Source: Halosolutus gelatinilyticus (GTDB lineage: Archaea > Halobacteriota > Halobacteria > Halobacteriales > Natrialbaceae). From it: a stretch of 64,000 nt of DNA. Positions 1 to 64,000 of this stretch are shown piece after piece. Numbering within the stretch: the first letter of the stretch is position 1; every line of letters begins with the position of its first letter. The DNA lies in contig NZ_CP095491.1 of the NCBI RefSeq assembly GCF_023028105.1, forward strand, positions 3,472,001 through 3,536,000, in the 5' to 3' direction. The position numbers and the translations under genes were made by a program. The notes under the pieces are model-generated. The model ran no database searches, was not told the origin of the DNA, and saw nothing but the letters and a program-made list of their open reading frames with translations.

Positions 1-1
1 C

Positions 2-529
2 GTCGTCGGACTCCTGGTCCTCGTTTCCATCCCACTGCTGTTCTTCGCTCTCGACGCCAAACGGACCCTGAACCGGTTCGGGATCGTCAAGGACGACGCG
101 CCGACTGATCCGGACGAGCAGTACCTCGCGGCCGCGCGACGCGTGTTCGCTGACCGGCCGGAGACCGCGGTCTTCATCTACGGCCACACCCACCGCCCTT
201 CGGTGACCGAACTGGGCGATCGGCTCGTCGTCAACACGGGGACCTGGCTCAAGCGCCTCCACCGCCAGCCGGCGCGGTTCGGTCTGCTTCCGCCCGTGTT
301 CTACCCCTCCTTTCAGCTGTACTACGTACGGGTTACGGCCGCTTCCGACGGCGTCGCGGTCGAGTGCCACGGCATCGAGAAACCGGATCCGGCCGCGGAG
401 GAGTTGACGCTAACCGAACGACTCGTTGCGCCCGCTCCACCGAGCAAGCCATCGCTTCCCGATCGGACCATCGTCCGCCCCACTCTCGATTCGGCGGCCG
501 ACGGAGTGCCCGCCGACGGCGACGACTGA
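2..529 (+). CDS. Calcineurin-like metallophosphoesterase, C-terminal part
   Basis: This is the 3' end of a gene whose start lies before the window; the frame is open from base 2 to the stop at 527-529 and gives about 175 residues. It begins with a hydrophobic segment (VVGLLVLVSIPLLFFAL) followed by a basic residue cluster, which looks like a membrane anchor. About 60 residues later comes IYGHTHRP, the metal-binding GHTH motif near the C-terminus of calcineurin-like phosphoesterases, then VVNTGTW, as usual in the family. The catalytic N-terminal half (DxH, GDxxD, GNHE) is outside the window. The substrate cannot be read from the sequence. The tail is proline- and acid-rich. The family call is good; the membrane location is an inference. 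Confidence 0.8.
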   Translation, partial: VVGLLVLVSIPLLFFALDAKRTLNRFGIVKDDAPTDPDEQYLAAARRVFADRPETAVFIYGHTHRPSVTELGDRLVVNTGTWLKRLHRQPARFGLLPPVFYPSFQLYYVRVTAASDGVAVECHGIEKPDPAAEELTLTERLVAPAPPSKPSLPDRTIVRPTLDSAADGVPADGDD

Positions 530-842
530 CGCATACGATGTTCACTCCACGGCCGACGCTCACCGCTCGATCGCCGTCGGTGAACGCGTAGACGCTCGGA
601 GCGCGTTCTCTGCGGTCACCGGAGAGTCGCGTCGAAACGGCAGCCGTCGTTCGACGTCCAGGTCCGACGTCGCACGTACGGACGATCGAACACGTCCGCT
701 TTTGACCGACTCGGCGTAGTGTCGACGCACCACCCTCGTCTGTGGCGCCTCGATCGGCAGCCCGCGGACGATCTCCGTCGGTCGGAACCGCACTACCTCG
801 AGAATGACCAACGTAGGACAGGCGACCACCGAGACGACGGCC

Positions 843-849
843 TTATGTA
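843..849 (+). promoter_or_regulatory. Possible distal rRNA promoter TATA box (P1)
   Basis: The sequence TTATGTA lies in a GC-rich stretch about 560 bases before 16S. It is weaker than the later boxes and is proposed by its similarity to P2 and P4. Confidence 0.35.
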
Positions 850-1033
850 GGGACCCGGGCTTCGGTGATAATGCGAACGACGTGGCGCAGGCCGCGTCCC
901 CTCCGGCTGTGTCCCAGCACGGAGGCAGGCACCGTATCCACCCCTCGTTTCGCGGCCACGGCTTCCGCTGCCGCCGCCGCGCTCGCGAGGCGCCGGATCG
1001 AGCTGCGATCGACGCCGCTTCGACACGACGCCC

Positions 1034-1040
1034 TTATATA
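1034..1040 (+). promoter_or_regulatory. rRNA promoter TATA box (P2)
   Basis: TTATATA with a TTCGAC element just upstream (1019-1024), a combination reported for haloarchaeal rRNA promoters. A start site about 25 bases downstream is expected. Confidence 0.65.
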
Positions 1041-1114
1041 CTCGGGGCGCGTACGAAATGATACGCACAAACCCATGCCGGATGCTGTTTTCGGCGCGGG
1101 ATCGATCCGTTGCC

Positions 1115-1120
1115 TTTAAG
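1115..1120 (+). promoter_or_regulatory. rRNA promoter TATA box (P3)
   Basis: TTTAAG in the form common at haloarchaeal promoters, 81 bases after P2. Confidence 0.55.
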
Positions 1121-1199
1121 TGTACAAGGGCGCTCGGATACGATGTGACGGACGAGGCGCTCGACGCCTCGTCGATCGGACGAATCGGGTTCAAAGGGG

Positions 1200-1206
1200 T
1201 TATATA
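1200..1206 (+). promoter_or_regulatory. rRNA promoter TATA box (P4, proximal)
   Basis: TTATATA followed by CTCCGG, nearly the same core as P2 (TTATATACTCGG). It is the last box before the 16S processing stem at 1284. Confidence 0.65.
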
Positions 1207-1283
1207 CTCCGGTGGACTACAATTACGTCCGAAGGAAATGAGGATTCCACCCCTGCGGTCCGCCGTACAGATGGGATCTGATG

Positions 1284-1315
1284 TTAGCCTCGACAGTTCG
1301 GTGACGCCCGATCGG
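1284..1315 (+). other. 5' arm of 16S bulge-helix-bulge processing stem
   Basis: TTAGCCTCGACAGTTC (1284-1299) pairs perfectly with 2959-2974. GGTG (1300-1303) pairs with CACC at 2952-2955, and CCCGATCGG (1307-1315) pairs with 2943-2951. The three-base bulges are ACG (1304-1306) here and TTT (2956-2958) opposite. This is the canonical splicing-endonuclease motif that excises pre-16S in archaea. Confidence 0.9.
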
Positions 1316-1406
1316 TCATCCGATCCGCGTTATCGAACGATTGGACCATTAGTGTGAGTGTGTACCAACATTCACCGCCAACCCCCGAGTTCGCTCGGGG
1401 AATAGC

Positions 1407-2878
<1,472 letters not shown>

Positions 2879-2942
2879 CAGACCGGGACCACCCCGACGG
2901 GGTGGCCCACCACGTCCAACCGTTCGATCGACCGTCGCGTGG

Positions 2943-2974
2943 CCGATCGGGCACCTTTGAACTGTCGAGGCTAA
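2943..2974 (+). other. 3' arm of 16S bulge-helix-bulge processing stem
   Basis: CCGATCGGG, CACC, bulge TTT and GAACTGTCGAGGCTAA form the partner of 1284-1315. Confidence 0.9.
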
Positions 2975-3014
2975 CGTTTGTACCTCTCACCGCCGAGGTC
3001 GGCGGTGAGAGGGT

Positions 3015-3086
3015 GGGCCCATAGCTCAGTGGTAGAGTGCCTCCTTTGCAAGGAGGATGCCCAGGGTTCGAATCCCTGTGGGTCCA
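3015..3086 (+). tRNA. tRNA-Ala (anticodon UGC)
   Basis: The 72-base gene folds as a standard cloverleaf. Acceptor GGGCCCA (3015-3021) pairs with TGGGTCC (3079-3085), with A as discriminator. The D-arm holds AGCTCAGTGGTAGAGT. The anticodon stem CCTCC/GGAGG encloses the TGC anticodon, and the T-arm is GGTTCGAATCC. The 3' CCA is not encoded. tRNA-Ala(UGC) in the 16S-23S spacer is the usual euryarchaeal arrangement. Confidence 0.97.
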
Positions 3087-3240
3087 TGTCTCGGAGCGGA
3101 TCGAGATCGTGTCCCTTAAGTGGGAGACGGCGCTACGATCCAATCCGACAATAACCGATGCACCACTCCGCGCAAGCGTGGGTGGGAAGGGTTAATGCAC
3201 GCTTGGCAGTCTCCAAGCGTGCAGATGAGACCGTGTGTAC

Positions 3241-3269
3241 GTGTAGTCCAGGCGTCCACTGGACCCGTT
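3241..3269 (+). other. 5' arm of 23S bulge-helix-bulge processing stem
   Basis: GTGTAGTCCAG (3241-3251) pairs with 6291-6301. GCGT (3252-3255) pairs, with one G-U, to ACGT at 6284-6287. CTGGACCCGTT (3259-3269) pairs with 6273-6283. The three-base bulges are CCA (3256-3258) and AAA (6288-6290). Confidence 0.88.
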
Positions 3270-3321
3270 CCCGGGTCACTCGGTTACATCTCTGATGTAA
3301 CCCATACCAGATCCGACGAAC

Positions 3322-6236
<2,915 letters not shown>

Positions 6237-6272
6237 ATACATTACGTTACATTGGATCTGCACTGGCCCGGA

Positions 6273-6301
6273 AACGGGTCCAGACGTAAACTGGACTACA
6301 C
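6273..6301 (+). other. 3' arm of 23S bulge-helix-bulge processing stem
   Basis: AACGGGTCCAG, ACGT, bulge AAA and CTGGACTACAC form the partner of 3241-3269. Confidence 0.88.
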
Positions 6302-6368
6302 GCACATTACGGTCACAACACAACCAACCGATATTGGCATGATCGCGGTTCGATTCCGCGAATCGGCG

Positions 6369-6489
6369 TTACGGCGGCCACAGCGGCGGGGACCCTCCCG
6401 TACCCATCCCGAACACGGAAGATAAGCCCGCCAGCGTGTCGGTCAGTACTGGAGTGGGAGACCCTCTGGAAACCCCGATTCGCCGCCGA
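6369..6489 (+). rRNA. rrf: 5S ribosomal RNA
   Basis: The gene starts TTACGGCGGCCACAGCGGCG and contains CCGTACCCATCCCGAACACG, the most conserved 5S segment. The 3' strand GATTCGCCGCC closes helix I. Its length of about 121 bases is normal. The spacer from 23S is about 130 bases. No tRNA-Cys follows, unlike many haloarchaeal rRNA operons; a terminator comes directly after. Confidence 0.95.
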
Positions 6490-6512
6490 CCACTCATACT
6501 CTATTCAATCAC

Positions 6513-6551
6513 GCCCCGCACAGCCGAAGCAGCGGCTGTGCGGGGCTTTTT
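6513..6551 (+). terminator. rRNA operon terminator hairpin
   Basis: GCCCCGCACAGCCG (6513-6526) and its perfect complement CGGCTGTGCGGGGC are separated by six bases and followed by TTTTT. The stem has 14 GC-rich pairs, giving a classic hairpin plus T-run 24 bases after 5S. Confidence 0.85.
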
Positions 6552-6680
6552 GCATATCTCCACCAGGGCTATCGTTAGCGCAGTCGAGCGGCATCGTCGA
6601 TCGGACGCGGTTCGTGGCCGATTCGAACACCAAATTACTTTGGAGAGGCGTTTACCCCGACGTGTGAAAGTACGTGAGGT

Positions 6681-7094
6681 ATGGGTAATTCGCTATCCCT
6701 GGATGCCGCTTACGAACTCTTGTCGGCGGCTCGCCGTCGGTACGTCCTGTATTATTTGCTCGAAAACGAGGAAGGGAATATCGATGGGGTGGCGCTCCAG
6801 ATCGCCGCGTGGGAGGCGGGAATCCCGGTAACGGCGGTTTCGGAAGACGATCGGAAGGCGATCGTCATCTCGTTGGTTCACAAGCACATCCCGAAGCTCG
6901 CAGATCTCGAAGTTGCCGAGTACGACGCGCGAAGCGGTGACGTGGTGACCGGAGCGCGCTTCGAAGAGCTTCGCCCCTTCGTCGATCGAGCCAGAGCGGC
7001 CGACGATGCGACAGTTATCGACGAATCGCGAGAGTCGTTTCTGTACAGTAATCCGGAGCATGGGTCGGAAAACGAAACCGGCGGAACTCGGTGA
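6681..7094 (+). CDS. DUF7344-type winged-helix regulator
   Basis: The 137-residue protein starts MGNSLSLDAAYELLSAARRR. It matches the haloarchaeal DUF7344 pattern: a first helix with LLSAARRRYVLYYLL, a variable middle and a wing-like end SLVHKHIPKLADLEVAEYD. The second family member in this window (18515-18937) shows the same LxHxHxPxLADxxV stretch. Such proteins are thought to be small DNA-binding regulators. It stands alone between the rRNA operon and the halocyanin gene. The ATG at 6681 is preceded by a GTGAGGT that could act as a ribosome-binding site. Targets are unknown; nearness to the respiratory genes is only suggestive. Confidence 0.75.
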   Translation: MGNSLSLDAAYELLSAARRRYVLYYLLENEEGNIDGVALQIAAWEAGIPVTAVSEDDRKAIVISLVHKHIPKLADLEVAEYDARSGDVVTGARFEELRPFVDRARAADDATVIDESRESFLYSNPEHGSENETGGTR

Positions 7095-7198
7095 ATAGGG
7101 GCCAAGGCGACAGCGGGCTCCGATCGGCGCGGCTGGGCAACGAACGATAATTAGTGTCCGAAGGGGTGAGAAGGCATTAACGCGCGCGGTTCAGGGGC

Positions 7199-7684
7199 TT
7201 ATTCGATTTGGATATCTCCCTGCATGTTTGTGTGGGGGCGACAGCGGTAGTACGCCATCTCGGACGTTGCGGTGATCTTGAGCATCTGATCGTCGCCGGG
7301 TTCCGAGGCCATCTCGGTTTCGTAGTCTTTGACGACCTTCTCGCTATCGTTCCAGATCATGAAGTTGTGTTCCATGCTGCCGCCGTTTTTGGTCCATCCG
7401 ATCTCGTAGTCTTTCTCTTCTTTAAGGACGAGCGTCGGGTTCTCAACGCCGTCGATGGCCGACGGGGCGAGCCCTTTCCAGCCGGCGGTGTTGGCTTCGA
7501 ACTCGATCGTCGTTCCAGGGTCGATTTTGTACGTGTCGCCGCCGTTCTTGCCATCGCTCTCATTGGCGTTTTCGTCGCCGTTTTCGCCACTGCTGTCGCC
7601 GCCGCTGAGACAGCCGGCGAGCGCAGCGATCGTCAGGCCGGACGCTTTCAGAACCGTTCGCCGGTCGGGGTTGAAGGAACTCAT
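7199..7684 (-). CDS. Halocyanin-like blue copper lipoprotein with amicyanin-type ligand loop
   Basis: The 161-residue protein has a twin-arginine signal (RRTVLKASG, residues 8-16) and a lipobox ending in Cys25 (AALAGC), so it is exported folded and lipid-anchored. An acid-rich linker (27-52) leads to a cupredoxin domain. Likely type-1 copper ligands are His106 (MEHNF), Cys148, His151 and Met154. The C-x2-H-x2-M spacing in CRPHTNM matches the short amicyanin loop (CTPHPFM), not the longer plastocyanin loop. It is probably a membrane-bound electron carrier to the oxidase encoded next door, by known halocyanin roles. The promoter region carries two palindromes (7734-7748 and 7754-7771). Confidence 0.85.
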   Translation of the reverse strand: MSSFNPDRRTVLKASGLTIAALAGCLSGGDSSGENGDENANESDGKNGGDTYKIDPGTTIEFEANTAGWKGLAPSAIDGVENPTLVLKEEKDYEIGWTKNGGSMEHNFMIWNDSEKVVKDYETEMASEPGDDQMLKITATSEMAYYRCRPHTNMQGDIQIE

Positions 7685-7733
7685 CGGTGTACCTGACTGT
7701 AGGGGAGCAGAGACAATGAAGACGTAATTTGGT

Positions 7734-7748
7734 TCCCACGTCGTGGGA
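7734..7748. promoter_or_regulatory. Operator-like palindrome, halocyanin promoter
   Basis: TCCCACGTCGTGGGA has perfect 7-base arms around a central T. It lies just upstream of the presumed TATA box of the halocyanin gene, so it could be a regulator site. Confidence 0.5.
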
Positions 7749-7753
7749 GCAGG

Positions 7754-7771
7754 ACCCGAATATATTCGGGT
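7754..7771. promoter_or_regulatory. Perfect 18-base palindrome with TATA core
   Basis: ACCCGAATATATTCGGGT is a perfect palindrome 70 bases before the halocyanin start. It agrees at 15 of 18 positions with ACGCGATTATATTCGCGT at 21753-21770 before an HTH_10 regulator gene, which suggests one binding protein for both. The TATAT core could also serve as a TATA box. Confidence 0.55.
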
Positions 7772-8139
7772 AGCGTGAACAGTACGCGAATCGCGTCAGT
7801 ACAACCGTCGTTAATCTCGATCGCAGCGGGAGTACAGCGGCTCTCTGGCCTGATTGCCGTTCAATGAGAATGTCACCCGGAACACTAACGTCCAGCCTCA
7901 TCCCGTGGCGGCGTGCCGCGTCGGCTGGCTAACCCTCGTGCCGGGCGGGGGTGTGCGCGTCCCCAGGCGGAGACGACGTCGGTCGTCTCGTGGTGGAGTA
8001 CACCACTGATATGTCGCGTGTCCGGGTTCGCCGTGCTGTCATCGCACCCGTATGGGTTCGCTCGGACGGGGACTAAGGACACGCACCTGACGTAGGCGAT
8101 CCGGACGGTTAAGTGTTCCAGTCGCCGGCGGCGGCCTCG

Positions 8140-8910
8140 TTACGGGTCGTCCGGCGCCGTCGCGCGACTATCTTCGTTCTCCTCGAGCCACGCCTCGTAT
8201 TCGTCCTGTTCGAGGACGACGACGTCGGCGTCCATCCGCGAGTGGCCGACCCCGCAAAACTCGGTGCAGACGGCCTCGTACTCGCCGGGTTCGTAGACGA
8301 AAGTCCGAATGCGGGTGTACTCGCCGGGGTACCCGTCCTGTTTGACGCCGAGGTCCGGGATGAACAGGGAGTGAATGACGTCTTCGGTCGTGATCCATAT
8401 CGTCACATCCTGATTGGCGGGCAGCACCAGTTCGTCTTCCATCGTGATGTTGTGGCTTGGATAGGTCGTCTCCCAGTGCCACTGGTAGCCTCGGACGACC
8501 AGTTCCTCGTCGTCGGTTTCGGGGAGATCGTCGACCGACTCGATCGCCTCCCCGCTGCCGGCGCCGGGTTCGGTGATCTGTGTAGGGGAGACGTACGGAT
8601 TGACGAGGACGCTGTAGCCGGCGACTCCGACGAACAGTAGGATGATCGCCGTCGCGATAGTCCAGGTGATCTCGAGGGCCGGATCTTCCGCGGTCGGCTG
8701 TGGATCGTCGTTGTCGCGGAACTTGACGGCCGCGTAGACGAGGATCATGACGACGAACAGCGACAGGGGCAGCGCCACGTAGAGTAGCTGGTACTCGAGC
8801 CCCACGATCGCGTCCCGATTTACCGACTGGGCGACGACGCTCCCGGTCGACGCGAGCAGCGCCGCGAGTGTGACGAGGACGGTTCCGATCGTACGCCGGC
8901 GGCGACTCAT
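8140..8910 (-). CDS. coxB: Cytochrome c oxidase subunit II
   Basis: The ATG at 8908-8910 gives 256 residues starting MSRRRRTIG, a signal-like basic start plus hydrophobic stretch; an in-frame extension to 9030 is rejected because it runs through the promoter region. Two transmembrane helices follow (YVALPLSLFVVMILVYAAV and ATAIILLFVGVAGYSVLV). The periplasmic-type cupredoxin domain has VIHSLFIPDL and CTEFCGVGHSRM, the CuA ligand set (His, Cys, Glu, Cys, His, Met). It accepts electrons from a carrier such as halocyanin and passes them to heme in CoxA. It is transcribed divergently from coxA, with an inverted repeat between the two. Confidence 0.95.
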   Translation of the reverse strand: MSRRRRTIGTVLVTLAALLASTGSVVAQSVNRDAIVGLEYQLLYVALPLSLFVVMILVYAAVKFRDNDDPQPTAEDPALEITWTIATAIILLFVGVAGYSVLVNPYVSPTQITEPGAGSGEAIESVDDLPETDDEELVVRGYQWHWETTYPSHNITMEDELVLPANQDVTIWITTEDVIHSLFIPDLGVKQDGYPGEYTRIRTFVYEPGEYEAVCTEFCGVGHSRMDADVVVLEQDEYEAWLEENEDSRATAPDDP

Positions 8911-8960
8911 TGCGGTGGCGTTCAACGACCCCCGTGAAATACGGCCTTCATTACGAAACA

Positions 8961-9017
8961 GACTATCACGAACACTGACTTGTATTGTAGAAGAACTTAT
9001 CGGTGTCTGTGATAGTC
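8961..9017. promoter_or_regulatory. Inverted repeat between coxB and coxA
   Basis: GACTATCACGAACAC (8961-8975) and GTGTCTGTGATAGTC (9003-9017) are inverted copies with 13 of 15 pairs matching and a 27-base spacer. The repeat sits between the divergent promoters of coxB and coxA, where one regulator could act on both. Confidence 0.5.
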
Positions 9018-9036
9018 TCGCTCTCATCAACTGAGC

Positions 9037-9043
9037 TTTATTG
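9037..9043 (+). promoter_or_regulatory. TATA box for the coxA transcript
   Basis: TTTATTG lies 24-30 bases before the ATG at 9067, the spacing of leaderless haloarchaeal transcripts. Confidence 0.55.
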
Positions 9044-9066
9044 GCGTCGCTGATGAGACCACGGGC

Positions 9067-9138
9067 ATGAACGCCGATGAGTGTGTTGGACGTGCGCGAG
9101 CGACGATGATTTCGCTGGGGGAGGTGACGAATCGGTGA
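9067..9138 (+). CDS. Short leader ORF coupled to coxA
   Basis: ATG at 9067 opens a 23-codon frame (MNADECVGRARATMISLGEV...) that stops with TGA at 9136-9138 and overlaps the GTG of coxA at 9135. The TATA box at 9037 puts the ATG at or near the transcript start, so this ORF would be translated first as a leaderless message. It contains the GGGGGAGGTGA ribosome-binding site of coxA (about 9116-9126). Ribosomes finishing here could restart on coxA. The peptide itself resembles nothing I know; its role may be only translational coupling. Confidence 0.45.
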   Translation: MNADECVGRARATMISLGEVTNR

Positions 9139-11417
9139 ATCGGGCGCTCGTGGAGGTGTCGCTGTTCGCGGCGATTTTTCTGAGCTGTCTCCTCACGGCG
9201 GCCGTCGCCCGGTGGCTTCGGGCTGATCCGTCGCCCGACGGTGGATACGCGACCGTCGGCGAACGCGGCGTGACCTGGCGCGACGCGAAGGCGGCGGCGA
9301 TTCGCTGGACGACGACGACGAATCACCGGGAGATCGGATTGCTCTACATCGCCTTCGGCACCGTCGCGGCGATGTGGGGAGGGGTCGACGCGATGATGAT
9401 GCGGACCCACCTGCTCACCCCTGCGGCGGACATCTGGACGGAACAGACGTACAACGAACTGTTCACGATGCACGGGCTGACGATGCTCATTTTCTTCGTC
9501 ACGCCCGTCTTCTTCGGGATCGGTAACTACTTCTTGCCGTTGCTGATCGGGGCCGACGACATGGCGTTTCCCCGGCTCAACGCCCTGGGTTTCTGGATGC
9601 TCCCGCCGGCCCTGTTGCTCTCGCGGCTGGGGATCGTCGCCGAGGTGACCGCGAAGACCCTCTCGCTGATCGTTCCCGACAGCTGGCTCACCGCCCTGTT
9701 TGTGCTCCGCGAGCCGGCGATCGGCTGGACGATGTACACGCCGCTGTCCTCGACGACGCCGGATCCGCAGATCAACTTCCTCCTGCTGGGGCTCCACTTA
9801 AGCGGCATCGCCACCACGATCGGTGCGATCAACTTCGTCACGACGATCGTCTACGAGCGCGACGACGCTATCGGCTGGGCGAACCTCGACATCTTCTCGT
9901 GGAACATGCTCGTGACGAGTATGATCGTCCTGTTCGCGTTCCCGCTGCTGGGCACCGCGCTCTTGATGCTGCTGTTCGATCGTAACTTCGGGACGACTTT
10001 CTTCGCAACCGACGGCGGCGGTCCCATCCTCTGGCAGCACCTGTTCTGGTTCTGGGGCCACCCCGAGGTGTACATCCTCTTTCTGCCCGCGGCCGGGCTG
10101 ATGAGCCTCATCCTGCCGAAGTTCGTCGGGCGGAAGCTGTTCGGCTTCAAGTTCATCGTCTACTCGACGATCGCGATCGGCGTCCTCTCGTTCGGCGTCT
10201 GGGCACACCACATGTTCACGACCGGGATCGATCCCCGCGTCCGGGCGAGTTTCATGGCTACGTCGGTCGCGATCGCCGTCCCTAGCGCGATCAAGGTGTT
10301 CAACTGGATTACGACGATGTGGAACGGGAACGTCAAACTCGCCGCGCCGACGATCCTCTGCGTTGGCGGGATCGGGATGTTCATTTACGGCGGCATCACC
10401 GGGATCTTCCTCGCCGTGATCCCCATCGACATCGTCTACCACGACACCTACTACGTCGTGGGGCACTTCCACCTCATCGTCATGGGAATCATCCCGCTGA
10501 TGATGTTCTCCGCGAGCTACTACTGGTATCCCCTGCTGACCGGGCGGCTCTACGATCGCCGACTCGCGCTCTTCCAGTCGACGCTGCTCGTGGCTGGGTC
10601 GGCGCTCACGTTCGTAACGCTGTTGGCAATCGGCTTTCTGGAGTTACCCCGACGGTACGCGACCTACCCGTCCGAGTTCCAGAACTTCCAGATCGTTGCG
10701 ACCGTCGGCGCCTACATCATCGGGCTGAGCGTGCTGCTGTGGCTCTACAACCTGATCTGGTCGTACTTCCACGGCGACCCCGTCGAGTCCGCCGATCCGT
10801 GGGACCTCAAATCGACCGAGCAGTTCACGCCGGAGTGGCAGTGGTTCGAGGAGAAACTCGAGCGCGAGCGCGGGATTCCTCCGACGGAACCGGACGTCGT
10901 TCGGCGAACGTACGAACCGGCGCACGATCGCCCGCCCTCGTTGGTCGCCCGGATCAGGCCGGTCGCGCGGACGGTCGTGAGCGACGCCAGCGTGGGGGCG
11001 ATCGGCGGCCTCATCGGGACGCTGCTCATGTCCGGGGCGCTCGCCGTGGCCGTCCTCCTCGGGGTCTTTGACCTCGACTCCTTCGCGGGGCTCGCGACGC
11101 TGGTCGGCTTCCCGTCGAACGTCGCCCTCGGCTACGCCGTCTTCCTCGTCGGCGGGATGACCGTCTGGCCGCTGCTCTTCCTGGCGCTCGGCGAGTATCT
11201 GCCCGGCGAACTCACCCTCGTTACGGGGCTGTGGTACGCGACCGTGGCTGCCTCCGGGTTCGCGATCGCGTTCCACACTACTCAGACCGGACTCGAACTG
11301 GTCGCGTACCTCGTGTTCGTCCTGCTCGCACACTGGATCTACGGGCTCGGTCTCGCCGGGACGATCGAGTACCTCGGCGGCCGTCGCCCGTCCCCACCCG
11401 AGGAACGAGGCTCATGA
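9135..11417 (+). CDS. coxA: Cytochrome c oxidase subunit I with C-terminal membrane extension
   Basis: The GTG at 9135 is chosen because GGAGGTGA lies just upstream; it gives 760 residues. The core (about 65-600) has the heme-copper oxidase signature: TMHGLTM, HPEVY with His309 and Tyr313 (the cross-linked pair), the CuB histidines in HHMFTTG, and HDTYYVVGHFHLI carrying heme ligands. It reduces oxygen and pumps protons in the membrane. After residue 610 comes an extra domain of about 150 residues with four hydrophobic helices, absent from bacterial CoxA but seen in haloarchaeal fused forms. The next gene overlaps its stop by four bases (ATGA). Confidence 0.95.
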   Translation: MNRALVEVSLFAAIFLSCLLTAAVARWLRADPSPDGGYATVGERGVTWRDAKAAAIRWTTTTNHREIGLLYIAFGTVAAMWGGVDAMMMRTHLLTPAADIWTEQTYNELFTMHGLTMLIFFVTPVFFGIGNYFLPLLIGADDMAFPRLNALGFWMLPPALLLSRLGIVAEVTAKTLSLIVPDSWLTALFVLREPAIGWTMYTPLSSTTPDPQINFLLLGLHLSGIATTIGAINFVTTIVYERDDAIGWANLDIFSWNMLVTSMIVLFAFPLLGTALLMLLFDRNFGTTFFATDGGGPILWQHLFWFWGHPEVYILFLPAAGLMSLILPKFVGRKLFGFKFIVYSTIAIGVLSFGVWAHHMFTTGIDPRVRASFMATSVAIAVPSAIKVFNWITTMWNGNVKLAAPTILCVGGIGMFIYGGITGIFLAVIPIDIVYHDTYYVVGHFHLIVMGIIPLMMFSASYYWYPLLTGRLYDRRLALFQSTLLVAGSALTFVTLLAIGFLELPRRYATYPSEFQNFQIVATVGAYIIGLSVLLWLYNLIWSYFHGDPVESADPWDLKSTEQFTPEWQWFEEKLERERGIPPTEPDVVRRTYEPAHDRPPSLVARIRPVARTVVSDASVGAIGGLIGTLLMSGALAVAVLLGVFDLDSFAGLATLVGFPSNVALGYAVFLVGGMTVWPLLFLALGEYLPGELTLVTGLWYATVAASGFAIAFHTTQTGLELVAYLVFVLLAHWIYGLGLAGTIEYLGGRRPSPPEERGS

Positions 11418-11995
11418 GCGACGAGGAACCGTCGAAAGTCGAGGAAGAACGGACGGAGGACGAAACGGTTGCCGGCGAGCCGACCGAGCCGTCGGAGTCG
11501 CTGTTGTTGACCTACGCGGCTCCGTTTTTCGGCGTGCTCCTGATCGCCGCCGGCGTCCCGCTCGCGATCCTCGGCGGATACGTCGTCGTGCAGGACGCAT
11601 TCGACCTCTGTGGCGACCCCGACATCGAGGTTCGGGCGCTCGAAGACGGCGAGCAACCCGGACAGACCGTCGAAACGGTCGAGTTCGACCGCCTCACGCC
11701 GGCCGAGCAAGAGGCGATCCGCGAGGCGATCGACAGCCCGCTCGGAGAAGCTCCCGTCCAGGACGAACGGATGGAGAATCAGGGCGTGCTGTCGGACGGT
11801 GCGATCGTCACGGTCGACGGCGATCGCTACTACGTGCGCATCGCGTCGGTGAATTCGTGTCTGCAGGTCCGGCCGCTGTTGTTCCCGATCGGTAGCGTCG
11901 CGATCCTCGTGGGGATCGCCGGCGTGCTGACGCCGCCGATATACCGGAAGATGGCGGGATTCGAAGAACGGATGCAACGCGGTCGGCGCCGTTGA
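11414..11995 (+). CDS. Membrane protein of the coxA operon, function unknown
   Basis: ATG at 11414 overlaps the coxA stop (ATGA), implying translational coupling. The 193-residue product has an acidic N-terminus, one hydrophobic helix (about 33-58), a soluble domain (about 60-155) starting near CGDPDIEVRAL and containing VEFDRLTPAEQEAIREAID, then a second helix (about 160-180) and a basic tail. The soluble part would lie outside if the N-terminus is inside, and has two cysteines that could form a disulfide. I do not recognise a named family. Operon position suggests an accessory or assembly role for the oxidase; that is inference. Confidence 0.75.
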   Translation: MSDEEPSKVEEERTEDETVAGEPTEPSESLLLTYAAPFFGVLLIAAGVPLAILGGYVVVQDAFDLCGDPDIEVRALEDGEQPGQTVETVEFDRLTPAEQEAIREAIDSPLGEAPVQDERMENQGVLSDGAIVTVDGDRYYVRIASVNSCLQVRPLLFPIGSVAILVGIAGVLTPPIYRKMAGFEERMQRGRRR

Positions 11996-12123
11996 GGGGT
12001 GAACGCACGGCTTCGTCCGCACCCCGGTTCGATCGGTCGACGGACGATCGCGTCGTCGCGATCCGCCTCGTTTCGATTCCAATCCGTCGGCACTGATCCC
12101 GATCGCGTCGTCCCGACCGATCG

Positions 12124-12954
12124 TTAGTCCGACTCGTCGGTGTCGTTCGGCTCGTCGAACGTGCTCGGATCCGGCGGTGGCGCGACGACCTCGCCGTCGC
12201 CCGGCTGTTCGGGAAGGTAGGAGAACCGCCCCTTGCCGTCCGGCGCCTCGCCCTGGGTCCAGGGGTATCCGGGGTCGGGCTGCTCTTCGCGTCGGGTCGA
12301 GATGAACGTGTAGTTGACGTCCTGGTTTTCCTCTTCCTGCGGAAAGCTCGCGGGGACGGGCACCGGGTCGTCGAGGGACTGGAGGGCTTCGAGCCACTGA
12401 TTCTGGTGCATCGTGTCGCGGGCGATGAGGTAGGAGAGCATGTCCTTCATCCCGGGATCGTCGGTGTACTCCCAGAGTCGGGTCGCGAGGGTTCGACCGG
12501 TCGCCTCGGCCATCACGTTCGCGTACAGGTCGCCCGCGAGGTTGCCGGAGGCGACGACGTAGCCGCCGGTGAACGGGACGCCGTTGCTGTCGACCGGCAT
12601 CGCCGAGAGGCCCGCCGAGAGGAACTGTCGCGGATTCTGGCCGGTCATCGCGGCCGCGGCGGCCGCGGTCTCCTCGGTCTCCTCGCGCATCTCCTTCGGC
12701 GAGCCGCGGAGGTTCTTCGTGACGGCGGAAGCGAGCATCTCGATGTGGCCGATCTCTTCGGTCGCGGTTTCCATCAGCAGGTTTCGGTACGCTTCGTACT
12801 CCTCGGGAAGCGACCACGCCTGAAACATGTACTGGAGCGCGACTCGCATCTCGCCTTCCTGGCCGCCGATCGCCTGCTGCAGGAGCTTCGCGAAGTGCGG
12901 GTCCGGGTCTTCGACGGTGACCTCGTACTGGAGTTCGGGTTCGTGAAAGAACAT
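12124..12954 (-). CDS. Manganese catalase
   Basis: The 276-residue protein is a ferritin-like four-helix dimanganese catalase. The metal-binding helices are visible: GGQEGEMRVALQYMFQAW (first glutamate), ETATEEIGHIEM (E-x2-H pair), a middle helix ANVMAEATGRTLATRLWEY, and ARDTMHQNQWLEAL with the fourth-helix histidine. A proline/acid-rich tail of about 70 residues follows, as in other members. It breaks down hydrogen peroxide in the cytoplasm without heme. It stands convergent to the coxA operon; a catalase next to an oxidase is sensible for peroxide protection. Confidence 0.93.
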   Translation of the reverse strand: MFFHEPELQYEVTVEDPDPHFAKLLQQAIGGQEGEMRVALQYMFQAWSLPEEYEAYRNLLMETATEEIGHIEMLASAVTKNLRGSPKEMREETEETAAAAAAMTGQNPRQFLSAGLSAMPVDSNGVPFTGGYVVASGNLAGDLYANVMAEATGRTLATRLWEYTDDPGMKDMLSYLIARDTMHQNQWLEALQSLDDPVPVPASFPQEEENQDVNYTFISTRREEQPDPGYPWTQGEAPDGKGRFSYLPEQPGDGEVVAPPPDPSTFDEPNDTDESD

Positions 12955-13108
12955 CCACTCCGGTCTGCCGAGGCCCAGAGAAATAAACGGCCATTACGGG
13001 CGATAGTGACCGTATCTCGGGCTGATAGCTGTTCGATACCGAACGATGGCTCACCGTTGCATCGTCACGGCGAACGATTATCCCGACGCTGCTGGTCGGG
13101 GAGATACC

Positions 13109-13555
13109 GTGACCGAGCAACCGAACACAGTGCCGACGCGGTCGCCGTCACGTCGAGCAGTTCTCAAATCGGGAGTACTGTCGACGGCCGGTATCGTCGG
13201 CGTCGCGAGCGGGACCGCGAGCGCGGCCGAGCGAGGGGACCGAGCGGGCGCCGATCGGGAGCGGGAATCGACGCCGGCCGAGCGCGGCGCCCTGTTAGCC
13301 TACCAGTTTAGAGCGGAACGCAGATTTACGGTCGTCGAGTCCGACCTCGAGTGGCAACCGCAGCACCTCGACGAGGGCGTCGGAACGCACGTGGTCGCGT
13401 ACGATCGCGCGCCGTCGCTTCGAGCGTTCGTCTTCACGGAACCGGGCGAAGCGCTCCAGCGAGGGCGATCGTTCACGTTGGAGCGAACGCGACGGCCGCC
13501 CGCGATCGGCACCGATCGTCGCCTGGTGGGGGTCGAACTGGAGCCGGTCGGGTGA
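13109..13555 (+). CDS. Tat-exported protein of unknown function
   Basis: The GTG at 13109 is preferred over an ATG at 13046 because GGGGAG precedes it and it puts the twin-arginine at residues 15-16. The signal is SRRAVLKSG followed by a hydrophobic stretch to an ASAA cleavage-like site near residue 40. The mature part of about 108 residues is rich in beta-forming segments and contains YQFRAERRFTVVESDLEWQ; no cysteine or metal motif is visible. I do not recognise the family. It lies between catalase and the coxC end, on the same strand as a small zinc-ribbon gene. Confidence 0.65.
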   Translation: MTEQPNTVPTRSPSRRAVLKSGVLSTAGIVGVASGTASAAERGDRAGADRERESTPAERGALLAYQFRAERRFTVVESDLEWQPQHLDEGVGTHVVAYDRAPSLRAFVFTEPGEALQRGRSFTLERTRRPPAIGTDRRLVGVELEPVG

Positions 13556-13644
13556 TCTCGGGCTCCGAGGCGTTCCTCGTCGGCGCTCGCTGCGAGCGGA
13601 CTGGGGGTTTTTCATCGCTGACTGTCGTAGGCCGAACCCATCCG

Positions 13645-13830
13645 GTGATCGACGTGGGTGACAACGGCAACGACACGAAACGTCGCTCCGCGGCGCGCTG
13701 TTCGAACTGCGGGGCGATCGGGATCGTCCAGATCTGGCCGGACGGGCGGATCCAGCCGCTCGGCCAGGACCAGCTCTGTCGGTGCGACGACGGCGAGTTA
13801 CACGTCCTCGAAGGCAGCGACAGACCGTGA
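13645..13830 (+). CDS. Small zinc-ribbon protein
   Basis: The 61-codon frame has haloarchaeal codon bias and four cysteines arranged as CSNC (residues 19-22) and CRC (about 46-48), a zinc-ribbon-like layout, with IVQIWPDGRIQPLGQDQL between. It may start at GTG 13645 or GTG 13654. It ends one base before the coxC stop on the other strand, so the genes are convergent and tightly packed. Function is unknown; a metal- or nucleic-acid-binding role is a guess. Confidence 0.55.
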   Translation: MIDVGDNGNDTKRRSAARCSNCGAIGIVQIWPDGRIQPLGQDQLCRCDDGELHVLEGSDRP

Positions 13831-14772
13831 TCAGAGCGCCGATCCGACGTAGACGATGAGGACGAGGAACACCCACACCGCGTCGACGAAGTGCCAGTAG
13901 AGACCGACGGTCTCGACGGACGTGTCCTGATCGGGGCCGTAGTGGCCTCGCAGCCCGCGCCAGCAGAGGACGGCGAGGCCGCCGACGCCGAGGGTGACGT
14001 GGAGCCCGTGCAGGCCGGTCAGTCCGTAGAACGCGCTGCCGAAGACGCCAGTCGCGAGCGTAAAGTCGTCGTGAACGACGAACTCGTAGTACTCGTAGGC
14101 CTGCCCCGAGAGGAAGACGAGTCCGAGCACCAAGGTGGTGCCGAGGAGGGCCAGAAATCGCCGCCGGTTCCCCCGTTGTAGCGCCTCGTGCCCGTAGTGA
14201 AAGGTGACGCTGCTCGTGAGCAGGATGAACGTGTTGATCAGCACGATCGAGCGCAGGAGCGACGGGGCCTCGCCGGGCGGCCAGGCGATCCCGACCCGGA
14301 GAAAGAAGTAGTAGACGAACAGCGCGCTGAACGTCGAGACGTCCGTCGCCAGAAACAGCAGCGTCGTCGTGACGTACGATTCACGGTCCGTCCGGCCGTC
14401 GGCGCGTCGGGCGGGGGCGAGAAACGCTTCGTCGACCCAGCCGGCGACCCCGGCCAGGAGAACGATCGCGCCGAGGCCGGCGAGACCGGCGCCGAGAAGC
14501 GGTGGGACCACGCCCGCGACCGCCCCGAAGATGGCGATCGCGATGCCGCTGTAGAGGCCGGCGGCTCCGGCGGCGGCCACGAGCGGCCAGCGGCTCTCGT
14601 GTTCGTGCTCGTGCTCGTCGTGGCCGCCAGGATCGGGGCCGCTACGGCCGGGATCGGCGTCGGAGGCGGCGCTTCGGCTTCGGCCCGATTGATCGCGCGC
14701 CGTGCCGTGACCGGAGCCGTCCGCCAGCGGCGTCGACGCCTCGTCCGGAGCGGTCCGGGAGCGATCGGTCAT
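13831..14772 (-). CDS. coxC: Cytochrome c oxidase subunit III
   Basis: The ATG at 14770-14772 gives 313 residues; an upstream in-frame start is rejected because the extra residues are not hydrophobic or conserved in style. After a long Asp/His/Gly-rich N-terminus (about 65 residues, HDEHEHEHE) come seven hydrophobic segments. Family signatures include TTTLLFLATDVSTFSALFVY, a GQAYEYYEF-like stretch and LTGLHGLHVTLG, with YWHFVDAVWVFLVLIVY at the end. It supports CoxA in the membrane. The histidine-rich N-terminus could bind metal but is not a known CoxC feature. Confidence 0.93.
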   Translation of the reverse strand: MTDRSRTAPDEASTPLADGSGHGTARDQSGRSRSAASDADPGRSGPDPGGHDEHEHEHESRWPLVAAAGAAGLYSGIAIAIFGAVAGVVPPLLGAGLAGLGAIVLLAGVAGWVDEAFLAPARRADGRTDRESYVTTTLLFLATDVSTFSALFVYYFFLRVGIAWPPGEAPSLLRSIVLINTFILLTSSVTFHYGHEALQRGNRRRFLALLGTTLVLGLVFLSGQAYEYYEFVVHDDFTLATGVFGSAFYGLTGLHGLHVTLGVGGLAVLCWRGLRGHYGPDQDTSVETVGLYWHFVDAVWVFLVLIVYVGSAL

Positions 14773-15009
14773 ATCCCCGCTACCACGGCATGACCGAAAA
14801 GATGTCGCTACCGGTTCCGTGAGTGCCTCGAGAACGAGACGTTCGCGCATCCGAGAGTGTTCGTCGACGGGTCGGACGGTTCACGGTTGCGAGACCGCGG
14901 TTTGCGTGATCCGGACTGCGAGGACGGATACCTCTCGTTGCACTCGGTTTCGGGGCGTTTCGATTTGCCGTGACCGATTCGGTCGATCGGGATCCGGTCG
15001 GCGGGAGAG

Positions 15010-16401
15010 CTAGTAGAAGTACTCGTCCTCCGAGAGCTGGACGTAGCCGCCGTTGCGGTACTGGAACTTCTTTTTCTTGTAGGTGGCGAGAATTCTCGTG
15101 GCGCCGATTCCAGCCGTGTAACGCTTGCTGAACAGGACGTTCTCACCGCTGCCGCGTTGCATATCGTTGACGATCTCGAACGCGCGGTCCCAGTCGTCGG
15201 GTTCGTAGTCCTCGACGATGTCCGCGAAGGCGACGTTCCGAAGGATCTCGTCGCCGATCGCGCGCTTCCAAACGTCGTTGTAGTTTTCGAGCGAGTCCGT
15301 CGCCGCGAGCCGGCCTGCGATCTTGCCGGACCGGACGGCGACGTGGTAGCCGCCCTCGTGGAACGCCGACGTGGTTCCCATGGCGCCGCCGGCGACGGCG
15401 ATGTTCGCGCCGACGGGCGAGTCGATCGGTCGGGTCGAGGAGATGGGGTACGTTTCGGTTCCCTTCGACTTGCCGCGGTCCTCGACGATCGGGATGTCTT
15501 CTGCGACGTCGTACTCGTCGCCGTACTCGAGTTCGAGGAGCCGACGGATGTACTCGCTTCCGGAGGGGATCTTGTCGTCGGTCGGCTTCAGGAGCTTGTA
15601 GGAGCCCGGATTGTCGACGTCGGAGAGCTCCATCCCGATCGGCATCGTGAGGCCGACGCGGGCGACCGTGCCGTCGTTGGGGAACACCCACGGGTAGGCG
15701 GTCTCGCCGGGCATGTACCCCCACCAGAACTCGAGTCGGTCCTCGAACTCCTCGAACAGTTCCGGCGGGAACTCGCGGTACTCCTGGTACGCGATGTGGT
15801 TCGCCGTGGGCGGCGAGAGGTGGTCTGAGACGCTCCGGCCGGGGCCAGTGAACTGATCGAGGGCGTCGAGAGTGACCCGGCGCTGCGGGCCGTCGGCGAG
15901 CACGACGTATTGGGCCTCGAGCTGGTCGCCGTTCGAGAGGGTCAGTGCGTGGACCGGCCCCTTCGAACTGGACGACCGGAGGTCGGTCTCGAGCGATTTG
16001 ACGCTGGTCCCAACCCGCAGGTCGGCGCCGGCGTCCGCGGCCCGCTCGTGGAGCCAGTCGTCCATCCGAGCGCGGTGGAAGGTGTACCCGAATTTGGAAT
16101 AACTCGACTCGATCCCGGTGGCGTTCAACTCGACGGCGTTCGAGGGCCCGATGAAGTCCGTTCCCTCGAGCTCCCGCAGGACGACGTCGTCCGGAATCTC
16201 CCGGTAATCGAAATCCATGATGTCGATCCAGTATCCGAGCATCCCGGCGGCGTCGGTCGAGTCCGGGCCGAGTCCGTCCCGATCCTCGCGGGGGACGCCC
16301 TGCTCGAACAGGACCGTCTCGGCGCCGTGAGCCGCGGCCCGTTCGGCCGCGGACGCACCTGCGGGGCCGCCGCCGACGATCGCGACGTCTACGCGTTCCA
16401 T
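15010..16401 (-). CDS. Geranylgeranyl reductase family flavoprotein
   Basis: The 463-residue protein starts MERVDVAIVGGGPAGASAAE, an FAD-binding Rossmann motif at residues 4-20. It continues with a YTFHRARMDDWLHERA segment and a later GDxMGTTSAFHEGGYHVAVRSG-like FAD site (AVAGGAMGTTSAFHEGG). This order is that of archaeal geranylgeranyl reductases, which saturate isoprenoid chains of membrane lipids or quinones. Substrate choice cannot be read. The start follows a TTTAATA box about 30 bases upstream on the minus strand. It diverges from the 2-hydroxyacid dehydrogenase gene. Confidence 0.8.
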   Translation of the reverse strand: MERVDVAIVGGGPAGASAAERAAAHGAETVLFEQGVPREDRDGLGPDSTDAAGMLGYWIDIMDFDYREIPDDVVLRELEGTDFIGPSNAVELNATGIESSYSKFGYTFHRARMDDWLHERAADAGADLRVGTSVKSLETDLRSSSSKGPVHALTLSNGDQLEAQYVVLADGPQRRVTLDALDQFTGPGRSVSDHLSPPTANHIAYQEYREFPPELFEEFEDRLEFWWGYMPGETAYPWVFPNDGTVARVGLTMPIGMELSDVDNPGSYKLLKPTDDKIPSGSEYIRRLLELEYGDEYDVAEDIPIVEDRGKSKGTETYPISSTRPIDSPVGANIAVAGGAMGTTSAFHEGGYHVAVRSGKIAGRLAATDSLENYNDVWKRAIGDEILRNVAFADIVEDYEPDDWDRAFEIVNDMQRGSGENVLFSKRYTAGIGATRILATYKKKKFQYRNGGYVQLSEDEYFY

Positions 16402-16538
16402 ACGCCGTTGAGACTCAGCCGTCCATATTAAACACCGTGAAATTCCTGTTGGGAACCATACGACACGACGGACGGGAGCATTCGGCGGTGCACGCCGCGA
16501 GACCAACGCTTTTGGGACCGCCGTCCGAGGAACTCTAC

Positions 16539-17543
16539 ATGACTGATTCCGACAGCAACGGTCCCGACGAATCCATCGATACCGGGGGAAGCGACGTGCT
16601 CGTACTGCGGAAGGGAACGCACGGGATCCCGGTCGAACGGTACGCCGATGCGCTGCGCGATCGCCTGCCGGAGCTGACCGTCGAGCTCGCGCGGACGCCG
16701 GATCGGGAGCGAGCGGCGATCCAAGATGCGCGGTTCGTCACCGGGATGACGCTCGACCGGGACCTGCTCGGAGTCGCCGAAAATCTCGACGTCTTCGCGT
16801 GCGCGTACGCCGGCACGGGTCACCTGCCGCTCGACGAACTCGAGGCGCGCGACGTCGCGGTCACGAACGCCTCGGGCGTCCACGGCCCGAACATCGGCGA
16901 ACACGTCCTCGGCGCGATCCTACACTTCGCCCGTCGGTTCCACGTGGCCGAGCGACGACAGCGCCGCCGGGAGTGGCGCCACTACCAGGCTCACGAGCTG
17001 CAGGGCTCGACCGTCACGATCGTCGGCCTCGGCGCGATCGGGCGGGCCGTCTGCACGCGGCTCGAGCCGTTCGGCGTCGAGACGATCGGTGTCCGCTACT
17101 CACCGGAGAAGGGCGGTCCGACGGACGAGGTGATCGGGTTCGACGACGAGTTCCACGCGGCGCTCGCCCGGACGGATTACCTCGTTCTGGCTTGTCCACT
17201 CACCGAAACGACACGCGGCCTGATCGACCGCGACGCGTTCCAGACGCTCGACCCGGGGGCCGTGCTCGTCAACATCGCCCGCGGTCCTGTCGTCGAGACG
17301 GATGCCCTGGTCGCGGCACTGCGATCGAACCGGATCCGCGGCGCCTCGCTTGACGTGACCGATCCCGAACCGCTCCCCGAAGATCACCCCCTGTGGAACT
17401 TCGGCAACGTCCAGATCACCCCGCACAACGCGGGCCACACGCCGAACTACTACGAGCGCCTCGCCGACATCGTCGCTGGGAACGCCCGGCGATTCGCCGA
17501 GCATGGGGCCGATACCGACCTCGAGAATCAGGTGCTTCCGTAG
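16539..17543 (+). CDS. D-2-hydroxyacid dehydrogenase
   Basis: The 334-residue NAD(P)-dependent dehydrogenase has VGLGAIG (residues 162-168), the nucleotide-binding glycine motif, then NIARGPVVETDAL with the catalytic arginine. It also has DVTDPEPLPEDHPLW with the catalytic glutamate and ITPHNAGHT with the catalytic histidine. The layout is the standard split catalytic domain around the NAD domain. It would interconvert a 2-keto acid and a D-2-hydroxy acid in the cytoplasm. The ATG at 16539 is chosen over an in-frame upstream start in the promoter region. The exact substrate is unknown. Confidence 0.88.
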   Translation: MTDSDSNGPDESIDTGGSDVLVLRKGTHGIPVERYADALRDRLPELTVELARTPDRERAAIQDARFVTGMTLDRDLLGVAENLDVFACAYAGTGHLPLDELEARDVAVTNASGVHGPNIGEHVLGAILHFARRFHVAERRQRRREWRHYQAHELQGSTVTIVGLGAIGRAVCTRLEPFGVETIGVRYSPEKGGPTDEVIGFDDEFHAALARTDYLVLACPLTETTRGLIDRDAFQTLDPGAVLVNIARGPVVETDALVAALRSNRIRGASLDVTDPEPLPEDHPLWNFGNVQITPHNAGHTPNYYERLADIVAGNARRFAEHGADTDLENQVLP

Positions 17544-17715
17544 GCCCCGCCCAGTCCGACCGCCGCCGTTTTAGCATCCACGTGGCGTTTCGACTCGGAT
17601 CGTCCCGATCTGAGAAGCTGCGGTGACGGGACTCTCACCGTCGGCGGACCGATCGAAAAGGATTCCGAGGAGTGACGGGGACGTCGTTCGTCCGCGGCCG
17701 GACGGCTAGTCGCGA

Positions 17716-18501
17716 TCACTCGAAGACGTTCTGGTCGTCGATCCGGGCGCCGAGGATGTGGCGAAGTCCGACGACCAGTCCGTGATCGGGACCGCTAGCC
17801 CAGATCGCCGTCTCGTCGTACCGTCCGGGTCGCGGTCCTATCGTCAGAGCACCGAGCAGCACCGATCGCCGATCGACCATGATGATCCGTCCGAGCCGCT
17901 TCTCCTCGATCATCGCCGGATCGTCCGCGAGGTCGGTGACCACCACGTCGGCCGCCGGAACGGCGTCGTCGAGCTCCGCTTTGCTCTCCCGGGACGGGAC
18001 TTCGATCAGCGTCGTCACGCCGTCCGTAACCGAGGCGAGGTCGGCTTTGAACTCCCGATCGACGGCCTCGTCGGCGACGACGAGGACGTAGACCTCGTCC
18101 GTCGCCTCGTCGAGAAAGCTCCTGATGCGGTCGGTGACGTGCTCGTGGTCCGCGATCGCCCAGGCGCCTTTCTCCTCGAGTTCCTTCGATCGGTGCAGGT
18201 TCGAGAGCGCCTCCGCGGCCGCGTCGAGCGACGCTTCGTATCGCTCTTTGAGCGACTCGAGGGCAGCGTCCGAGGAGATCGCGCGGTACTTTCGCGGCTC
18301 CGACTGCTGGACGTCCACGAGTCCGCGCCTGTGCAGGCGATCGACCGCGTCGTAGACCCGAGATCTGGGCACGTCCGAGAGGTTCGCGATCTGGGACGCG
18401 GTCGCCATCGGGACTCGGCTGAGCGCGACGAAACAGCGAGCCTCGTACTCGGTCAGCCCGAGACTTTCGAGAAATTGGACCGCTTGCTCCTCGGTGGGCA
18501 T
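17716..18501 (-). CDS. TrmB-family transcription regulator
   Basis: The 261-residue protein begins with an HTH (residues 8-75): FLESLGLTEYEARCFVALSR, ATASQIANLSDVPRSRVYDAV and RRGLVDVQQSEPRKYRA. This is the TrmB N-terminal domain. A coiled-coil-like segment follows (80-115), then a phospholipase-D-like sugar or effector-binding region (125-255). TrmB proteins often control sugar or other metabolic genes. The gene lies 13 bases after the DUF7344 gene on the same strand, so both are probably one transcript. The effector is unknown. Confidence 0.85.
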   Translation of the reverse strand: MPTEEQAVQFLESLGLTEYEARCFVALSRVPMATASQIANLSDVPRSRVYDAVDRLHRRGLVDVQQSEPRKYRAISSDAALESLKERYEASLDAAAEALSNLHRSKELEEKGAWAIADHEHVTDRIRSFLDEATDEVYVLVVADEAVDREFKADLASVTDGVTTLIEVPSRESKAELDDAVPAADVVVTDLADDPAMIEEKRLGRIIMVDRRSVLLGALTIGPRPGRYDETAIWASGPDHGLVVGLRHILGARIDDQNVFE

Positions 18502-18514
18502 AACTCGATGCTAT

Positions 18515-18937
18515 TCAACGGAGTGTCGTGGGGGTGGTGCTTGCATTGTTTGGCCCGAGAATGAGGGTCGACCGGTCCAGCAGCGTGCGGCCCTCGTCGG
18601 TCAGGGAGACGACGTTTTCGTCCGTGTCGAACGCTACGGCACCGGCGTCCGCGAGCGTCGGGACGTGGGCGTGGCGCAGCGAGATCTCGACTCGCCGCAG
18701 GTCGGCCGTCGGGACGGCCCCTTGGACGCCGGAGATCTCCCCGTCCGCCTCGCGTTCCTCGATCGCCACGCGTTCCGCGAGGTCGGCCAGCGAAACGGGG
18801 TTCGGCCGATCGCGGAGCAATCGCAGCACCGACCGCCGCCGCCGGTTGGCGAGGAGATCGAGCGCCGAACCGGTCTCGCTCGCGGAGAAACCGCCGAACG
18901 ACGTCAAGCTCTCGGGATCGGTAAGCGAAGGAATCAT
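18515..18937 (-). CDS. DUF7344-type winged-helix regulator
   Basis: The ATG at 18935-18937 gives 140 residues. LDLLANRRRRSVLRLLRDR (about 25-43) is the recognition-helix side. SLADLAERVA and the closing EISLRHAHVPTLADAGAVAF complete the fold seen in the first member at 6681. The gene is followed after 13 bases by a TrmB regulator gene. The pair may form a regulatory unit, with one or both controlling the operon itself; nothing in the sequence names the target. Confidence 0.75.
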   Translation of the reverse strand: MIPSLTDPESLTSFGGFSASETGSALDLLANRRRRSVLRLLRDRPNPVSLADLAERVAIEEREADGEISGVQGAVPTADLRRVEISLRHAHVPTLADAGAVAFDTDENVVSLTDEGRTLLDRSTLILGPNNASTTPTTLR

Positions 18938-19056
18938 GTCCGCTATAGACGCCGAGCGTACTTGTACGCGTCGCGACTTCGATCGCGACAACGAGACTGT
19001 CGTTTCGGAGAACCTAACGCGGCGTTCGCGACGATCGGCGGCCGCGTCGTTCCGCC

Positions 19057-20091
19057 CTAGAGGTAGCCGTTTTCGAGCAGCAATTCGCCGTTCAGCACGC
19101 TCGCGCCGGCGGCGCCGCGGATCGTGTTGTGCGCGAGGCAGTTGTACTGCAGTCCGAACGTGGACTCGCGCAGGCCGCCGGCGGCGATCGCCATGCCGTC
19201 GCCGAGCGTGCGGTCCATGCGGGGTTGTGGCCGATCGGGGTCGTCGAAGACGTGAATGAGCGGGTCCGGCGAGGAGCGCAGGTCGAGCGACGGGTACTCC
19301 CGCATGGCCGCGGCCGCGTCTTCGGGCGCGAGATCCTCTGCGGTTTCGACCCAGACGTTCTCGAGGTGGCCGTCGATCGTCGGGATGCGGTTACAGGAGG
19401 CGGCGACCTCGACGCCGTCGTGCGACAGGGAGGCCCCGTCGAACTCGCCGAGCAGCTTGCGCGACTCGGTCTCGAGTTTGTCCTCCTCGCTGCCGATGTA
19501 GGGGATGGCGTTGTCGATGATCTCCATCGAGGTGACGCCGTCGTAGCCGGCGCCGGAGACGGCCTGAAGGGTCGCGACGTGGACCCTCTCGAGGCCGAAC
19601 TCGGCGAGAGCGGCCAGCGTCGGAACGAACGTGATCGTCGAGCAGTTAGGGTTCTTGACCAGCGCGCCGTCCCAGCCGCGCTCGTCGCGTTGGACCTCCA
19701 GCAGATCGAGGTGTTCGGCGTTGACCTCCGGGATGATCAGGGGAACGTCCTCGGCCATTCGGCTGTTCGAGGAGTTCGACGAGACGACGTAGCCCGCCTC
19801 GCAGAACGGCGGTTCGACCGTCGCGCCGACGCTTGAGGGAAGCGAGGAGAACAGTAGATCGACGTCGCCGGGGACATCGTCGGGGTCGGTCGCGGTGACG
19901 GTCATGTCGGCGACGTCGGCCGGAATCGGACTGTCGACGCGCCACTTGGCCGCCTGTCGGTACGTCTTGCCCGCGCTCGAGTCGCTCGCGGTCAGCGCCG
20001 CGATTTCGAAGTCGGGATGCGGGTCGAGAAGCTGAATGAGTCGTTGTCCGACGGCACCGGTTGCGCCGAGTACGCCTACTCGTACTGCCAT
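19057..20091 (-). CDS. asd: Aspartate-semialdehyde dehydrogenase
   Basis: The 344-residue enzyme reduces aspartyl phosphate to aspartate semialdehyde for threonine, methionine and lysine synthesis. GVLGATGAVGQRLIQ (residues 6-20) binds NADP, NPNCSTI contains the catalytic Cys150, and CNRIPTIDGHLENV holds the catalytic histidine. The length is typical of archaeal forms. The ATG at 20089-20091 precedes MAVRVGVLG; an upstream in-frame start would add 19 unlikely residues. Its position near the S17e gene is common in haloarchaea. No aspartokinase gene is near. Confidence 0.95.
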   Translation of the reverse strand: MAVRVGVLGATGAVGQRLIQLLDPHPDFEIAALTASDSSAGKTYRQAAKWRVDSPIPADVADMTVTATDPDDVPGDVDLLFSSLPSSVGATVEPPFCEAGYVVSSNSSNSRMAEDVPLIIPEVNAEHLDLLEVQRDERGWDGALVKNPNCSTITFVPTLAALAEFGLERVHVATLQAVSGAGYDGVTSMEIIDNAIPYIGSEEDKLETESRKLLGEFDGASLSHDGVEVAASCNRIPTIDGHLENVWVETAEDLAPEDAAAAMREYPSLDLRSSPDPLIHVFDDPDRPQPRMDRTLGDGMAIAAGGLRESTFGLQYNCLAHNTIRGAAGASVLNGELLLENGYL

Positions 20092-20195
20092 TTTCCGTCC
20101 CTCCGAGTCGTGTCCGCAAAACCGTTTGGGTTTTCGTCGCGTGGGCATCCGTACCAGTCCGCCGGTCGCATCGGCGGTGCCGATCCATAGAAGCG

Positions 20196-20202
20196 CTTAA
20201 GA
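20196..20202 (+). promoter_or_regulatory. TATA box for the 20227 transcript
   Basis: CTTAAGA lies 25-31 bases before the ATG at 20227, fitting a leaderless transcript. Confidence 0.5.
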
Positions 20203-20226
20203 AACCAGAGTGGCACGTATTGAGCG

Positions 20227-20355
20227 ATGTCCAACCAGCAGGACCTCCCCGCCGACGGTCGAATCCGGATCGAGCAGGAGCGGGAGCGAAGTGACCGACT
20301 CGCGACGAGCACCGCTTGCGAACCGATCGGCCGCGCCGCGAGGTGGGACCGATGA
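20227..20355 (+). CDS. Very small protein coupled to membrane protein gene
   Basis: A 42-residue frame (MSNQQDLPADGRIRIEQERE...) starts 25-31 bases after a TATA-like CTTAAGA, which suits a leaderless mRNA. It ends at TGA 20353-20355, overlapping the ATG at 20352 of the next gene (ATGA). The first 25 codons have haloarchaeal bias and a charged helix; the end is less clear. I do not recognise it. It may be a real microprotein or a leader ORF that couples translation of the membrane protein. Confidence 0.5.
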   Translation: MSNQQDLPADGRIRIEQERERSDRLATSTACEPIGRAARWDR

Positions 20356-20609
20356 CGGGTTCGACCGCGAGTTCCAGCGGCCTCGGACTGTTCGATACGC
20401 CCTTCAACACCGGCGCGACGCTTCTTTCTGCCGTCGCGTTTCTCATGGTGATCGTCTTCCTCGTAAGCGGCTACCAGGGGATGGCGCTGCTGTTCGTCGG
20501 GCCGGAACTGACGCTCCTCACCGGACTCGTCGGGGCGACGATGTCCCTGGGCGTCGCCGCCGTCTCGCTCGTCGCCGCAGTCTACATGGAATCCGGCTTC
20601 GGCGAATAA
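20352..20609 (+). CDS. Small membrane protein, function unknown
   Basis: The 85-residue product has two or three hydrophobic helices: TLLSAVAFLMVIVFLVSG (about 24-41) and LLFVGPELTLLTGLVGATMS with LGVAAVSLVAAVYM (about 47-80). It starts at the ATG overlapping the stop of the 42-residue ORF. No family is recognised. It lies between asd and the S17e gene and has its own promoter through the upstream ORF. Confidence 0.65.
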   Translation: MTGSTASSSGLGLFDTPFNTGATLLSAVAFLMVIVFLVSGYQGMALLFVGPELTLLTGLVGATMSLGVAAVSLVAAVYMESGFGE

Positions 20610-20849
20610 CGCCTGCTTTTAAATCTCGAACTCGGTCGCGGATCGTCTCTCCCCGACGCGCATACGCTTCCCGCGGCGACGCCTCGATCGATCGCGGACG
20701 CGACTACCGATTGCGGGCGCGGCCGACCACGGTTCCGCAGCCGAAACGGACGGCGGACCGGGAGACGGGACGAACGGCGGCGCGGTCGATCGGCGGTGCG
20801 ATCGCTCGCCAGTCGCTGGCGGATCGACTTTCGGGACGAGAGAACAGCC

Positions 20850-21041
20850 TTACGCCGACGCTTCGCCGCCTTTCTTTCGCGTGACGTAGCCCGCGATCCG
20901 GTTCCGGACGCCCTTCGACTCGACGTTGGTGAGCTTCTCGACGCTCTCTTTGTTCTGCTCGAAGTCGGTCGTGAAGGCGGTCGGATACTTCTCCAGGAGG
21001 ATGTTCCCGGTCTTCTTGACGTAGGCCGGCTTGATTGCCAT
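20850..21041 (-). CDS. rps17e: 30S ribosomal protein S17e
   Basis: The 63-residue protein MAIKPAYVKKTGNILLEKYP shows the full S17e signature, with FEQNKESVEKLTNVESKGVRNRIAGYVTRKK folding as a three-helix bundle. This archaeal/eukaryotic ribosomal protein binds the small subunit. The length is normal for archaea. The stop lies about 240 bases from the preceding membrane protein gene, with nothing recognisable between. Confidence 0.95.
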   Translation of the reverse strand: MAIKPAYVKKTGNILLEKYPTAFTTDFEQNKESVEKLTNVESKGVRNRIAGYVTRKKGGEASA

Positions 21042-21157
21042 AGAGGGGATTCCGTCTAGAGACTCTTATAACGCACCATTTTCGCTGATGGCCGAACGCG
21101 ACTCCCCTCGGTATGCGGACCGCGCTCGGTGGTGGGCTCGTCGACGATCGGCCCGGA

Positions 21158-21562
21158 TCACTGTCCCGGAGATGGCGTCCGCGTCGTCGCCGTCGGCTCC
21201 GTCGCCACCCGCCAGGCCATGAGACTCATCGCAACGATCAGGCAGCCTCCCCAAAGGAATATCGTCGACAGCAGCGCCTCGTTTCCGGTTCCAAACGCGA
21301 CCCACCACGTGCCGGGCAGTAACCATTGACCGACGAGGTAGGGCCCGGAAATACCCCTTCGTAGCCGCCCTTCGATCGTGAGCGCGTCGACGGCGAACCC
21401 GGTTACGATCGCGAGGATCGATAAGACGCCGAGGTGGACGTGACCGTTGACGACCCAGAACGGCGGGGCCGTATCGACCGCGAAGAGATACCCTTGGTAC
21501 AATCCGACGACCATCGCCACGACGAGCCCGAGGAATCCGGACGTTTTGAGCAGACGCGTCAC
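21158..21562 (-). CDS. Four-helix membrane protein, function unknown
   Basis: The 134-residue product starts with GTG and has four hydrophobic helices: LKTSGFLGLVVAMVVGLYQG, VNGHVHLGVLSILAIVTGFA, YLVGQWLLPGTWWVAFG and LLSTIFLWGGCLIVAMSLMAW. The histidines in NGHVHLG recall heme-copper oxidase-like or membrane heme proteins, but this is too weak for a family call. It lies upstream of, and divergent from, the HTH_10 regulator gene at 21805. Confidence 0.65.
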   Translation of the reverse strand: MTRLLKTSGFLGLVVAMVVGLYQGYLFAVDTAPPFWVVNGHVHLGVLSILAIVTGFAVDALTIEGRLRRGISGPYLVGQWLLPGTWWVAFGTGNEALLSTIFLWGGCLIVAMSLMAWRVATEPTATTRTPSPGQ

Positions 21563-21752
21563 CGAACCACCCTCCGACCGAGCGGTCCCCTTGAAACGGA
21601 TGGTTCCGCGAGTCGATTCGTCGGATGCGATCGAACGAACCGATGGGCCGTCGGTCTCGACCGGCCCGACGTTCGTACCAGTCGCCTACTCGCCCTCGGT
21701 GGCATCTGTTGATCCATGTAGGCCGACAAGGGGGAGTCCGTCGTGTACCTTC

Positions 21753-21770
21753 ACGCGATTATATTCGCGT
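21753..21770. promoter_or_regulatory. 18-base palindrome before the HTH_10 gene
   Basis: ACGCGATTATATTCGCGT has perfect 6-base arms and lies just before the TATA box (21774-21780). It is nearly the same as the palindrome before the halocyanin gene (7754-7771). A site next to the regulator's own TATA box suggests autoregulation. Confidence 0.55.
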
Positions 21771-21773
21771 CCA

Positions 21774-21780
21774 TATTAAG
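21774..21780 (+). promoter_or_regulatory. TATA box of the HTH_10 regulator gene
   Basis: TATTAAG lies 25-31 bases before the ATG at 21805. Confidence 0.6.
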
Positions 21781-21804
21781 GCCGGTGGAGCGGTAACGAG
21801 AACC

Positions 21805-22437
21805 ATGCCTCGAGTGCGGTTGAAACTCAAACCTCCCTTCGAACGATTGGCTCGGTTCTCGAGCGACCGCCCGAACGACGAGTTCCGAATCCTGTCCGCT
21901 CGACCCACGGACGAGGGGCTGCTTTCGGTCCTGGAAGCGGAAGTTTCGGACCCGGACGCCATCGTCCGTCACTTCGACGAATCCCCCGACATGCGGTCGT
22001 ACGAGGTCCTCCAGATCGACCGCGGGGCACTGATGATCCAATACGTGCTCTCGGAGCCGGAGCCGCATCGCGTGGCGCGGTTGGCGGGGACGCTGGCGGA
22101 ATTTCCCCTGATCGTTCGAGACGGCTGGATTTTCGTGGAACTAACAACCTCGCACGAACGACTCTCGGAGTTCACGAGCGGGCTGGAGGCCGCCGACATC
22201 GCGTTCGAGATACTCTCGATCACCCAGTCGATCGACGTGATGGATCTGCTTACGGATCGGCAGTGGCAGTTCACCACCGAGGCGATCGAGCGAGGGTACT
22301 ACGACAGTCCGCGCGAGTGTTCGGTCGTCGATCTCGCGGAGGCGTTGGACGTCAGCCAGTCGACGGCCAGTGGCATCCTCCACCGGGCCGAAGGGCGGGT
22401 CATCAAGCAGTTCGTCGGCAGATCGCCGCTCGGCTGA
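21805..22437 (+). CDS. HTH_10 (bacterio-opsin activator type) transcription regulator
   Basis: The 210-residue protein has an N-terminal domain (about 1-140) of alternating strands and helices, and a C-terminal HTH (about 150-205). The HTH has MDLLTDRQWQFTTEAIERGYYDSPRECSVVDLAEALDVSQSTASG broken into the helix pattern LTDRQ, YYDSPR, DLAEALDVSQST that marks HTH_10 proteins. The ATG at 21805 is preceded by TATTAAG at the leaderless distance. A palindrome at the promoter suggests autoregulation. These regulators often respond to redox, oxygen or metabolites; this one's signal is unknown. Confidence 0.85.
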   Translation: MPRVRLKLKPPFERLARFSSDRPNDEFRILSARPTDEGLLSVLEAEVSDPDAIVRHFDESPDMRSYEVLQIDRGALMIQYVLSEPEPHRVARLAGTLAEFPLIVRDGWIFVELTTSHERLSEFTSGLEAADIAFEILSITQSIDVMDLLTDRQWQFTTEAIERGYYDSPRECSVVDLAEALDVSQSTASGILHRAEGRVIKQFVGRSPLG

Positions 22438-22470
22438 ATAGATTGTCGGCGTCCCGACTCGTAGCACCGG

Positions 22471-23730
22471 CTAAACGTCGAGCGCGGCCGCGATGTGTCT
22501 CGCGAAGCCCGCCTCGACGACGACCGTCACGAGGATGACGAGAAAGACCGTGCCGAGTAAGATATCCGCACCGAGGGGATCCGTCGGGGGCGGCCCCGTC
22601 CGGAGGCGAACGGCGAACAGCGTCGCGACCGACGCGGGAACGATCCCCCGCGGACCGACGAAGCTGATGAACAGCCGTTCGCGGGTCGAGAATCCGCCGC
22701 CGATCGTCGAAACGAAGACGACCAGCGGACGAAGCAGGAGCGTCACCACCGCGACCACGGCGAGGCCGGAGACGCCGAGCGCGAGGAGTTCCGAGAACTC
22801 GAGCAGCGCCGCGAGCGAGATGAACACGAACGAGAGGACGAGCAGCGTCACGTCCTGTTTGAACTGCAGAATCCCCTCCCGGTGGGGCAGATCGAGGTTT
22901 CCGAGCGTGAACCCGGCGGTGGCCGCGGCCGCGATGCCGGCCTCCGAGAACACCGAGTCCGCGATCGCGAACGCGACGACGGCCGCGGCCAGCGCGAGCA
23001 GCCGGGCCGTCTGCGGCGCCGATTCGGTCGGGAGGTCGACTCGCGTGAGGAGAAACCAGACGACGACCGCTATCGCGAGGCCGGTGAGGACCCCTATCGC
23101 GAGACGCTCCGCGAACAGGAAGACGTACCCCCACGGCGATAGCGCGCGGGCGGTCATTGCCTTGAAGAGGACGATCGCGAGGACCGCGGCGGTGACGTCG
23201 TTGACGATGCCCTCCGTTTCGAGCGTCGTCGCGACCGCCTCGCGGACGGGCACCACCGCGAGGATCGGCGTGATGACCGTCGGGCCGGTCGCGATCAGGA
23301 GCGCGGCGACGAGAAACGAGACGTCCCAGCTCGGGCCGAGCAGGAGCCGAACCGTCAGGGCGGTCCCGAAGAACGTCATCGCCGCGCCGACCGTGATCAG
23401 CCACCCCACCGCTCGCGGCGCGTTTCGGAGGGTCTCGACGTCGAGTCGAAACGACCCCTCGAAGACGATGATGGCGACGCTCACGCCGACGACGGTCGAG
23501 AGCGCCGCGCCGAAGGTATCAACCGTGACGATCCCGAGACCCTCGGGTCCGATGGCGACGCCCGCGGTGATGAGAAACAGCACGCTGGGGACGCGGTACT
23601 TCGCGGCGAGAAACTGGGCCGCGACGCCGAGGCCGACGATGGCCGCGACGAGCGCGACGAGGTCGAGGTCGACGTGAACGGACACCGGTTCACCGACCTC
23701 CCAGAGCGCGGCGCTCGTCGTGGCGCTCAT
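22471..23730 (-). CDS. Cation:proton antiporter, CPA family
   Basis: The ATG at 23728-23730 gives 419 residues with about 12 hydrophobic helices: from VALVAAIVGLGVAAQFLAAK to IVPASVATLFAVRL and a last helix LGTVFLVILVTVVVEAG. ATGPTVITPILA near the middle and FVGPRGIVPASV near the end are typical of CPA1/NhaP-like exchangers. It would export sodium or another cation against protons. It lies downstream of the convergent HTH_10 gene. There is no TrkA-type domain at the end. Confidence 0.85.
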   Translation of the reverse strand: MSATTSAALWEVGEPVSVHVDLDLVALVAAIVGLGVAAQFLAAKYRVPSVLFLITAGVAIGPEGLGIVTVDTFGAALSTVVGVSVAIIVFEGSFRLDVETLRNAPRAVGWLITVGAAMTFFGTALTVRLLLGPSWDVSFLVAALLIATGPTVITPILAVVPVREAVATTLETEGIVNDVTAAVLAIVLFKAMTARALSPWGYVFLFAERLAIGVLTGLAIAVVVWFLLTRVDLPTESAPQTARLLALAAAVVAFAIADSVFSEAGIAAAATAGFTLGNLDLPHREGILQFKQDVTLLVLSFVFISLAALLEFSELLALGVSGLAVVAVVTLLLRPLVVFVSTIGGGFSTRERLFISFVGPRGIVPASVATLFAVRLRTGPPPTDPLGADILLGTVFLVILVTVVVEAGFARHIAAALDV

Positions 23731-23902
23731 CGGACGAACTGCCGAGCCGCCGACGAGGGCCGGATTTCTCGAACGACACGCGACGGTATACCTCGTCCAC
23801 CGACAAAAGTGCCGCCCGCGGCGAGGCGCGATCGACGTCCCCTTGCGGCCGAACCGGCGCCCCTCGCGACCGATTGTCGCCCTGGGGGCGCGGCTCCCGC
23901 GG

Positions 23903-24508
23903 TCACCACTCCGCGTGCTCGCGAACGCGATCGAGCGCCTCGCGCTCCCGCGGCCCGCCGGCCCGATCGACGATCGCCGCACAGTGCTCGAGGCGGTCCC
24001 GGAGTCGTTCGTCGTCGTAGCCTTCGACGCCGAGGCGGGAGGCGGCGACGGTCGCTTCGACGACCGCGCCGAAGCCGCGATCGACGGTCGGCACGCGTTC
24101 GTCCAGAACCTCGGCCTCGCGGGGCTCGAGCGTCCACTCCTCCCACTCCGTCTCGCCTTCCGTCCCCGAGTCGACCCGTTCGACGTCGACGCGAACCCAC
24201 GCGTCCGCGGACGGCAGGACCGGCTCCTCGAGCTCGTAGATCGACAGCGCGGCGTCGGCGAAGTCGCCGGGATCGGTCGTAAACTGCACGTACGCCTCGC
24301 CCTGGCGGTGGAAGTTGCGCCGCGTTCGGGTGTTCCCCCAGGTCCGTGCGGTGACCGGATCGCCGGCGAACAGCCCGAGCGCGGCGGCGTTCCACAGTCC
24401 GTTCGGGCCGAGCGTCGTCACGACCGTCTCGGTGACGCCCGACAGCGAGACGGGCCACTCAGCTCGTTCCTCGCTTCCGGGGTTCGAATCGCTCTCGTCG
24501 CCGTTCAT
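23903..24508 (-). CDS. DUF447 family flavin-reductase-like protein
   Basis: The 201-residue protein starts MNGDESDSNPG and then WPVSLSGVTETVVTTLGPNGLWNAAALGL, typical of the archaeal DUF447 family, which has a flavin-binding split-barrel-like fold. TWGNTRTRRNFHRQGEAYVQF and a C-terminal helix region follow. In methanogens, family members lie with pterin or F420 cofactor genes. Its start overlaps the end of the CitG-like gene by four bases (24505-24508), so both are translated together. Cofactor work is an inference from neighbours. Confidence 0.8.
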   Translation of the reverse strand: MNGDESDSNPGSEERAEWPVSLSGVTETVVTTLGPNGLWNAAALGLFAGDPVTARTWGNTRTRRNFHRQGEAYVQFTTDPGDFADAALSIYELEEPVLPSADAWVRVDVERVDSGTEGETEWEEWTLEPREAEVLDERVPTVDRGFGAVVEATVAASRLGVEGYDDERLRDRLEHCAAIVDRAGGPREREALDRVREHAEW

Positions 24509-25353
24509 ATCCCGACCGCCCCATGTTCCAGCGCGATGAACAGCCCGGCCGCGGTCAGATCCGCCGTCGTCCCCGGGTTGACGCCGCGATCGACGAGTTC
24601 CTCGGCAAAGGCCTCGACGGCGCCGGGCTCCGTTTCGAGGGCGTCGCGATCGGCGAGGGCGGCGGCCCGGTCGGTCACCTCGGCCGCGACGGCCTCGCCG
24701 TGGCGCTTCGCGACGAGCGTGTCGGGTCGCTCCGCGAGCAGCGAGAGGAAGACGGCCGCGGCCCGATCGGTCGGCGGGCCGTCGGCGTCGGCGAGCCGCT
24801 CGGCGGCGGCGAACGAGCGATCGAAGCCCCGGACCCACTCGCGGGCGACGTCGTCGCCGGGGACGCTGCGGTCCATCACGCCGCGCAGCGTCAACCCGCG
24901 CTCTTCCAGCGCGGGGACGGCGTCGGCACCGCGGCGCACGTCCAGCGGCTCCATGTCCGCCGGCGGGTCGCCGACGAAGACGTCGACGTGCTCGAACGCG
25001 CGGTAGAAGGCGGCCGCGTCGGCGACGGTCGTCCCCTCGACGACGGACTCGACGACGGGCTGGGAGAGGTCCTCGCGAGCGGCTCGGACGAGGGGAACGA
25101 GCAGGAGGAGCGCCCCGAACTGGCTGTTCTCCCCGTGCGCGGCCATTCCCTCGATCGCGCGTTCGAACGCGGGGCCGATCGCGGCGCCGTCGGCCGCCAG
25201 GTCGAGCCCTTCGCGCGCGCCGACGGCGCCGGCGAGAAAGTGCTCGAACCGGAGGTCGTCGAGGTCCCGGCGCCGATCGACGTTCCCCGGCTTGGGGGTC
25301 CCCGCGACCTCGAGCAGGAGTGCGAGTTCCGCGTTCCGCGCGGGGTCGTCCAT
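24505..25353 (-). CDS. Triphosphoribosyl-dephospho-CoA synthase-like protein (CitG/MdcB family)
   Basis: The ATG at 25351-25353 gives 282 residues. Family motifs are TPKPGNVDR (residues 19-27), HGENSQFGALLLLVPL (about 72-87) and NPGTTADL (about 262-269) near the end. The family adds a ribosyl group from ATP to dephospho-CoA, or in archaea acts in another cofactor pathway. No citrate lyase genes are near, so the classical role is unlikely. It is the upstream member of a coupled pair with the DUF447 gene. Confidence 0.8.
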   Translation of the reverse strand: MDDPARNAELALLLEVAGTPKPGNVDRRRDLDDLRFEHFLAGAVGAREGLDLAADGAAIGPAFERAIEGMAAHGENSQFGALLLLVPLVRAAREDLSQPVVESVVEGTTVADAAAFYRAFEHVDVFVGDPPADMEPLDVRRGADAVPALEERGLTLRGVMDRSVPGDDVAREWVRGFDRSFAAAERLADADGPPTDRAAAVFLSLLAERPDTLVAKRHGEAVAAEVTDRAAALADRDALETEPGAVEAFAEELVDRGVNPGTTADLTAAGLFIALEHGAVGI

Positions 25354-25521
25354 GCGAACCCGTGCGCGCTCCTGCGGCTTAGGGCTGATTATTCCGTCGA
25401 TACTGGCCCCCTCGGGTTCCGGATCGAACCGAACCGAGCCCGCACCGTACGAGACTGGTGACAACGATCCTGACGAAGACCGACCGCTCGCCTCAAATAC
25501 AGCTACCGCCTATCCGGGCTA

Positions 25522-26694
25522 ATGTCGCACCGGTCGCGGTATATCACTGCGTTTGGCATTCTGTTCATCGTGATCGCAATCTGCGAGACGGCGTACTCCG
25601 TGGTGATCGGACAGCCCCTCCTGGACGCGTCGGTCGATTTTCTGTTGATCAGTCTCCCCGGTGCCCTGTTTCTGTACGTCGGCGGGTGGCTCGGCGACAC
25701 GGACATCGAGCCCGATCTGTACGTTCGAATCGTATCGTGGAGCCTCGCGGGCGTCGGCGTGATGTTTACGTTCCTCCTGCTCCGGGCGATCCACCCCGCC
25801 CCCGAGTACTCGTTCTCGTGGACGACGCGAGCGGTCGCCCTTTCGATCGGCTCGGTTGCCGGACTCGCGATCGGGATCCACGACGCCCGAGCGATCACCC
25901 GCGAGCGGGAGCTCGACCGCCGGAACGAAGAGCTGAGGCGGATCCGGGCCGACCTCGAGAACGCGGTCATCGAGCTGGAGGCGTCGAACGAACGGCTCGA
26001 CTCCTTCGCGTCGACCGCTTCGCACGACCTGCAGGAGCCGCTGCGGATGATCTCGCAGTACCTGCAACTCATCGACGATCGGTACGCGGCGGATCTGGAC
26101 GAAGACGGCCGCGAGTTCCTCGCGTTCGCCGTCGACGGGGCCGATCGAATGCGGGCGATGGTCGACGACCTGCTCGCGTACTCGCGAGTCGACTCCCAGG
26201 GCGAGCCCCTCGGCCCGGTCGATCTCAACGCGGTCCTCGACGACGTACAGCGCGATCTGCAGGTGTCCATCGAAGAACACAACGCGGAGATCGTCGCGGA
26301 GGAACTCCCCTGCGTTCGCGGGGACGCCGGGCAGCTCCGACAGGTGTTTCAGAACTTGCTGTCGAACGCGATCGAATACAGCGGCGACGCGCCGCCTCGA
26401 ATCACCGTGTCGGCGCGACGGCGCGCGGACGAGTGGGTTCTCTCGGTCACCGACGAGGGGATCGGCATCGAACCCGACGATCAACGGCGTATCTTCGACC
26501 TCTTTCAGCGGTTGCACGCGATCGACGATCACGCCGGCTCCGGGATCGGGCTCGCGCTGTGTAAACGGATCGTCGAACGACACGGCGGCGAGATCTGGGT
26601 CGAGTCCGAACCGGGTGACGGCTCGACGTTTTCCTTCACGGTGAGTTCGTGTCCGGAACAGTCGACGCCGGCGCAGAAGACTCCCTCAGGGTAG
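25522..26694 (+). CDS. Membrane sensor histidine kinase
   Basis: The 390-residue protein has about four N-terminal helices (residues 8-28, 37-52, 68-88, 103-119) and a coiled coil (122-160). The HisKA box SHDLQEPL has phosphorylated His168. The catalytic domain carries QNLLSNAIEYSG (N box), VTDEGIGI (G1) and GSGIGLAL (G2). No PAS domain is seen, so sensing likely uses the membrane part. No response regulator is adjacent; the nearest is at 36390. The end overlaps nothing. Confidence 0.9.
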   Translation: MSHRSRYITAFGILFIVIAICETAYSVVIGQPLLDASVDFLLISLPGALFLYVGGWLGDTDIEPDLYVRIVSWSLAGVGVMFTFLLLRAIHPAPEYSFSWTTRAVALSIGSVAGLAIGIHDARAITRERELDRRNEELRRIRADLENAVIELEASNERLDSFASTASHDLQEPLRMISQYLQLIDDRYAADLDEDGREFLAFAVDGADRMRAMVDDLLAYSRVDSQGEPLGPVDLNAVLDDVQRDLQVSIEEHNAEIVAEELPCVRGDAGQLRQVFQNLLSNAIEYSGDAPPRITVSARRRADEWVLSVTDEGIGIEPDDQRRIFDLFQRLHAIDDHAGSGIGLALCKRIVERHGGEIWVESEPGDGSTFSFTVSSCPEQSTPAQKTPSG

Positions 26695-26782
26695 TCCGTC
26701 GCGTCGATCCCGACCGCCGACGGGCGGACTCACGGCGGCGACGAATTCGGGACCGACTGCGCGCCGGTCCCACGACGGGACG

Positions 26783-26977
26783 TCACCGGAGACGCTTGTA
26801 GAGGACGTACCCGACGAAGACGCCGATGTACGCGACCGCGATCCCGACGGTGACGGCCGATCGGCCGATCGTCGCGACGAGGGCGACACCGAACGGACCG
26901 AGCAGCAGTAGCAACCGGTAGATCCGATCGTCCGGTCCCGCATCGACGAGTCGTTCCGCCGATCGGGGGCGGCTCAT
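26783..26977 (-). CDS. Small two-helix membrane protein downstream of trkH
   Basis: The 64-residue protein MSRPRSAERLVDAGPDDRI has two hydrophobic helices (YRLLLLLGPFGVALVATIG and VTVGIAVAYIGVFVGYVLY) and ends in basic residues KRLR. Its ATG overlaps the trkH stop by four bases, so it is co-translated with the potassium channel subunit. A helper role in the Trk complex is possible; no named family is recognised. Confidence 0.7.
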   Translation of the reverse strand: MSRPRSAERLVDAGPDDRIYRLLLLLGPFGVALVATIGRSAVTVGIAVAYIGVFVGYVLYKRLR

Positions 26978-28524
26978 TCGTACAGCCCTCCGCGGCGGAA
27001 CAGCGCCCGCAACGCGACCAGGACCGGGACGATTTCGAGCCGTCCGATCCACATGTTGAACAGGAACATCACTTTGCCGAGAGCCGGTAACGTCTCCGAT
27101 CCGGTGATCCCCGTCGACAGCCCGACGTTGCCCTGCGTGCTCGCCACCTCGAGGATGACGTTTTCGAGCGGATACTCGCCGGCAGGGAGGACGGTGAGCA
27201 GGACGAGCACGCCCAGGACGAGGAAGGTGATCCAAAGGAAGGTGACGATCGCGGCCTCTTCGACCTCGCGGCTCGCCGCTGTCTCGTCGAGCCGGCGACC
27301 GTCGATCTGCAATCGGCGGACGGCGGTCGGCGGATAGAACACGTCCGTGATCCGATACCGGACGCCCTTAAGGAGGGTGAGCGCTCGAATCAGCTTGATT
27401 CCGCCCACCGTCGAGCCGGCGGCGGCCCCGATCACCATCCCGATCGAGATCGTCAGCTGCGCCTGGACCGGCCACCGGCCGAGCGCGACGTTGGTCTCGT
27501 CGACGGCCGTCTGAAAGCCGGTGCACGTGGCCGCGGAGACGAACTGAAAGAGGCCGTACCTGAGGGCTTCGAACGGCGAGTCGTACGTGCCGTAGCCGTA
27601 GACGATCGCCCAGACGACGATCGAACCCGCGGTCATGTAGATGAATATCCACCGGGTCTGGAGGTCGTCGTAGAAGTTGTTCAGCTGGCCCTGTAGAATC
27701 AGGTAGTGAATCGAGAACGCGATGCTCCCCAGGATCATCACGGGAAGCAGCGCGAAATCGATCGCGACGCTGTCGTAGCTGGCGATGGACTCGTCCGTGA
27801 TCGAGAAGCCGCCGGTCGAGAGCCCGGTCATCGCGTGGTTGATCGCGCCCCACGGCCCCATCCCGGCGAGCCACAGCAGCATGATCGAGAGGAGCGTAAA
27901 GAGGATGAAGATCCACCAGATCGTCCGGACGGTCGAGACGATGCTCGGGTGGATCTTCTCGGTGCGCGCTTCGCTCTCGTAGAGCGTCAGCGATCCGCTT
28001 CCGGGGCGCGCGAGGATCGCCGTCGTGAGGACGATGACGCCGACGCCGCCCACCCACTGGGTGAACGACCGCCACCACTGGAGGGTCCGCGGAAGGACCG
28101 CCTCGTCGTCGGTCATCGTCAACCCCGTGCCGGTAAAGCCGCTCATACTCTCGAACACCGCGTTGAGCGGATCGGTGAAGGCGGCGAGCGTCGTCGTTTG
28201 CGGCGGGGTCGAGAGCGACGCCGGCGCGAGTTCGACCGTCCAGGCCAGCAGGAAAAACGGCAGCGCGCCGAAGATCGCGACGAAGAACCAGCCGAGCGCG
28301 GCGACGATCATCCCGTGGCGTTTTTCGAGTTCGACGGCCGCCCGAAACCTCGTCGAGAGGACCCGGCCCAGCGCGAACGGAACCGTTCCGGACGCGATCA
28401 TGACCGGGACGGCGTAGTACTCGCCCCAGACGAGCGGAACGAGAACCGAGACGAACATCAGTCCGGCCAGTGCCTGGAGAATGCGGCCGATATCTCGTGC
28501 GATCGCCTCCCTCGCTGCCTTCAT
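26974..28524 (-). CDS. trkH: Potassium uptake channel subunit TrkH
   Basis: The 516-residue membrane protein has the four-fold M1-P-M2 architecture of Trk/Ktr subunits. Selectivity-filter-like loops are seen: SMSGFTGTGLTM, TGLSTGGFSI, SAATCTGFQTA and STQGNVGLSTGI, each with a filter glycine. It imports potassium, the main osmolyte of haloarchaea. The gene is downstream of trkA on the same strand, separated by 127 bases, and its stop overlaps the start of a small membrane protein gene. Confidence 0.93.
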   Translation of the reverse strand: MKAAREAIARDIGRILQALAGLMFVSVLVPLVWGEYYAVPVMIASGTVPFALGRVLSTRFRAAVELEKRHGMIVAALGWFFVAIFGALPFFLLAWTVELAPASLSTPPQTTTLAAFTDPLNAVFESMSGFTGTGLTMTDDEAVLPRTLQWWRSFTQWVGGVGVIVLTTAILARPGSGSLTLYESEARTEKIHPSIVSTVRTIWWIFILFTLLSIMLLWLAGMGPWGAINHAMTGLSTGGFSITDESIASYDSVAIDFALLPVMILGSIAFSIHYLILQGQLNNFYDDLQTRWIFIYMTAGSIVVWAIVYGYGTYDSPFEALRYGLFQFVSAATCTGFQTAVDETNVALGRWPVQAQLTISIGMVIGAAAGSTVGGIKLIRALTLLKGVRYRITDVFYPPTAVRRLQIDGRRLDETAASREVEEAAIVTFLWITFLVLGVLVLLTVLPAGEYPLENVILEVASTQGNVGLSTGITGSETLPALGKVMFLFNMWIGRLEIVPVLVALRALFRRGGLYE

Positions 28525-28651
28525 GGTCGAGTGTGTGATCGCGCTGGCGAGCGGAACTCGTCGGCAGTCGGGCCCGCGTTCTCGCGGAGAGACGGGCCGC
28601 CGCGAGTCAAGTAATCGGCTCGTACTGGTGGCCCGTCGCTCCCATCGCCCG

Positions 28652-29332
28652 TCACCGATCGTCGTCGCTAAACACGCCCGTCAATCGGGGTTCGGCGCCG
28701 AACGCCGAGTACACGGTCAGGAGATCGCCGGGGTGTATCGTGACGTTTCCGCGAGGCGTGATCGGTCGATCGTCCCCCTCGCGTTCGATCGCGACGATCA
28801 GCACGTCGCTCGGGATGATCCCCTCCCTGGCCGCCTCGTCGATCGTCCTGTTCGCGATGGGGGCGCCCTCGTCGACGACGATCTCGAACACTTCCGCCTC
28901 CTTGCCGATCCGCAGGTAGTCGACGATCGACGGCAGATCGACCGCCCGAAACAGGTGTTCCGCGATCAGCTGCTGCGGGTTCTCCATGAGGTTCACGTCG
29001 ATCTGCTTATAGAGCGCCATGTGCTCGGGGTCGTGAACGACCGACACGATGCTCGGGACGTCGAACTGCTTGGCGAGCAGACAGACCATGATGTTCGTCG
29101 CGTCCTTGTCGGTCGTCGTGATGATGGCGTCGGCCCGATCGGCGCCGGCGTCCTCGAGCGTATTTTTGATCGTTGCGTCCGCGTTGAGGATCAGACAGTC
29201 ATACTCGTCGGCGACGTAGTTCGCCTTCGCCGGATTCCGTTCGACGACTACCACTTCGGCTCCCGATCGCGTCGCGATGTCGATGAGCGGACCGCCGATA
29301 TCGCCCGCCCCGACGATGATGAGGTACCTCAT
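28652..29332 (-). CDS. trkA: Potassium uptake regulator TrkA
   Basis: The 226-residue protein starts MRYLIIVGAGDIGGPLIDIA, a Rossmann NAD-binding motif (RCK-N, residues 1-125), with TTTDKDATNIMVCLLAKQF in the middle. A C-terminal RCK-C domain (about 140-220) ends with ITPRGNVTIHPGDLLTVYS. It gates TrkH in response to nucleotides. It precedes trkH, and the two would form the uptake system. Confidence 0.92.
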   Translation of the reverse strand: MRYLIIVGAGDIGGPLIDIATRSGAEVVVVERNPAKANYVADEYDCLILNADATIKNTLEDAGADRADAIITTTDKDATNIMVCLLAKQFDVPSIVSVVHDPEHMALYKQIDVNLMENPQQLIAEHLFRAVDLPSIVDYLRIGKEAEVFEIVVDEGAPIANRTIDEAAREGIIPSDVLIVAIEREGDDRPITPRGNVTIHPGDLLTVYSAFGAEPRLTGVFSDDDR

Positions 29333-29493
29333 AGCTCGCGTTCTGCGTGTTCGCTCGACGGTCGCGCTTCGATCGGTCGAGTGACCTGTCGAAACGACTG
29401 ACCGGTGCATCTCGAACCGGACGAGGATTATACCCGTCGCCTGCGTATCCGTGCCGCCAACGCGAGTCTCGAAATGACGAGCGATCTAGTCGA

Positions 29494-31809
29494 TCACGGC
29501 GGTTCCTCTTCGATCTCCGTCGGATCGGGGGTCGACGGTTCGGGCGTGACGCCGATCTCGGACCGGTCGGCCGATCGAGATTTCGTTCCGAAGATCCGTT
29601 CGCGAAGGCTCCGCTCGTGGCGTTTCTCCGCGAGCAGCACCGAACAGTCGACGTCTTCGAGGACGTCGAGGACGAGCGTCCTGCGGACGAGCCGCGAGAG
29701 CAGCCCCTTCTCCGTGGCCCCGATGATCAGGAGCGTCGCGTCCGAAGCGGCATCCGCGATCCGCCGCTGGACGTCCCCCGTTTCGACGCTGAGCGTCGCG
29801 TCCCCGAGGCCGTGTTCCGCGGCCCACGATCGGAGGAACCGCTCGCCGTTCTCGCGGTCTCCGTTCTCGGCGACGTGGAACAGCGTTACGTCGGCGCGGT
29901 ACTGATCCCGGAGGGTGCGCGCGATCGTCGCCGCGAGCTCCGAATCGGGACCGCCGGCGGTCGGGAGGAGGATCCGAGCGGGGTCGAACCCTCGGTCCCG
30001 AAAGACCAGGAAGTCACAGGGCAGCGAGTGGGCGAGTTCGTCGATCGCGGTTTCGGCGCGGCCCGGCGATCGGTGCGAGTTCGGCCCCCATCCCATGACG
30101 CAGGTGTCCGCGCCGTACCGCCGCGCCGCGTCGAACACTTCTTCGATGCCGCGGTGGGAGAGGACCGCGTGCGTTTCGACGTCGACGCCGTGTGTCTCGG
30201 CGTCCGCGCGCGCCTGGTCGAGCAGGTGCGCGGCCGCGTCGTGCTCCTCCTGCTCGCGCGCGGCCGCAAGCGACGTCTGGTTGGGAACCTGCACGATGTT
30301 GACGGCGACGACCGTCCCGTCGTGCTGGTCGGCGATCGCCGACGCAAGCGTGATGAGGTGTTTCTCGTGAGCCGGGTTGGCCAGCGGAACCATCACGCGG
30401 TAATCGCCCTCGCCGGGTTGGACGGCCGTCGTCGCGGAGACCGCGAAGTCCGGCAACTCCTCGGACCGCCTGAGAACGTACTGCGCGAGAACGCCCGGCA
30501 CCTCGACCTGCGAGCGGGCGTAGCCGAGATACCAGATCGCGGCGAAGGCGACGAATCCGATCGACAGCAGGATCACGAACGGCTCGATGAATGCGATCAA
30601 CGCGAACGAACACACCGCGCCGAGAATCGGGGTTACGGGATAGAACGGAACCTCGAAGTCGGGATCGTACCCCTCGGGATCGGCCTCGCGGAAGACGATC
30701 AACGCGAGGTTCAACAGCCCGTAGACGATGAGGTGGAGCACGCTCCCAGCGGTCGCCAGCAGTTCCAGGTTACCGGCCACGATGAACAGGAGGATGAGTC
30801 CGCCGGTGATCGCGATCGCACGATAGGGCGTCGCGAACCGCGGGTGGACCTCGTTGATCTTCGGCGTGACGAGTTTGTCCCGGCCCATCGCGAAATTGAT
30901 CCGCGAGGACGCGAGGATCGACGCGTTCGCCGACGAGGCGGTCGCCAGCAGGCCGCCAAACAGTAGCGCCGCGGCGCCGACCGGCCCCATCAACAGCCGC
31001 GCGACGTCGACAACTGCGGTCTCGTTGTTCGCCACGACGTCGGTTTCGACTGCCGCAAGTATGGCGAGCAGAATCAGCGCGTACATCGCCGTGACGATGA
31101 CGACGCTCCCGATGACCGCTCGGGGGAGGTTTCGGCCGGGGTCCTGAATCTCCTCGCCGACGGACGTGATCTGGACGAAGCCGAGATACGAGACGAATAT
31201 GATCCCGGTCACCGGGAGCAACTCCCCCCAGCCGAACGGATCAATCGGGCGGAGCGTCTCCACATTCGCGTCTAGCAGACCGAACAACGTGAAGACGGAG
31301 AGAATGCCGACCAGGATGATGACAATGAGGTTCTGTAACAACCCAGTTTCCTTGGCACCGACGTAGTTAACGGTGATGAAGAACGCGGCGCCGACCAGCC
31401 CGATCAACTGGGCGGACTCGAGGCCGACGGGACCGATCGCCAGCGACGATACGCTCACGAACTGATTGACGTACTCGCCGAAGCCGTACATGTAAAACGC
31501 CGAGGCGAACGCGAGCCCGATCCAGTTGCCCCAGCCGGCGATCGAGCCGAACAGGGGACCGAGTCCCTGATTCACGTAGTAGTAGGCGCCCCCCGAAACG
31601 GGCATCGCGGTACCGAGTTCGGACGCCGAGAGCGCGGTGAGCAGGGCGATCGCCCCGCCGATCACGAACGCCAGCGCCGCCAGCGGTCCCAGTTCTCCGA
31701 CGGCGGAGCCCGGCAGGACGAAGATGCCGGCGCCGATCATCGTGCCGACGCCGATCGTCAGCGCGGCGATCGGACCGAGGTCCTTCGCGAGTTCTTCGTC
31801 AGCGTTCAC
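29494..31809 (-). CDS. APC-family amino acid permease fused to two universal stress domains
   Basis: The 771-residue protein starts with GTG. Residues 10-440 form about 12 hydrophobic helices with GVGTMIGAGIFVLPG (the first-helix APC motif), SELGTAMPVSGGAYYYVNQG and an ASSANASILASSRINFAMGRD loop. Two cytoplasmic Usp domains follow: about 475-610 (VMVPLANPAHEKHLITLAS) and about 620-735 (ILLPTAGGPDSELAATI). The second ends with TLLIIGATEKGLLSRLV. A solute is imported, with uptake probably tuned by nucleotide binding at the Usp domains. It diverges from a free-standing Usp gene. Confidence 0.9.
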   Translation of the reverse strand: MNADEELAKDLGPIAALTIGVGTMIGAGIFVLPGSAVGELGPLAALAFVIGGAIALLTALSASELGTAMPVSGGAYYYVNQGLGPLFGSIAGWGNWIGLAFASAFYMYGFGEYVNQFVSVSSLAIGPVGLESAQLIGLVGAAFFITVNYVGAKETGLLQNLIVIILVGILSVFTLFGLLDANVETLRPIDPFGWGELLPVTGIIFVSYLGFVQITSVGEEIQDPGRNLPRAVIGSVVIVTAMYALILLAILAAVETDVVANNETAVVDVARLLMGPVGAAALLFGGLLATASSANASILASSRINFAMGRDKLVTPKINEVHPRFATPYRAIAITGGLILLFIVAGNLELLATAGSVLHLIVYGLLNLALIVFREADPEGYDPDFEVPFYPVTPILGAVCSFALIAFIEPFVILLSIGFVAFAAIWYLGYARSQVEVPGVLAQYVLRRSEELPDFAVSATTAVQPGEGDYRVMVPLANPAHEKHLITLASAIADQHDGTVVAVNIVQVPNQTSLAAAREQEEHDAAAHLLDQARADAETHGVDVETHAVLSHRGIEEVFDAARRYGADTCVMGWGPNSHRSPGRAETAIDELAHSLPCDFLVFRDRGFDPARILLPTAGGPDSELAATIARTLRDQYRADVTLFHVAENGDRENGERFLRSWAAEHGLGDATLSVETGDVQRRIADAASDATLLIIGATEKGLLSRLVRRTLVLDVLEDVDCSVLLAEKRHERSLRERIFGTKSRSADRSEIGVTPEPSTPDPTEIEEEPP

Positions 31810-32021
31810 GTCGGGTCACCTCTTCGAGGACGGGATCGCTCGATAGCGTTGGCCTTGCGAGCGCACAGTCCAATCAGACATGGTGATAAACATGCAGAGA
31901 CACTTGTCGAGATCGGCTTGAACGTTGTGCATTCGTCTCGACGGCGACCCGGCACCGCTTCGGGCCCGCTGTCGGAGGCTTGATGTGGCGCTCGGCCGTA
32001 CCTCGAGTCGAGACCGATCCA

Positions 32022-32462
32022 ATGTCCTCGCACTTGCTCCAGCGGATCGTCGTTCCGATCGCGAACGAGTCGGACGCGAAAACGACGTGCCGGGCGCTGT
32101 CCGCCCACCTCGGCGACAGCGACGTGCTTATCCACGTCGTAAACGTCATCGAGAAAGGCGGCGGCGCGCCGGACAAGGCGCCGCTGGCGGCGATGGAGGA
32201 GCAAGCGGACGAGATCTTCGAATTCGTCGAGAACTACTTCGGGACGACCGCGTACGACGTCGAGACCGAACGCCGCTACGGCACGGACGTCGTCGAGGAG
32301 ATCGTCGCGGCCGCGGCCGAGGCCGACGCGACGGCGATCGCGTTCGTTCCACGACCGGGCGGCCGACTCTCGTCGCTTCTGAGCGGGAACCTGTCCAGCC
32401 AGCTCACAAGGGCCGGTCAGGTCCCCGTGATCGTGCTCCCGGCGGAGGTCGACGCCGAATAA
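32022..32462 (+). CDS. Universal stress protein
   Basis: The 146-residue protein starts MSSHLLQRIVVPIANESD, the first Usp strand and loop. It ends with AIAFVPRPGGRLSSLLSGNL and QVPVIVLPAEVD, matching the Usp fold. The nucleotide-binding G-x2-G-x9-G(S/T) pattern is only partly kept, so ATP binding is uncertain. It diverges from the permease-Usp fusion and may be its functional partner. Confidence 0.85.
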   Translation: MSSHLLQRIVVPIANESDAKTTCRALSAHLGDSDVLIHVVNVIEKGGGAPDKAPLAAMEEQADEIFEFVENYFGTTAYDVETERRYGTDVVEEIVAAAAEADATAIAFVPRPGGRLSSLLSGNLSSQLTRAGQVPVIVLPAEVDAE

Positions 32463-32501
32463 CGCTCGGCAACTCATACTCGATCCGAACGTCTGGGCGT
32501 A

Positions 32502-33263
32502 TTAGCGCGTTCCGGCGTCGAGTTCGAAGGCCGATCCAAGCCGCCGATCGACGGCCTCGCGCACCCGTTCGAGCACGGCCGGGTTGTCGCTCGGCCGCCC
32601 GACGCTGACGGCGTCGGCGCCGTAGTCGGCGTACTCCCGAACGGTCGCGTCGTCGCGAACGCCGTTGTTGGCGATCACGAACAGGTCGCTCGCCTCGGCG
32701 ACGTCGGCGATCACCGACTCGCTGTCCATCGCGTCGACGTGGACGAACGAGGCGCCCGCGTCCTCGATCGTCCGCGCGAGCGCCGGCAGGTCGACGCCGA
32801 GAACCTCCGCGCGGACCTTGACGCCGACCGTCGCGCCGGTGTCGGCCGCTCGTTCGACGAACTCCCGAAGCCGAGGTTCGTCCCGAAGGAGCGTCTCGCC
32901 GCAGCCGACGGCGCAGAGTTCGTCCTGGCGGCAGTGGGCGTTGATCTCGAGGAAGGCGTCCCGGTCGCGACAGACCCGCGCGGCCTCGACTATCGGCTCG
33001 GGCGTCGTACTCCGGACGTTGAACGCTGGCTGGATCTCGGCGTCGGCGAGCGCGACCAGTTGTCGATCGACGAACCGGAGCGGATCGGCCGGAAGGAACT
33101 CGTTTCGATCGCGGGCGACGAGCTTTCGAGCAGCCTCTCTCGCGTCGTCGTCGAGCGCGATGCCGCCGAGGAACGCGGCGCCGGCGTGGGCGGCGCCCGC
33201 GCGGGCCCAGCCGGCGTCCGCCTCGCCGCTGAGACTCGCGAGGGCGAGCGGTGGCGTGAACAT
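32502..33263 (-). CDS. Dihydrouridine synthase/dihydropyrimidine dehydrogenase-like flavin TIM barrel
   Basis: The 253-residue protein begins MFTPPLALASLSGEADAGWA, then INAHCRQDELCAVGCGETL with cysteines in the style of archaeal dihydrouridine synthase-like proteins. The FMN-binding end is FVIANNGVRDDATVREYADYGADAVSVGR. It follows cofD by five bases on the same strand, so both are in one operon. A link to F420 or another cofactor is suggested by context; RNA modification is the alternative. Confidence 0.75.
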   Translation of the reverse strand: MFTPPLALASLSGEADAGWARAGAAHAGAAFLGGIALDDDAREAARKLVARDRNEFLPADPLRFVDRQLVALADAEIQPAFNVRSTTPEPIVEAARVCRDRDAFLEINAHCRQDELCAVGCGETLLRDEPRLREFVERAADTGATVGVKVRAEVLGVDLPALARTIEDAGASFVHVDAMDSESVIADVAEASDLFVIANNGVRDDATVREYADYGADAVSVGRPSDNPAVLERVREAVDRRLGSAFELDAGTR

Positions 33264-33268
33264 CGGTG

Positions 33269-34261
33269 TCAGGAGACGAGGTCGATCGCGTCGTCGATCG
33301 CGTTCACGACCCGCGCGGCGTCCTCGGGGGAGTCGATCCGGATATCTGTCCGGACCGTCGGCCGATCGAACTCGGTGGGATCGTCGTCGTCGATGACGAA
33401 CGCGTCCGCGAACGGGTAGGCGGTCGCCAGCCCGTTCGTGTTCGGCTCCGCGTTGACGGCCTCCATGAGGTCCTTGGCCGGGCCGGAGAAGACGTCGTCC
33501 CCGAGAAACGGCGAGACGGCGACGACGGGAGTCCGACTGAGAGCCTTCGCGACCCCCGGCAGCGCGAGCATCGGTCCGATGCTCGTGACGGGGTTCGACG
33601 GACCGATAACGACCGTCTCCTCGAGCGCCTCGAGCACGCCCGGCGCGGGTTCGGCCCGGGAGGAGCCGCGGAACTCGACGTTCTCGACGGTCGGCTCGCC
33701 CCCGTGGCCCACCCAGAACTCCTGAAAATGCATCATCCCCCGATCGGTGTGGATCAGACTGGCCACGGGATCGTCGCTCATCGGCAGGATGTCGATCGTC
33801 AGCCCGAACGCGTCGGCCAGGCGTCGGGTAGCCTCGCTCAGCGTGAATCCCTGATCGAGGAGGCTCGTCCGGGTGATGTGAACGGCCCGGTCGCGATCGC
33901 CGATCGTCATGAACTCCGCGATACCGGAGAAGCGCCGCCAGCGCGCGAGTTCCCTGCCCGCGGTCTGCGCCTCCGCTGAGAGGTACTGCGGGCCGTCGGG
34001 GAGGTCCGCGGCCGCGGCGACGTCCATCAGCGCCGAGTTGGTCCGGTGCGTGTCGCCGTTGATACCCCACCACGTCTCCCGATCGAGGACGCCGCCGCCC
34101 TGGAAGAGCAGCGTGTCGACGTCGGGCGAGACGAAGAGCCCGCCGAGTTCGATGTCATCGCCCGTATTGGCGACGACGGTTGTCTCCTCCGGCGAAAATG
34201 CGGCCGCAGCACCGTCTAATAACTTCGGTGTCCCGGTGCCCCCGGAGAGGAAGGTAACCAT
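33269..34261 (-). CDS. cofD: 2-phospho-L-lactate transferase (F420 synthesis)
   Basis: The 330-residue protein starts [17 protein letters not shown], the CofD signature loop for binding the activated lactate donor. [20 protein letters not shown] and [19 protein letters not shown] are also strongly conserved. It joins the Fo deazaflavin to phospho-lactate to give F420-0. A TTAAG-type box lies about 25 bases before the start on the minus strand, so cofD has its own promoter within the run of genes. Confidence 0.95.
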
Positions 34262-34365
34262 ATCTCACACTCTCGTACGTGGGTACTTAATCACTTGCGG
34301 CCACGGGTTGCGTTCGCCTCGGTCGCGTCGCCGTCGGGCCGCGAACCGACCGCGCGGGTCGGCGC

Positions 34366-35916
34366 TCAGTCCCCGATCCAGTCGGCGAAACTCCCCTCGA
34401 GCAGCGTCTTCGACTGCCGATCGACGTACCGCCGTTGCATCGTCGCGATCGCGTCGGCGAGGTCGGCGCCGTCGTCGAGCGCCCCGCGGACCTGTTCGCG
34501 CTTCCAGGAGGCGGGCGTCACGTTCTGACGGACCCGCCGGCGCAGCGGGTACAGGTACTTCGCGGCTTCCTCGTCGTTCAGTCCGCGGTTGGTCAGCCCG
34601 TCCTCGGCGTGGGCCAGCAGGTCCTCGTAGACGGCGAGCCTGTCGGTCGTCTCCTTTCCGTCGTTGGTGATCCAGTCGAGTTCGGCGTCCAGCCCGTTTC
34701 GCATCGCCGCGTAAAAGTTCTCGCGAGCGAGCTGCCAGTCGAGTTCGACGACCGGGTGTTCGAGTCGCGTGAGACTCTCCATGAGGCCGGCGAAGGCCGC
34801 GAGGAAGGCGATTCCGTCGCGGACGGTCGGCTGCGCCGGAATCGGTCGGAACTCGATGCGCGCGTTCGCGGCCGATCGCGTGGGCCCGTCGAAGACCGGC
34901 CGGACCCAGCGCCAGTAGGTGCCGTGCTTGCGCCGGAAGTGCGGGAACCGATCGTCGAACCGCTCGCCCGGATCGACCGGCATCGGCACGATCGTGTCGT
35001 CGCTCGCGATCCGATCGATCGCCTCCTGGACGCTTCCCAGATCGCGGGGGAACCGGACCTTCCCCTCGCCGGTCATGGGGTCGTTCAGGACGGTCTCGAA
35101 GACGCTGATGCGGTGTTCCATCCAACCGTCCCGGAGAACGTCCTCGGCGCTTGCGTCCTCGTCGTACAGGTCCGCCGGAAAGAACGGCGAGTTGACTCCG
35201 AGCGCGAGCAGCGGCCCGGCGATCCGGAGCGCGTAGTTGAAGTAGTCCGGCAGGTCGATCGCGTGGGGGACCTGGTAGTGGGGCTGGATCGACGTGATGA
35301 GGCTCTCCGGCATGACGGTGTCCGCTCGCAGCGACACGTGCGGCGCCTGGATGCACATGCCCGCCGACTCGGCCTGGTCGGTGTTGGCCATCGCGTGGTA
35401 CCGCGCCGACCCGCTCATGTTGGTCGCGATCCGGATCGACCTGGCGCCGTCGGGACCGCCGACGGTCCGTTCGACGCTGTCGGTGAGATACGTCCCCGCC
35501 TCCTCTCCCTCCGGCGGGATCGTCCACAGTCCGTCGCTGACCAGCCGCATCCGTTCGGAACTGGTCACGCCGAGGGCGGTCTGCAGGCGCGCTTTCACCT
35601 CCGATTCCTGGGCGCGCAGTCCGTGGACGTTCAGCGGCTGCGGACTGGTCGTCATCTCCGCGTTGTGGAGCCCGAGTTCCTTCTCGAAGCCGATGAGTTC
35701 GAGCAGCCGTCGGGGCACCCGTCGGAGCGTACAGTCGTCCGACTTGACCGCGTAGAACTCGTACTCGAACCCGACGATCGCCTGGGGATTGTCGAAGACC
35801 CCGTCCTCAACTGCGTCGACGATCACGTCGGCGTCCTGGGCGGCGCGCTCCCGGAACTCGTCGGCGTCGACCGCGAGCACGTCCGCGACCCGCGACGCGA
35901 GGTCTCCTGCTGGCAT
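34366..35916 (-). CDS. gshA: Glutamate-cysteine ligase family protein
   Basis: The ATG at 35914-35916 gives 516 residues. VGFEYEFYAV (about 45-54) is the glutamate-rich ATP/metal site of GCS2-type ligases. LHNAEMTTSPQPLNVHGL and NARIEFRPIPAQPTVRD are further family blocks. Haloarchaea keep gamma-glutamylcysteine as their main thiol, and this enzyme would make it from glutamate, cysteine and ATP. The gene symbol rests on that known biology; a different amino-acid ligase activity is possible. Confidence 0.8.
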   Translation of the reverse strand: MPAGDLASRVADVLAVDADEFRERAAQDADVIVDAVEDGVFDNPQAIVGFEYEFYAVKSDDCTLRRVPRRLLELIGFEKELGLHNAEMTTSPQPLNVHGLRAQESEVKARLQTALGVTSSERMRLVSDGLWTIPPEGEEAGTYLTDSVERTVGGPDGARSIRIATNMSGSARYHAMANTDQAESAGMCIQAPHVSLRADTVMPESLITSIQPHYQVPHAIDLPDYFNYALRIAGPLLALGVNSPFFPADLYDEDASAEDVLRDGWMEHRISVFETVLNDPMTGEGKVRFPRDLGSVQEAIDRIASDDTIVPMPVDPGERFDDRFPHFRRKHGTYWRWVRPVFDGPTRSAANARIEFRPIPAQPTVRDGIAFLAAFAGLMESLTRLEHPVVELDWQLARENFYAAMRNGLDAELDWITNDGKETTDRLAVYEDLLAHAEDGLTNRGLNDEEAAKYLYPLRRRVRQNVTPASWKREQVRGALDDGADLADAIATMQRRYVDRQSKTLLEGSFADWIGD

Positions 35917-36105
35917 ACCTCCGAGTGCGTGTTCGACGGTCTTTAAAGCAGCCCTCTGGAGACCCGCGGCTCGGGACCGGTCGCGGGCGATCGACACCCG
36001 ACGACGGTCGGGAACGCCGCCTTTCAAACGTCGACCGAACGGCGGCTGTGGCTTCGTCGTTCGACCAGCCCGACCGCATGATCTCGTCTCACCTCCGGAA
36101 GGACG

Positions 36106-36234
36106 ATGTCGCCGATCACCGCGATCGCCGACGCACTCAGCATGGCGGCCAACGCGGTCCGAAACCGAACCGAGAAACTCGAATTGGGGGTCATCGACGG
36201 CGACGCCGCGACGATCGACTACGATCGGATCGGC
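36106..36234 (+). pseudogene. Coding-like segment, possibly a degraded small gene
   Basis: From ATG 36106 about 43 codons (MSPITAIADALSMAANAVRN...) have strong haloarchaeal third-position bias. They then lose it abruptly after IDYDRIG, while the frame runs on through promoter DNA to 36393. A frameshift or truncation would explain this. I do not recognise the sequence. It could also be a short real gene with a missed stop. Confidence 0.3.
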
Positions 36235-36340
36235 ATGCCGCGCCCAGCCCTCGCGGGGTTCCGGCCCGCCTCGCGGCGATGGGTGTCGCGGGCTTTCGGA
36301 GCGTTTCGTTCTCCGTACCGAATGCGATATTTTCAGTCCG

Positions 36341-36364
36341 TATATAAGCCCAGTGAGCTTTATA
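36341..36364 (+). promoter_or_regulatory. Two TATA-like boxes before the response regulator
   Basis: TATATAA (36341-36347) and TTTATA (36359-36364) lie about 45 and 28 bases before the GTG at 36390. The second has the leaderless spacing. Confidence 0.5.
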
Positions 36365-36389
36365 CCGCCGCCGCCCCTCTCGGTCGACA

Positions 36390-36857
36390 GTGACCGACAT
36401 GGGTCTTCCCTCCACCCGCGGGTATTCGTACGATATTCTGTTGATCGAATCGGATCCCGCCGACGCGCGGCGATTTCGGAAGTCGTTCGAGGCGCTCGAC
36501 GCGCCGAACACGCTTCACGTGACGTCCGACGCGGCGGATGCGCTCGAGTTCGTTCGTCGGAACGGCGAGTTCTCGGACGAGATGAAACCGGATCTCGTCT
36601 TGCTCGACCCCGACGTTCCGGAGGGTGACGGCTACGAACTCCTCACGGCGCTCAAGGCCGATCCGATCCCCGTGATCGTGATCGCGCGGACGGACGAACC
36701 GGCGAAGGTGGAAGAGTCGTACCGTCGCTACGCGAACGCCTATCTCGTGAAGCCGACCGATCGGGACCGGTTCGACGACCTCGTTCGACAGATCGGCTCG
36801 TTCTGGCTCGGCGTCGCGAAGCTCCCGGGAACGTCGACGCGGTCCGGCTACCGCTGA
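36390..36857 (+). CDS. Single-domain response regulator
   Basis: The 155-residue protein is a lone receiver domain in the Rcp1 style. The phospho-acceptor is Asp73 (VLLDPDVPEGDGYELL). The lysine in YLVKPTDRDRF and the threonine/serine switch region (VIVIARTD) are present. The acidic pocket reads IESDP instead of the usual EDNP, so one of the two acids is replaced by serine or shifted; phosphorylation may still work through Glu20 and Asp22. GTG 36390 or ATG 36399 may be the start. No output domain is fused, so it acts through protein contacts. Confidence 0.85.
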   Translation: MTDMGLPSTRGYSYDILLIESDPADARRFRKSFEALDAPNTLHVTSDAADALEFVRRNGEFSDEMKPDLVLLDPDVPEGDGYELLTALKADPIPVIVIARTDEPAKVEESYRRYANAYLVKPTDRDRFDDLVRQIGSFWLGVAKLPGTSTRSGYR

Positions 36858-36965
36858 TCGCCCGCCGCTCCGTTACGGAGCCGTCGGCGCCGCGGCGCTC
36901 GTCGCACCCGCGCCGATGGCGGCGTCTCCGAACCGTTTTATTTTCGCCGGCGATACACACCGTCG

Positions 36966-38732
36966 ATGGAGTTCGCCACGTTCGCCGATCGCGCCGCCGC
37001 GATCGAAGCCGAGCCCGCCGACCTCGAGATCGTCGACCGCGTGACCGCCCTGCTCGTCGACGCGGGCGACGATCTGGAGATCATCGCGCGGTTCGTTCAG
37101 GGGCGAGTGTTCCCGGCGTGGGAGTCGACGACGCTCGATATCGGCCCGACCACGTGTTACGAGGCGATCGCCCGCGCCGCCGGAACGAACGTGGACGCCG
37201 ACGACGTCGAGGATCGGCTCGCGGAGCTGGGCGAGATCGGCGACGTGGCGGCAAGCTACGAGTTCGGCGGTCAGCAGGGACTGGGCGCCTTCACCGGCGG
37301 CGGGGCCGACGGGAACGACGGCGGCTCCGGCGACCTCACCGTCCGCGAGGTCCACGAGACGCTGACCGACCTCGCGACGACCGAGGGCGCGGGCAGCCAG
37401 GATCGCAAGGTCGACCTCCTGTTCGGCCTCTTCAACCGGTGTTCGAGCGAGGAGGCGCGCTACCTCGCCCGACTCGTTCTCTCGGAGATGCGCATCGGTG
37501 TCGGAGAGGGTACGGTTAGGGACGCGATCGCCGCGGCGTTCGACGCGCCCGCCGATCGGGTCGAACGCGCTCTCCAGGTGTCGAACGATTACGGGGAGGT
37601 GGCCAGAATCGCTCGCGACGAGGGCGTCGAGGGGCTCGACGCGACGGACCTCGAACTCGGGCGGCCGGTTCAGGCGATGCTCGCGCAAGCCGGGACCGTG
37701 ACCGACGCACTCGAGGAGTGGGACGAGGCGGCCGTCGAATGGAAGTACGACGGGGCGAGGGTGCAGTTGCACCACGATCCGGGTGCCGCCGCGGATCCGA
37801 AGTCCGATACCGAGGATTCGGCGTCGCCCGCCGCGGATCCGGACGCGACCGGCGAGACGCGCGTCTTCTCCCGCAACATGGAGGAGGTCACGGACGCGCT
37901 CCCGGAGGTCGTCGAGTTCGCCGACGCCCACCTCGATCGGCCTGCGATCCTCGACGGGGAGGTCGTCGCGATCGACGACGACGGGGCGCCGCTGCCGTTC
38001 CAGGAGGTCTTAAAGCGATTCCGGCGCAAACACGACGTCGCGAAAGTCCGCGAGGACGTCACCGTCAGGCCGGTCTTCTTCGACTGTCTACACGTCGACG
38101 GGGACGACCTGCTCGACGAACCCCTCACGACCCGACACGATCGGCTCGAGGCGGTTCTCACAGAGGAACCCGACCAGGACCCCGAGGACGTCCCGGCGCT
38201 CTCGCTGCTGTGGCTCACCGGCGACCCCGACGAGATCGAGTCGATCGACGCCGACGCGCTCGAGGCGGGCCACGAGGGAATCATGCTCAAAAATCCCGAT
38301 TCCGCCTACTCGCCGGGCCGGCGGGGGAAGAACTGGCGAAAGCGCAAGCCAGACGTCGAGACGCTCGACTGCGTCGTCACCGGCGCCGAGTGGGGCGAGG
38401 GCCGGCGCGCAACCTACCTCGGCACGTTCGAACTCTCGGTTCGCGACGGGGACGACCTGGAGACGATCGGCAAAGTCGCGACCGGTATCACGGACGAGAA
38501 ACTCGCCGAGTTGACCGACCTGCTCGAGCCGCACGTCGCCGCGGAATCCGGCCAGGAGGTCGAACTCGAACCCGCGATCGTCTTCGAGGTCGGCTACGAG
38601 GAGATCCAGACCTCGCCGACCTACTCGTCGGGGTACGCGCTTCGATTCCCGCGTTTTGTGGGCGTCCGCCACGACAAGAACCCCGAAGACGCGGAGACGA
38701 TCGATCGGGTCGAACGGCTTCGAGGCCGATAG
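36966..38732 (+). CDS. lig: ATP-dependent DNA ligase
   Basis: The 588-residue enzyme has an N-terminal DNA-binding domain (about 1-220). The adenylation domain carries nucleophile Lys260 in EWKYDGARVQ, and the OB domain ends KNWRKRKPDVETLDCVV. Other nucleotidyl-transferase motifs are FSRNMEEVTDALPEV, LDGEVVAI and HEGIMLKNPDSAYSPG. It seals nicks during replication and repair. Two acidic inserts (about 107-120 and 270-292) lengthen it relative to crenarchaeal ligases, a normal halophile trait. A TTTTATT box lies about 30 bases before the ATG. Confidence 0.95.
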   Translation: MEFATFADRAAAIEAEPADLEIVDRVTALLVDAGDDLEIIARFVQGRVFPAWESTTLDIGPTTCYEAIARAAGTNVDADDVEDRLAELGEIGDVAASYEFGGQQGLGAFTGGGADGNDGGSGDLTVREVHETLTDLATTEGAGSQDRKVDLLFGLFNRCSSEEARYLARLVLSEMRIGVGEGTVRDAIAAAFDAPADRVERALQVSNDYGEVARIARDEGVEGLDATDLELGRPVQAMLAQAGTVTDALEEWDEAAVEWKYDGARVQLHHDPGAAADPKSDTEDSASPAADPDATGETRVFSRNMEEVTDALPEVVEFADAHLDRPAILDGEVVAIDDDGAPLPFQEVLKRFRRKHDVAKVREDVTVRPVFFDCLHVDGDDLLDEPLTTRHDRLEAVLTEEPDQDPEDVPALSLLWLTGDPDEIESIDADALEAGHEGIMLKNPDSAYSPGRRGKNWRKRKPDVETLDCVVTGAEWGEGRRATYLGTFELSVRDGDDLETIGKVATGITDEKLAELTDLLEPHVAAESGQEVELEPAIVFEVGYEEIQTSPTYSSGYALRFPRFVGVRHDKNPEDAETIDRVERLRGR

Positions 38733-38851
38733 CGGGGTGGAACGATCTGCGACGGCGAGTCGCACCGCCGGTGTTCGTCTGCGTACAACATCTCGGTTGC
38801 GAGTCTCGATCGCCGCCCAACATTCATACGGCAGATCGTTGCAATCGGACT

Positions 38852-40456
38852 ATGTCGCAGCCCCCGACGGCCGATACGGACGGGGAACGACCCTGGGATC
38901 GTTCGCCGGGGGGCGTCTCGATCGAACTGTATCCGATCGCGGTCCTCACGGCCGCGCTCCGGCTGTTCCGATTGGGGGCCGAGAGTTACTGGCTCGACGA
39001 GGTCGTCTCGGTGACGCTCGTCACGTCGAACACGCCGTACGAACTCCTGGTCAGCGTACCGGGGAACGATCCCCACCCGCCGCTGTACTTTCTCCTCCTT
39101 TCGGGCTGGATGGCGATCTTCGGAACGAGCGAATCGGCCGCGCGACTACTGTCGGCCCTCGTCGGTGTCGCCACCGTACTCGTCCTCTACGCGATCGGTC
39201 GGCGGCTCTTCGATCGAGAAGTCGGGGCGATCGCGGCAGCGCTCGTCGCCGTCTCGCCGTTTCACGTCTGGTACTCCCAGGAGGTTCGAATGTACAACCT
39301 GCTCGCGCTGCTGACCGCGCTCTCGTTCTACTGGTTCGTGCGGATCCACCGAGAGAGAGCGGACGAAACCGACGTTCGAGACGACATCTGGTACGTCGTC
39401 GCCACGGTTCTGCTCGGCTACACGCACGTCTTCGGATTGTTCGCGATCCTCGCCCAGAACCTGTACGTCTTCTCTCGGCCCGTCGTCCGGATCGTCCCCC
39501 GTTCGCGGCTGACGCTCCGGCGCTGGATCGCTCTCCAGGGGATCACCGCGCTACTGCTCTCCCCATGGCTAGTGCGGTTGTTCCGCCGGACAATGGTGGC
39601 GCACGCCGGCGAAACGAGCAACGTCTCGTGGATTCCGCTGCCGACGGCCGAGACCGTCAGGCAGACGTTCGCCGCGTACCTCGGCGGCTACCTGTTCGGC
39701 GAGTCGCTCCCGATCCTCGTCTCGCTCGTCGTCGCGGCGTGTCTCGTGCTCGCACTCTCGGGCGACCGCTGGACAACGGCGCGGAATCGCGGTGCAGCGG
39801 AATCCGATCGCGGTGCGGCGTCGAGCGACCGCGGAACAGCGGCGGCGACCGATCACGGGGATGTGCCGGTAAACGGCGTCTACGCGGTCGTTCTCTGGTT
39901 CGTCGTGCCGATACTCGTCCCGATCGCCGTCTCGCACGTCGTCGCGCCGATCTTCGTGGATCGCTACTCGATCGGGGCGTCGCTGGCGTTTTTCCTCCTG
40001 ATCGCGATCGGCGTGCGGACGCTCTCCCGCCCGACGCTTCGGTACGTGATCGTTGGAGTGCTTCTCGTCGGACTCGTGGCGCCGCTCCCGACGTACTACG
40101 AGGAGGACCAGAAAGAGCAGTGGCGAGAGGCCGCCGCCGCCGTCGAGTCGAACGTCGACGGCGACGACGTCGTCCTCGTCAGCAGACCGTTCGCGGAGGG
40201 GCCGTTCAGCTTCTACTTCGATCGGTCGAACGCGACCGTCGTCCGGATCGACTCCGACGCGTCGGTCGACGAGATACGGGCGTCCGTCGACGGCTACGAC
40301 GACGTCTGGGTCGTGCTCTCGTACACCGATTCGTCGACTGAGCAGCGGATTCTCGAGGCCGTGGCCGAGCGGCCCGACTACCGCGGTCCGGTTGCGGAGA
40401 AGCGGTACAACGGGATCACGGTGTTCGGGTTCGAACGGACCTCGAGCAACGGGTGA
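38852..40456 (+). CDS. GT39-like membrane glycosyltransferase
   Basis: The 534-residue protein has about 10-12 hydrophobic helices and the ArnT/PMT-type first loop: RLGAESYWLDEVVSV (about 32-46, with the catalytic aspartate) and DPHPPLYFLLLSGW. QEVRMYNLLALLTAL is also typical. Such enzymes use polyprenyl-phosphate-linked sugars on the outer face of the membrane. A hydrophilic loop (about 308-340) contains short repeats (RGAAESDRGAASSDRGTAA). A soluble domain of about 100 residues ends the protein. It faces a gene cluster for a polyprenyl-phosphate-pentose precursor, which could be its donor. Confidence 0.8.
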   Translation: MSQPPTADTDGERPWDRSPGGVSIELYPIAVLTAALRLFRLGAESYWLDEVVSVTLVTSNTPYELLVSVPGNDPHPPLYFLLLSGWMAIFGTSESAARLLSALVGVATVLVLYAIGRRLFDREVGAIAAALVAVSPFHVWYSQEVRMYNLLALLTALSFYWFVRIHRERADETDVRDDIWYVVATVLLGYTHVFGLFAILAQNLYVFSRPVVRIVPRSRLTLRRWIALQGITALLLSPWLVRLFRRTMVAHAGETSNVSWIPLPTAETVRQTFAAYLGGYLFGESLPILVSLVVAACLVLALSGDRWTTARNRGAAESDRGAASSDRGTAAATDHGDVPVNGVYAVVLWFVVPILVPIAVSHVVAPIFVDRYSIGASLAFFLLIAIGVRTLSRPTLRYVIVGVLLVGLVAPLPTYYEEDQKEQWREAAAAVESNVDGDDVVLVSRPFAEGPFSFYFDRSNATVVRIDSDASVDEIRASVDGYDDVWVVLSYTDSSTEQRILEAVAERPDYRGPVAEKRYNGITVFGFERTSSNG

Positions 40457-40500
40457 CCTTCCGCAACCGCGTGGACGGACGGCGCGTCGTCTTTCGGCGG

Positions 40501-41592
40501 TCAAATCCGCTTGAAGGCGAATTTGGCCAGCTTCAGGGCGCCCTGATCCCACGCGACGCGGTGATCTCGCCCCGTCCGATCGCCCCGCTCCTCGTAGTTC
40601 TCCAGGTACCACCGGTACGTGTCGACCAGGGCCTCCTCGTTCGAGTACTCGGGCTCCCACCCGAGTTCGCGCAGTTTCTCGACGGAGACGTACGAATCCT
40701 CGTGGGCGGTCTCGTACACCCACGGGTACAGCGGCGAGAGATCGAGCGCGTTCAGGACGCGGAGCGCGAGCACTGCCAGGAGAGCCGGCGTCCCGATCAC
40801 GCGCTTGCCCGTTCCGGCCTCGTCGATCACCGCCTGGAAGTCCGATTTCATCGTCTCGAACTCCGTCGCACCCACGTTGTACGTCTCGTTCGCCGCGTCC
40901 GCGTCGACGTCGGTCAGCAACCCGATCGCTCGCACGAGATCGTCCACGTGCAGGAGCTGATACTGGTTGGTTCCCCAGCCGACGAGCGGCACGTTCGCGC
41001 CGTCCTCGACCCAATCGAAGAGGATCTGGAAGACGCCGAGCCGTTGCGGGCCGACGAACGTTTTCGGACGGAGGATCGGAACGCACATCCCCATCCGCCG
41101 GAAGTCCTCGCAGACCTTTTCGGCCTCGATCTTCGCCTCTCCGTACGGCCCGACGCCGTCCAGCGGGGACTTCTCGGTTATCGGATGGGCGTCGTGGGTT
41201 CCGTAGACGGCCGTCGACGAGACGTACACCACGCGATCGACGCCGTGGTCGCGGGCCGCCCACAGCACGGACCGCGTCCCGTCGACCGTCACCTCCCGGA
41301 TCACGTCGTCGTCCCACAGCGGGAGCGCGGCCGCGCTGTGAACGATCACGTCCGCGTCGGCCGCTTCGATCGCGTCCGCGACCCGCTCTTCGTCCCGCAC
41401 GTCGCCACGGACGAAGCCGATCCCCGCCGTGTCGTCCTCGTCGTCGAACGGTTTCAGGTCGAAGGCGGTGACGTCCCACCCTCGGTCGCGGAAGTACTGA
41501 CACGCGTGGAGACCCAGAAACCCGGTTCCGCCCGTAACGATCACGGAGTCGTACCGTCGCTCTCGGGACGCCTCTTGGTCCGTCTCGACCAT
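40501..41592 (-). CDS. NAD-dependent epimerase/dehydratase (extended SDR)
   Basis: The 363-residue protein starts at one of two adjacent ATGs (41592 or 41595). The Rossmann motif VTGGTGFLGLHACQYF and the catalytic Tyr-Lys pair YGEAKIEAEK mark an extended short-chain dehydrogenase. DVIVHSAAALPLW and RPKTFVGPQRLG are typical of nucleotide-sugar or sugar epimerases. It lies between a membrane glycosyltransferase and a UbiA-type phosphoribosyltransferase gene, so it may epimerise a sugar nucleotide or a lipid-linked pentose. The substrate is unknown. Confidence 0.85.
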   Translation of the reverse strand: MVETDQEASRERRYDSVIVTGGTGFLGLHACQYFRDRGWDVTAFDLKPFDDEDDTAGIGFVRGDVRDEERVADAIEAADADVIVHSAAALPLWDDDVIREVTVDGTRSVLWAARDHGVDRVVYVSSTAVYGTHDAHPITEKSPLDGVGPYGEAKIEAEKVCEDFRRMGMCVPILRPKTFVGPQRLGVFQILFDWVEDGANVPLVGWGTNQYQLLHVDDLVRAIGLLTDVDADAANETYNVGATEFETMKSDFQAVIDEAGTGKRVIGTPALLAVLALRVLNALDLSPLYPWVYETAHEDSYVSVEKLRELGWEPEYSNEEALVDTYRWYLENYEERGDRTGRDHRVAWDQGALKLAKFAFKRI

Positions 41593-41615
41593 CATATCAA
41601 ACGGATGCGGAGAAC

Positions 41616-41623
41616 CTTTATCA
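41616..41623 (+). promoter_or_regulatory. TATA box for the ubiA operon
   Basis: CTTTATCA lies about 30-37 bases before the ATG at 41653. It is the reason an upstream in-frame ATG at 41605 is not used as the start. Confidence 0.5.
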
Positions 41624-41652
41624 TTCTTGTTCTCGTTTTCGCTGACGACCGG

Positions 41653-42564
41653 ATGGCCGAGTCTTCACGTACGATAACCCCGGTACCCACGGTCACCGGA
41701 TTACTTCGGGAAATTCGGCCGTGGCAGTGGTACAAGCAAGGGGTAATGTTCCTCGGCATCGTCTTTTCGAAGAACCTCCTCGACCTCGACGCGTGGATCA
41801 ACCTGCTCGTCGGCGTCGCGGCCTTTACCGCCATCGCGGGCGCGGCGTACATTTTCAACGACATCAACGATCTCGAAGAGGATCAGAAGCACCCGGAGAA
41901 ACGACACCGACCCATCGCCAGCGGACAGGTTTCCGTTCCGGTCGGCGCCGCCTTCGGACTCCTCCTCGCCGCGATCGGTTTCGGAGCAGCCTACAGTCTC
42001 GGCCCGCTGTTTCTCGGCGTTCTGCTCGCCTATCTCAGTCAGAACGTCCTCTACTCGCTGTACCTGAAGCGGATCGTGTTCGTCGACGTGCTGATCGTCG
42101 CCATCGGGTTCGTGCTCCGCGCGATCGCCGGCGTCGTCGCCATCGACGTCTACCTGAGTCCGTGGCTTATCGTGAGCACGTTCCTCCTCGCGCTCGTTCT
42201 CGCGCTCGGAAAACGCCGCCACGAACTGGAGATCACGACCGATCCAGGGGAGACCAGGCGGGTTCTTGGGGCGTATTCCGAGAACGACGTCGATCAACTG
42301 CTCGTAATGACCATGTCGACGCTGTTGATGGCCTATTCCCTGTACACGTTCTTTCGCACCAATTCCGCGATGATGGTGACCCTTCCCCTCGCGTTCTTCG
42401 GCGTGTTTCGCTACCACCACCTCGTCCACACGACGGGTATCGCCGGCCAGCCCAAGTACCTCCTCACGGACGGTCCGTCGATCGCGAATCTCCTCCTGTG
42501 GATCGGCCTGGTCGTCGCCGTCCTCTACGATCTGCCGTCGGTCGCGATCGAGGTGATTCGGTGA
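41653..42564 (+). CDS. UbiA-family decaprenyl-phosphate phosphoribosyltransferase-like enzyme
   Basis: The 303-residue membrane protein has 8-9 helices. NDINDLEED (about 73-81) is the Mg-diphosphate-binding NDxxDxxxD motif. KHPEKRHRPIASGQV directly after it is the hallmark of phosphoribosyltransferases of the Rv3806c type. VDVLIVAIGFVLRAIAG, also typical of that subgroup, follows. The expected reaction joins PRPP and a polyprenyl phosphate to give polyprenyl-phosphate-5-phosphoribose. Quinone- or lipid-making UbiA enzymes usually lack the HPxKRxRPI block. Its stop overlaps the PHP gene (GTGA), which in turn overlaps the next gene. Confidence 0.82.
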   Translation: MAESSRTITPVPTVTGLLREIRPWQWYKQGVMFLGIVFSKNLLDLDAWINLLVGVAAFTAIAGAAYIFNDINDLEEDQKHPEKRHRPIASGQVSVPVGAAFGLLLAAIGFGAAYSLGPLFLGVLLAYLSQNVLYSLYLKRIVFVDVLIVAIGFVLRAIAGVVAIDVYLSPWLIVSTFLLALVLALGKRRHELEITTDPGETRRVLGAYSENDVDQLLVMTMSTLLMAYSLYTFFRTNSAMMVTLPLAFFGVFRYHHLVHTTGIAGQPKYLLTDGPSIANLLLWIGLVVAVLYDLPSVAIEVIR

Positions 42565-43199
42565 GACGGTACGATCTGCAGGTTCACACCGACGTCTCCC
42601 CCTGCTCGCGAAATTCGCCCCGTGACGTGGTCGACGCGGCGCTGGACGCCGGCCTGGACGGCATCGCGATCACCGATCACGACACCCTCGACGGCTACGA
42701 AGCGGTGGCCGCCCTCGCCCCCGACGACCTCGCCGTGATTCCCGGCGTCGAGGTAACGACGACGCAGGGCCATCTGCTCGCGCTGAACGTGAGCGAGGTG
42801 CCGCCGATGGCCGATCCCCTCGCCGTGATCGACCGCGTCCACGACCAGGGCGGACTCGCGATTCTCTCGCACCCCTTCGACAGCCTCCGCGAACACTACA
42901 CCGCCGATCTCGAAGCGATCGCGAAGCGCGTCGACGGCGTCGAGGCGACGAACTCGCGGTGCGTGCTCCCGCGGTTCAACCGTCGAGCGCGATCGTTCGC
43001 GGAGAGCCACGGCCTCGCGATCACCGGCGGGAGCGACGCGCACTTTCCGATGGAAGTCGGGCGGGCCTGCACGATCAGCGATCGGCCCGTTCTGGAGGCA
43101 ATTCGTGCGCGCGCGACACGAACCGACGGACGCGGCGGCTACGTGTCGGGACACGTCGCCACCAAACTCTCGGACGCCCTCTCGCTGCTGGACGTATGA
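42561..43199 (+). CDS. PHP-domain phosphoesterase
   Basis: The GTG at 42561 overlaps the ubiA stop. The 212-residue protein has the ordered metal motifs of the PHP superfamily: DLQVHTDVSPC (residues 5-15), ITDHDTLDGY, IPGVEVTTTQGH, LSHPF and GGSDAH. In the first motif the usual His-x-His is Gln-Val-His, as in some relatives. Such enzymes remove phosphate groups from sugars or nucleotides. Being coupled to a phosphoribosyltransferase, it could dephosphorylate the 5-phosphoribosyl lipid; that is inference. Confidence 0.85.
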   Translation: MRRYDLQVHTDVSPCSRNSPRDVVDAALDAGLDGIAITDHDTLDGYEAVAALAPDDLAVIPGVEVTTTQGHLLALNVSEVPPMADPLAVIDRVHDQGGLAILSHPFDSLREHYTADLEAIAKRVDGVEATNSRCVLPRFNRRARSFAESHGLAITGGSDAHFPMEVGRACTISDRPVLEAIRARATRTDGRGGYVSGHVATKLSDALSLLDV

Positions 43200-44176
43200 G
43201 CGGGCTCGATCGGGCGCGGACCGTCGTTCGACGACACGGCCTGTGGCTCACGGCGATCCTGACGGTCGCCATCTTCTTCGGCCTCTTCGCGTTCGGCGAG
43301 GCGGACGCGGTCAGCGAGGCGATCCTCTCCCTCGAACGGTGGCGGATCGGCACCGTGTTCGCGCTCGTAACCGTCGGCTACGGCGTTCGGTTTCTCAAGT
43401 GGGAGTACTACCTCCGCGAACTCGGCGTCGACGTCCCGATCGGCACGAGCCTGCTGGTGTTCATCAGCGGATTGATGATGACCGTCACGCCGGGCAAGGC
43501 CGGCGAAGTGTGGAAAGCGTGGTTTCTGCGCGATCTTCGCGGCGTATCCGTGAACCGGACGGCGTCGGTCGTCGGCGCGGAACGCGTCACCGACCTGTTG
43601 GCCCTCGCCGCGTTCGCCTTCCTCGGGGCGGCCGTGTACGAACAGTCACCGACGACGCTGCTCGTCGTCACGGCGATCTTCCTCGGCGGACTGGCCCTTC
43701 TCCGGTGGCGAACCGCCTGCCTTCGGATCTTGGGAGGACTGGAGTCGGTGCCGCTCGTCGGGGCCTACGCCGACGACGTCAGGGAGTTCTACGAGAATTC
43801 GTACGCGCTCCTTCGACCCCGCCCGCTGGTCGTCGCAGTGAGCATCAGCCTCGTCGCGTGGGGCCTCGAAGGCGTCGCGCTGTGGATCGTGTTGGACGGG
43901 TTTGCGCCGGGCGGGTCGGTCCTGCTGGCGCTGTTCGTGTTCGGCCTCGGATCGATCGTCGGCGCGGCGAGTCTGTTACCGGGCGGACTGGCCGCCACCG
44001 AGGCCAGCATGGTCGGAACGCTCGTCGTGCTCGGCTACTCGCGCACGGTCGCCGTTAGCGCGACGTTGGTCATCCGGGTCGGGACGCTATGGTACGGCGC
44101 CGCGTTGGGAACGACCGTGTTCGTCTGCTACCGGTACCTCCGGGAGCGGCGCGAATCCGCCGAAGCGCTTCGATGA
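43196..44176 (+). CDS. LPG-synthase-type membrane protein (UPF0104), possible flippase
   Basis: The ATG at 43196 overlaps the PHP stop (ATGA). The 326-residue protein has about eight helices and the family's marks: YGVRFLKWEYYLRELGV, VFISGLMMTVTPGKAGEVWKAWFLR and SLLPGGLAATEASMVG. This domain forms the membrane half of lysyl-phosphatidylglycerol synthases and the C-terminal half of AglD-like glycosylation proteins. It has been proposed to move lipid-linked molecules. Placement after a polyprenyl-phosphate-pentose enzyme fits a flipping role. Confidence 0.82.
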   Translation: MSGLDRARTVVRRHGLWLTAILTVAIFFGLFAFGEADAVSEAILSLERWRIGTVFALVTVGYGVRFLKWEYYLRELGVDVPIGTSLLVFISGLMMTVTPGKAGEVWKAWFLRDLRGVSVNRTASVVGAERVTDLLALAAFAFLGAAVYEQSPTTLLVVTAIFLGGLALLRWRTACLRILGGLESVPLVGAYADDVREFYENSYALLRPRPLVVAVSISLVAWGLEGVALWIVLDGFAPGGSVLLALFVFGLGSIVGAASLLPGGLAATEASMVGTLVVLGYSRTVAVSATLVIRVGTLWYGAALGTTVFVCYRYLRERRESAEALR

Positions 44177-44673
44177 GCCGACCGCTCGTTCGTCGCGATC
44201 GGTCGCCGTTCCGCGGCGCAGTTCGCGTTGGGACCCATTCGAATACTGGCGTCGTTTGCGGACGCGTTCCGTCGGAGCGGCGACTTCCGGTCGGACCCGT
44301 CGGCCCCGAGGGACTTCGGCTCGTCGGCGCCGACGTTCCCGGTATCGATGAGGATCGTCACGTCGTCGGCTTCGGGTTCGATTTCCGCCTCGAAGTGGAG
44401 GTGGTCGCCGAGGGGCGAAAGCTCGAATGTGAAGGGATCGCCGCCGGTGTTGGTCACGCGGATCTCGGCGGTCTGTGGCGGTTCGACCTCGACGGGGTCG
44501 GGGGCGGATTCGAATCCAAAGTCGTCGGGTCCCTCGACCACGGCCAATGCGTGGTCCGCCGCGACGGGGACCGGAAGGACGGCAGCTCCGATCGCGAGGA
44601 CGACCATCGCGAGTGTCGTACGGTTCGCTCGAAGTACGTTCAGTACGCGTTTGAGAGGGCTGTCGAGCATCAT
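44128..44673 (-). CDS. Putative secreted protein, uncertain 3' end
   Basis: An ATG pair at 44668-44673 opens a frame of about 180 residues. MMLDSPLKRVLNVLRANRTT leads to a hydrophobic stretch (LAMVVLAIGAAVLPVPVAADH) with a signal-like cleavage site. A beta-rich domain then contains PDPVEVEPPQTAEIRVTNTG and FTFELSPLG, like an Ig-type fold. A TTAACTA box sits at the leaderless distance. The last 60 or so residues are arginine- and serine-rich and the end overlaps 49 bases of the opposite gene, so the true gene may stop earlier or be frameshifted. Confidence 0.5.
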   Translation of the reverse strand: MMLDSPLKRVLNVLRANRTTLAMVVLAIGAAVLPVPVAADHALAVVEGPDDFGFESAPDPVEVEPPQTAEIRVTNTGGDPFTFELSPLGDHLHFEAEIEPEADDVTILIDTGNVGADEPKSLGADGSDRKSPLRRNASANDASIRMGPNANCAAERRPIATNERSAHRSASADSRRSRRYR

Positions 44674-44820
44674 CGACCGGATACGCACCCGCCCGTAGTT
44701 AACATCAGGATAGCTGAAATATCGCGTTAACCGGTCCGTCGGTTTTACGACGAGCGCGCCGAGTAGAGAGCCAGCGCCCAACGCGGTCGAGACCGCGCCG
44801 GCCGAGACAGGTAAGCACCC

Positions 44821-44827
44821 TTAAGAG
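44821..44827 (+). promoter_or_regulatory. TATA box of the hisC operon
   Basis: TTAAGAG lies 23-29 bases before the ATG at 44850, consistent with a leaderless transcript. Confidence 0.55.
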
Positions 44828-44849
44828 CCACGGGAAACAGAATTCGCGT

Positions 44850-46034
44850 ATGCAACCGCGCGACCTGTCCGATCACATCGCTTACGAGGCGGGTCGAGGC
44901 ATCGAGGAGGTCGCCCGCGAACTCAAGCGCGATCCCTCGGAGTTCGTCAAACTCGCCTCGAACGAGAACCCGCACGGCCCCTCGCCCGCGGCCGCCGTGG
45001 CCCTCCGCGACGCCGCCGGGACCGTCAACTCGTACCCGAAAGCCGCCCACGCCGACCTCACGAGCGCCGTCGCCGATCGCTGGGACGTCGCCGACGAGCA
45101 GGTGTGGCTCGCCAACGGCGGCGACGGGGCGATCGACTACCTCCACCGGGCGACGCTGGAGCCGGGCGACGACGTTCTCGTTCCCGAACCCGGCTTCGCC
45201 TACTACGGGATGAGCGCCCGGTTCCACCACGGCGACGTTCGCACGTACGCGCTCGAACGCGCGAACGACTTCGCCCAGGACGCCGCGACCGTCCTCGAAC
45301 GGTACGACGACGAGCGGATCGTCTGGCTCACCAGCCCGCACAACCCGACCGGCTCGACGATCGCGCTCGAGGAGATCGAACGGCTGGCCGACGAAACGGC
45401 CGACGAGACGCTGCTCGTCGTCGACGAGGCCTACGGCGAGTTCGCCGACGTGAACAGCGCCGTCTCCCTGATCGAGGGTCGGGACGGCTTCGACGCCCGC
45501 GACGACGTCGCCGTCCTCCGGACGTTCTCGAAGGCCTACGGCCTCGCGGGCGTTCGCCTCGGTTACGCGATCGTTCCCGACGAGTGGGCCGACGCCTACG
45601 CCCGCGTGAACACGCCGTTCGCGGCGAGCGAACTCGCCTGCCGCGCCGGCCTCGCCGCGGTCGGCGATCGGGAACACGTCGATCGCACCGTCGAGACGGC
45701 GATCGACGCGCGCGAGTACCTGCGCGAGCACGTCGACGCACACGTCTGGCCCAGCGAGGGCAACTTCGTCCTCGTCGACGTCGGGGACGCGTCGGCGGTC
45801 GCCGAGGAGCTGCAGGAGCGAGGCGTCATCGTCCGTGACTGTTCGAGTTTCGGCCTCCCGGGCTGTGTCCGCATCACCTGCGGGACCGAGGCCGAGACCG
45901 AACGCGCCGTCGAGACGCTCAACGCCGCGCTCGCCGATCTCGACGTCGACCCTGACGAGGCGAGCGCGGATTCCGAAGGGGAGCGCGACGCCGCGCCGGA
46001 ATCGAGCGCCAACGCGGAGGTGCCGGACACGTGA
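44850..46034 (+). CDS. hisC: Histidinol-phosphate aminotransferase
   Basis: The 394-residue PLP enzyme has KLASNENPHGPSPAA (substrate region), ANGGDGAIDYLHRA, TSPHNPTGS and VVDEAYGEF. The PLP lysine is in RTFSKAYGLAGVRLGYA. It converts imidazole-acetol phosphate to histidinol phosphate in histidine synthesis. An acidic tail of about 30 residues after the domain is a halophile addition. The next gene starts with GTG inside its stop codon, so translation is coupled. Confidence 0.92.
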   Translation: MQPRDLSDHIAYEAGRGIEEVARELKRDPSEFVKLASNENPHGPSPAAAVALRDAAGTVNSYPKAAHADLTSAVADRWDVADEQVWLANGGDGAIDYLHRATLEPGDDVLVPEPGFAYYGMSARFHHGDVRTYALERANDFAQDAATVLERYDDERIVWLTSPHNPTGSTIALEEIERLADETADETLLVVDEAYGEFADVNSAVSLIEGRDGFDARDDVAVLRTFSKAYGLAGVRLGYAIVPDEWADAYARVNTPFAASELACRAGLAAVGDREHVDRTVETAIDAREYLREHVDAHVWPSEGNFVLVDVGDASAVAEELQERGVIVRDCSSFGLPGCVRITCGTEAETERAVETLNAALADLDVDPDEASADSEGERDAAPESSANAEVPDT

Positions 46035-46573
46035 GGGTCGCCGTCACCGGAACCCCGGGAACGGGAAAGACGACAGCGACGGAACTGCTCGAACTCCGAC
46101 TCGAGGCCGACGAATCGGCGGACGCGCCGGATCTGAACGTGATCCACCTCAACGACGTCCTCGAGTCCGAGGAGCTGTACACCGAGGTCGACGCCGATCG
46201 GCAGAGCCTGGTTGCGGATCTCGACGCGATCGCCGACTGGCTCGATGGGCGCGACGACGCCGTGATCGAATCCCACCTGGCGCACCACTTCGAAGCCGAT
46301 CGGGTCGCCGTCCTGCGCTGTCGGCCCGACGCGCTCGAAGCCCGGCTCCGCGATCGCGGCGAGAACGAAGCCAAGGCTCGCGAGAACGCCGAGAGCGAGG
46401 CGCTCGACGTGCTCCTCGCCGAGGCAGTCGAGGAACACGGCCTCGAGTCGGTCTACGAGATCGACACGACCGATCGACCGCCGGCGCTGGTCGCGGACGA
46501 ACTCGCGGCTGTGATCGCTGGCGATCGGGAACCGAGTGCAGGGGACGTTGACTTCGTGGGGTACCTGCAATGA
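46031..46573 (+). CDS. AK6/Fap7-type adenylate kinase
   Basis: The 180-residue protein starts VTGTPGTGKTT, a P-loop (residues 7-14). VIHLNDVLESEELYTEVD, VIESHLAHHF and RCRPDALEARLRDRG follow, with the AK6 block NEAKARENAESEALDVLLAEA. The family has adenylate kinase activity and helps small-subunit ribosome maturation. It is translationally coupled to hisC upstream and the CDP-alcohol transferase downstream. Confidence 0.88.
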   Translation: MRVAVTGTPGTGKTTATELLELRLEADESADAPDLNVIHLNDVLESEELYTEVDADRQSLVADLDAIADWLDGRDDAVIESHLAHHFEADRVAVLRCRPDALEARLRDRGENEAKARENAESEALDVLLAEAVEEHGLESVYEIDTTDRPPALVADELAAVIAGDREPSAGDVDFVGYLQ

Positions 46574-47181
46574 CGCTCGACAGGCTTCGTCCGTACGTTT
46601 CCGGCTTCCTCGACCCGTTCGTGAAGGGGTTCGATCGGGTCGGCATGTCGCCCGACGGCGTGAGCGTGCTGGCGTTCGGGATGGCGGTGCTGGCCGCCGC
46701 AGCGTTCGCGCTCGGCGGTCGCGCGGCTCCGGTCTGGTACGCCGTCGCCGCGGCGCTGGTCTTCCTGAACGGTTGGCTCGACATCGTCGACGGCGCGCTC
46801 GCCCGCGAACAGCAGGTCGCCTCCGCCGGCGGCGACTTGCTCGATCACGTCCTCGATCGGTACGCGGACATCATCATCATCGGCGGGCTGGCGGCCGGCA
46901 TCGAAAACTACCTGCTCGGATTCCTCGCTGTTACCGGGGTCGTCATGACCTCGTATCTCGGCACCCAGGCCCAGGCGGTCGGCCTCGATCGGGTCTACGG
47001 CGGCGTCGTCGGGCGCGCCGATCGGCTCGTCATCATCGGCGTCGTCGGCTTCGTGGCCTACCCGGTTACGGGCGAGTACGGCGGTCTCACGGTGATCGGC
47101 TGGCTGCTCGTGTTCCTCGCGGCGGTCGGCCACGTGACCGCACTTCAGCGGTTCACCTACGCCTGGTCGGCTCTCGATTGA
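46570..47181 (+). CDS. CDP-alcohol phosphatidyltransferase, archaetidylinositol-phosphate synthase type
   Basis: The 203-residue membrane enzyme has DIVDGALAREQQVASAGGD LLDHVLD, the DxxDGxxAR...GxxxDxxxD catalytic motif (about 70-95), and about six helices. Archaeal members join CDP-archaeol to inositol phosphate or glycerol phosphate to make membrane lipid head groups. Its ATG overlaps the AK6 stop by four bases. The alcohol substrate is uncertain. Confidence 0.85.
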   Translation: MTLDRLRPYVSGFLDPFVKGFDRVGMSPDGVSVLAFGMAVLAAAAFALGGRAAPVWYAVAAALVFLNGWLDIVDGALAREQQVASAGGDLLDHVLDRYADIIIIGGLAAGIENYLLGFLAVTGVVMTSYLGTQAQAVGLDRVYGGVVGRADRLVIIGVVGFVAYPVTGEYGGLTVIGWLLVFLAAVGHVTALQRFTYAWSALD

Positions 47182-47237
47182 CCCGTGGTTATTCTCTCTC
47201 GTGTTGCATTCACCGCTGACTCCGACAGATCAGTCAG

Positions 47238-47339
47238 GAACACCACGAAAGCCTCCTTTCATCCCCACCCGTAGCGGCTGACCGAGCTGCCACCGCGAAC
47301 GGGGATGAAAGGGGCTGTCAGGGGCTTTCAGGGTGTTCT
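47238..47339. repeat. Nested inverted-repeat element
   Basis: An outer pair, AACACCACGAAAGCC (47239-47253) and GGCTTTCAGGGTGTT (47323-47337), matches in 13 of 15 positions. An inner pair, CCTTTCATCCCC (47255-47266) and GGGGATGAAAGG (47301-47312), is perfect. A 10-base insert (GCTGTCAGGG-like) lies between the arms on the right. The 100-base unit codes for nothing and looks like a short palindromic mobile or repeat element. Confidence 0.55.
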
Positions 47340-47401
47340 CGATCGGCGCAGTATCGAGGGCGCGCCATCCGGATCCGAACACGTTTTCTAGCGCCGCATG
47401 G

Positions 47402-47407
47402 TTTATG
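47402..47407 (+). promoter_or_regulatory. TATA box of the MBF1 gene
   Basis: TTTATG lies 25-30 bases before the ATG at 47432. Confidence 0.5.
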
Positions 47408-47431
47408 GCCCGCCGCGATATAGACGGTGAC

Positions 47432-47977
47432 ATGGTTCAGTGCGAGATGTGTGGCGCCGAGACGTCGTCCCCGAAGACCATCAAAGTCGAGGGCGCGAAG
47501 TTGGACGTGTGTGCGAACTGCACCGACTTCGGCACTGAGGTGAGACAGCAGTCGAGTTCGAGTACGTCGACCAAGTACTCGACCGGATCGGGTTCGTCTT
47601 CGTCCTCGAGTTCGAGCAGCGGCGGATCGAGCTCCGGGTCGACGGCCGGCGGGTCGAGCCGATCGCGCCGCCAGGACATGTTCGACGACATGGACGAACT
47701 CGCGACCGATTACGACGACCGGGTCCGCAATGCCCGCGAGAAGAAGGGACTCAGCCAGTCCGATCTCGCGAACGAACTCAACGAGAAGGCGAGTCTCATC
47801 CGCAAGATCGAGCGCGGCGACACGCTGCCGAGCGATCGCGTGCAGTCGAAACTCGAGCGCTTCCTCGACATCAATCTGAGCGCCGAGGGCGCCAGCGGCG
47901 ACGATTCCGAGGAGTGGTCGGGCGGCTCCTCGACCGGCAGTTACACGCTCGGCGACGTCGTCAAGCGTAAGGACTGA
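47432..47977 (+). CDS. mbf1: Multiprotein bridging factor 1
   Basis: The 181-residue protein starts with a zinc ribbon (C4-x2-C7 and C27-x2-C30). A long serine/glycine linker (about 38-75) and an HTH domain (about 95-150) with KKGLSQSDLANELNEKASLIRKIERG broken by short loops follow. This is the archaeal MBF1 layout; it bridges regulators and the transcription or translation machinery. The linker is unusually serine-rich. The ATG at 47432 follows a TATA box; an upstream frame would pass through the repeat element. Confidence 0.92.
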   Translation: MVQCEMCGAETSSPKTIKVEGAKLDVCANCTDFGTEVRQQSSSSTSTKYSTGSGSSSSSSSSSGGSSSGSTAGGSSRSRRQDMFDDMDELATDYDDRVRNAREKKGLSQSDLANELNEKASLIRKIERGDTLPSDRVQSKLERFLDINLSAEGASGDDSEEWSGGSSTGSYTLGDVVKRKD

Positions 47978-48169
47978 TCCGACCGGTCCGTCGGCGTCTC
48001 CCTCCGGAACCTGTACTCCTCTCCCCGCGATCCCGTCCGCCGCGTTCGGGATTGGGGCTCGTAGCCGACGCGGCGACCGAACGGTGAGGTGGAGTGGCTC
48101 CAAACGGCGGGCGGGACGGAGTGACTCGCAAGCTATTTTTGCACGCGGGAGAGCCTAGCACCTATCACG

Positions 48170-48814
48170 ATGTTCGTCCTCGTAAACCTCAAGACGTATC
48201 CCTGTGATCCCGTCGACGTCGCCGAAGCCGTCCGCGATGTCGACGAAACGACGGACGCCCGGCTGGCCGTCGCCCCGCAGGCGGCGCACCTCGAACGTGT
48301 CGCGGAGACGGGCGCGGAGACGTGGGCTCAACACGTCGATCCGATCGACTACGGGAGCAACACCGGGCACACGCTCGCCGAGACCGTCGCGGAGGCGGGT
48401 GCGACGGGAACGCTGATCAACCACTCCGAGCACCGCCAGAAGCTGGCCGATCTCGACGGAGCGGTTCGGGCCGCACGGCGCGCGGACCTCGAGACGGTCG
48501 TCTGTGCGAACAACCCGGCGCAGATCGGCGCCGCGGCCGCGCTCGGGCCGGACGCCGTCGCCGTCGAACCGCCGGAACTGATCGGGACGGGAACGCCGGT
48601 CAGCCAGGCCGATCCCGACGTCGTCGAGGACGCGGTCGAAGCGGCCCGGAACGTCGATCGGAACGCGTCCGTGCTCTGCGGCGCCGGGATCAGCACCGGC
48701 GACGACGTCGTCGCGGCGGCCGACCTCGGCGCCGAAGGCGTGCTGCTCGCGAGCGGCGTCGCGAAGGCCGACGACCCCGAAGCGGCGCTCGAAGACCTCG
48801 TCGCGCCGCTCTGA
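48170..48814 (+). CDS. tpiA: Triosephosphate isomerase
   Basis: The 214-residue archaeal-type enzyme has NLKTY with catalytic Lys8, LINHSEHR with the catalytic histidine (His85) and [12 protein letters not shown] with the catalytic glutamate. The phosphate-binding loops [11 protein letters not shown] and [11 protein letters not shown] follow. It interconverts glyceraldehyde 3-phosphate and dihydroxyacetone phosphate. It is shorter than bacterial forms, as in all archaea. A TATTTTT box lies about 30 bases upstream. Confidence 0.95.
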
Positions 48815-48906
48815 GCGCCGGCAAGATCGGTATCGCGCTGCGTCGAACAGCCGATCGTCCGAAACGCGCCCGATCGCTTTTTTGCCGTCCCGTCGAAGGG
48901 TGAGCC

Positions 48907-49323
48907 ATGACCACGGATCATCCCGTGGCGGTCGCGCTGGAAAACCGCCTCATGAGTCACGGGATCTACGTCACGGAGTTCACGTGGCACGATTCGGACG
49001 CGGGCGACGCGAACGGCTCGGACGCCGTTTCGAACCCGGACGACGGCGCCGGCTTCACGGTCGAGTACGAAACGATAGCTGAGGCGCCCGAAATAACGAG
49101 CCAGGAAGTCAGCGCGGTCGTTCGGACGGTGCTCGCCATCGCCGAAGAACGATCGTGGACGCCCGGTCGGGTAGAGGCGAGGGCGACGACGACGGAGGGT
49201 GAGCCGCGCGGCGAGTGGCACGTCGAGCGGGCGTGGTTCGAGACCCTCGGCTCGACACTCTCGGAACTCGAGTTTTCCCAGCGGGTTCTCGACACGAGGA
49301 CGAATCGGCGGGACGGACAGTAG
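48907..49323 (+). CDS. Conserved-looking protein of unknown function
   Basis: The 138-residue acidic protein MTTDHPVAVALENRLMSHGI has good codon bias. It has a beta-alpha pattern with FTVEYETIAEAPEITSQEV in the middle and a helix-rich centre (VVRTVLAIAEERSW), then GEWHVERAWFETLGS near the end. No cysteine, metal or nucleotide motif is visible. I do not recognise the family. It lies about 90 bases after tpiA and 45 bases before the TIR gene, all on the same strand. Confidence 0.7.
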   Translation: MTTDHPVAVALENRLMSHGIYVTEFTWHDSDAGDANGSDAVSNPDDGAGFTVEYETIAEAPEITSQEVSAVVRTVLAIAEERSWTPGRVEARATTTEGEPRGEWHVERAWFETLGSTLSELEFSQRVLDTRTNRRDGQ

Positions 49324-49368
49324 GTAGATTAATGGTGTTTCAGCCGACTATCTCGCGTAGATAGGTGT

Positions 49369-49989
49369 ATGACCGGAGAACAGGTGTTCGTCTCGCACGC
49401 CCCGGGCGACCTCGAACTCGTCCAGGACCTGTTCTCGACGGTCAAGAACTTCCCGATCGGCGTCCACATCGCCTTAGAGGAGGTCGAATCGGGCCGCTCG
49501 CGGAAACGACTCGAGGGACGGCTGGCCAACAGCGACGTCGTCGTCGCCGTCTTGACGGAGCGATCGGCGAACAGCACGTGGATCAATCAGGAGACCGGCT
49601 ACGCGCTGGCCAAGGGGATCCCGGTGCTGCCGTTGTACGCCGATCCGTCCCTCCGAGGCGGGTTCATCGGCGAGGTCGAGGGCGTGGCGATCGATCGGGA
49701 GAACCTCTCGTTTACCATCTTCAACCTGCTGTGTCGGCTTCGCAGCGAACTCGCGCCGCTGGGGGCGCTCTCAGTTCCGAACTGGTACATCCGATTTCCG
49801 TGTACGATTCCCGGCTGCGACCATCCCGTGACGCTCGAACTGGAACAGGGCCAGACGAAACTCTGGAAGCTCCACAAACACGGCCACCTGCTATCGACGC
49901 CGTGTGACGTGTGCGACGCGACGTACTACTTCGACCCGGCCACCATCGGATTCGTCCGGCGGGAGGACGGCGGCCACGACGGGCGCTAG
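49369..49989 (+). CDS. TIR-domain protein with C-terminal zinc ribbon
   Basis: The 206-residue protein has a TIR-like domain (about 5-125): VFVSHAPGDLELVQDLF is the first strand and box 1 (the usual FISY replaced by VSHA). ANSDVVVAVLTERSANSTW and INQETGYALAKGIPVLPLY follow, with Trp71 and Glu75 in the S-x-W-x3-E arrangement of NAD-cleaving TIR domains. The C-terminus carries C145-x4-C150 and C179-x2-C182, a zinc ribbon. It may consume NAD+ as part of a defence or stress response. Its stop overlaps the stop of the opposite gene by three bases. Confidence 0.75.
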   Translation: MTGEQVFVSHAPGDLELVQDLFSTVKNFPIGVHIALEEVESGRSRKRLEGRLANSDVVVAVLTERSANSTWINQETGYALAKGIPVLPLYADPSLRGGFIGEVEGVAIDRENLSFTIFNLLCRLRSELAPLGALSVPNWYIRFPCTIPGCDHPVTLELEQGQTKLWKLHKHGHLLSTPCDVCDATYYFDPATIGFVRREDGGHDGR

Positions 49990-50651
49990 TCGGATTTCCG
50001 AAGTCTGTCGTACGCGTCTGTGACCAGTTGGAACGCCGACGCACTGCCGCTTTTCCGATCCGGATGGGCGCGTTTGACCTGTTCGTGAAACGCCGCGCGG
50101 ATCTCGTCGTCGCTCGCCCCCTCCTCGACGCCGAGGAGCTCTCGGGCCCGCGCGGTGCGAAGGGCGACGTCTTTGACGATTCCGTTCTCCTCGGCGCGTT
50201 CCGTACAGGGCGTACAGAGGTGTTCGGTGCGATCGTCGATCGTCGTGACCCGGAACAGTTCCTCGTCGACCCACTCGTGACACTGGTTGCAGAGGTTCTG
50301 CTCGCCGGCTCTGCCGCCGGCGTTCGGTCCGGCGGACGAACCCCCGGTCGCGCCGTCTTCGTCCGGCGCCGACGCTGCACAGGAGGAACAGCACGCGACC
50401 ACGAGCCCGTCGTTCAACGCGATCTCCCGGAGTTCGGCTTCGGGAAATTCGCCGGTGCACCCGTCGCAGGTGCCGCGCCGTTGATCGAGCGAGCGGGACT
50501 TGTTCGCGGCTGCACGGGCGTGCGGGGCGCAGGTCGGACAGCAAGCCACCCGATCGCCGTCCGGCATCGTGACTGTCGTCAGTTCGTCGAGGGAGACCGT
50601 TCGGCCGCATCCCTCACAACCAGCCTGACGGTTCCCGGCCACAGCCATCAT
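49986..50651 (-). CDS. Zinc-finger protein with C-terminal J domain
   Basis: The 221-residue protein (start at 50651 or 50648) has three CxxC-pair zinc fingers: CEGCG with CCPTC, CDGCTG with CCSSC, and CNQCHEW with CTPC. A J domain (about 170-218) follows with ARELLGVEEGASDDEIRAAF and the HPD motif in KRAHPDRK. The HPD motif would stimulate an Hsp70 ATPase; the fingers would choose the client. Its TATA box (CTAATATA) lies about 27 bases before the start. It is convergent with the TIR gene. Confidence 0.8.
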   Translation of the reverse strand: MMAVAGNRQAGCEGCGRTVSLDELTTVTMPDGDRVACCPTCAPHARAAANKSRSLDQRRGTCDGCTGEFPEAELREIALNDGLVVACCSSCAASAPDEDGATGGSSAGPNAGGRAGEQNLCNQCHEWVDEELFRVTTIDDRTEHLCTPCTERAEENGIVKDVALRTARARELLGVEEGASDDEIRAAFHEQVKRAHPDRKSGSASAFQLVTDAYDRLRKSD

Positions 50652-50990
50652 TGCACCGATTTGTCTTCTTCCTATATTAGTGCTGTCCATTCTGGAATTA
50701 TCGCGTCGAACGCATCGTCCGGGACGGCGCGTCCCCTGTACCGCTCCAGCGCGCGTAGGCGGTGCTTACGCGCCCCGAGGCGCCACCCGGTGCGCTCCGA
50801 ATGGCGTCGATAACAAAGTCCGGCCCGGCCGTTAGCAGTAGCGTGCGGGGTCCACCCTCGCACGGAGACGCTCTGTCCGTTGGACGGCGTTCGGCGGCGC
50901 ACGTCGCCGATCCTCCTCTCCTGTCAGGTCTTTTTCCGCGGGTCGATCGAAACCGGGACTGCAATAGGCGAGCGGTACCGATCCGCAGCT

Positions 50991-51419
50991 ATGGACGCGA
51001 TATCCCGAGCGGCGACCCGAGGCGCGACCGCCGACCGCGAAACGCTGGCGCTCGGCGCGATCGACGTCGCGGTGGTCGTCGGCTTCGTGACCGTCGGCCT
51101 TCTCAGTCACGACGTCAACCCGATCGCCGACCCGATCACATCGCTCGAGACGATCGCCCCGTTCGCGCTCGGCTGGCTCGTGATCGCACCCGTTGCGGGC
51201 GTCTACGCTCGCGACGTTGCGACGTCCGCCCCTCGTACTGCTCGTTCGGTGTCGGTGGCGTGGATCGCCGCGGCGAACGTCGGACTGATCCTCCGCTCGT
51301 CGCCGGCGTTCGACGGCGGAGCCGTCTGGCCGTTCAATCTCGTCATGACGGGATTCGGCCTGCTCGCGCTCCTCGGGTGGCGCCTCGGGTACGCGACGCT
51401 CGTTCGCTCGACGTCCTGA
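50991..51419 (+). CDS. DUF3054 membrane protein
   Basis: The ATG at 50991 gives 142 residues with four helices: LGAIDVAVVVGFVTVGLL, IAPFALGWLVIAPVAGVYA, VAWIAAANVGLILRSSPAF and LVMTGFGLLALLGWRLGYA. This pattern, with SHDVNPIADP, matches the DUF3054 family. Function is unknown. An in-frame upstream extension to 50880 is rejected as promoter DNA. Confidence 0.8.
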   Translation: MDAISRAATRGATADRETLALGAIDVAVVVGFVTVGLLSHDVNPIADPITSLETIAPFALGWLVIAPVAGVYARDVATSAPRTARSVSVAWIAAANVGLILRSSPAFDGGAVWPFNLVMTGFGLLALLGWRLGYATLVRSTS

Positions 51420-51816
51420 TCGGAACGCCCGCGGGCCGACGACCAGCGTCGATCGGCCGGACGATCCCCCGCGATCGACGTTTCTCATCGGTGACCTATC
51501 ACGGCTCGTAAACGCTCAAGAATCGTCCGGAAGAAAGAACACCATTGATGGTTATGAATCTGGACGGTGACGATCGACGTATCGGCCGAAACACCCCCTT
51601 GTCGTCTTGCGATTATTAATATTCAGATGATAGATAGCATAGATATTGGTCGGTCCGCCGGTTTTCTTTCGTCATTTGAGGTTGGAAAACAGCGGATTGA
51701 AACTCACTCATAAGTTATGTATATCCACTGCTCCAAATACGAGTCATGGACTAATGCACTATCTGCCGATTATGGGAAACACTTATATGCCTATTTCCCA
51801 TACTATAGGATAGATT
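51420..51816 (+). other. AT-rich intergenic stretch
   Basis: About 400 bases, clearly richer in A and T than the rest of the window (for example the run around 51610-51660). No protein gene or RNA is supported. The right end holds the promoter of the 51817 gene inside an inverted repeat (51771-51802). An old insertion or a curved-DNA control region are both possible. Confidence 0.45.
51771..51802. promoter_or_regulatory. Inverted repeat centred on the TATA box of gene 51817
   Basis: TATGGGAAA (51771-51779) and TTTCCCATA (51794-51802) are perfect 9-base inverted copies. The TATA box CTTATATG (51782-51789) sits at the exact centre. This is the layout of a repressor site that blocks TATA-binding protein. 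Confidence 0.55.
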
Positions 51817-52038
51817 ATGACTGGATATTACGACATTGTCCTTGGCCTCATCCCAGTCGCACTGCTCGGAATCACCGCTGCGTTGACGTTCGTGGGTATC
51901 TCGTTGACAGCAGCGGTGCCGATCGGTGCGCTCGCTTCGATGGCGATCATCGGCCACGCAATGTTCGTTAATACGCCGACCGGCGCCTCCGAGGACGTCC
52001 AGTCCAACTCCGCCCGTCCGCCGTTCAACGCGGATTAA
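51817..52038 (+). CDS. Small membrane protein, function unknown
   Basis: The 73-residue protein MTGYYDIVLGLIPVALLGIT has two hydrophobic helices (about 6-28 and 31-50) and a polar tail TPTGASEDVQSNSARPPFNAD. The ATG lies about 30 bases after a TATA box that is enclosed by a perfect inverted repeat, so expression is probably regulated. It precedes the ornithine cyclodeaminase family gene by 57 bases; no family is recognised. Confidence 0.65.
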   Translation: MTGYYDIVLGLIPVALLGITAALTFVGISLTAAVPIGALASMAIIGHAMFVNTPTGASEDVQSNSARPPFNAD

Positions 52039-52095
52039 AACGCCTCGATTTCCGCCTTCTCCCCTCTTTTCCCGCTTCGTTTCGTGTTGTTCGGT

Positions 52096-53091
52096 ATGAC
52101 CGACGCGCTGTTTCTGACCAGCGACGAGGTTACGGATCTCGCACCGCCTGCGGCGTACGTCGACGCCGTCCGCGACGGCTATCGGCAACGAGGGAACGGT
52201 GCGCCCGCACAGCCCCGATCGAAGTTCTTCAATCCCGACCCGGAGGGGATGCTCACCGGGTACGCGGCCATTCTCCCGGAGACAGGGGCGATGGGCGGCT
52301 ATCTGTACACGGCCGGCTTCGGCGCCGAGGACGCCTGGTTCGTGACGCCCCTGTTCGACGCCGACAGCGGGGAACCGCTCGCCTTGCTCGACGGCGCGAG
52401 CATGAATCCGTTCAAGACCGGCGCCGCCGGCGCGGTCGCCGTCGACGAACTCGCCCGCGACGACGCCGAGACGATCGGCATCATCGGAACCGGCGCGCAG
52501 GCGCGGGGCCAACTCAAGACGACGGCGACCGTCCGCGAGTTCGCCGAGGTGCGGGTCTACTCGCCCACGCCCGAAAACCGCGAGTCGTTCGCCGTGGACT
52601 TCGACGATGTCCTCGACGCGACGGTCCGGCCCGTCGAAACGAGCGCGGACGCCGTGGTCGGCTCTGACGTGGTGATCACGGCGACGACGTCGAGCGCCCC
52701 GGTCTTCGACGGTGACGAACTCGATCCCGGTACCCACGTTACCGCGATGGGACAGTACAGCCGCGATTCCCGGGAGCTGGATACGACGACGATCGAGCGG
52801 GCGACCTACGTCCCGGACCTCCGGGAGCGGGCGACGTTCGACGCGGGATCGTTCCTCGCCGCGCTCGACGCCGGCGTCGTCACCGAGGACCACGTCCACG
52901 CGGAACTGGGCGAGATCGTCGCCGGCTCGAAACCCGGTCGGACGAGCGACGACGAGATCACGGTCTTCGACAGCGGCGGCACCGGGATCGAGACGGTTGC
53001 GGCGGCGAACATGCTCTACGAGCGGGCGGTCGACAAAGGTCTCGGAACGGAAATCTCGTTTGCACCGGCGAGCGAGGCGCTGACCGGGTGA
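52096..53091 (+). CDS. Ornithine cyclodeaminase/alanine dehydrogenase family enzyme
   Basis: The 331-residue NAD(P)-dependent protein has LTSDEVTDLAPPAAYVDAV, SMNPFKTGAAGAVAV and the nucleotide-binding GIIGTGAQARGQL (about 135-147). DVVITATTSSAPVF and VTAMGQYSRDSREL follow. These are typical of the mu-crystallin superfamily. Archaeal members include alanine dehydrogenase and ornithine cyclodeaminase; substrate choice is unclear. An ATG at 52096 follows GTG and TTG codons that might be used instead. Confidence 0.85.
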   Translation: MTDALFLTSDEVTDLAPPAAYVDAVRDGYRQRGNGAPAQPRSKFFNPDPEGMLTGYAAILPETGAMGGYLYTAGFGAEDAWFVTPLFDADSGEPLALLDGASMNPFKTGAAGAVAVDELARDDAETIGIIGTGAQARGQLKTTATVREFAEVRVYSPTPENRESFAVDFDDVLDATVRPVETSADAVVGSDVVITATTSSAPVFDGDELDPGTHVTAMGQYSRDSRELDTTTIERATYVPDLRERATFDAGSFLAALDAGVVTEDHVHAELGEIVAGSKPGRTSDDEITVFDSGGTGIETVAAANMLYERAVDKGLGTEISFAPASEALTG

Positions 53092-53127
53092 TGGCGGACG
53101 GCCGTATGGTTTCAGCACACGGAGTAG

Positions 53128-53202
53128 CTACTGGTACAGGAAATCGAGCAGATAGACGGCCAGTCCGAGGGCGGTGACGATCGAGAAAAGAGGGATAACC
53201 AC
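53128..53202 (-). CDS. Possible 24-residue hydrophobic peptide
   Basis: From GTG at 53202 a short frame reads VVIPLFSIVTALGLAVYLLD and ends FLYQ at 53128. It would be a single membrane helix. It lies downstream of the HMGS-like gene and has no clear promoter or ribosome-binding site. It is listed because such short membrane peptides are often missed. Confidence 0.2.
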   Translation of the reverse strand: MVIPLFSIVTALGLAVYLLDFLYQ

Positions 53203-53238
53203 GGTCGAACAGACCGGAAATCGGCTCGAAAACGCCCA

Positions 53239-54699
53239 TCAGTCGCCCGCCGGTCGTATCTTGAACCCGTACCGCGTGACGCCCTCTTGCGTGTAGATCC
53301 GGCGGATCGTCGTCTCGACCCGATCGCCGACGGCGAACGTCTCGGGCGCGGCGTCGGTTCCCATCGCGGGGACGCTGACGGCGTCGCGCTCCCCGCCTGC
53401 GGATTCGTCTTCATCCGTCGCTCCGAGCGCGACGATCGCGGCCGCGTAATCGCCGGCCTGCGCCTGCTGTTCGGCGAATTCGGGGGGAGCGCCGCCCTGC
53501 GAGATCGTGGTAACCGCCTCGATCGTTCCCTCGCCCGCGAGTTCGATCGGGTCGTAGTCGGCCAGTGCGCCGCACTCCCCGCAGGCCCCTTCCGGCGGGA
53601 ACGAGAGCGCGCCGCACTCGACGCAGCGGCCCGCGACCAGCCGGTACCGCTGGGGGAGTGATCGGCGCCAGGAGGGGACGCTGACGTACGCCCCTCCCCC
53701 CGACGGCGGGCCGGAGGTGACAACGCCCCGTTGGCGGAGGTACTCGGCGTACGAGAGCGCCGCGTCGTCCTCCCCGCCGCGATCGAGCGCGGTACTCGTC
53801 GGCACGTCGGCGGTCGCGTCCAGCACGAAGGCGTCGGCGCCCGCGCCGCTTCCGTGGGAGACCGCGAGGATCGACGCGCACCCCTCGGCCAGCGCGCGAG
53901 TGAGGCTCACCGGGACGCTTGCGGCGCCGAGGTCGCCGAGGTCGTGGACCGTCGCGCATGCTCGGATCTCGTCGGCGCCGACGCCGGCCGCGCCCGCCGC
54001 CCGGTACGGAAGTTTGCCGTCGGGCGCCTGGATCGCCGCCGCGTCGGGCTCCGGATCGGTTTCGAGGCCACCGACGGCCCCGGCGATCGTCTCGGTGAAC
54101 GCCTGCCGATCGTACTGCGTGATCTCGAGCCCCTCAGTCGACCGGGCCCCGTACTGGCGGAACCTGGTGCCGGGATAGGGAGCCGCGTACTCGGCCCGAT
54201 CGACGATTTCGGCCGGTCCCTCCGGCGCGACGACGAACGCCGCGGCCCCGGCGCCGGCGGCGTGGTCGATCGCGTCGTCGGGGTCGCCCCGCGGCGCGTC
54301 GGCGGCGACGATCAACCCTCGGCCGCCTTCGGCCGCGATCGCGTCCGTTCCCGCTCGAAGCGCCCGGGTTCCGGCCCGCGTGCTGCCGGCGAAGACCTGT
54401 CGGGGCGCGTCGTCGGGCACGGCGAGCATCGCGCCGAGTCGCGCCGTCAGGTCCCCCTCCTCGAGCGGCGGATTCGAAGTCCCGAAGCCGAGCCAGGTGA
54501 TCGCCTCGCCTTCCAGTCCGGCGGCGTCCAGCGCTCTAACGGCGGCCTCGGACGCCATAGTGAGGGCATCCTCGTCGGCTCCCGGAACCGCCTTCTCGTT
54601 CACGCCGGGGGCCTGAAACTGTCCCCACGCTTCCCGGAACGCCTCGGCGGTGATCCGGAAGCGCGGCGCGTACGCGCCGACGGCGGTGATCGCGACCAT
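53239..54699 (-). CDS. HMG-CoA-synthase-like protein fused to DUF35 zinc-ribbon/OB domain
   Basis: The 486-residue protein has a thiolase-fold HMGS-like half (about 1-330) and a DUF35 half (about 345-486). The DUF35 half has GRCVECGALSFPPEGACGEC (four zinc cysteines) and an OB fold (GEGTIEAVTTISQGG). In archaea, thiolase, HMGS and DUF35 form a complex that channels acetoacetyl-CoA. Here VFAGSTRAGT (about 102-111) stands where active HMGS has a catalytic cysteine (FACKAGT), so Thr107 replaces it. The protein is probably not a true synthase. It shares one base with the thiolase gene upstream. Confidence 0.82.
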   Translation of the reverse strand: MVAITAVGAYAPRFRITAEAFREAWGQFQAPGVNEKAVPGADEDALTMASEAAVRALDAAGLEGEAITWLGFGTSNPPLEEGDLTARLGAMLAVPDDAPRQVFAGSTRAGTRALRAGTDAIAAEGGRGLIVAADAPRGDPDDAIDHAAGAGAAAFVVAPEGPAEIVDRAEYAAPYPGTRFRQYGARSTEGLEITQYDRQAFTETIAGAVGGLETDPEPDAAAIQAPDGKLPYRAAGAAGVGADEIRACATVHDLGDLGAASVPVSLTRALAEGCASILAVSHGSGAGADAFVLDATADVPTSTALDRGGEDDAALSYAEYLRQRGVVTSGPPSGGGAYVSVPSWRRSLPQRYRLVAGRCVECGALSFPPEGACGECGALADYDPIELAGEGTIEAVTTISQGGAPPEFAEQQAQAGDYAAAIVALGATDEDESAGGERDAVSVPAMGTDAAPETFAVGDRVETTIRRIYTQEGVTRYGFKIRPAGD

Positions 54700-55880
54700 C
54701 AGGCGCTCGCCTCCGCGTCCTCGCGTTCGAATACGTGGACGACCGCGGCGCCACCGCTCCCGCCGACGTTGTGCGTGAGCCCGCGCCTCGCGTTCTCGAC
54801 CTGCCGATCGCCCGCCTCGCCGGAGAGCTGTTTGAACGCCTCTACGACCTGTCCCGCGCCGGTCGCCCCGATCGGGTGCCCCTTCGACTTGAGGCCGCCG
54901 GAGGTGTTGACGGGAAGGTCGCCGCCGAGTTCGGTCGCGCCGGACTCGATCAACCGTCCGGACTCGCCGCGCTCACAGAAGCCGAGATCCTCGTAGGCCA
55001 GCAGCTCGGCGATCGCAAAGCAGTCGTGAACTTCGGCGAAGTCGAGGTCGTCGGGGCCGACGTCGGCCATCCCGTACGCCGCCTCGGCCGCCCGCCGACT
55101 CGCGGGAATCCCCACGTAGGAATCCCGTTGAAAGAGTCCGACGGCGTCGCTGCCGGCGCCGACGCCGGCGATACGGATCGGGTCGTCGGTGAACTCGTCG
55201 ACGACGTCTTCGCCGACGACGAGGGCGCAGGCGGCCCCGTCGGAGGTCGGACAGCAGTGATAGAGGTTCAACGGGTCGGCGACGACGGGCGCCGACTGGG
55301 CGTCCTCGAGCGAGCACTCGAAACCCAGCTGGGCGTGGGGGTTTTTCGCGCCGTTTGCGTGGTTCTTCACGGCGACCCGAGAAAGGTGTTCGCGCGTGGT
55401 GTCGTACTCGGCCATGTGGGCCGACGCCATCTGGGCGTAGACGCCGGAGAAGGTGGTTCCCGAGAGGCGTTCCCACTCGGTCTCGCCGGAGACGCCGAGC
55501 CAGTACTTCGTCGCGTCCGAACTCGCGTCGGACATGACCTCGAAGCCGCCGGCGAGGACGACGTCCGCCATCCCGGATTTGATCGCCTGGACGGCCTGTC
55601 GGACCGCGAATCCGCTCGCAGCGCAGGCGTTTTCGACCCGCGTGCAGGGAACCCCGTCGAGACCCGCGTACTCGGTCACCGCGGGTCCCGACAGCCCGAG
55701 CTGTCGACCGCCGACGCCCAGGGTACCGACGAACGCTTCGTCGATCTCGTCCACGACGATCCCCTTCGGAACGCTCTCGACGGCCGCTTCGACGGCCGTC
55801 CGGAACAGCGATCGGTAGCTCTCCGATGGGAAGGCGCCGTAGTCGGACTGCCCCGCGCCGATCAGATACGCGTCTCGCAT
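54699..55880 (-). CDS. Thiolase (SCP-x/acetyl-CoA acetyltransferase type)
   Basis: The 393-residue enzyme has nucleophile Cys86 in ENACAASGFAVRQAV, the GGFEVMSD-like loop, EVHDCFAIAELLAYEDLGF and GGLKSKGHPIGATG with the catalytic histidine. The C-terminal cysteine motif is replaced by THNVGGSGG, as in archaeal and SCP-x thiolases. The ATG at 55878-55880 is preferred. It is followed with one shared base by the HMGS-like/DUF35 gene, and the two probably form one complex acting on an acyl-CoA. Confidence 0.9.
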   Translation of the reverse strand: MRDAYLIGAGQSDYGAFPSESYRSLFRTAVEAAVESVPKGIVVDEIDEAFVGTLGVGGRQLGLSGPAVTEYAGLDGVPCTRVENACAASGFAVRQAVQAIKSGMADVVLAGGFEVMSDASSDATKYWLGVSGETEWERLSGTTFSGVYAQMASAHMAEYDTTREHLSRVAVKNHANGAKNPHAQLGFECSLEDAQSAPVVADPLNLYHCCPTSDGAACALVVGEDVVDEFTDDPIRIAGVGAGSDAVGLFQRDSYVGIPASRRAAEAAYGMADVGPDDLDFAEVHDCFAIAELLAYEDLGFCERGESGRLIESGATELGGDLPVNTSGGLKSKGHPIGATGAGQVVEAFKQLSGEAGDRQVENARRGLTHNVGGSGGAAVVHVFEREDAEASA

Positions 55881-56148
55881 ACCCGGATCTCCGCACCCGT
55901 CGGCAAATAAGTTCACGATCGACCGTGAGTTATTTTCGTCGCGGTTCGCCATCGGTTTCGATCGCTTCCTCCGCTCGCTTCGGCGAGAGCGCCGCGGTGG
56001 TGAGTGCCGACGGACCGCGACGACGTCGCCGATCGGTTCGGGACCTGAACCCGGGACCGAAGGCGAGCACCGTCGAACGCGGGCGACCCTGCGATCGCAT
56101 GGGAGATGATTGTTGCTCAGGAACGGGTGCTATCGCACAGAATGACGG

Positions 56149-56304
56149 ATGGATATGATGTTTACGGCAACATGTAACACGTGTTTGGAAACCGAATCGT
56201 TTGACGAGTATTCCGACGCCAACGAGTGGTGGCGCGAGCACGCCGACGACGGTCACGTCGTCGAACTCACGTCCGACGCCGCGGTACCGAACGCGAAGGG
56301 CTGA
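56149..56304 (+). CDS. Small CxxC protein
   Basis: A 51-codon frame (starts possible at 56149, 56155 or 56158) encodes MDMMFTATCNTCLETESFDE, then YSDANEWWREHADDGHVVEL. It has a single CNTC pair and acidic residues typical of halophile microproteins. Codon bias is good. No named family is recognised. The gene lies between the thiolase pair and the DHH gene. Confidence 0.6.
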   Translation: MDMMFTATCNTCLETESFDEYSDANEWWREHADDGHVVELTSDAAVPNAKG

Positions 56305-56472
56305 TCGCGGCGGACGGGTCTCGGACCGGTGTCCGGCGATCGGTTTCCGACCGCCGTCCATCCGCGCTCCGATCGTATCCCGTTCCTACCTCAATCAACG
56401 ATCCGTTGCCGGACCGATTACGGCACACTACGGGCGGAGGGGTTGAAACGTCTGCTCCTCGTATTGGGCGCC

Positions 56473-57468
56473 ATGTCTCGTGCAGCCGAGTTGGCCTCCC
56501 TACTCGCGAACGCCGACTCGCTGGTCATCGTCTGCCACGACAACCCGGATCCCGACTGTCTCGCCAGCGCGATCGCCCTCGAGACGATCGCCGATCAGCA
56601 GGCCGTCGACGACGTGACGATCGCCTACGGCGGGGAGATCTCCCACCAGCAAAACCGGGCGTTCGTTCGGATGCTCGACATCGACCTCCGGGAACTGGCC
56701 GAAACCGCGGTCGAGGAGTACGACTTGCTCGCGTTCGTCGATCACTCGCAACCGGGGGCCAACACGGAACTCGACGGGTCGATCCGCCCCGACATCGTCG
56801 TCGATCACCATCCGGGGCCGCTGATCGACGCCGCCTACGCGGACGTCCGATCCGAGTACGGGGCGACAGCGACGATCTTCATCGAGTACCTGGACGACCT
56901 CGACGTCGAGTGGACCACGCGGCTGGCCTCGGCGCTGCTGTTCGCGCTCCACCGGGAGCGACTCGACTTCCTCCGCGAGCCGACCCGGCGCGAGTACGAG
57001 GCCGCGCTCGCCGTCTACCCGTACGCCGACCTCGAAACCCTCGAACAGCTGTACGGGAGCGCGTTCACGCCGGAGACGATCGACGCGATCGGCCGGGCGA
57101 TCGCGAGCCGCGAGCGGCAAAACACCTCCCTGGTAGCCAGCGTTGGCACGACCACCGAAACCGACGCGCTCCCGCAGGCGGCGGACTACCTGCTCAACCT
57201 CGAGGGGGTCGATACGGTCCTCGCCTACGGCGTCGTCGACGGCGCGATCCGGCTGAGCGCACGCTCGATCGATCCGAACGTCCACATCGGCGAGACGCTC
57301 CGCGACGGCTACGACGAACTAGGCTCCGTCGGCGGCCACCACGACATGGCCGGCGGCCGACTCGAACTCGACCGCGTTGCCGACTTCGGGGACGACGACG
57401 ACCTACTGGAGACCCTCGACGATCGACTCCCTCGTCGGTTCTTCGACGCCATTCACGACGGCGAGTAG
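56473..57468 (+). CDS. DHH-family phosphoesterase
   Basis: The 331-residue protein has VIVCHDNPDPDCLASAIAL (about 17-35), the DHH-type motif with the catalytic aspartates. FVDHSQPG, IVVDHHPGPL (the DHH motif) and a DHHA1-like end GSVGGHHDMAGGRL follow. It belongs to the group with oligoribonuclease/cyclic-dinucleotide or bisphosphate phosphatase activity. Which of these applies cannot be told. The ATG at 56473 is chosen over in-frame upstream codons in non-coding DNA. Confidence 0.88.
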   Translation: MSRAAELASLLANADSLVIVCHDNPDPDCLASAIALETIADQQAVDDVTIAYGGEISHQQNRAFVRMLDIDLRELAETAVEEYDLLAFVDHSQPGANTELDGSIRPDIVVDHHPGPLIDAAYADVRSEYGATATIFIEYLDDLDVEWTTRLASALLFALHRERLDFLREPTRREYEAALAVYPYADLETLEQLYGSAFTPETIDAIGRAIASRERQNTSLVASVGTTTETDALPQAADYLLNLEGVDTVLAYGVVDGAIRLSARSIDPNVHIGETLRDGYDELGSVGGHHDMAGGRLELDRVADFGDDDDLLETLDDRLPRRFFDAIHDGE

Positions 57469-57536
57469 GACCGGGTCGTCGGACCGGCGACGGTGCGCGG
57501 CATCGCTTCACTGACGTCCAGTCGTCCGCTCGACGG

Positions 57537-57995
57537 TCACTCGATGTCGATCGACTGCGAATCGTCGCCGGGTTCGAGCTTCGGCAACGTGATCGTCAGC
57601 ACGCCGTTGTTGAGCGTCGCGCTCGCACCGTCGGCGTCGACCGGCTCCGGAAGCTGCAGCCGGCGACTGAACGACTGGGACGTCCGTTCGCGGCGGATGA
57701 ACCGATCTTCGCTCTCTTCGACCTCCTGATCGCGCTCTCCCTCGATCGCGAGTTGATCCCCCGCGAGGTGGAGGTCGATGTCGTCGTGCTCGTAGCCGGG
57801 GACGTCGACGACGGCGACGAACTCATCGCCCTCGTCCGCGAGGTCCACGCTCGTCGCGGCGTCTCCCATCGAGAGGTCGAACCGACCCCGACTCTCGACG
57901 TCTCGATCCCACGATCGGGCCGCGGTTTCGAACTGTCGGTTCAGTCGATCGAGCAACTCTTCGATCCCGTCGAACGGGCTGGATCGATCTGCCAT
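57537..57995 (-). CDS. Hsp20 small heat-shock protein
   Basis: The 152-residue protein has a short N-terminus (FDGIEELLDRLNRQFETA), an alpha-crystallin domain (about 45-135) with VVDVPGYEHDDIDLHLAGDQL and the closing NGVLTITLPK. It acts as an ATP-independent chaperone against stress aggregation. The start at 57995 is followed by MADRSSPFDG. It lies convergent to the DHH gene and divergent from DJ-1. Confidence 0.92.
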   Translation of the reverse strand: MADRSSPFDGIEELLDRLNRQFETAARSWDRDVESRGRFDLSMGDAATSVDLADEGDEFVAVVDVPGYEHDDIDLHLAGDQLAIEGERDQEVEESEDRFIRRERTSQSFSRRLQLPEPVDADGASATLNNGVLTITLPKLEPGDDSQSIDIE

Positions 57996-58151
57996 GCTAT
58001 CACCTAGCGGAGATAAGGGATCGACGCCGAAAAAGCCCACGTCCGGCGGCTGTGACGGTCAGCGCGTCGAACAGGTTCCGATCGCCGATCGCGGCAGAAC
58101 CGAGGGGTGGGCCGGGTGTTTTTAGGTTCCTCGACCTAGCTTCGAACGAGC

Positions 58152-58832
58152 ATGACGCGCGCGCTATTCATCGTCAGCGAAGAAGGGTACTGGGGCGAGG
58201 AGTGCGTCGAACCGCTCGAGACCCTGTCCGACGCCGGGATCGAGATCACCGTCGCGACGCCGTCCGGCAGCGAACCCGTGATCGACGAGCGATCGCTCGA
58301 TCCCGAGCAGGTCGGCAAGGAGACCGCCGAACACGTCCGCGATGTCCACGAGACGGACGATCGGCTGAACGACCCGATCCCGACGGCGCGAGCGGACGCC
58401 GGCGAGTACGACGCCGTCGTCTATCCCGGTGGCCACGGCACCGAGTGGGACGTCAATCAGGACAGCCACGCCCGCCGAATCCTCCGCGACACGGTCGAGG
58501 GACACGAGGGCACGGCGCTCGTGGTCTGTCACGCGGTCGGCATCCTCGCGTTCACCCGCGGCAGCGACGGGGAACTCATCGCCAGCGGGCGCGACGTCAC
58601 CGGCTTCCCGAACGAGTGGGAGGCGGACATCGTCGACGAGGACGATCGGATGCCAAGCGGCCGGAAGCTCCCTTACTGGGTCGAAAACGAGGTGAGAGCC
58701 GTCGGCGCCAACTGGGACGCCGAACTCGACCGAAACGAGAGCGTCACCGTCGACGGCGATCTCATCACCGGCCGCGGCCCCGAATCTTCGAGCGCCGCGG
58801 CGCGGACGCTACTCGACGAACTCGGCGTCTGA
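58152..58832 (+). CDS. DJ-1/PfpI family protein (Hsp31-like)
   Basis: The 226-residue protein has the nucleophile-elbow motif VVCHAVG with Cys126 and His127, GGHGTEWD before it and an N-terminal strand RALFIVSEEGYWGEECVEPL. The Hsp31/glyoxalase-III subgroup has this length and a similar lid. It may act as a deglycase, glyoxalase or chaperone. It lies between Hsp20 and an aldo-keto reductase, which fits carbonyl stress. A TTTTTAG box is about 30 bases upstream. Confidence 0.85.
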   Translation: MTRALFIVSEEGYWGEECVEPLETLSDAGIEITVATPSGSEPVIDERSLDPEQVGKETAEHVRDVHETDDRLNDPIPTARADAGEYDAVVYPGGHGTEWDVNQDSHARRILRDTVEGHEGTALVVCHAVGILAFTRGSDGELIASGRDVTGFPNEWEADIVDEDDRMPSGRKLPYWVENEVRAVGANWDAELDRNESVTVDGDLITGRGPESSSAAARTLLDELGV

Positions 58833-58943
58833 GGTCGACGAACTGATCGGTAGCTGATCCGTCCGGTCCGACGCTCCGGCGAGCGCGATCGAGCGGCTTG
58901 CCGGCCGCGTCACTATTTTGCCCGTCGCAGCGGAGAGTCGAGT

Positions 58944-59975
58944 ATGGAGTACGCGCGACTCGGGTCGACGGGAACGACGGTCTCGCAACTGTGTTTCGGC
59001 ACGTGGCGCTTCGGTCGCGAGACCGGCGGCGTGGTCGAGACCGATCGGGAGCGGGCCCACGAACTGCTCGACGCGGCGTGGGATCGGGGGATCAACTTCA
59101 TCGACACCGCGAACGTCTACGGCACGCCCCACGGCACCTCCGAGGAGTACGTCGGGGAGTGGCTGAACGACTACGATCGCGAGGACTTCGTGATCGCCTC
59201 GAAGGTCTACTTCCCGTTCGACGGCTGGGGCGAACCCGGCCCGAACGACTCGGGGCTGGGGCGCAAGCACATCCGCGCCCAGATCGAGGGCACCCTCGAC
59301 AGGTTGGGAACCGATTACCTCGACCTCTACTACATCCACCGATGGGACGAAGGGACGCCGATCGAGGAGACGTTGGCGACGCTGACCGATCTCGTTCGCG
59401 AGGGGAAAGTCCACTACCTCGGCGCGTCGACGATGGCCGCCTGGCAACTCACCAAGGCGCTCTGGACGAGCGACGTCGAGGACTACGAGCACTTCGAGGT
59501 CACTCAGCCGCTGTTCCACGCCGGCTACCGCGACGACGTGAAAGACTATCTCGACGTCTGCACCGACCAGAACCTCGCCGTCTGTCCGTACTCGCCGCTT
59601 GCGGGCGGCTTCTTGACGGGCAAGTACGAACGCGTCGACGAGGACGATCCGACGACGTTCGAGGGTCCCGACGGCGCGCGCGGGTCGTTCGACGATCGGT
59701 TCGAGGACTTCTACCTCTCGGAGCGCGGCTGGCGCGTCCTCGACGAGATCCGCGCGATCGCCGAGGAGCTGGACGCCACCCCGGCGCAGGTCGCGCTCCG
59801 GTGGCTGATCGAACAGCCGGACTTCGCGTGCGTGCCGATCGTCGGCGCGCGCACCGTCGAGCAACTCGAGGAGAACGTCGGCGCGATCGACGTCTTGCTG
59901 TCGGACGACCAGTTCGACCGGATCGTCGACGCCCGGTACGACGAGGCGGGCGAGCGGTGGGGACACCGCTCCTGA
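58944..59975 (+). CDS. Aldo-keto reductase
   Basis: The 343-residue protein has GTWRFGRETGG, FIDTANVYGTP with Asp54 and Tyr59 of the catalytic tetrad, a lysine in VIASKVYF and a histidine in YYIHRWDEG. The NADP-binding end has VPIVGARTVEQLEENV. It reduces aldehydes or ketones with NADPH. It follows the DJ-1 gene by 111 bases. Confidence 0.92.
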   Translation: MEYARLGSTGTTVSQLCFGTWRFGRETGGVVETDRERAHELLDAAWDRGINFIDTANVYGTPHGTSEEYVGEWLNDYDREDFVIASKVYFPFDGWGEPGPNDSGLGRKHIRAQIEGTLDRLGTDYLDLYYIHRWDEGTPIEETLATLTDLVREGKVHYLGASTMAAWQLTKALWTSDVEDYEHFEVTQPLFHAGYRDDVKDYLDVCTDQNLAVCPYSPLAGGFLTGKYERVDEDDPTTFEGPDGARGSFDDRFEDFYLSERGWRVLDEIRAIAEELDATPAQVALRWLIEQPDFACVPIVGARTVEQLEENVGAIDVLLSDDQFDRIVDARYDEAGERWGHRS

Positions 59976-60022
59976 GCCTCGATGGGAAGGCGCTTTACGG
60001 TGCGCGTTATCTGTCCCGGACG

Positions 60023-60829
60023 ATGAGACGTCGGACGATTCTGGCTGCCGGCGGGGTCGTCGTCGGATCGGTGACGGCCGGCCTCGCGAGCCGCCTGCCG
60101 ACCGCCCACCGCTCGCTCTCGGCCGCCCGTCGGCCCGGCGATGCGGGGGAAGCCAGCACGAACGCGGAACCGCTCCTCCCGGGAACCGATCACGAGACGA
60201 CGCTGTACGAGATCGACGCGCCGCGGGACGGACCGACGGCGATGGTGTTCGGCGGCGTCCACGGCGACGAGCGCAGCGGGATCGTCGTCGCCCGGCAGGT
60301 CGCCGAGTGGCGCCCCGACGCGGGAACGCTCGTCGTGGTTCCCGAAACGAACCGCGTCGCCGTCGAGAACGGCGAGCGGGAGGGCGTCGACGGCGACCTG
60401 AACCGCCACTTCCCGGCCGATCGCGAGCCCCTAACCGACCTCGCGCGCGGTATCTGGGACGCCGTCGAGCGGTACGATCCCGACGTCGTCCTCGATCTGC
60501 ACCGATCGCTCGGGATCCGCGGCCTCCACCGAGAGTTCGTCGGCCAGGCGGTCTATCACTCGCCGGACGCCCGCGGCGAGGAACTCGCCGCCGCGCTCGA
60601 CGACGCCGTCCCCTGGTACCTGCCGTTCCACCGGTTCGCGGCCAGCGAGACCAACCTGTCGGGGCCGTTGCTCTTTCAGAAGGCGGCCCGCGAGCTGGGC
60701 GCGAGCGCGTACCTCTTCGAGACGACCGAGTTCCTGCTCGATCGAGAGGCACGCGTCGAGCTGACGCGGCTGGCGGCGGCGCACGTCCTCGACATGCACG
60801 GTCTGCTCGACGCGGAGGGCGAGCGATGA
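60023..60829 (+). CDS. Tat-exported succinylglutamate desuccinylase/aspartoacylase-like protein
   Basis: The 268-residue protein starts MRRRTILAAGG, a twin-arginine-like signal with a hydrophobic stretch to about residue 22. The zinc site of the M14-like family is FGGVHGDERSG (HGDE) and later VLDLHRSLG, with VDGDLNRHFP in between. Family members in the cytoplasm cleave acyl amino acids; an exported version would act at the cell surface. The next gene overlaps its stop (ATGA). Confidence 0.8.
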   Translation: MRRRTILAAGGVVVGSVTAGLASRLPTAHRSLSAARRPGDAGEASTNAEPLLPGTDHETTLYEIDAPRDGPTAMVFGGVHGDERSGIVVARQVAEWRPDAGTLVVVPETNRVAVENGEREGVDGDLNRHFPADREPLTDLARGIWDAVERYDPDVVLDLHRSLGIRGLHREFVGQAVYHSPDARGEELAAALDDAVPWYLPFHRFAASETNLSGPLLFQKAARELGASAYLFETTEFLLDREARVELTRLAAAHVLDMHGLLDAEGER

Positions 60830-61116
60830 ACCCGAGCGTCGAGGCGCTTCGACGGATCGCCACGAGCCCCGCGACGATCGGCACCTACGCCCTGCTGGTC
60901 GTTCCCTTCGCTCTCGGCTGGTTCGAGACGCAGCTGTTCTCGCCGCTCGCGTTGCCCGGCTACCTGCTCTTTTCGATCGGGACGGCGATCGGCAACGCGC
61001 TCGCGCCGCGGTTCGAGTTCTGGATCTACTGGGCGCCGTTTCTGGTCGGCTGTTTCGGGATCGCGTCCGCCGTCGGCGCAGGGTACGAGTGGTGGTGCGG
61101 ACGACGGTCGGCGTAA
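60826..61116 (+). CDS. Small membrane protein coupled to the desuccinylase-like gene
   Basis: The 96-residue protein MNPSVEALRRIATSPATIGT has two or three hydrophobic helices: YALLVVPFALGWFETQL, LALPGYLLFSIGTAIGNAL and FLVGCFGIASAVGAGYEWW. Its ATG overlaps the stop of the exported hydrolase gene. No family is recognised; it may anchor or assist that hydrolase. Confidence 0.65.
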   Translation: MNPSVEALRRIATSPATIGTYALLVVPFALGWFETQLFSPLALPGYLLFSIGTAIGNALAPRFEFWIYWAPFLVGCFGIASAVGAGYEWWCGRRSA

Positions 61117-61164
61117 CCTCCCGTCCGTGTCGAAGATTCTTGCCGTCCGTCGAAGTCGGACGGC

Positions 61165-63744
61165 TCAGTCTTCGGCCGGAGCGGCCCCGTCCTCGTTCGC
61201 TCGATCGGCCCCGGGGACCTCCGTCACGTACCGCGCCCAGACGAGAAGCAGGCTCGGAAGGACGAACACGCTGACGAGGAACGACGTGACGAGCGCGAGG
61301 ATGACCATCGTTCCGAAACTCGTCATCTGCGGGTGCGGGTGCAACAGGAGCGAGCCGAACGCGCCCACCGACGTGAGCGTACTTCCCAGGAGCGCGCCGC
61401 CGGTTCCGGTCACCGCCGTCCGTAACGCGCCGTACGCGTCGGGAGTTCGTTCGAACTCCTGGGCGAACCGATCACTGATGTGGATGTTGTAGTCCACGCC
61501 GAGCCCGACGACCAGGCTCATCAACAGCGCCGTCAACAGCGTCAGCGGAACCGAGAGCAGGTACATCCCGACGACGACGAGCCCGACCACCAGCGCGATC
61601 GGGACGACCGTCACCGCGCCGAGCGTCGCGCTGCCCTGGGCGACGCGGTAGACGACCATCAGGGCGACCCCCATGACGGACAGCGCGATCACCAGCGTCT
61701 GTAAGATGCCGTCGGTGAGCGCCGCTAGCTCCGCCTGGACGATCGTCGACTCGCCGACGGCGGTCGCGGTGAGGTCCGAGCCGTCCTCGATCGTCGACGC
61801 GGCCGCCCGCAGGTCGTTGGCCCGCTCGTCGAGGTCGCTCGTCCGCTCGACCGGAACGATCGCCCGCAGCGATCGATACTCGTCGGTAGACGACTCGTCC
61901 ACCGTGGATCGCGATCCGTCGGATCCCTCACCCCCGTCGGTCCGCTCGACCACCAGCGCGGCCTGCTCCGGGGCGACCTCGTAGAGGTGATCGTACACCC
62001 CTTCCAGGTCGCGATCGGGAACCCCGTCGCCGTCCTCGTCGGCGTCGGCGACGGTCTGCGCGAACGACTCATCTTCCGCCGCGACCGACTGGATCACCGA
62101 CGCCGGCGTGACGACGGTGCTCACGCCCGACCGTTCGAAGACGACGCCCCGATCGCGGGCCGTCTCCACGCCCCGATCGACCCGATCGAGCGTTCCGTCG
62201 GCTGTCACGTCGCCCTCGATCAGTAGCTGCGCCCGGTCGCTCTCGTCGTCTCCCGGCGACCGGTACGTGTCCTGAACGTACTGACTCTGGTGGATGAAGT
62301 CGGGATCCTCCCACGCGAGCGGTCCGGGAAGGTTCTGCTTCCACTCCGCGGTCTCCTCGGTCTGCTGCTGGAAGCTCTTCTCGTCGAGCGCGGTCCAGGC
62401 CACCGCGCCCGAGGCACCCGCGACGACCGCGATCACGATGACGATCGGGGCGGCCCGGGCGGCGAGGGTCACGCCGCCGCCGAGGAGCGGCCGGAGGTAC
62501 GCCCCGTGACCCAGCGGGCGTTTGCGGCGATCGAGTCCGAACCGCTCGAGCAGCCCGTCGATGCTCAGCTTCAGCGCCGGGACGAGCGTCAGGAAGATGA
62601 CGAACGCGGAGCCGATGCCGAGGGTGATCCCGACGCCGAGATCGCGAATCACGGCCAGCGGGTTCACGAGGTTCGAGAGGAACCCGATCGCGGCCGTGAT
62701 CGTCACGAGTCCGAGCGCGATCGCGACCGCGCGGACCGCCCGCCGCATCGGCAGCCGAACCGGCTCTCCGTCCCCGCGTTGCTCCCTGTAGCGGTTGAAC
62801 ACGTGGAACCCGAAGTCGATGCTCAGCCCGGCGATCAACACCGGCCCGACGATCATCGTGATCCCCGCCGACACGCCGAGCCAGCCCATAATTCCGAACA
62901 TCCAGAGGACAGAGACGATCACGCCGGTCATGCCGACGACGACGTCGACGAGATCGCGGTAACTGAAGGCCAGCACGGCGAGGATGAGCGCCAGTGCCAC
63001 GGGCAGGATCAGCTCGACCGTATCCTGGTTGATCTGCTCGTTGGCCTCGACGATGGCGTGTTCTCCCAGCGTGAAGTACTCGGGATCGTCGCGTTCCTCG
63101 GCCGCCTCGTAGAGGACCCGCGTCGCCTCGCTCGGCGCGGCGCCGTCCTCGTTGGGTTCGAGGTAGAAGAGCATCCGGTGGCCGGTGGCTGACGCCGTTC
63201 CCGGTTCGTAGTCGGTCGGAAGCAGGTGCAGCGTCGACGCACCTTCGGCGAACGTCTCGCGGACCAGTTCGGCGACCTCCTCGTCGCTCGCGCCCTCGAG
63301 AGCCGTGATCTGCTCGTCAAGCCTCGCCTCCGGATCGCCGGCCGCCCGGGCCGCGACCAGGTTGGCGGCGCCGACGATCCGCTCGCCGTCCTGCTCGGTC
63401 AGGGAACCGGCGAGCCGATCGTCGCCGACGACCGCTCGCTGATAGCGAAGCGAGTCGAGCAGCGCCGTTTTCGAAAGGACGTTGCCGTCGGGATCGCGGA
63501 CGTAGACGGCCGCCGGTACCGCGGCGTCCTCCTCGTCGCGGCCGTCGTCGTAGTGTTCGGCGATGTACTCGGCCTTCTGGGCCGGCCTCGTGTCGCCGAG
63601 CTCGTCGCCGCCCGCCTGACTGGCCGTATCGAGGTTCGTTATTCCGACCAGCATCCCCGCGGTGAGCACGAGCATCACCGCGATCACGATCCGATTGTGG
63701 TCGGTTACGAATCCGATGCAATCGTCGAGTGGCTTTTGAATCAT
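61165..63744 (-). CDS. MMPL/RND family membrane transporter
   Basis: The 859-residue protein has two similar halves, each with one helix, a large soluble loop and five more helices. GLSIDFGFHVFNRYREQR in the first half and VGLGVDYNIHISDRFAQEF in the second are the proton-relay helices of MMPL proteins. The soluble loops are acidic, as expected outside a halophile. Such proteins export lipids or other hydrophobic molecules. The start lies just after a palindrome at 63750-63765 that may control it. Confidence 0.9.
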   Translation of the reverse strand: MIQKPLDDCIGFVTDHNRIVIAVMLVLTAGMLVGITNLDTASQAGGDELGDTRPAQKAEYIAEHYDDGRDEEDAAVPAAVYVRDPDGNVLSKTALLDSLRYQRAVVGDDRLAGSLTEQDGERIVGAANLVAARAAGDPEARLDEQITALEGASDEEVAELVRETFAEGASTLHLLPTDYEPGTASATGHRMLFYLEPNEDGAAPSEATRVLYEAAEERDDPEYFTLGEHAIVEANEQINQDTVELILPVALALILAVLAFSYRDLVDVVVGMTGVIVSVLWMFGIMGWLGVSAGITMIVGPVLIAGLSIDFGFHVFNRYREQRGDGEPVRLPMRRAVRAVAIALGLVTITAAIGFLSNLVNPLAVIRDLGVGITLGIGSAFVIFLTLVPALKLSIDGLLERFGLDRRKRPLGHGAYLRPLLGGGVTLAARAAPIVIVIAVVAGASGAVAWTALDEKSFQQQTEETAEWKQNLPGPLAWEDPDFIHQSQYVQDTYRSPGDDESDRAQLLIEGDVTADGTLDRVDRGVETARDRGVVFERSGVSTVVTPASVIQSVAAEDESFAQTVADADEDGDGVPDRDLEGVYDHLYEVAPEQAALVVERTDGGEGSDGSRSTVDESSTDEYRSLRAIVPVERTSDLDERANDLRAAASTIEDGSDLTATAVGESTIVQAELAALTDGILQTLVIALSVMGVALMVVYRVAQGSATLGAVTVVPIALVVGLVVVGMYLLSVPLTLLTALLMSLVVGLGVDYNIHISDRFAQEFERTPDAYGALRTAVTGTGGALLGSTLTSVGAFGSLLLHPHPQMTSFGTMVILALVTSFLVSVFVLPSLLLVWARYVTEVPGADRANEDGAAPAED

Positions 63745-63749
63745 ACGTT

Positions 63750-63765
63750 TACTACTGAAGTCGTA
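63750..63765. promoter_or_regulatory. Operator-like palindrome at the MMPL gene start
   Basis: TACTACTGAAGTCGTA is a near-perfect palindrome (TACnACT-GA-AGTnGTA) five bases before the start codon and over the expected transcript start. A TTATGA-type box lies about 20 bases further on the minus strand side. It resembles a repressor half-site pair, as for TetR proteins. Confidence 0.5.
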
Positions 63766-63965
63766 ACCGTGCGCGTCGCATCATAAGCATTTCTTTCCGT
63801 GACTGTACAATTATTTCTACATATTTAGATAGAGTATAATTACTGGCCCGAGAGCCATCCGTTGGCATACGGATCGATACGGGCGCGGGGTATTCGGGGC
63901 GCTGCCAGCTCTTCGTGGGATCGGGCGGGGCCGCGGTGATCGAGAGCCGACGGCCAAATCAGTCC

Positions 63966-64000
63966 CTTTTTACACGCAGGCGGGAAAGCACCGCCCATGA
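63966..64000 (+). CDS. Start of the next gene with its TATA box
   Basis: An ATG at 63997 follows a TTTTTACA box (about 63966-63973) at the leaderless distance of about 25-31 bases. Only the first codon and one further base lie in the window, so the product cannot be named. Confidence 0.35.

Follow-up and report, generated by a model that had tools for sequence, protein, structure and literature searches.

In Citrobacter youngae O1/O2, ORF12-ORF15 provide a PPPRS, a phosphatase, a flippase, and a GT-C glycosyltransferase, with a single SDR protein, ORF13, that converts Ribf to Xylf (Kelly et al. 2024, PMC11127046). Bacterial three-component pentofuranose systems of this type, rather than mycobacterial arabinan synthesis, are the nearest precedent for a gene cluster in the haloarchaeon Halosolutus gelatinilyticus. 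The sequence-only reading of this DNA had likened the cluster to the mycobacterial route to the arabinose donor, and the likeness holds for the first step. The first-step enzyme of the decaprenyl-phosphoryl-arabinose pathway (Rv3806c, Rv3807c, DprE1/DprE2, Rv3789) belongs to the same family and has the same PRPP site, but the haloarchaeal cassette is without the PAP2 phosphatase, SMR flippase, and arabinan GT-Cs of that pathway. Another point of reference is the DolP-mannose branch of N-glycosylation in Haloferax volcanii, in which AglD, AglR, and AglS serve to add a monosaccharide outside the cell (PMC3871713).

The cluster occupies positions 38852-44176 of the window (the whole stretch of 64,000 nucleotides that was analyzed), and all five of its reading frames are open. 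A gene for a GT-C glycosyltransferase of the PMT_2/GT39-like type (534 aa; 38852..40456, plus strand; Pfam PMT_2, 8.8e-17) is followed by one for an extended SDR of 364 aa with TGGTGFLG and YGEAK motifs (40501..41595, minus strand; Pfam Epimerase, 6e-43). Divergent from the SDR gene, and separated from it by 57 bp, is the ATG-initiated gene for a UbiA-family protein of 303 aa (41653..42564, plus strand), which we assign to the PPPRS/DPPRS-type polyprenyl(dolichyl)-phosphate phosphoribosyltransferases. Genes for a PHP-family phosphoesterase (212 aa; GTG start; 42561..43199, plus strand; Pfam PHP and PHP_C) and an LPG_synthase_TM/UPF0104 membrane protein, here called LPG_TM (326 aa; ATG start; 43196..44176, plus strand; Pfam PF03706, 1.2e-36), complete the cluster, and the coordinates bear out the 4-base overlaps reported earlier for UbiA/PHP and PHP/LPG_TM. 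All five genes lie in a strain-specific block (38726..44806) between the genes for DNA ligase and HisC. Homology to two same-genus genomes stops at 38725 and restarts at 44807, and these congeners are without the block at that site, where it forms a 6-kb insertion; six members of the family have a ligase-hisC gap of about 0.1-1.5 kb, against 6.1 kb in this strain. Repeats were sought at the insertion ends and nothing convincing was found. The cassette is a mobile-looking, small set of genes.

In a profile search the UbiA protein scored 229.9 bits against the NCBIfam model NF008977 (decaprenyl-phosphate phosphoribosyltransferase), 4 bits below the curated cut-off of 234 bits, which is a score threshold and no biochemical feature; four related archaeal loci exceed this cut-off with 252-261 bits. 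Models for quinone, heme, and archaeol enzymes all gave 57 bits or less, and the NF008977 search of Haloferax volcanii, which served as a control, returned no homologue. The sole meaningful matches of the UbiA protein in the PDB were cryo-EM structures of Rv3806c (best 8j8j, E 2.5e-28). Phylogeny placed the protein with DPPRS-type enzymes, outside the quinone and archaeol enzymes and split from the seven UbiA paralogues of the genome with support of 97/91 (the paralogue branches are long), and the haloarchaeal and methanogen UbiA proteins formed a clade with support of 98/93.

In Rv3806c, Asn73 and Asp77 form the Mg site, Arg22, Lys87, Arg90, Lys143, and Tyr138 form the pyrophosphate cluster, and Lys28, Tyr70, Gln135, and Tyr157 bind phosphoribose (PMC10994848). 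Nine of these residues are kept in the alignment (R22, K28, Y70, N73, D77, K87, R90, Y138, and K143), the conservation of R90 being read off the aligned KRHRP motif. The Mg site and pyrophosphate cluster are thus fully retained; in the phosphoribose site Lys28 and Tyr70 are retained, and Gln135 and Tyr157 are replaced by Asn and Phe, which are also present in several bacterial homologues. None of the seven other UbiA proteins of the genome has the nine-residue set that includes the phosphoribose-specific Lys28 and Tyr70. The profile score, the match to 8j8j, the tree, and these residues uphold the earlier assignment to the DPPR synthase (Rv3806c) type, which had been made from the motifs NDINDLEED and KHPEKRHRPIASG, both found in the protein. 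From its sequence, we predict that the UbiA protein carries out PRPP-dependent transfer to polyprenyl phosphate.

Among 116 Halobacteria genomes, UbiA and SDR were found in exactly the same eight, and the cassette PHP and LPG_TM in those eight plus one genome with a decayed locus; the carriers belong to five families of Halobacteria. Complete UbiA-PHP-LPG_TM sets are present at 23 haloarchaeal loci, at all of which the PHP gene adjoins or lies near the UbiA gene, as it does in 13 copies from methanogen-class genomes. Proteins of the methanogen-class UbiA-PHP pairs share 35-45% identity with those of the window, and most of the fully covered methanogen-class loci also have LPG_TM. The UbiA-PHP pair is the best-conserved part of the locus among archaea. 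The haloarchaeal counterpart that had been proposed would thus not be exclusive to Halobacteria. The gene neighborhood is conserved across Halobacteria, and the recurrence of the four-gene arrangement in other genomes makes it more than chance. The constant unit is SDR, UbiA, PHP, and LPG_TM; the fifth gene of the unit as first described, GT39, is optional. GT39-like homologues lie beside the cassette at five loci, but one occurs in a genome without the cassette, which rules out GT39 as a fixed member. No universal fifth gene was present in the cassette flanks examined, where genes for an arylsulfotransferase (PF05935), an AglS-like protein, and a GT39 enzyme turn up repeatedly, though not at every locus. 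These co-occurrences, like the gene calls, the Rv3806c homology with its PRPP site, the operon structure, and the insertion, are computed.

The locus probably makes and uses a dolichyl-phosphate-linked pentofuranose, with catalytic steps, lipid carrier, sugar, and acceptor that we infer as follows. On the cytoplasmic side, the UbiA enzyme would transfer 5-phosphoribose from PRPP onto polyprenyl phosphate (dolichyl phosphate in archaea), and the PHP phosphoesterase would remove the 5'-phosphate from the lipid-linked ribose. The SDR may then epimerize the lipid-linked ribofuranose at C3 or C2 to give xylo- or arabinofuranose, the LPG_synthase_TM protein would flip the lipid-linked sugar across the membrane, and a GT-C enzyme would transfer the sugar to a surface glycan or glycoprotein outside the cell. 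This last enzyme is GT39-like in the present strain, and many relatives have one of AglS-like type. As a prediction, the polyprenyl-phosphate-pentose glycosylation pathway of the sequence-only reading is supported by the UbiA phylogeny, the PRPP-site residues, and the conserved neighborhood. The predicted pathway would have in common with the Citrobacter system a UbiA-family PPPRS that uses PRPP, a step that takes off the 5'-phosphate, a flippase and a GT-C enzyme, and an optional single SDR. It differs in that the archaeal cassette presumably works on dolichyl phosphate, its PPPRS-type UbiA is linked to a PHP phosphoesterase and neither to HAD (a fused domain in Citrobacter) nor to PAP2, its flippase would be an LPG_synthase_TM protein of MprF-like fold instead of MATE, and its GT-C enzyme is PMT_2/GT39-like or AglS-like, the Citrobacter transferase belonging to GT136. 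On the best reading, the archaeal pathway would work like the bacterial three-component systems, with a phosphatase and a flippase that are not homologous to theirs. As with AglD, AglR, and AglS, one sugar would be charged on dolichyl phosphate inside the cell, moved across the membrane, and transferred outside, but the donor sugar would come from PRPP via a UbiA enzyme, whereas AglD is a conventional glycosyltransferase. The AglR flippase family differs from that of LPG_TM.

Epimerization by a single SDR is proposed because the DprE1/DprE2 pair was not found. A DprE1 search of the genome gave only weak FAD-domain matches (best E 1e-4, 25% over 130 aa), and at the haloarchaeal loci neither DprE1 nor DprE2 was anywhere the best match. 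Since no convincing DprE1 relative was found in the genome, arabinose is not specifically supported, and the mycobacterial arabinose route was dropped. Our literature search on pentose or ribofuranose in haloarchaeal glycans found nothing specific, and we know of no pentofuranose of such kind from these glycans. We would give even odds to the reading that archaea have a lipid-linked pentofuranose pathway of their own, with the bacterial parts replaced by a phosphatase of the PHP family, a flippase resembling MprF, and one SDR epimerase that works without DprE1, and that PRPP-derived xylo- or arabinofuranose reaches haloarchaeal surface glycans via dolichyl phosphate. It is possible, if rather unlikely, that the same lipid-linked pathway leaves the donor as ribofuranose and that the SDR, as a nucleotide-sugar epimerase/reductase, acts on another sugar of the same glycan, which would then bear ribofuranose. 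The closest solved relatives of the SDR are indeed nucleotide-sugar dehydratases and epimerases, and the SDR seems dispensable for the core steps because it is absent beside three haloarchaeal MAG copies and nearly all methanogen copies. The shared distribution of SDR and UbiA in the Halobacteria genomes speaks against ribofuranose as the donor, as do SDR homologues that adjoin PPPRS-type UbiA in one methanogen (51% identity) and in Streptomyces and Nonomuraea (41-43%). Rhizobial symbiotic-plasmid loci also pair a PPPRS-type UbiA with a member of this SDR family, at 33-36% identity, but their UbiA is HAD-fused, SMR takes the place of LPG_TM, and extra oxidoreductases are present (in NGR234, HAD-UbiA, SDR, an SMR transporter, and a GMC oxidoreductase). 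With Citrobacter ORF13 as a direct precedent for an SDR epimerase (PMC11127046), the SDR is our proposed epimerase of lipid-linked ribofuranose.

The phosphoesterase has a PHP fold, and we propose it to be the 5'-phosphatase of polyprenyl-P-ribose-5-P. Its phosphatase activity is uncertain because all 23 haloarchaeal copies have Gln in place of the initial His of the HxH motif at the metal site. Given this altered metal site, a housekeeping phosphatase might act instead and PHP have a structural or other role, which we consider unlikely: the remaining metal-site motifs (TDHDT, E64, SHPFD, and GSDAH) are conserved, methanogen homologues in the same UbiA-PHP pairing keep the canonical His, and no part of the locus is better conserved among archaea than this pair.

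For LPG_TM, the proposed flippase for the lipid-linked pentose, MprF flippases were the only significant structural matches. MprF is a lipid flippase, and UbiA, PHP, and LPG_TM would be enough to make and flip a ribosylated membrane lipid. In that case phosphoribosyl would go to some archaeal lipid phosphate that is not dolichyl phosphate, and the product would serve as no glycan donor. GT-C genes, moreover, were not detected beside all copies of the cassette. They are near more than half of the haloarchaeal copies, however, including an AglS-type GT-C (PF15971) that accompanies the cassette in other strains, among them many Natrialbaceae; two copies sit within glycan clusters, and the characterized homologues all supply polyprenyl-phosphate donors to GT-C enzymes (PMC11127046), so that a ribo-lipid product is improbable. 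The GT39-like protein of the window is proposed to be an extracytoplasmic transferase that uses the lipid-linked pentose, as an optional partner. A conventional prenyltransferase for a quinone, archaeol, heme, or carotenoid, with neighbors there by coincidence, would suit the place of the protein in the UbiA superfamily and the Mg-binding NDxxD motif that most UbiA enzymes share. Such a role is nevertheless highly improbable: the profile scores, the tree, the retained Lys28, Tyr70, and Lys87/Arg90 cluster, and a genomic linkage too tight for coincidence speak against it, and a quinone or archaeol enzyme was rejected.

If the proposed pathway is correct, PRPP-derived lipid-linked sugars, which the literature we could find has so far placed in bacteria only, would also be made in archaea, both haloarchaea and methanogens, and phosphatase and flippase families would have been recruited independently there. 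The automatic label 'decaprenyl-phosphate phosphoribosyltransferase', which suggests mycobacterial arabinan, would need qualifying. One branch of the UPF0104/LPG_TM family would gain a concrete candidate substrate, and a sugar class would be predicted for archaeal surface glycans. The four-gene cassette would then vary by strain in the manner of serotype-type surface variation, which would be relevant to virus attachment.

Five neighbouring genes lie at the positions proposed by a sequence-only reading, and Pfam upholds the domain call of each: a GT39-like transferase (38852-40456, + strand), an SDR protein (40501-41595, - strand), a UbiA protein (41653-42564, +), a PHP protein (42561-43199, +) and LPG_synthase_TM (UPF0104; LPG_TM) (43196-44176, +). 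The 4-base overlaps claimed for the last three genes are both present (GTGA for UbiA/PHP and ATGA for PHP/LPG_TM), and a 57-bp gap separates the divergent SDR and UbiA genes. We refer to the last four genes as the cassette and treat the GT39-like gene as an optional neighbour.

The same reading had assigned the UbiA protein to the decaprenyl-phosphate phosphoribosyltransferase (DPPRS) type, and an HMM search and phylogeny both support this. The top NCBIfam model was NF008977 (decaprenyl-phosphate phosphoribosyltransferase) at 229.9 bits, slightly below its cut-off of 234 bits, with models for quinone, heme, chlorophyll and archaeol prenyltransferases reaching at most 57 bits. An IQ-TREE analysis placed haloarchaeal UbiA proteins and methanogen homologues in one clade (support 98/93) within the DPPRS-type group, from which the seven UbiA paralogues of the window genome split (97/91), on long branches that leave their exact placement unsure. 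The only meaningful PDB relatives were two structures of mycobacterial Rv3806c (E 2.5e-28 and 5.1e-18). A 2024 Rv3806c structure identified the residues that bind Mg, pyrophosphate and the 5'-phosphate (PMC10994848), and in an alignment to Rv3806c the window UbiA keeps Arg22, Lys28, Tyr70, Asn73, Asp77, Lys87, Tyr138 and Lys143; Arg90, identified through the KRHRP motif in the alignment, is kept too. In Rv3806c the contacts specific to phosphoribose are Lys28 and Tyr70 (PMC10994848), and the Lys28/Tyr70/Lys87 combination occurs in none of the aligned own-genome paralogues. Two substitutions, Gln135 to Asn and Tyr157 to Phe, are each found in bacterial homologues too. Judged by phylogeny and active-site residues, the protein belongs to the DPPRS/PPPRS (polyprenyl-phosphate phosphoribosyltransferase) group, with its near miss of the NF008977 cut-off as a reservation.

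Among 116 Halobacteria genomes, intact UbiA was found in 8, and the SDR (E <= 1e-60) in exactly those 8, a coincidence with a chance of ~1.6e-12 if kinship is ignored. LPG_TM and PHP (at >=60% identity) each occurred in the 8 and in one further genome, G066; the widespread PHP proteins at <=45% identity were counted as another paralogue. Five families are represented among the carriers. The G066 locus (L078:8972-10694) is a decaying copy, with PHP and LPG_TM intact, the SDR gone and only ~40 C-terminal codons of UbiA recognisable. Searches of plasmids and of GTDB species genomes turned up more loci, in Haloarcula amylolytica, Halalkalicoccus, Natrinema, Halococcus, Natrialba, Natronorubrum, Natronococcus, Haloterrigena, Halostagnicola and MAGs. 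UbiA-PHP-LPG_TM is complete at 23 of 24 distinct haloarchaeal loci, the exception (L038) being cut off by the end of its contig; 21 loci have the SDR, which is missing near L029-L031. On a Natronococcus CG52 plasmid, the SDR gene divergent to UbiA is a remnant (45% identity; L048:15556-15909), and a complete SDR gene lies at another place in the cluster (20131-21216), which suggests loss and then re-acquisition.

The five-gene block in the window is an insertion between ligase and hisC. The order ligase-hisC-adenylate kinase-pgsA is conserved across the family, and the ligase-hisC distance is ~0.1-1.5 kb in six relatives (two of them congeneric) versus 6.1 kb in the window. Similarity to the two congeners ends at 38725 and restarts at 44807, so all five genes arrived together or were lost elsewhere. 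The insertion, plasmid-borne copies in several relatives, two copies in genome G088, and a UbiA that in the tree sits nearer the Haloarcula and Halalkalicoccus sequences than most of those from Natrialbaceae fit horizontal transfer of the cassette.

The predicted PHP structure adopts a PHP fold (mean pLDDT 82.6), with RNase AM as its top PDB match and other metal-dependent phosphoesterases next. Gln replaces the first His of the metal-binding HxH motif in 23/23 haloarchaeal copies (residue 7, window 42579-42581), and 4/4 methanogen copies compared have His; the other metal motifs are retained. For the LPG_TM model (mean pLDDT 79.7), MprF structures were the sole matches at E < 0.001, with TM ~0.6 and a large rmsd, giving fold-level support that fits a predicted flippase. 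The SDR retains TGGTGFLG and YxxxK, and the tail at its C-terminus (HRVxWxQGxL), a possible membrane contact, shows partial conservation out to Streptomyces.

Related loci also occur outside the haloarchaea. Other genomes of the phylum, for the most part methanogens (6 of the first 7 have mcrA), contain 13 copies of a DPPRS-type UbiA with a PHP gene adjacent or close by (35-45% identity to the window), and LPG_TM is also present at most fully covered loci. An additional conserved neighbour there, in place of the SDR, is DUF362 (PF04015; L057:10108-11172, L059:8092-9261, L061:12107-13234, L062:12148-13287, also L093, L095 and L096), which is strictly conserved (57-79% identical) and missing from haloarchaeal loci. 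Methanogen locus L060 has UbiA, an SDR (51%) and a GT-C, but PHP and LPG_TM are absent from its surroundings. Among bacteria, Streptomyces and Nonomuraea have a member of the SDR family adjoining PPPRS-type UbiA. On rhizobial symbiotic plasmids (L073, L074, L076) an SDR homologue accompanies an SMR transporter and a GMC oxidoreductase. NGR234 has a HAD-UbiA fusion close to these genes and S. garamanticum a UbiA; the loci are possibly a lipid-linked pentose system of symbionts, undescribed so far. The phosphatase paired with UbiA varies by lineage: fused HAD (NGR234, Paracoccus), PAP2 (Rhodococcus), divergent PAP2 (Marivivens) or PHP (archaea). That UbiA is paired again and again with phosphatases of unrelated families speaks for a pathway role of the phosphatase.

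The nearest described counterparts are the bacterial three-component pentofuranose systems, in which a UbiA-type PPPRS converts PRPP to polyprenyl-P-ribose-5-P, a phosphatase yields polyprenyl-P-ribose, a single SDR (ORF13) turns ribo- into xylofuranose, and a flippase exports the lipid-linked sugar for transfer by a GT-C (PMC11127046). For the cassette, the analysis established homology, active-site conservation, gene linkage, fold class and insertion; we infer all its reactions, the carrier, the sugar and the acceptor. Arabinofuranose is accompanied by DprE1/E2 homologues (PMC11127046), and no convincing DprE1 turned up in the window genome (best match E 1e-4, 25% over 130 aa), so xylofuranose would be a better guess than arabinofuranose. 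For the last step, GT39 lies near six haloarchaeal cassette loci (and in one genome without the cassette) and an AglS-like GT-C (PF15971, 'DolP-mannose mannosyltransferase') near ten. The latter recalls Haloferax AglD/AglR/AglS, a haloarchaeal case of a DolP-monosaccharide used outside the cell (PMC3871713). An arylsulfotransferase-like gene (PF05935) repeatedly adjoins the cassette (L050:16810-18114, L022, L025, L026, L028, L032, L033, L036), with a sulfotransferase and an adenylyl-sulfate kinase also nearby in Natronococcus CG52; the glycan receiving the sugar may be sulfated.

The Citrobacter-type system, as defined, has a GT-C of GT136 and a flippase of another family than that of the cassette. 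By its flippase the cassette is not a member, yet by analogy would work like one. The open-licence papers searched contained no description of such a system in archaea, and we call the cassette a putative archaeal version, new to that literature, of a known kind of bacterial pathway.
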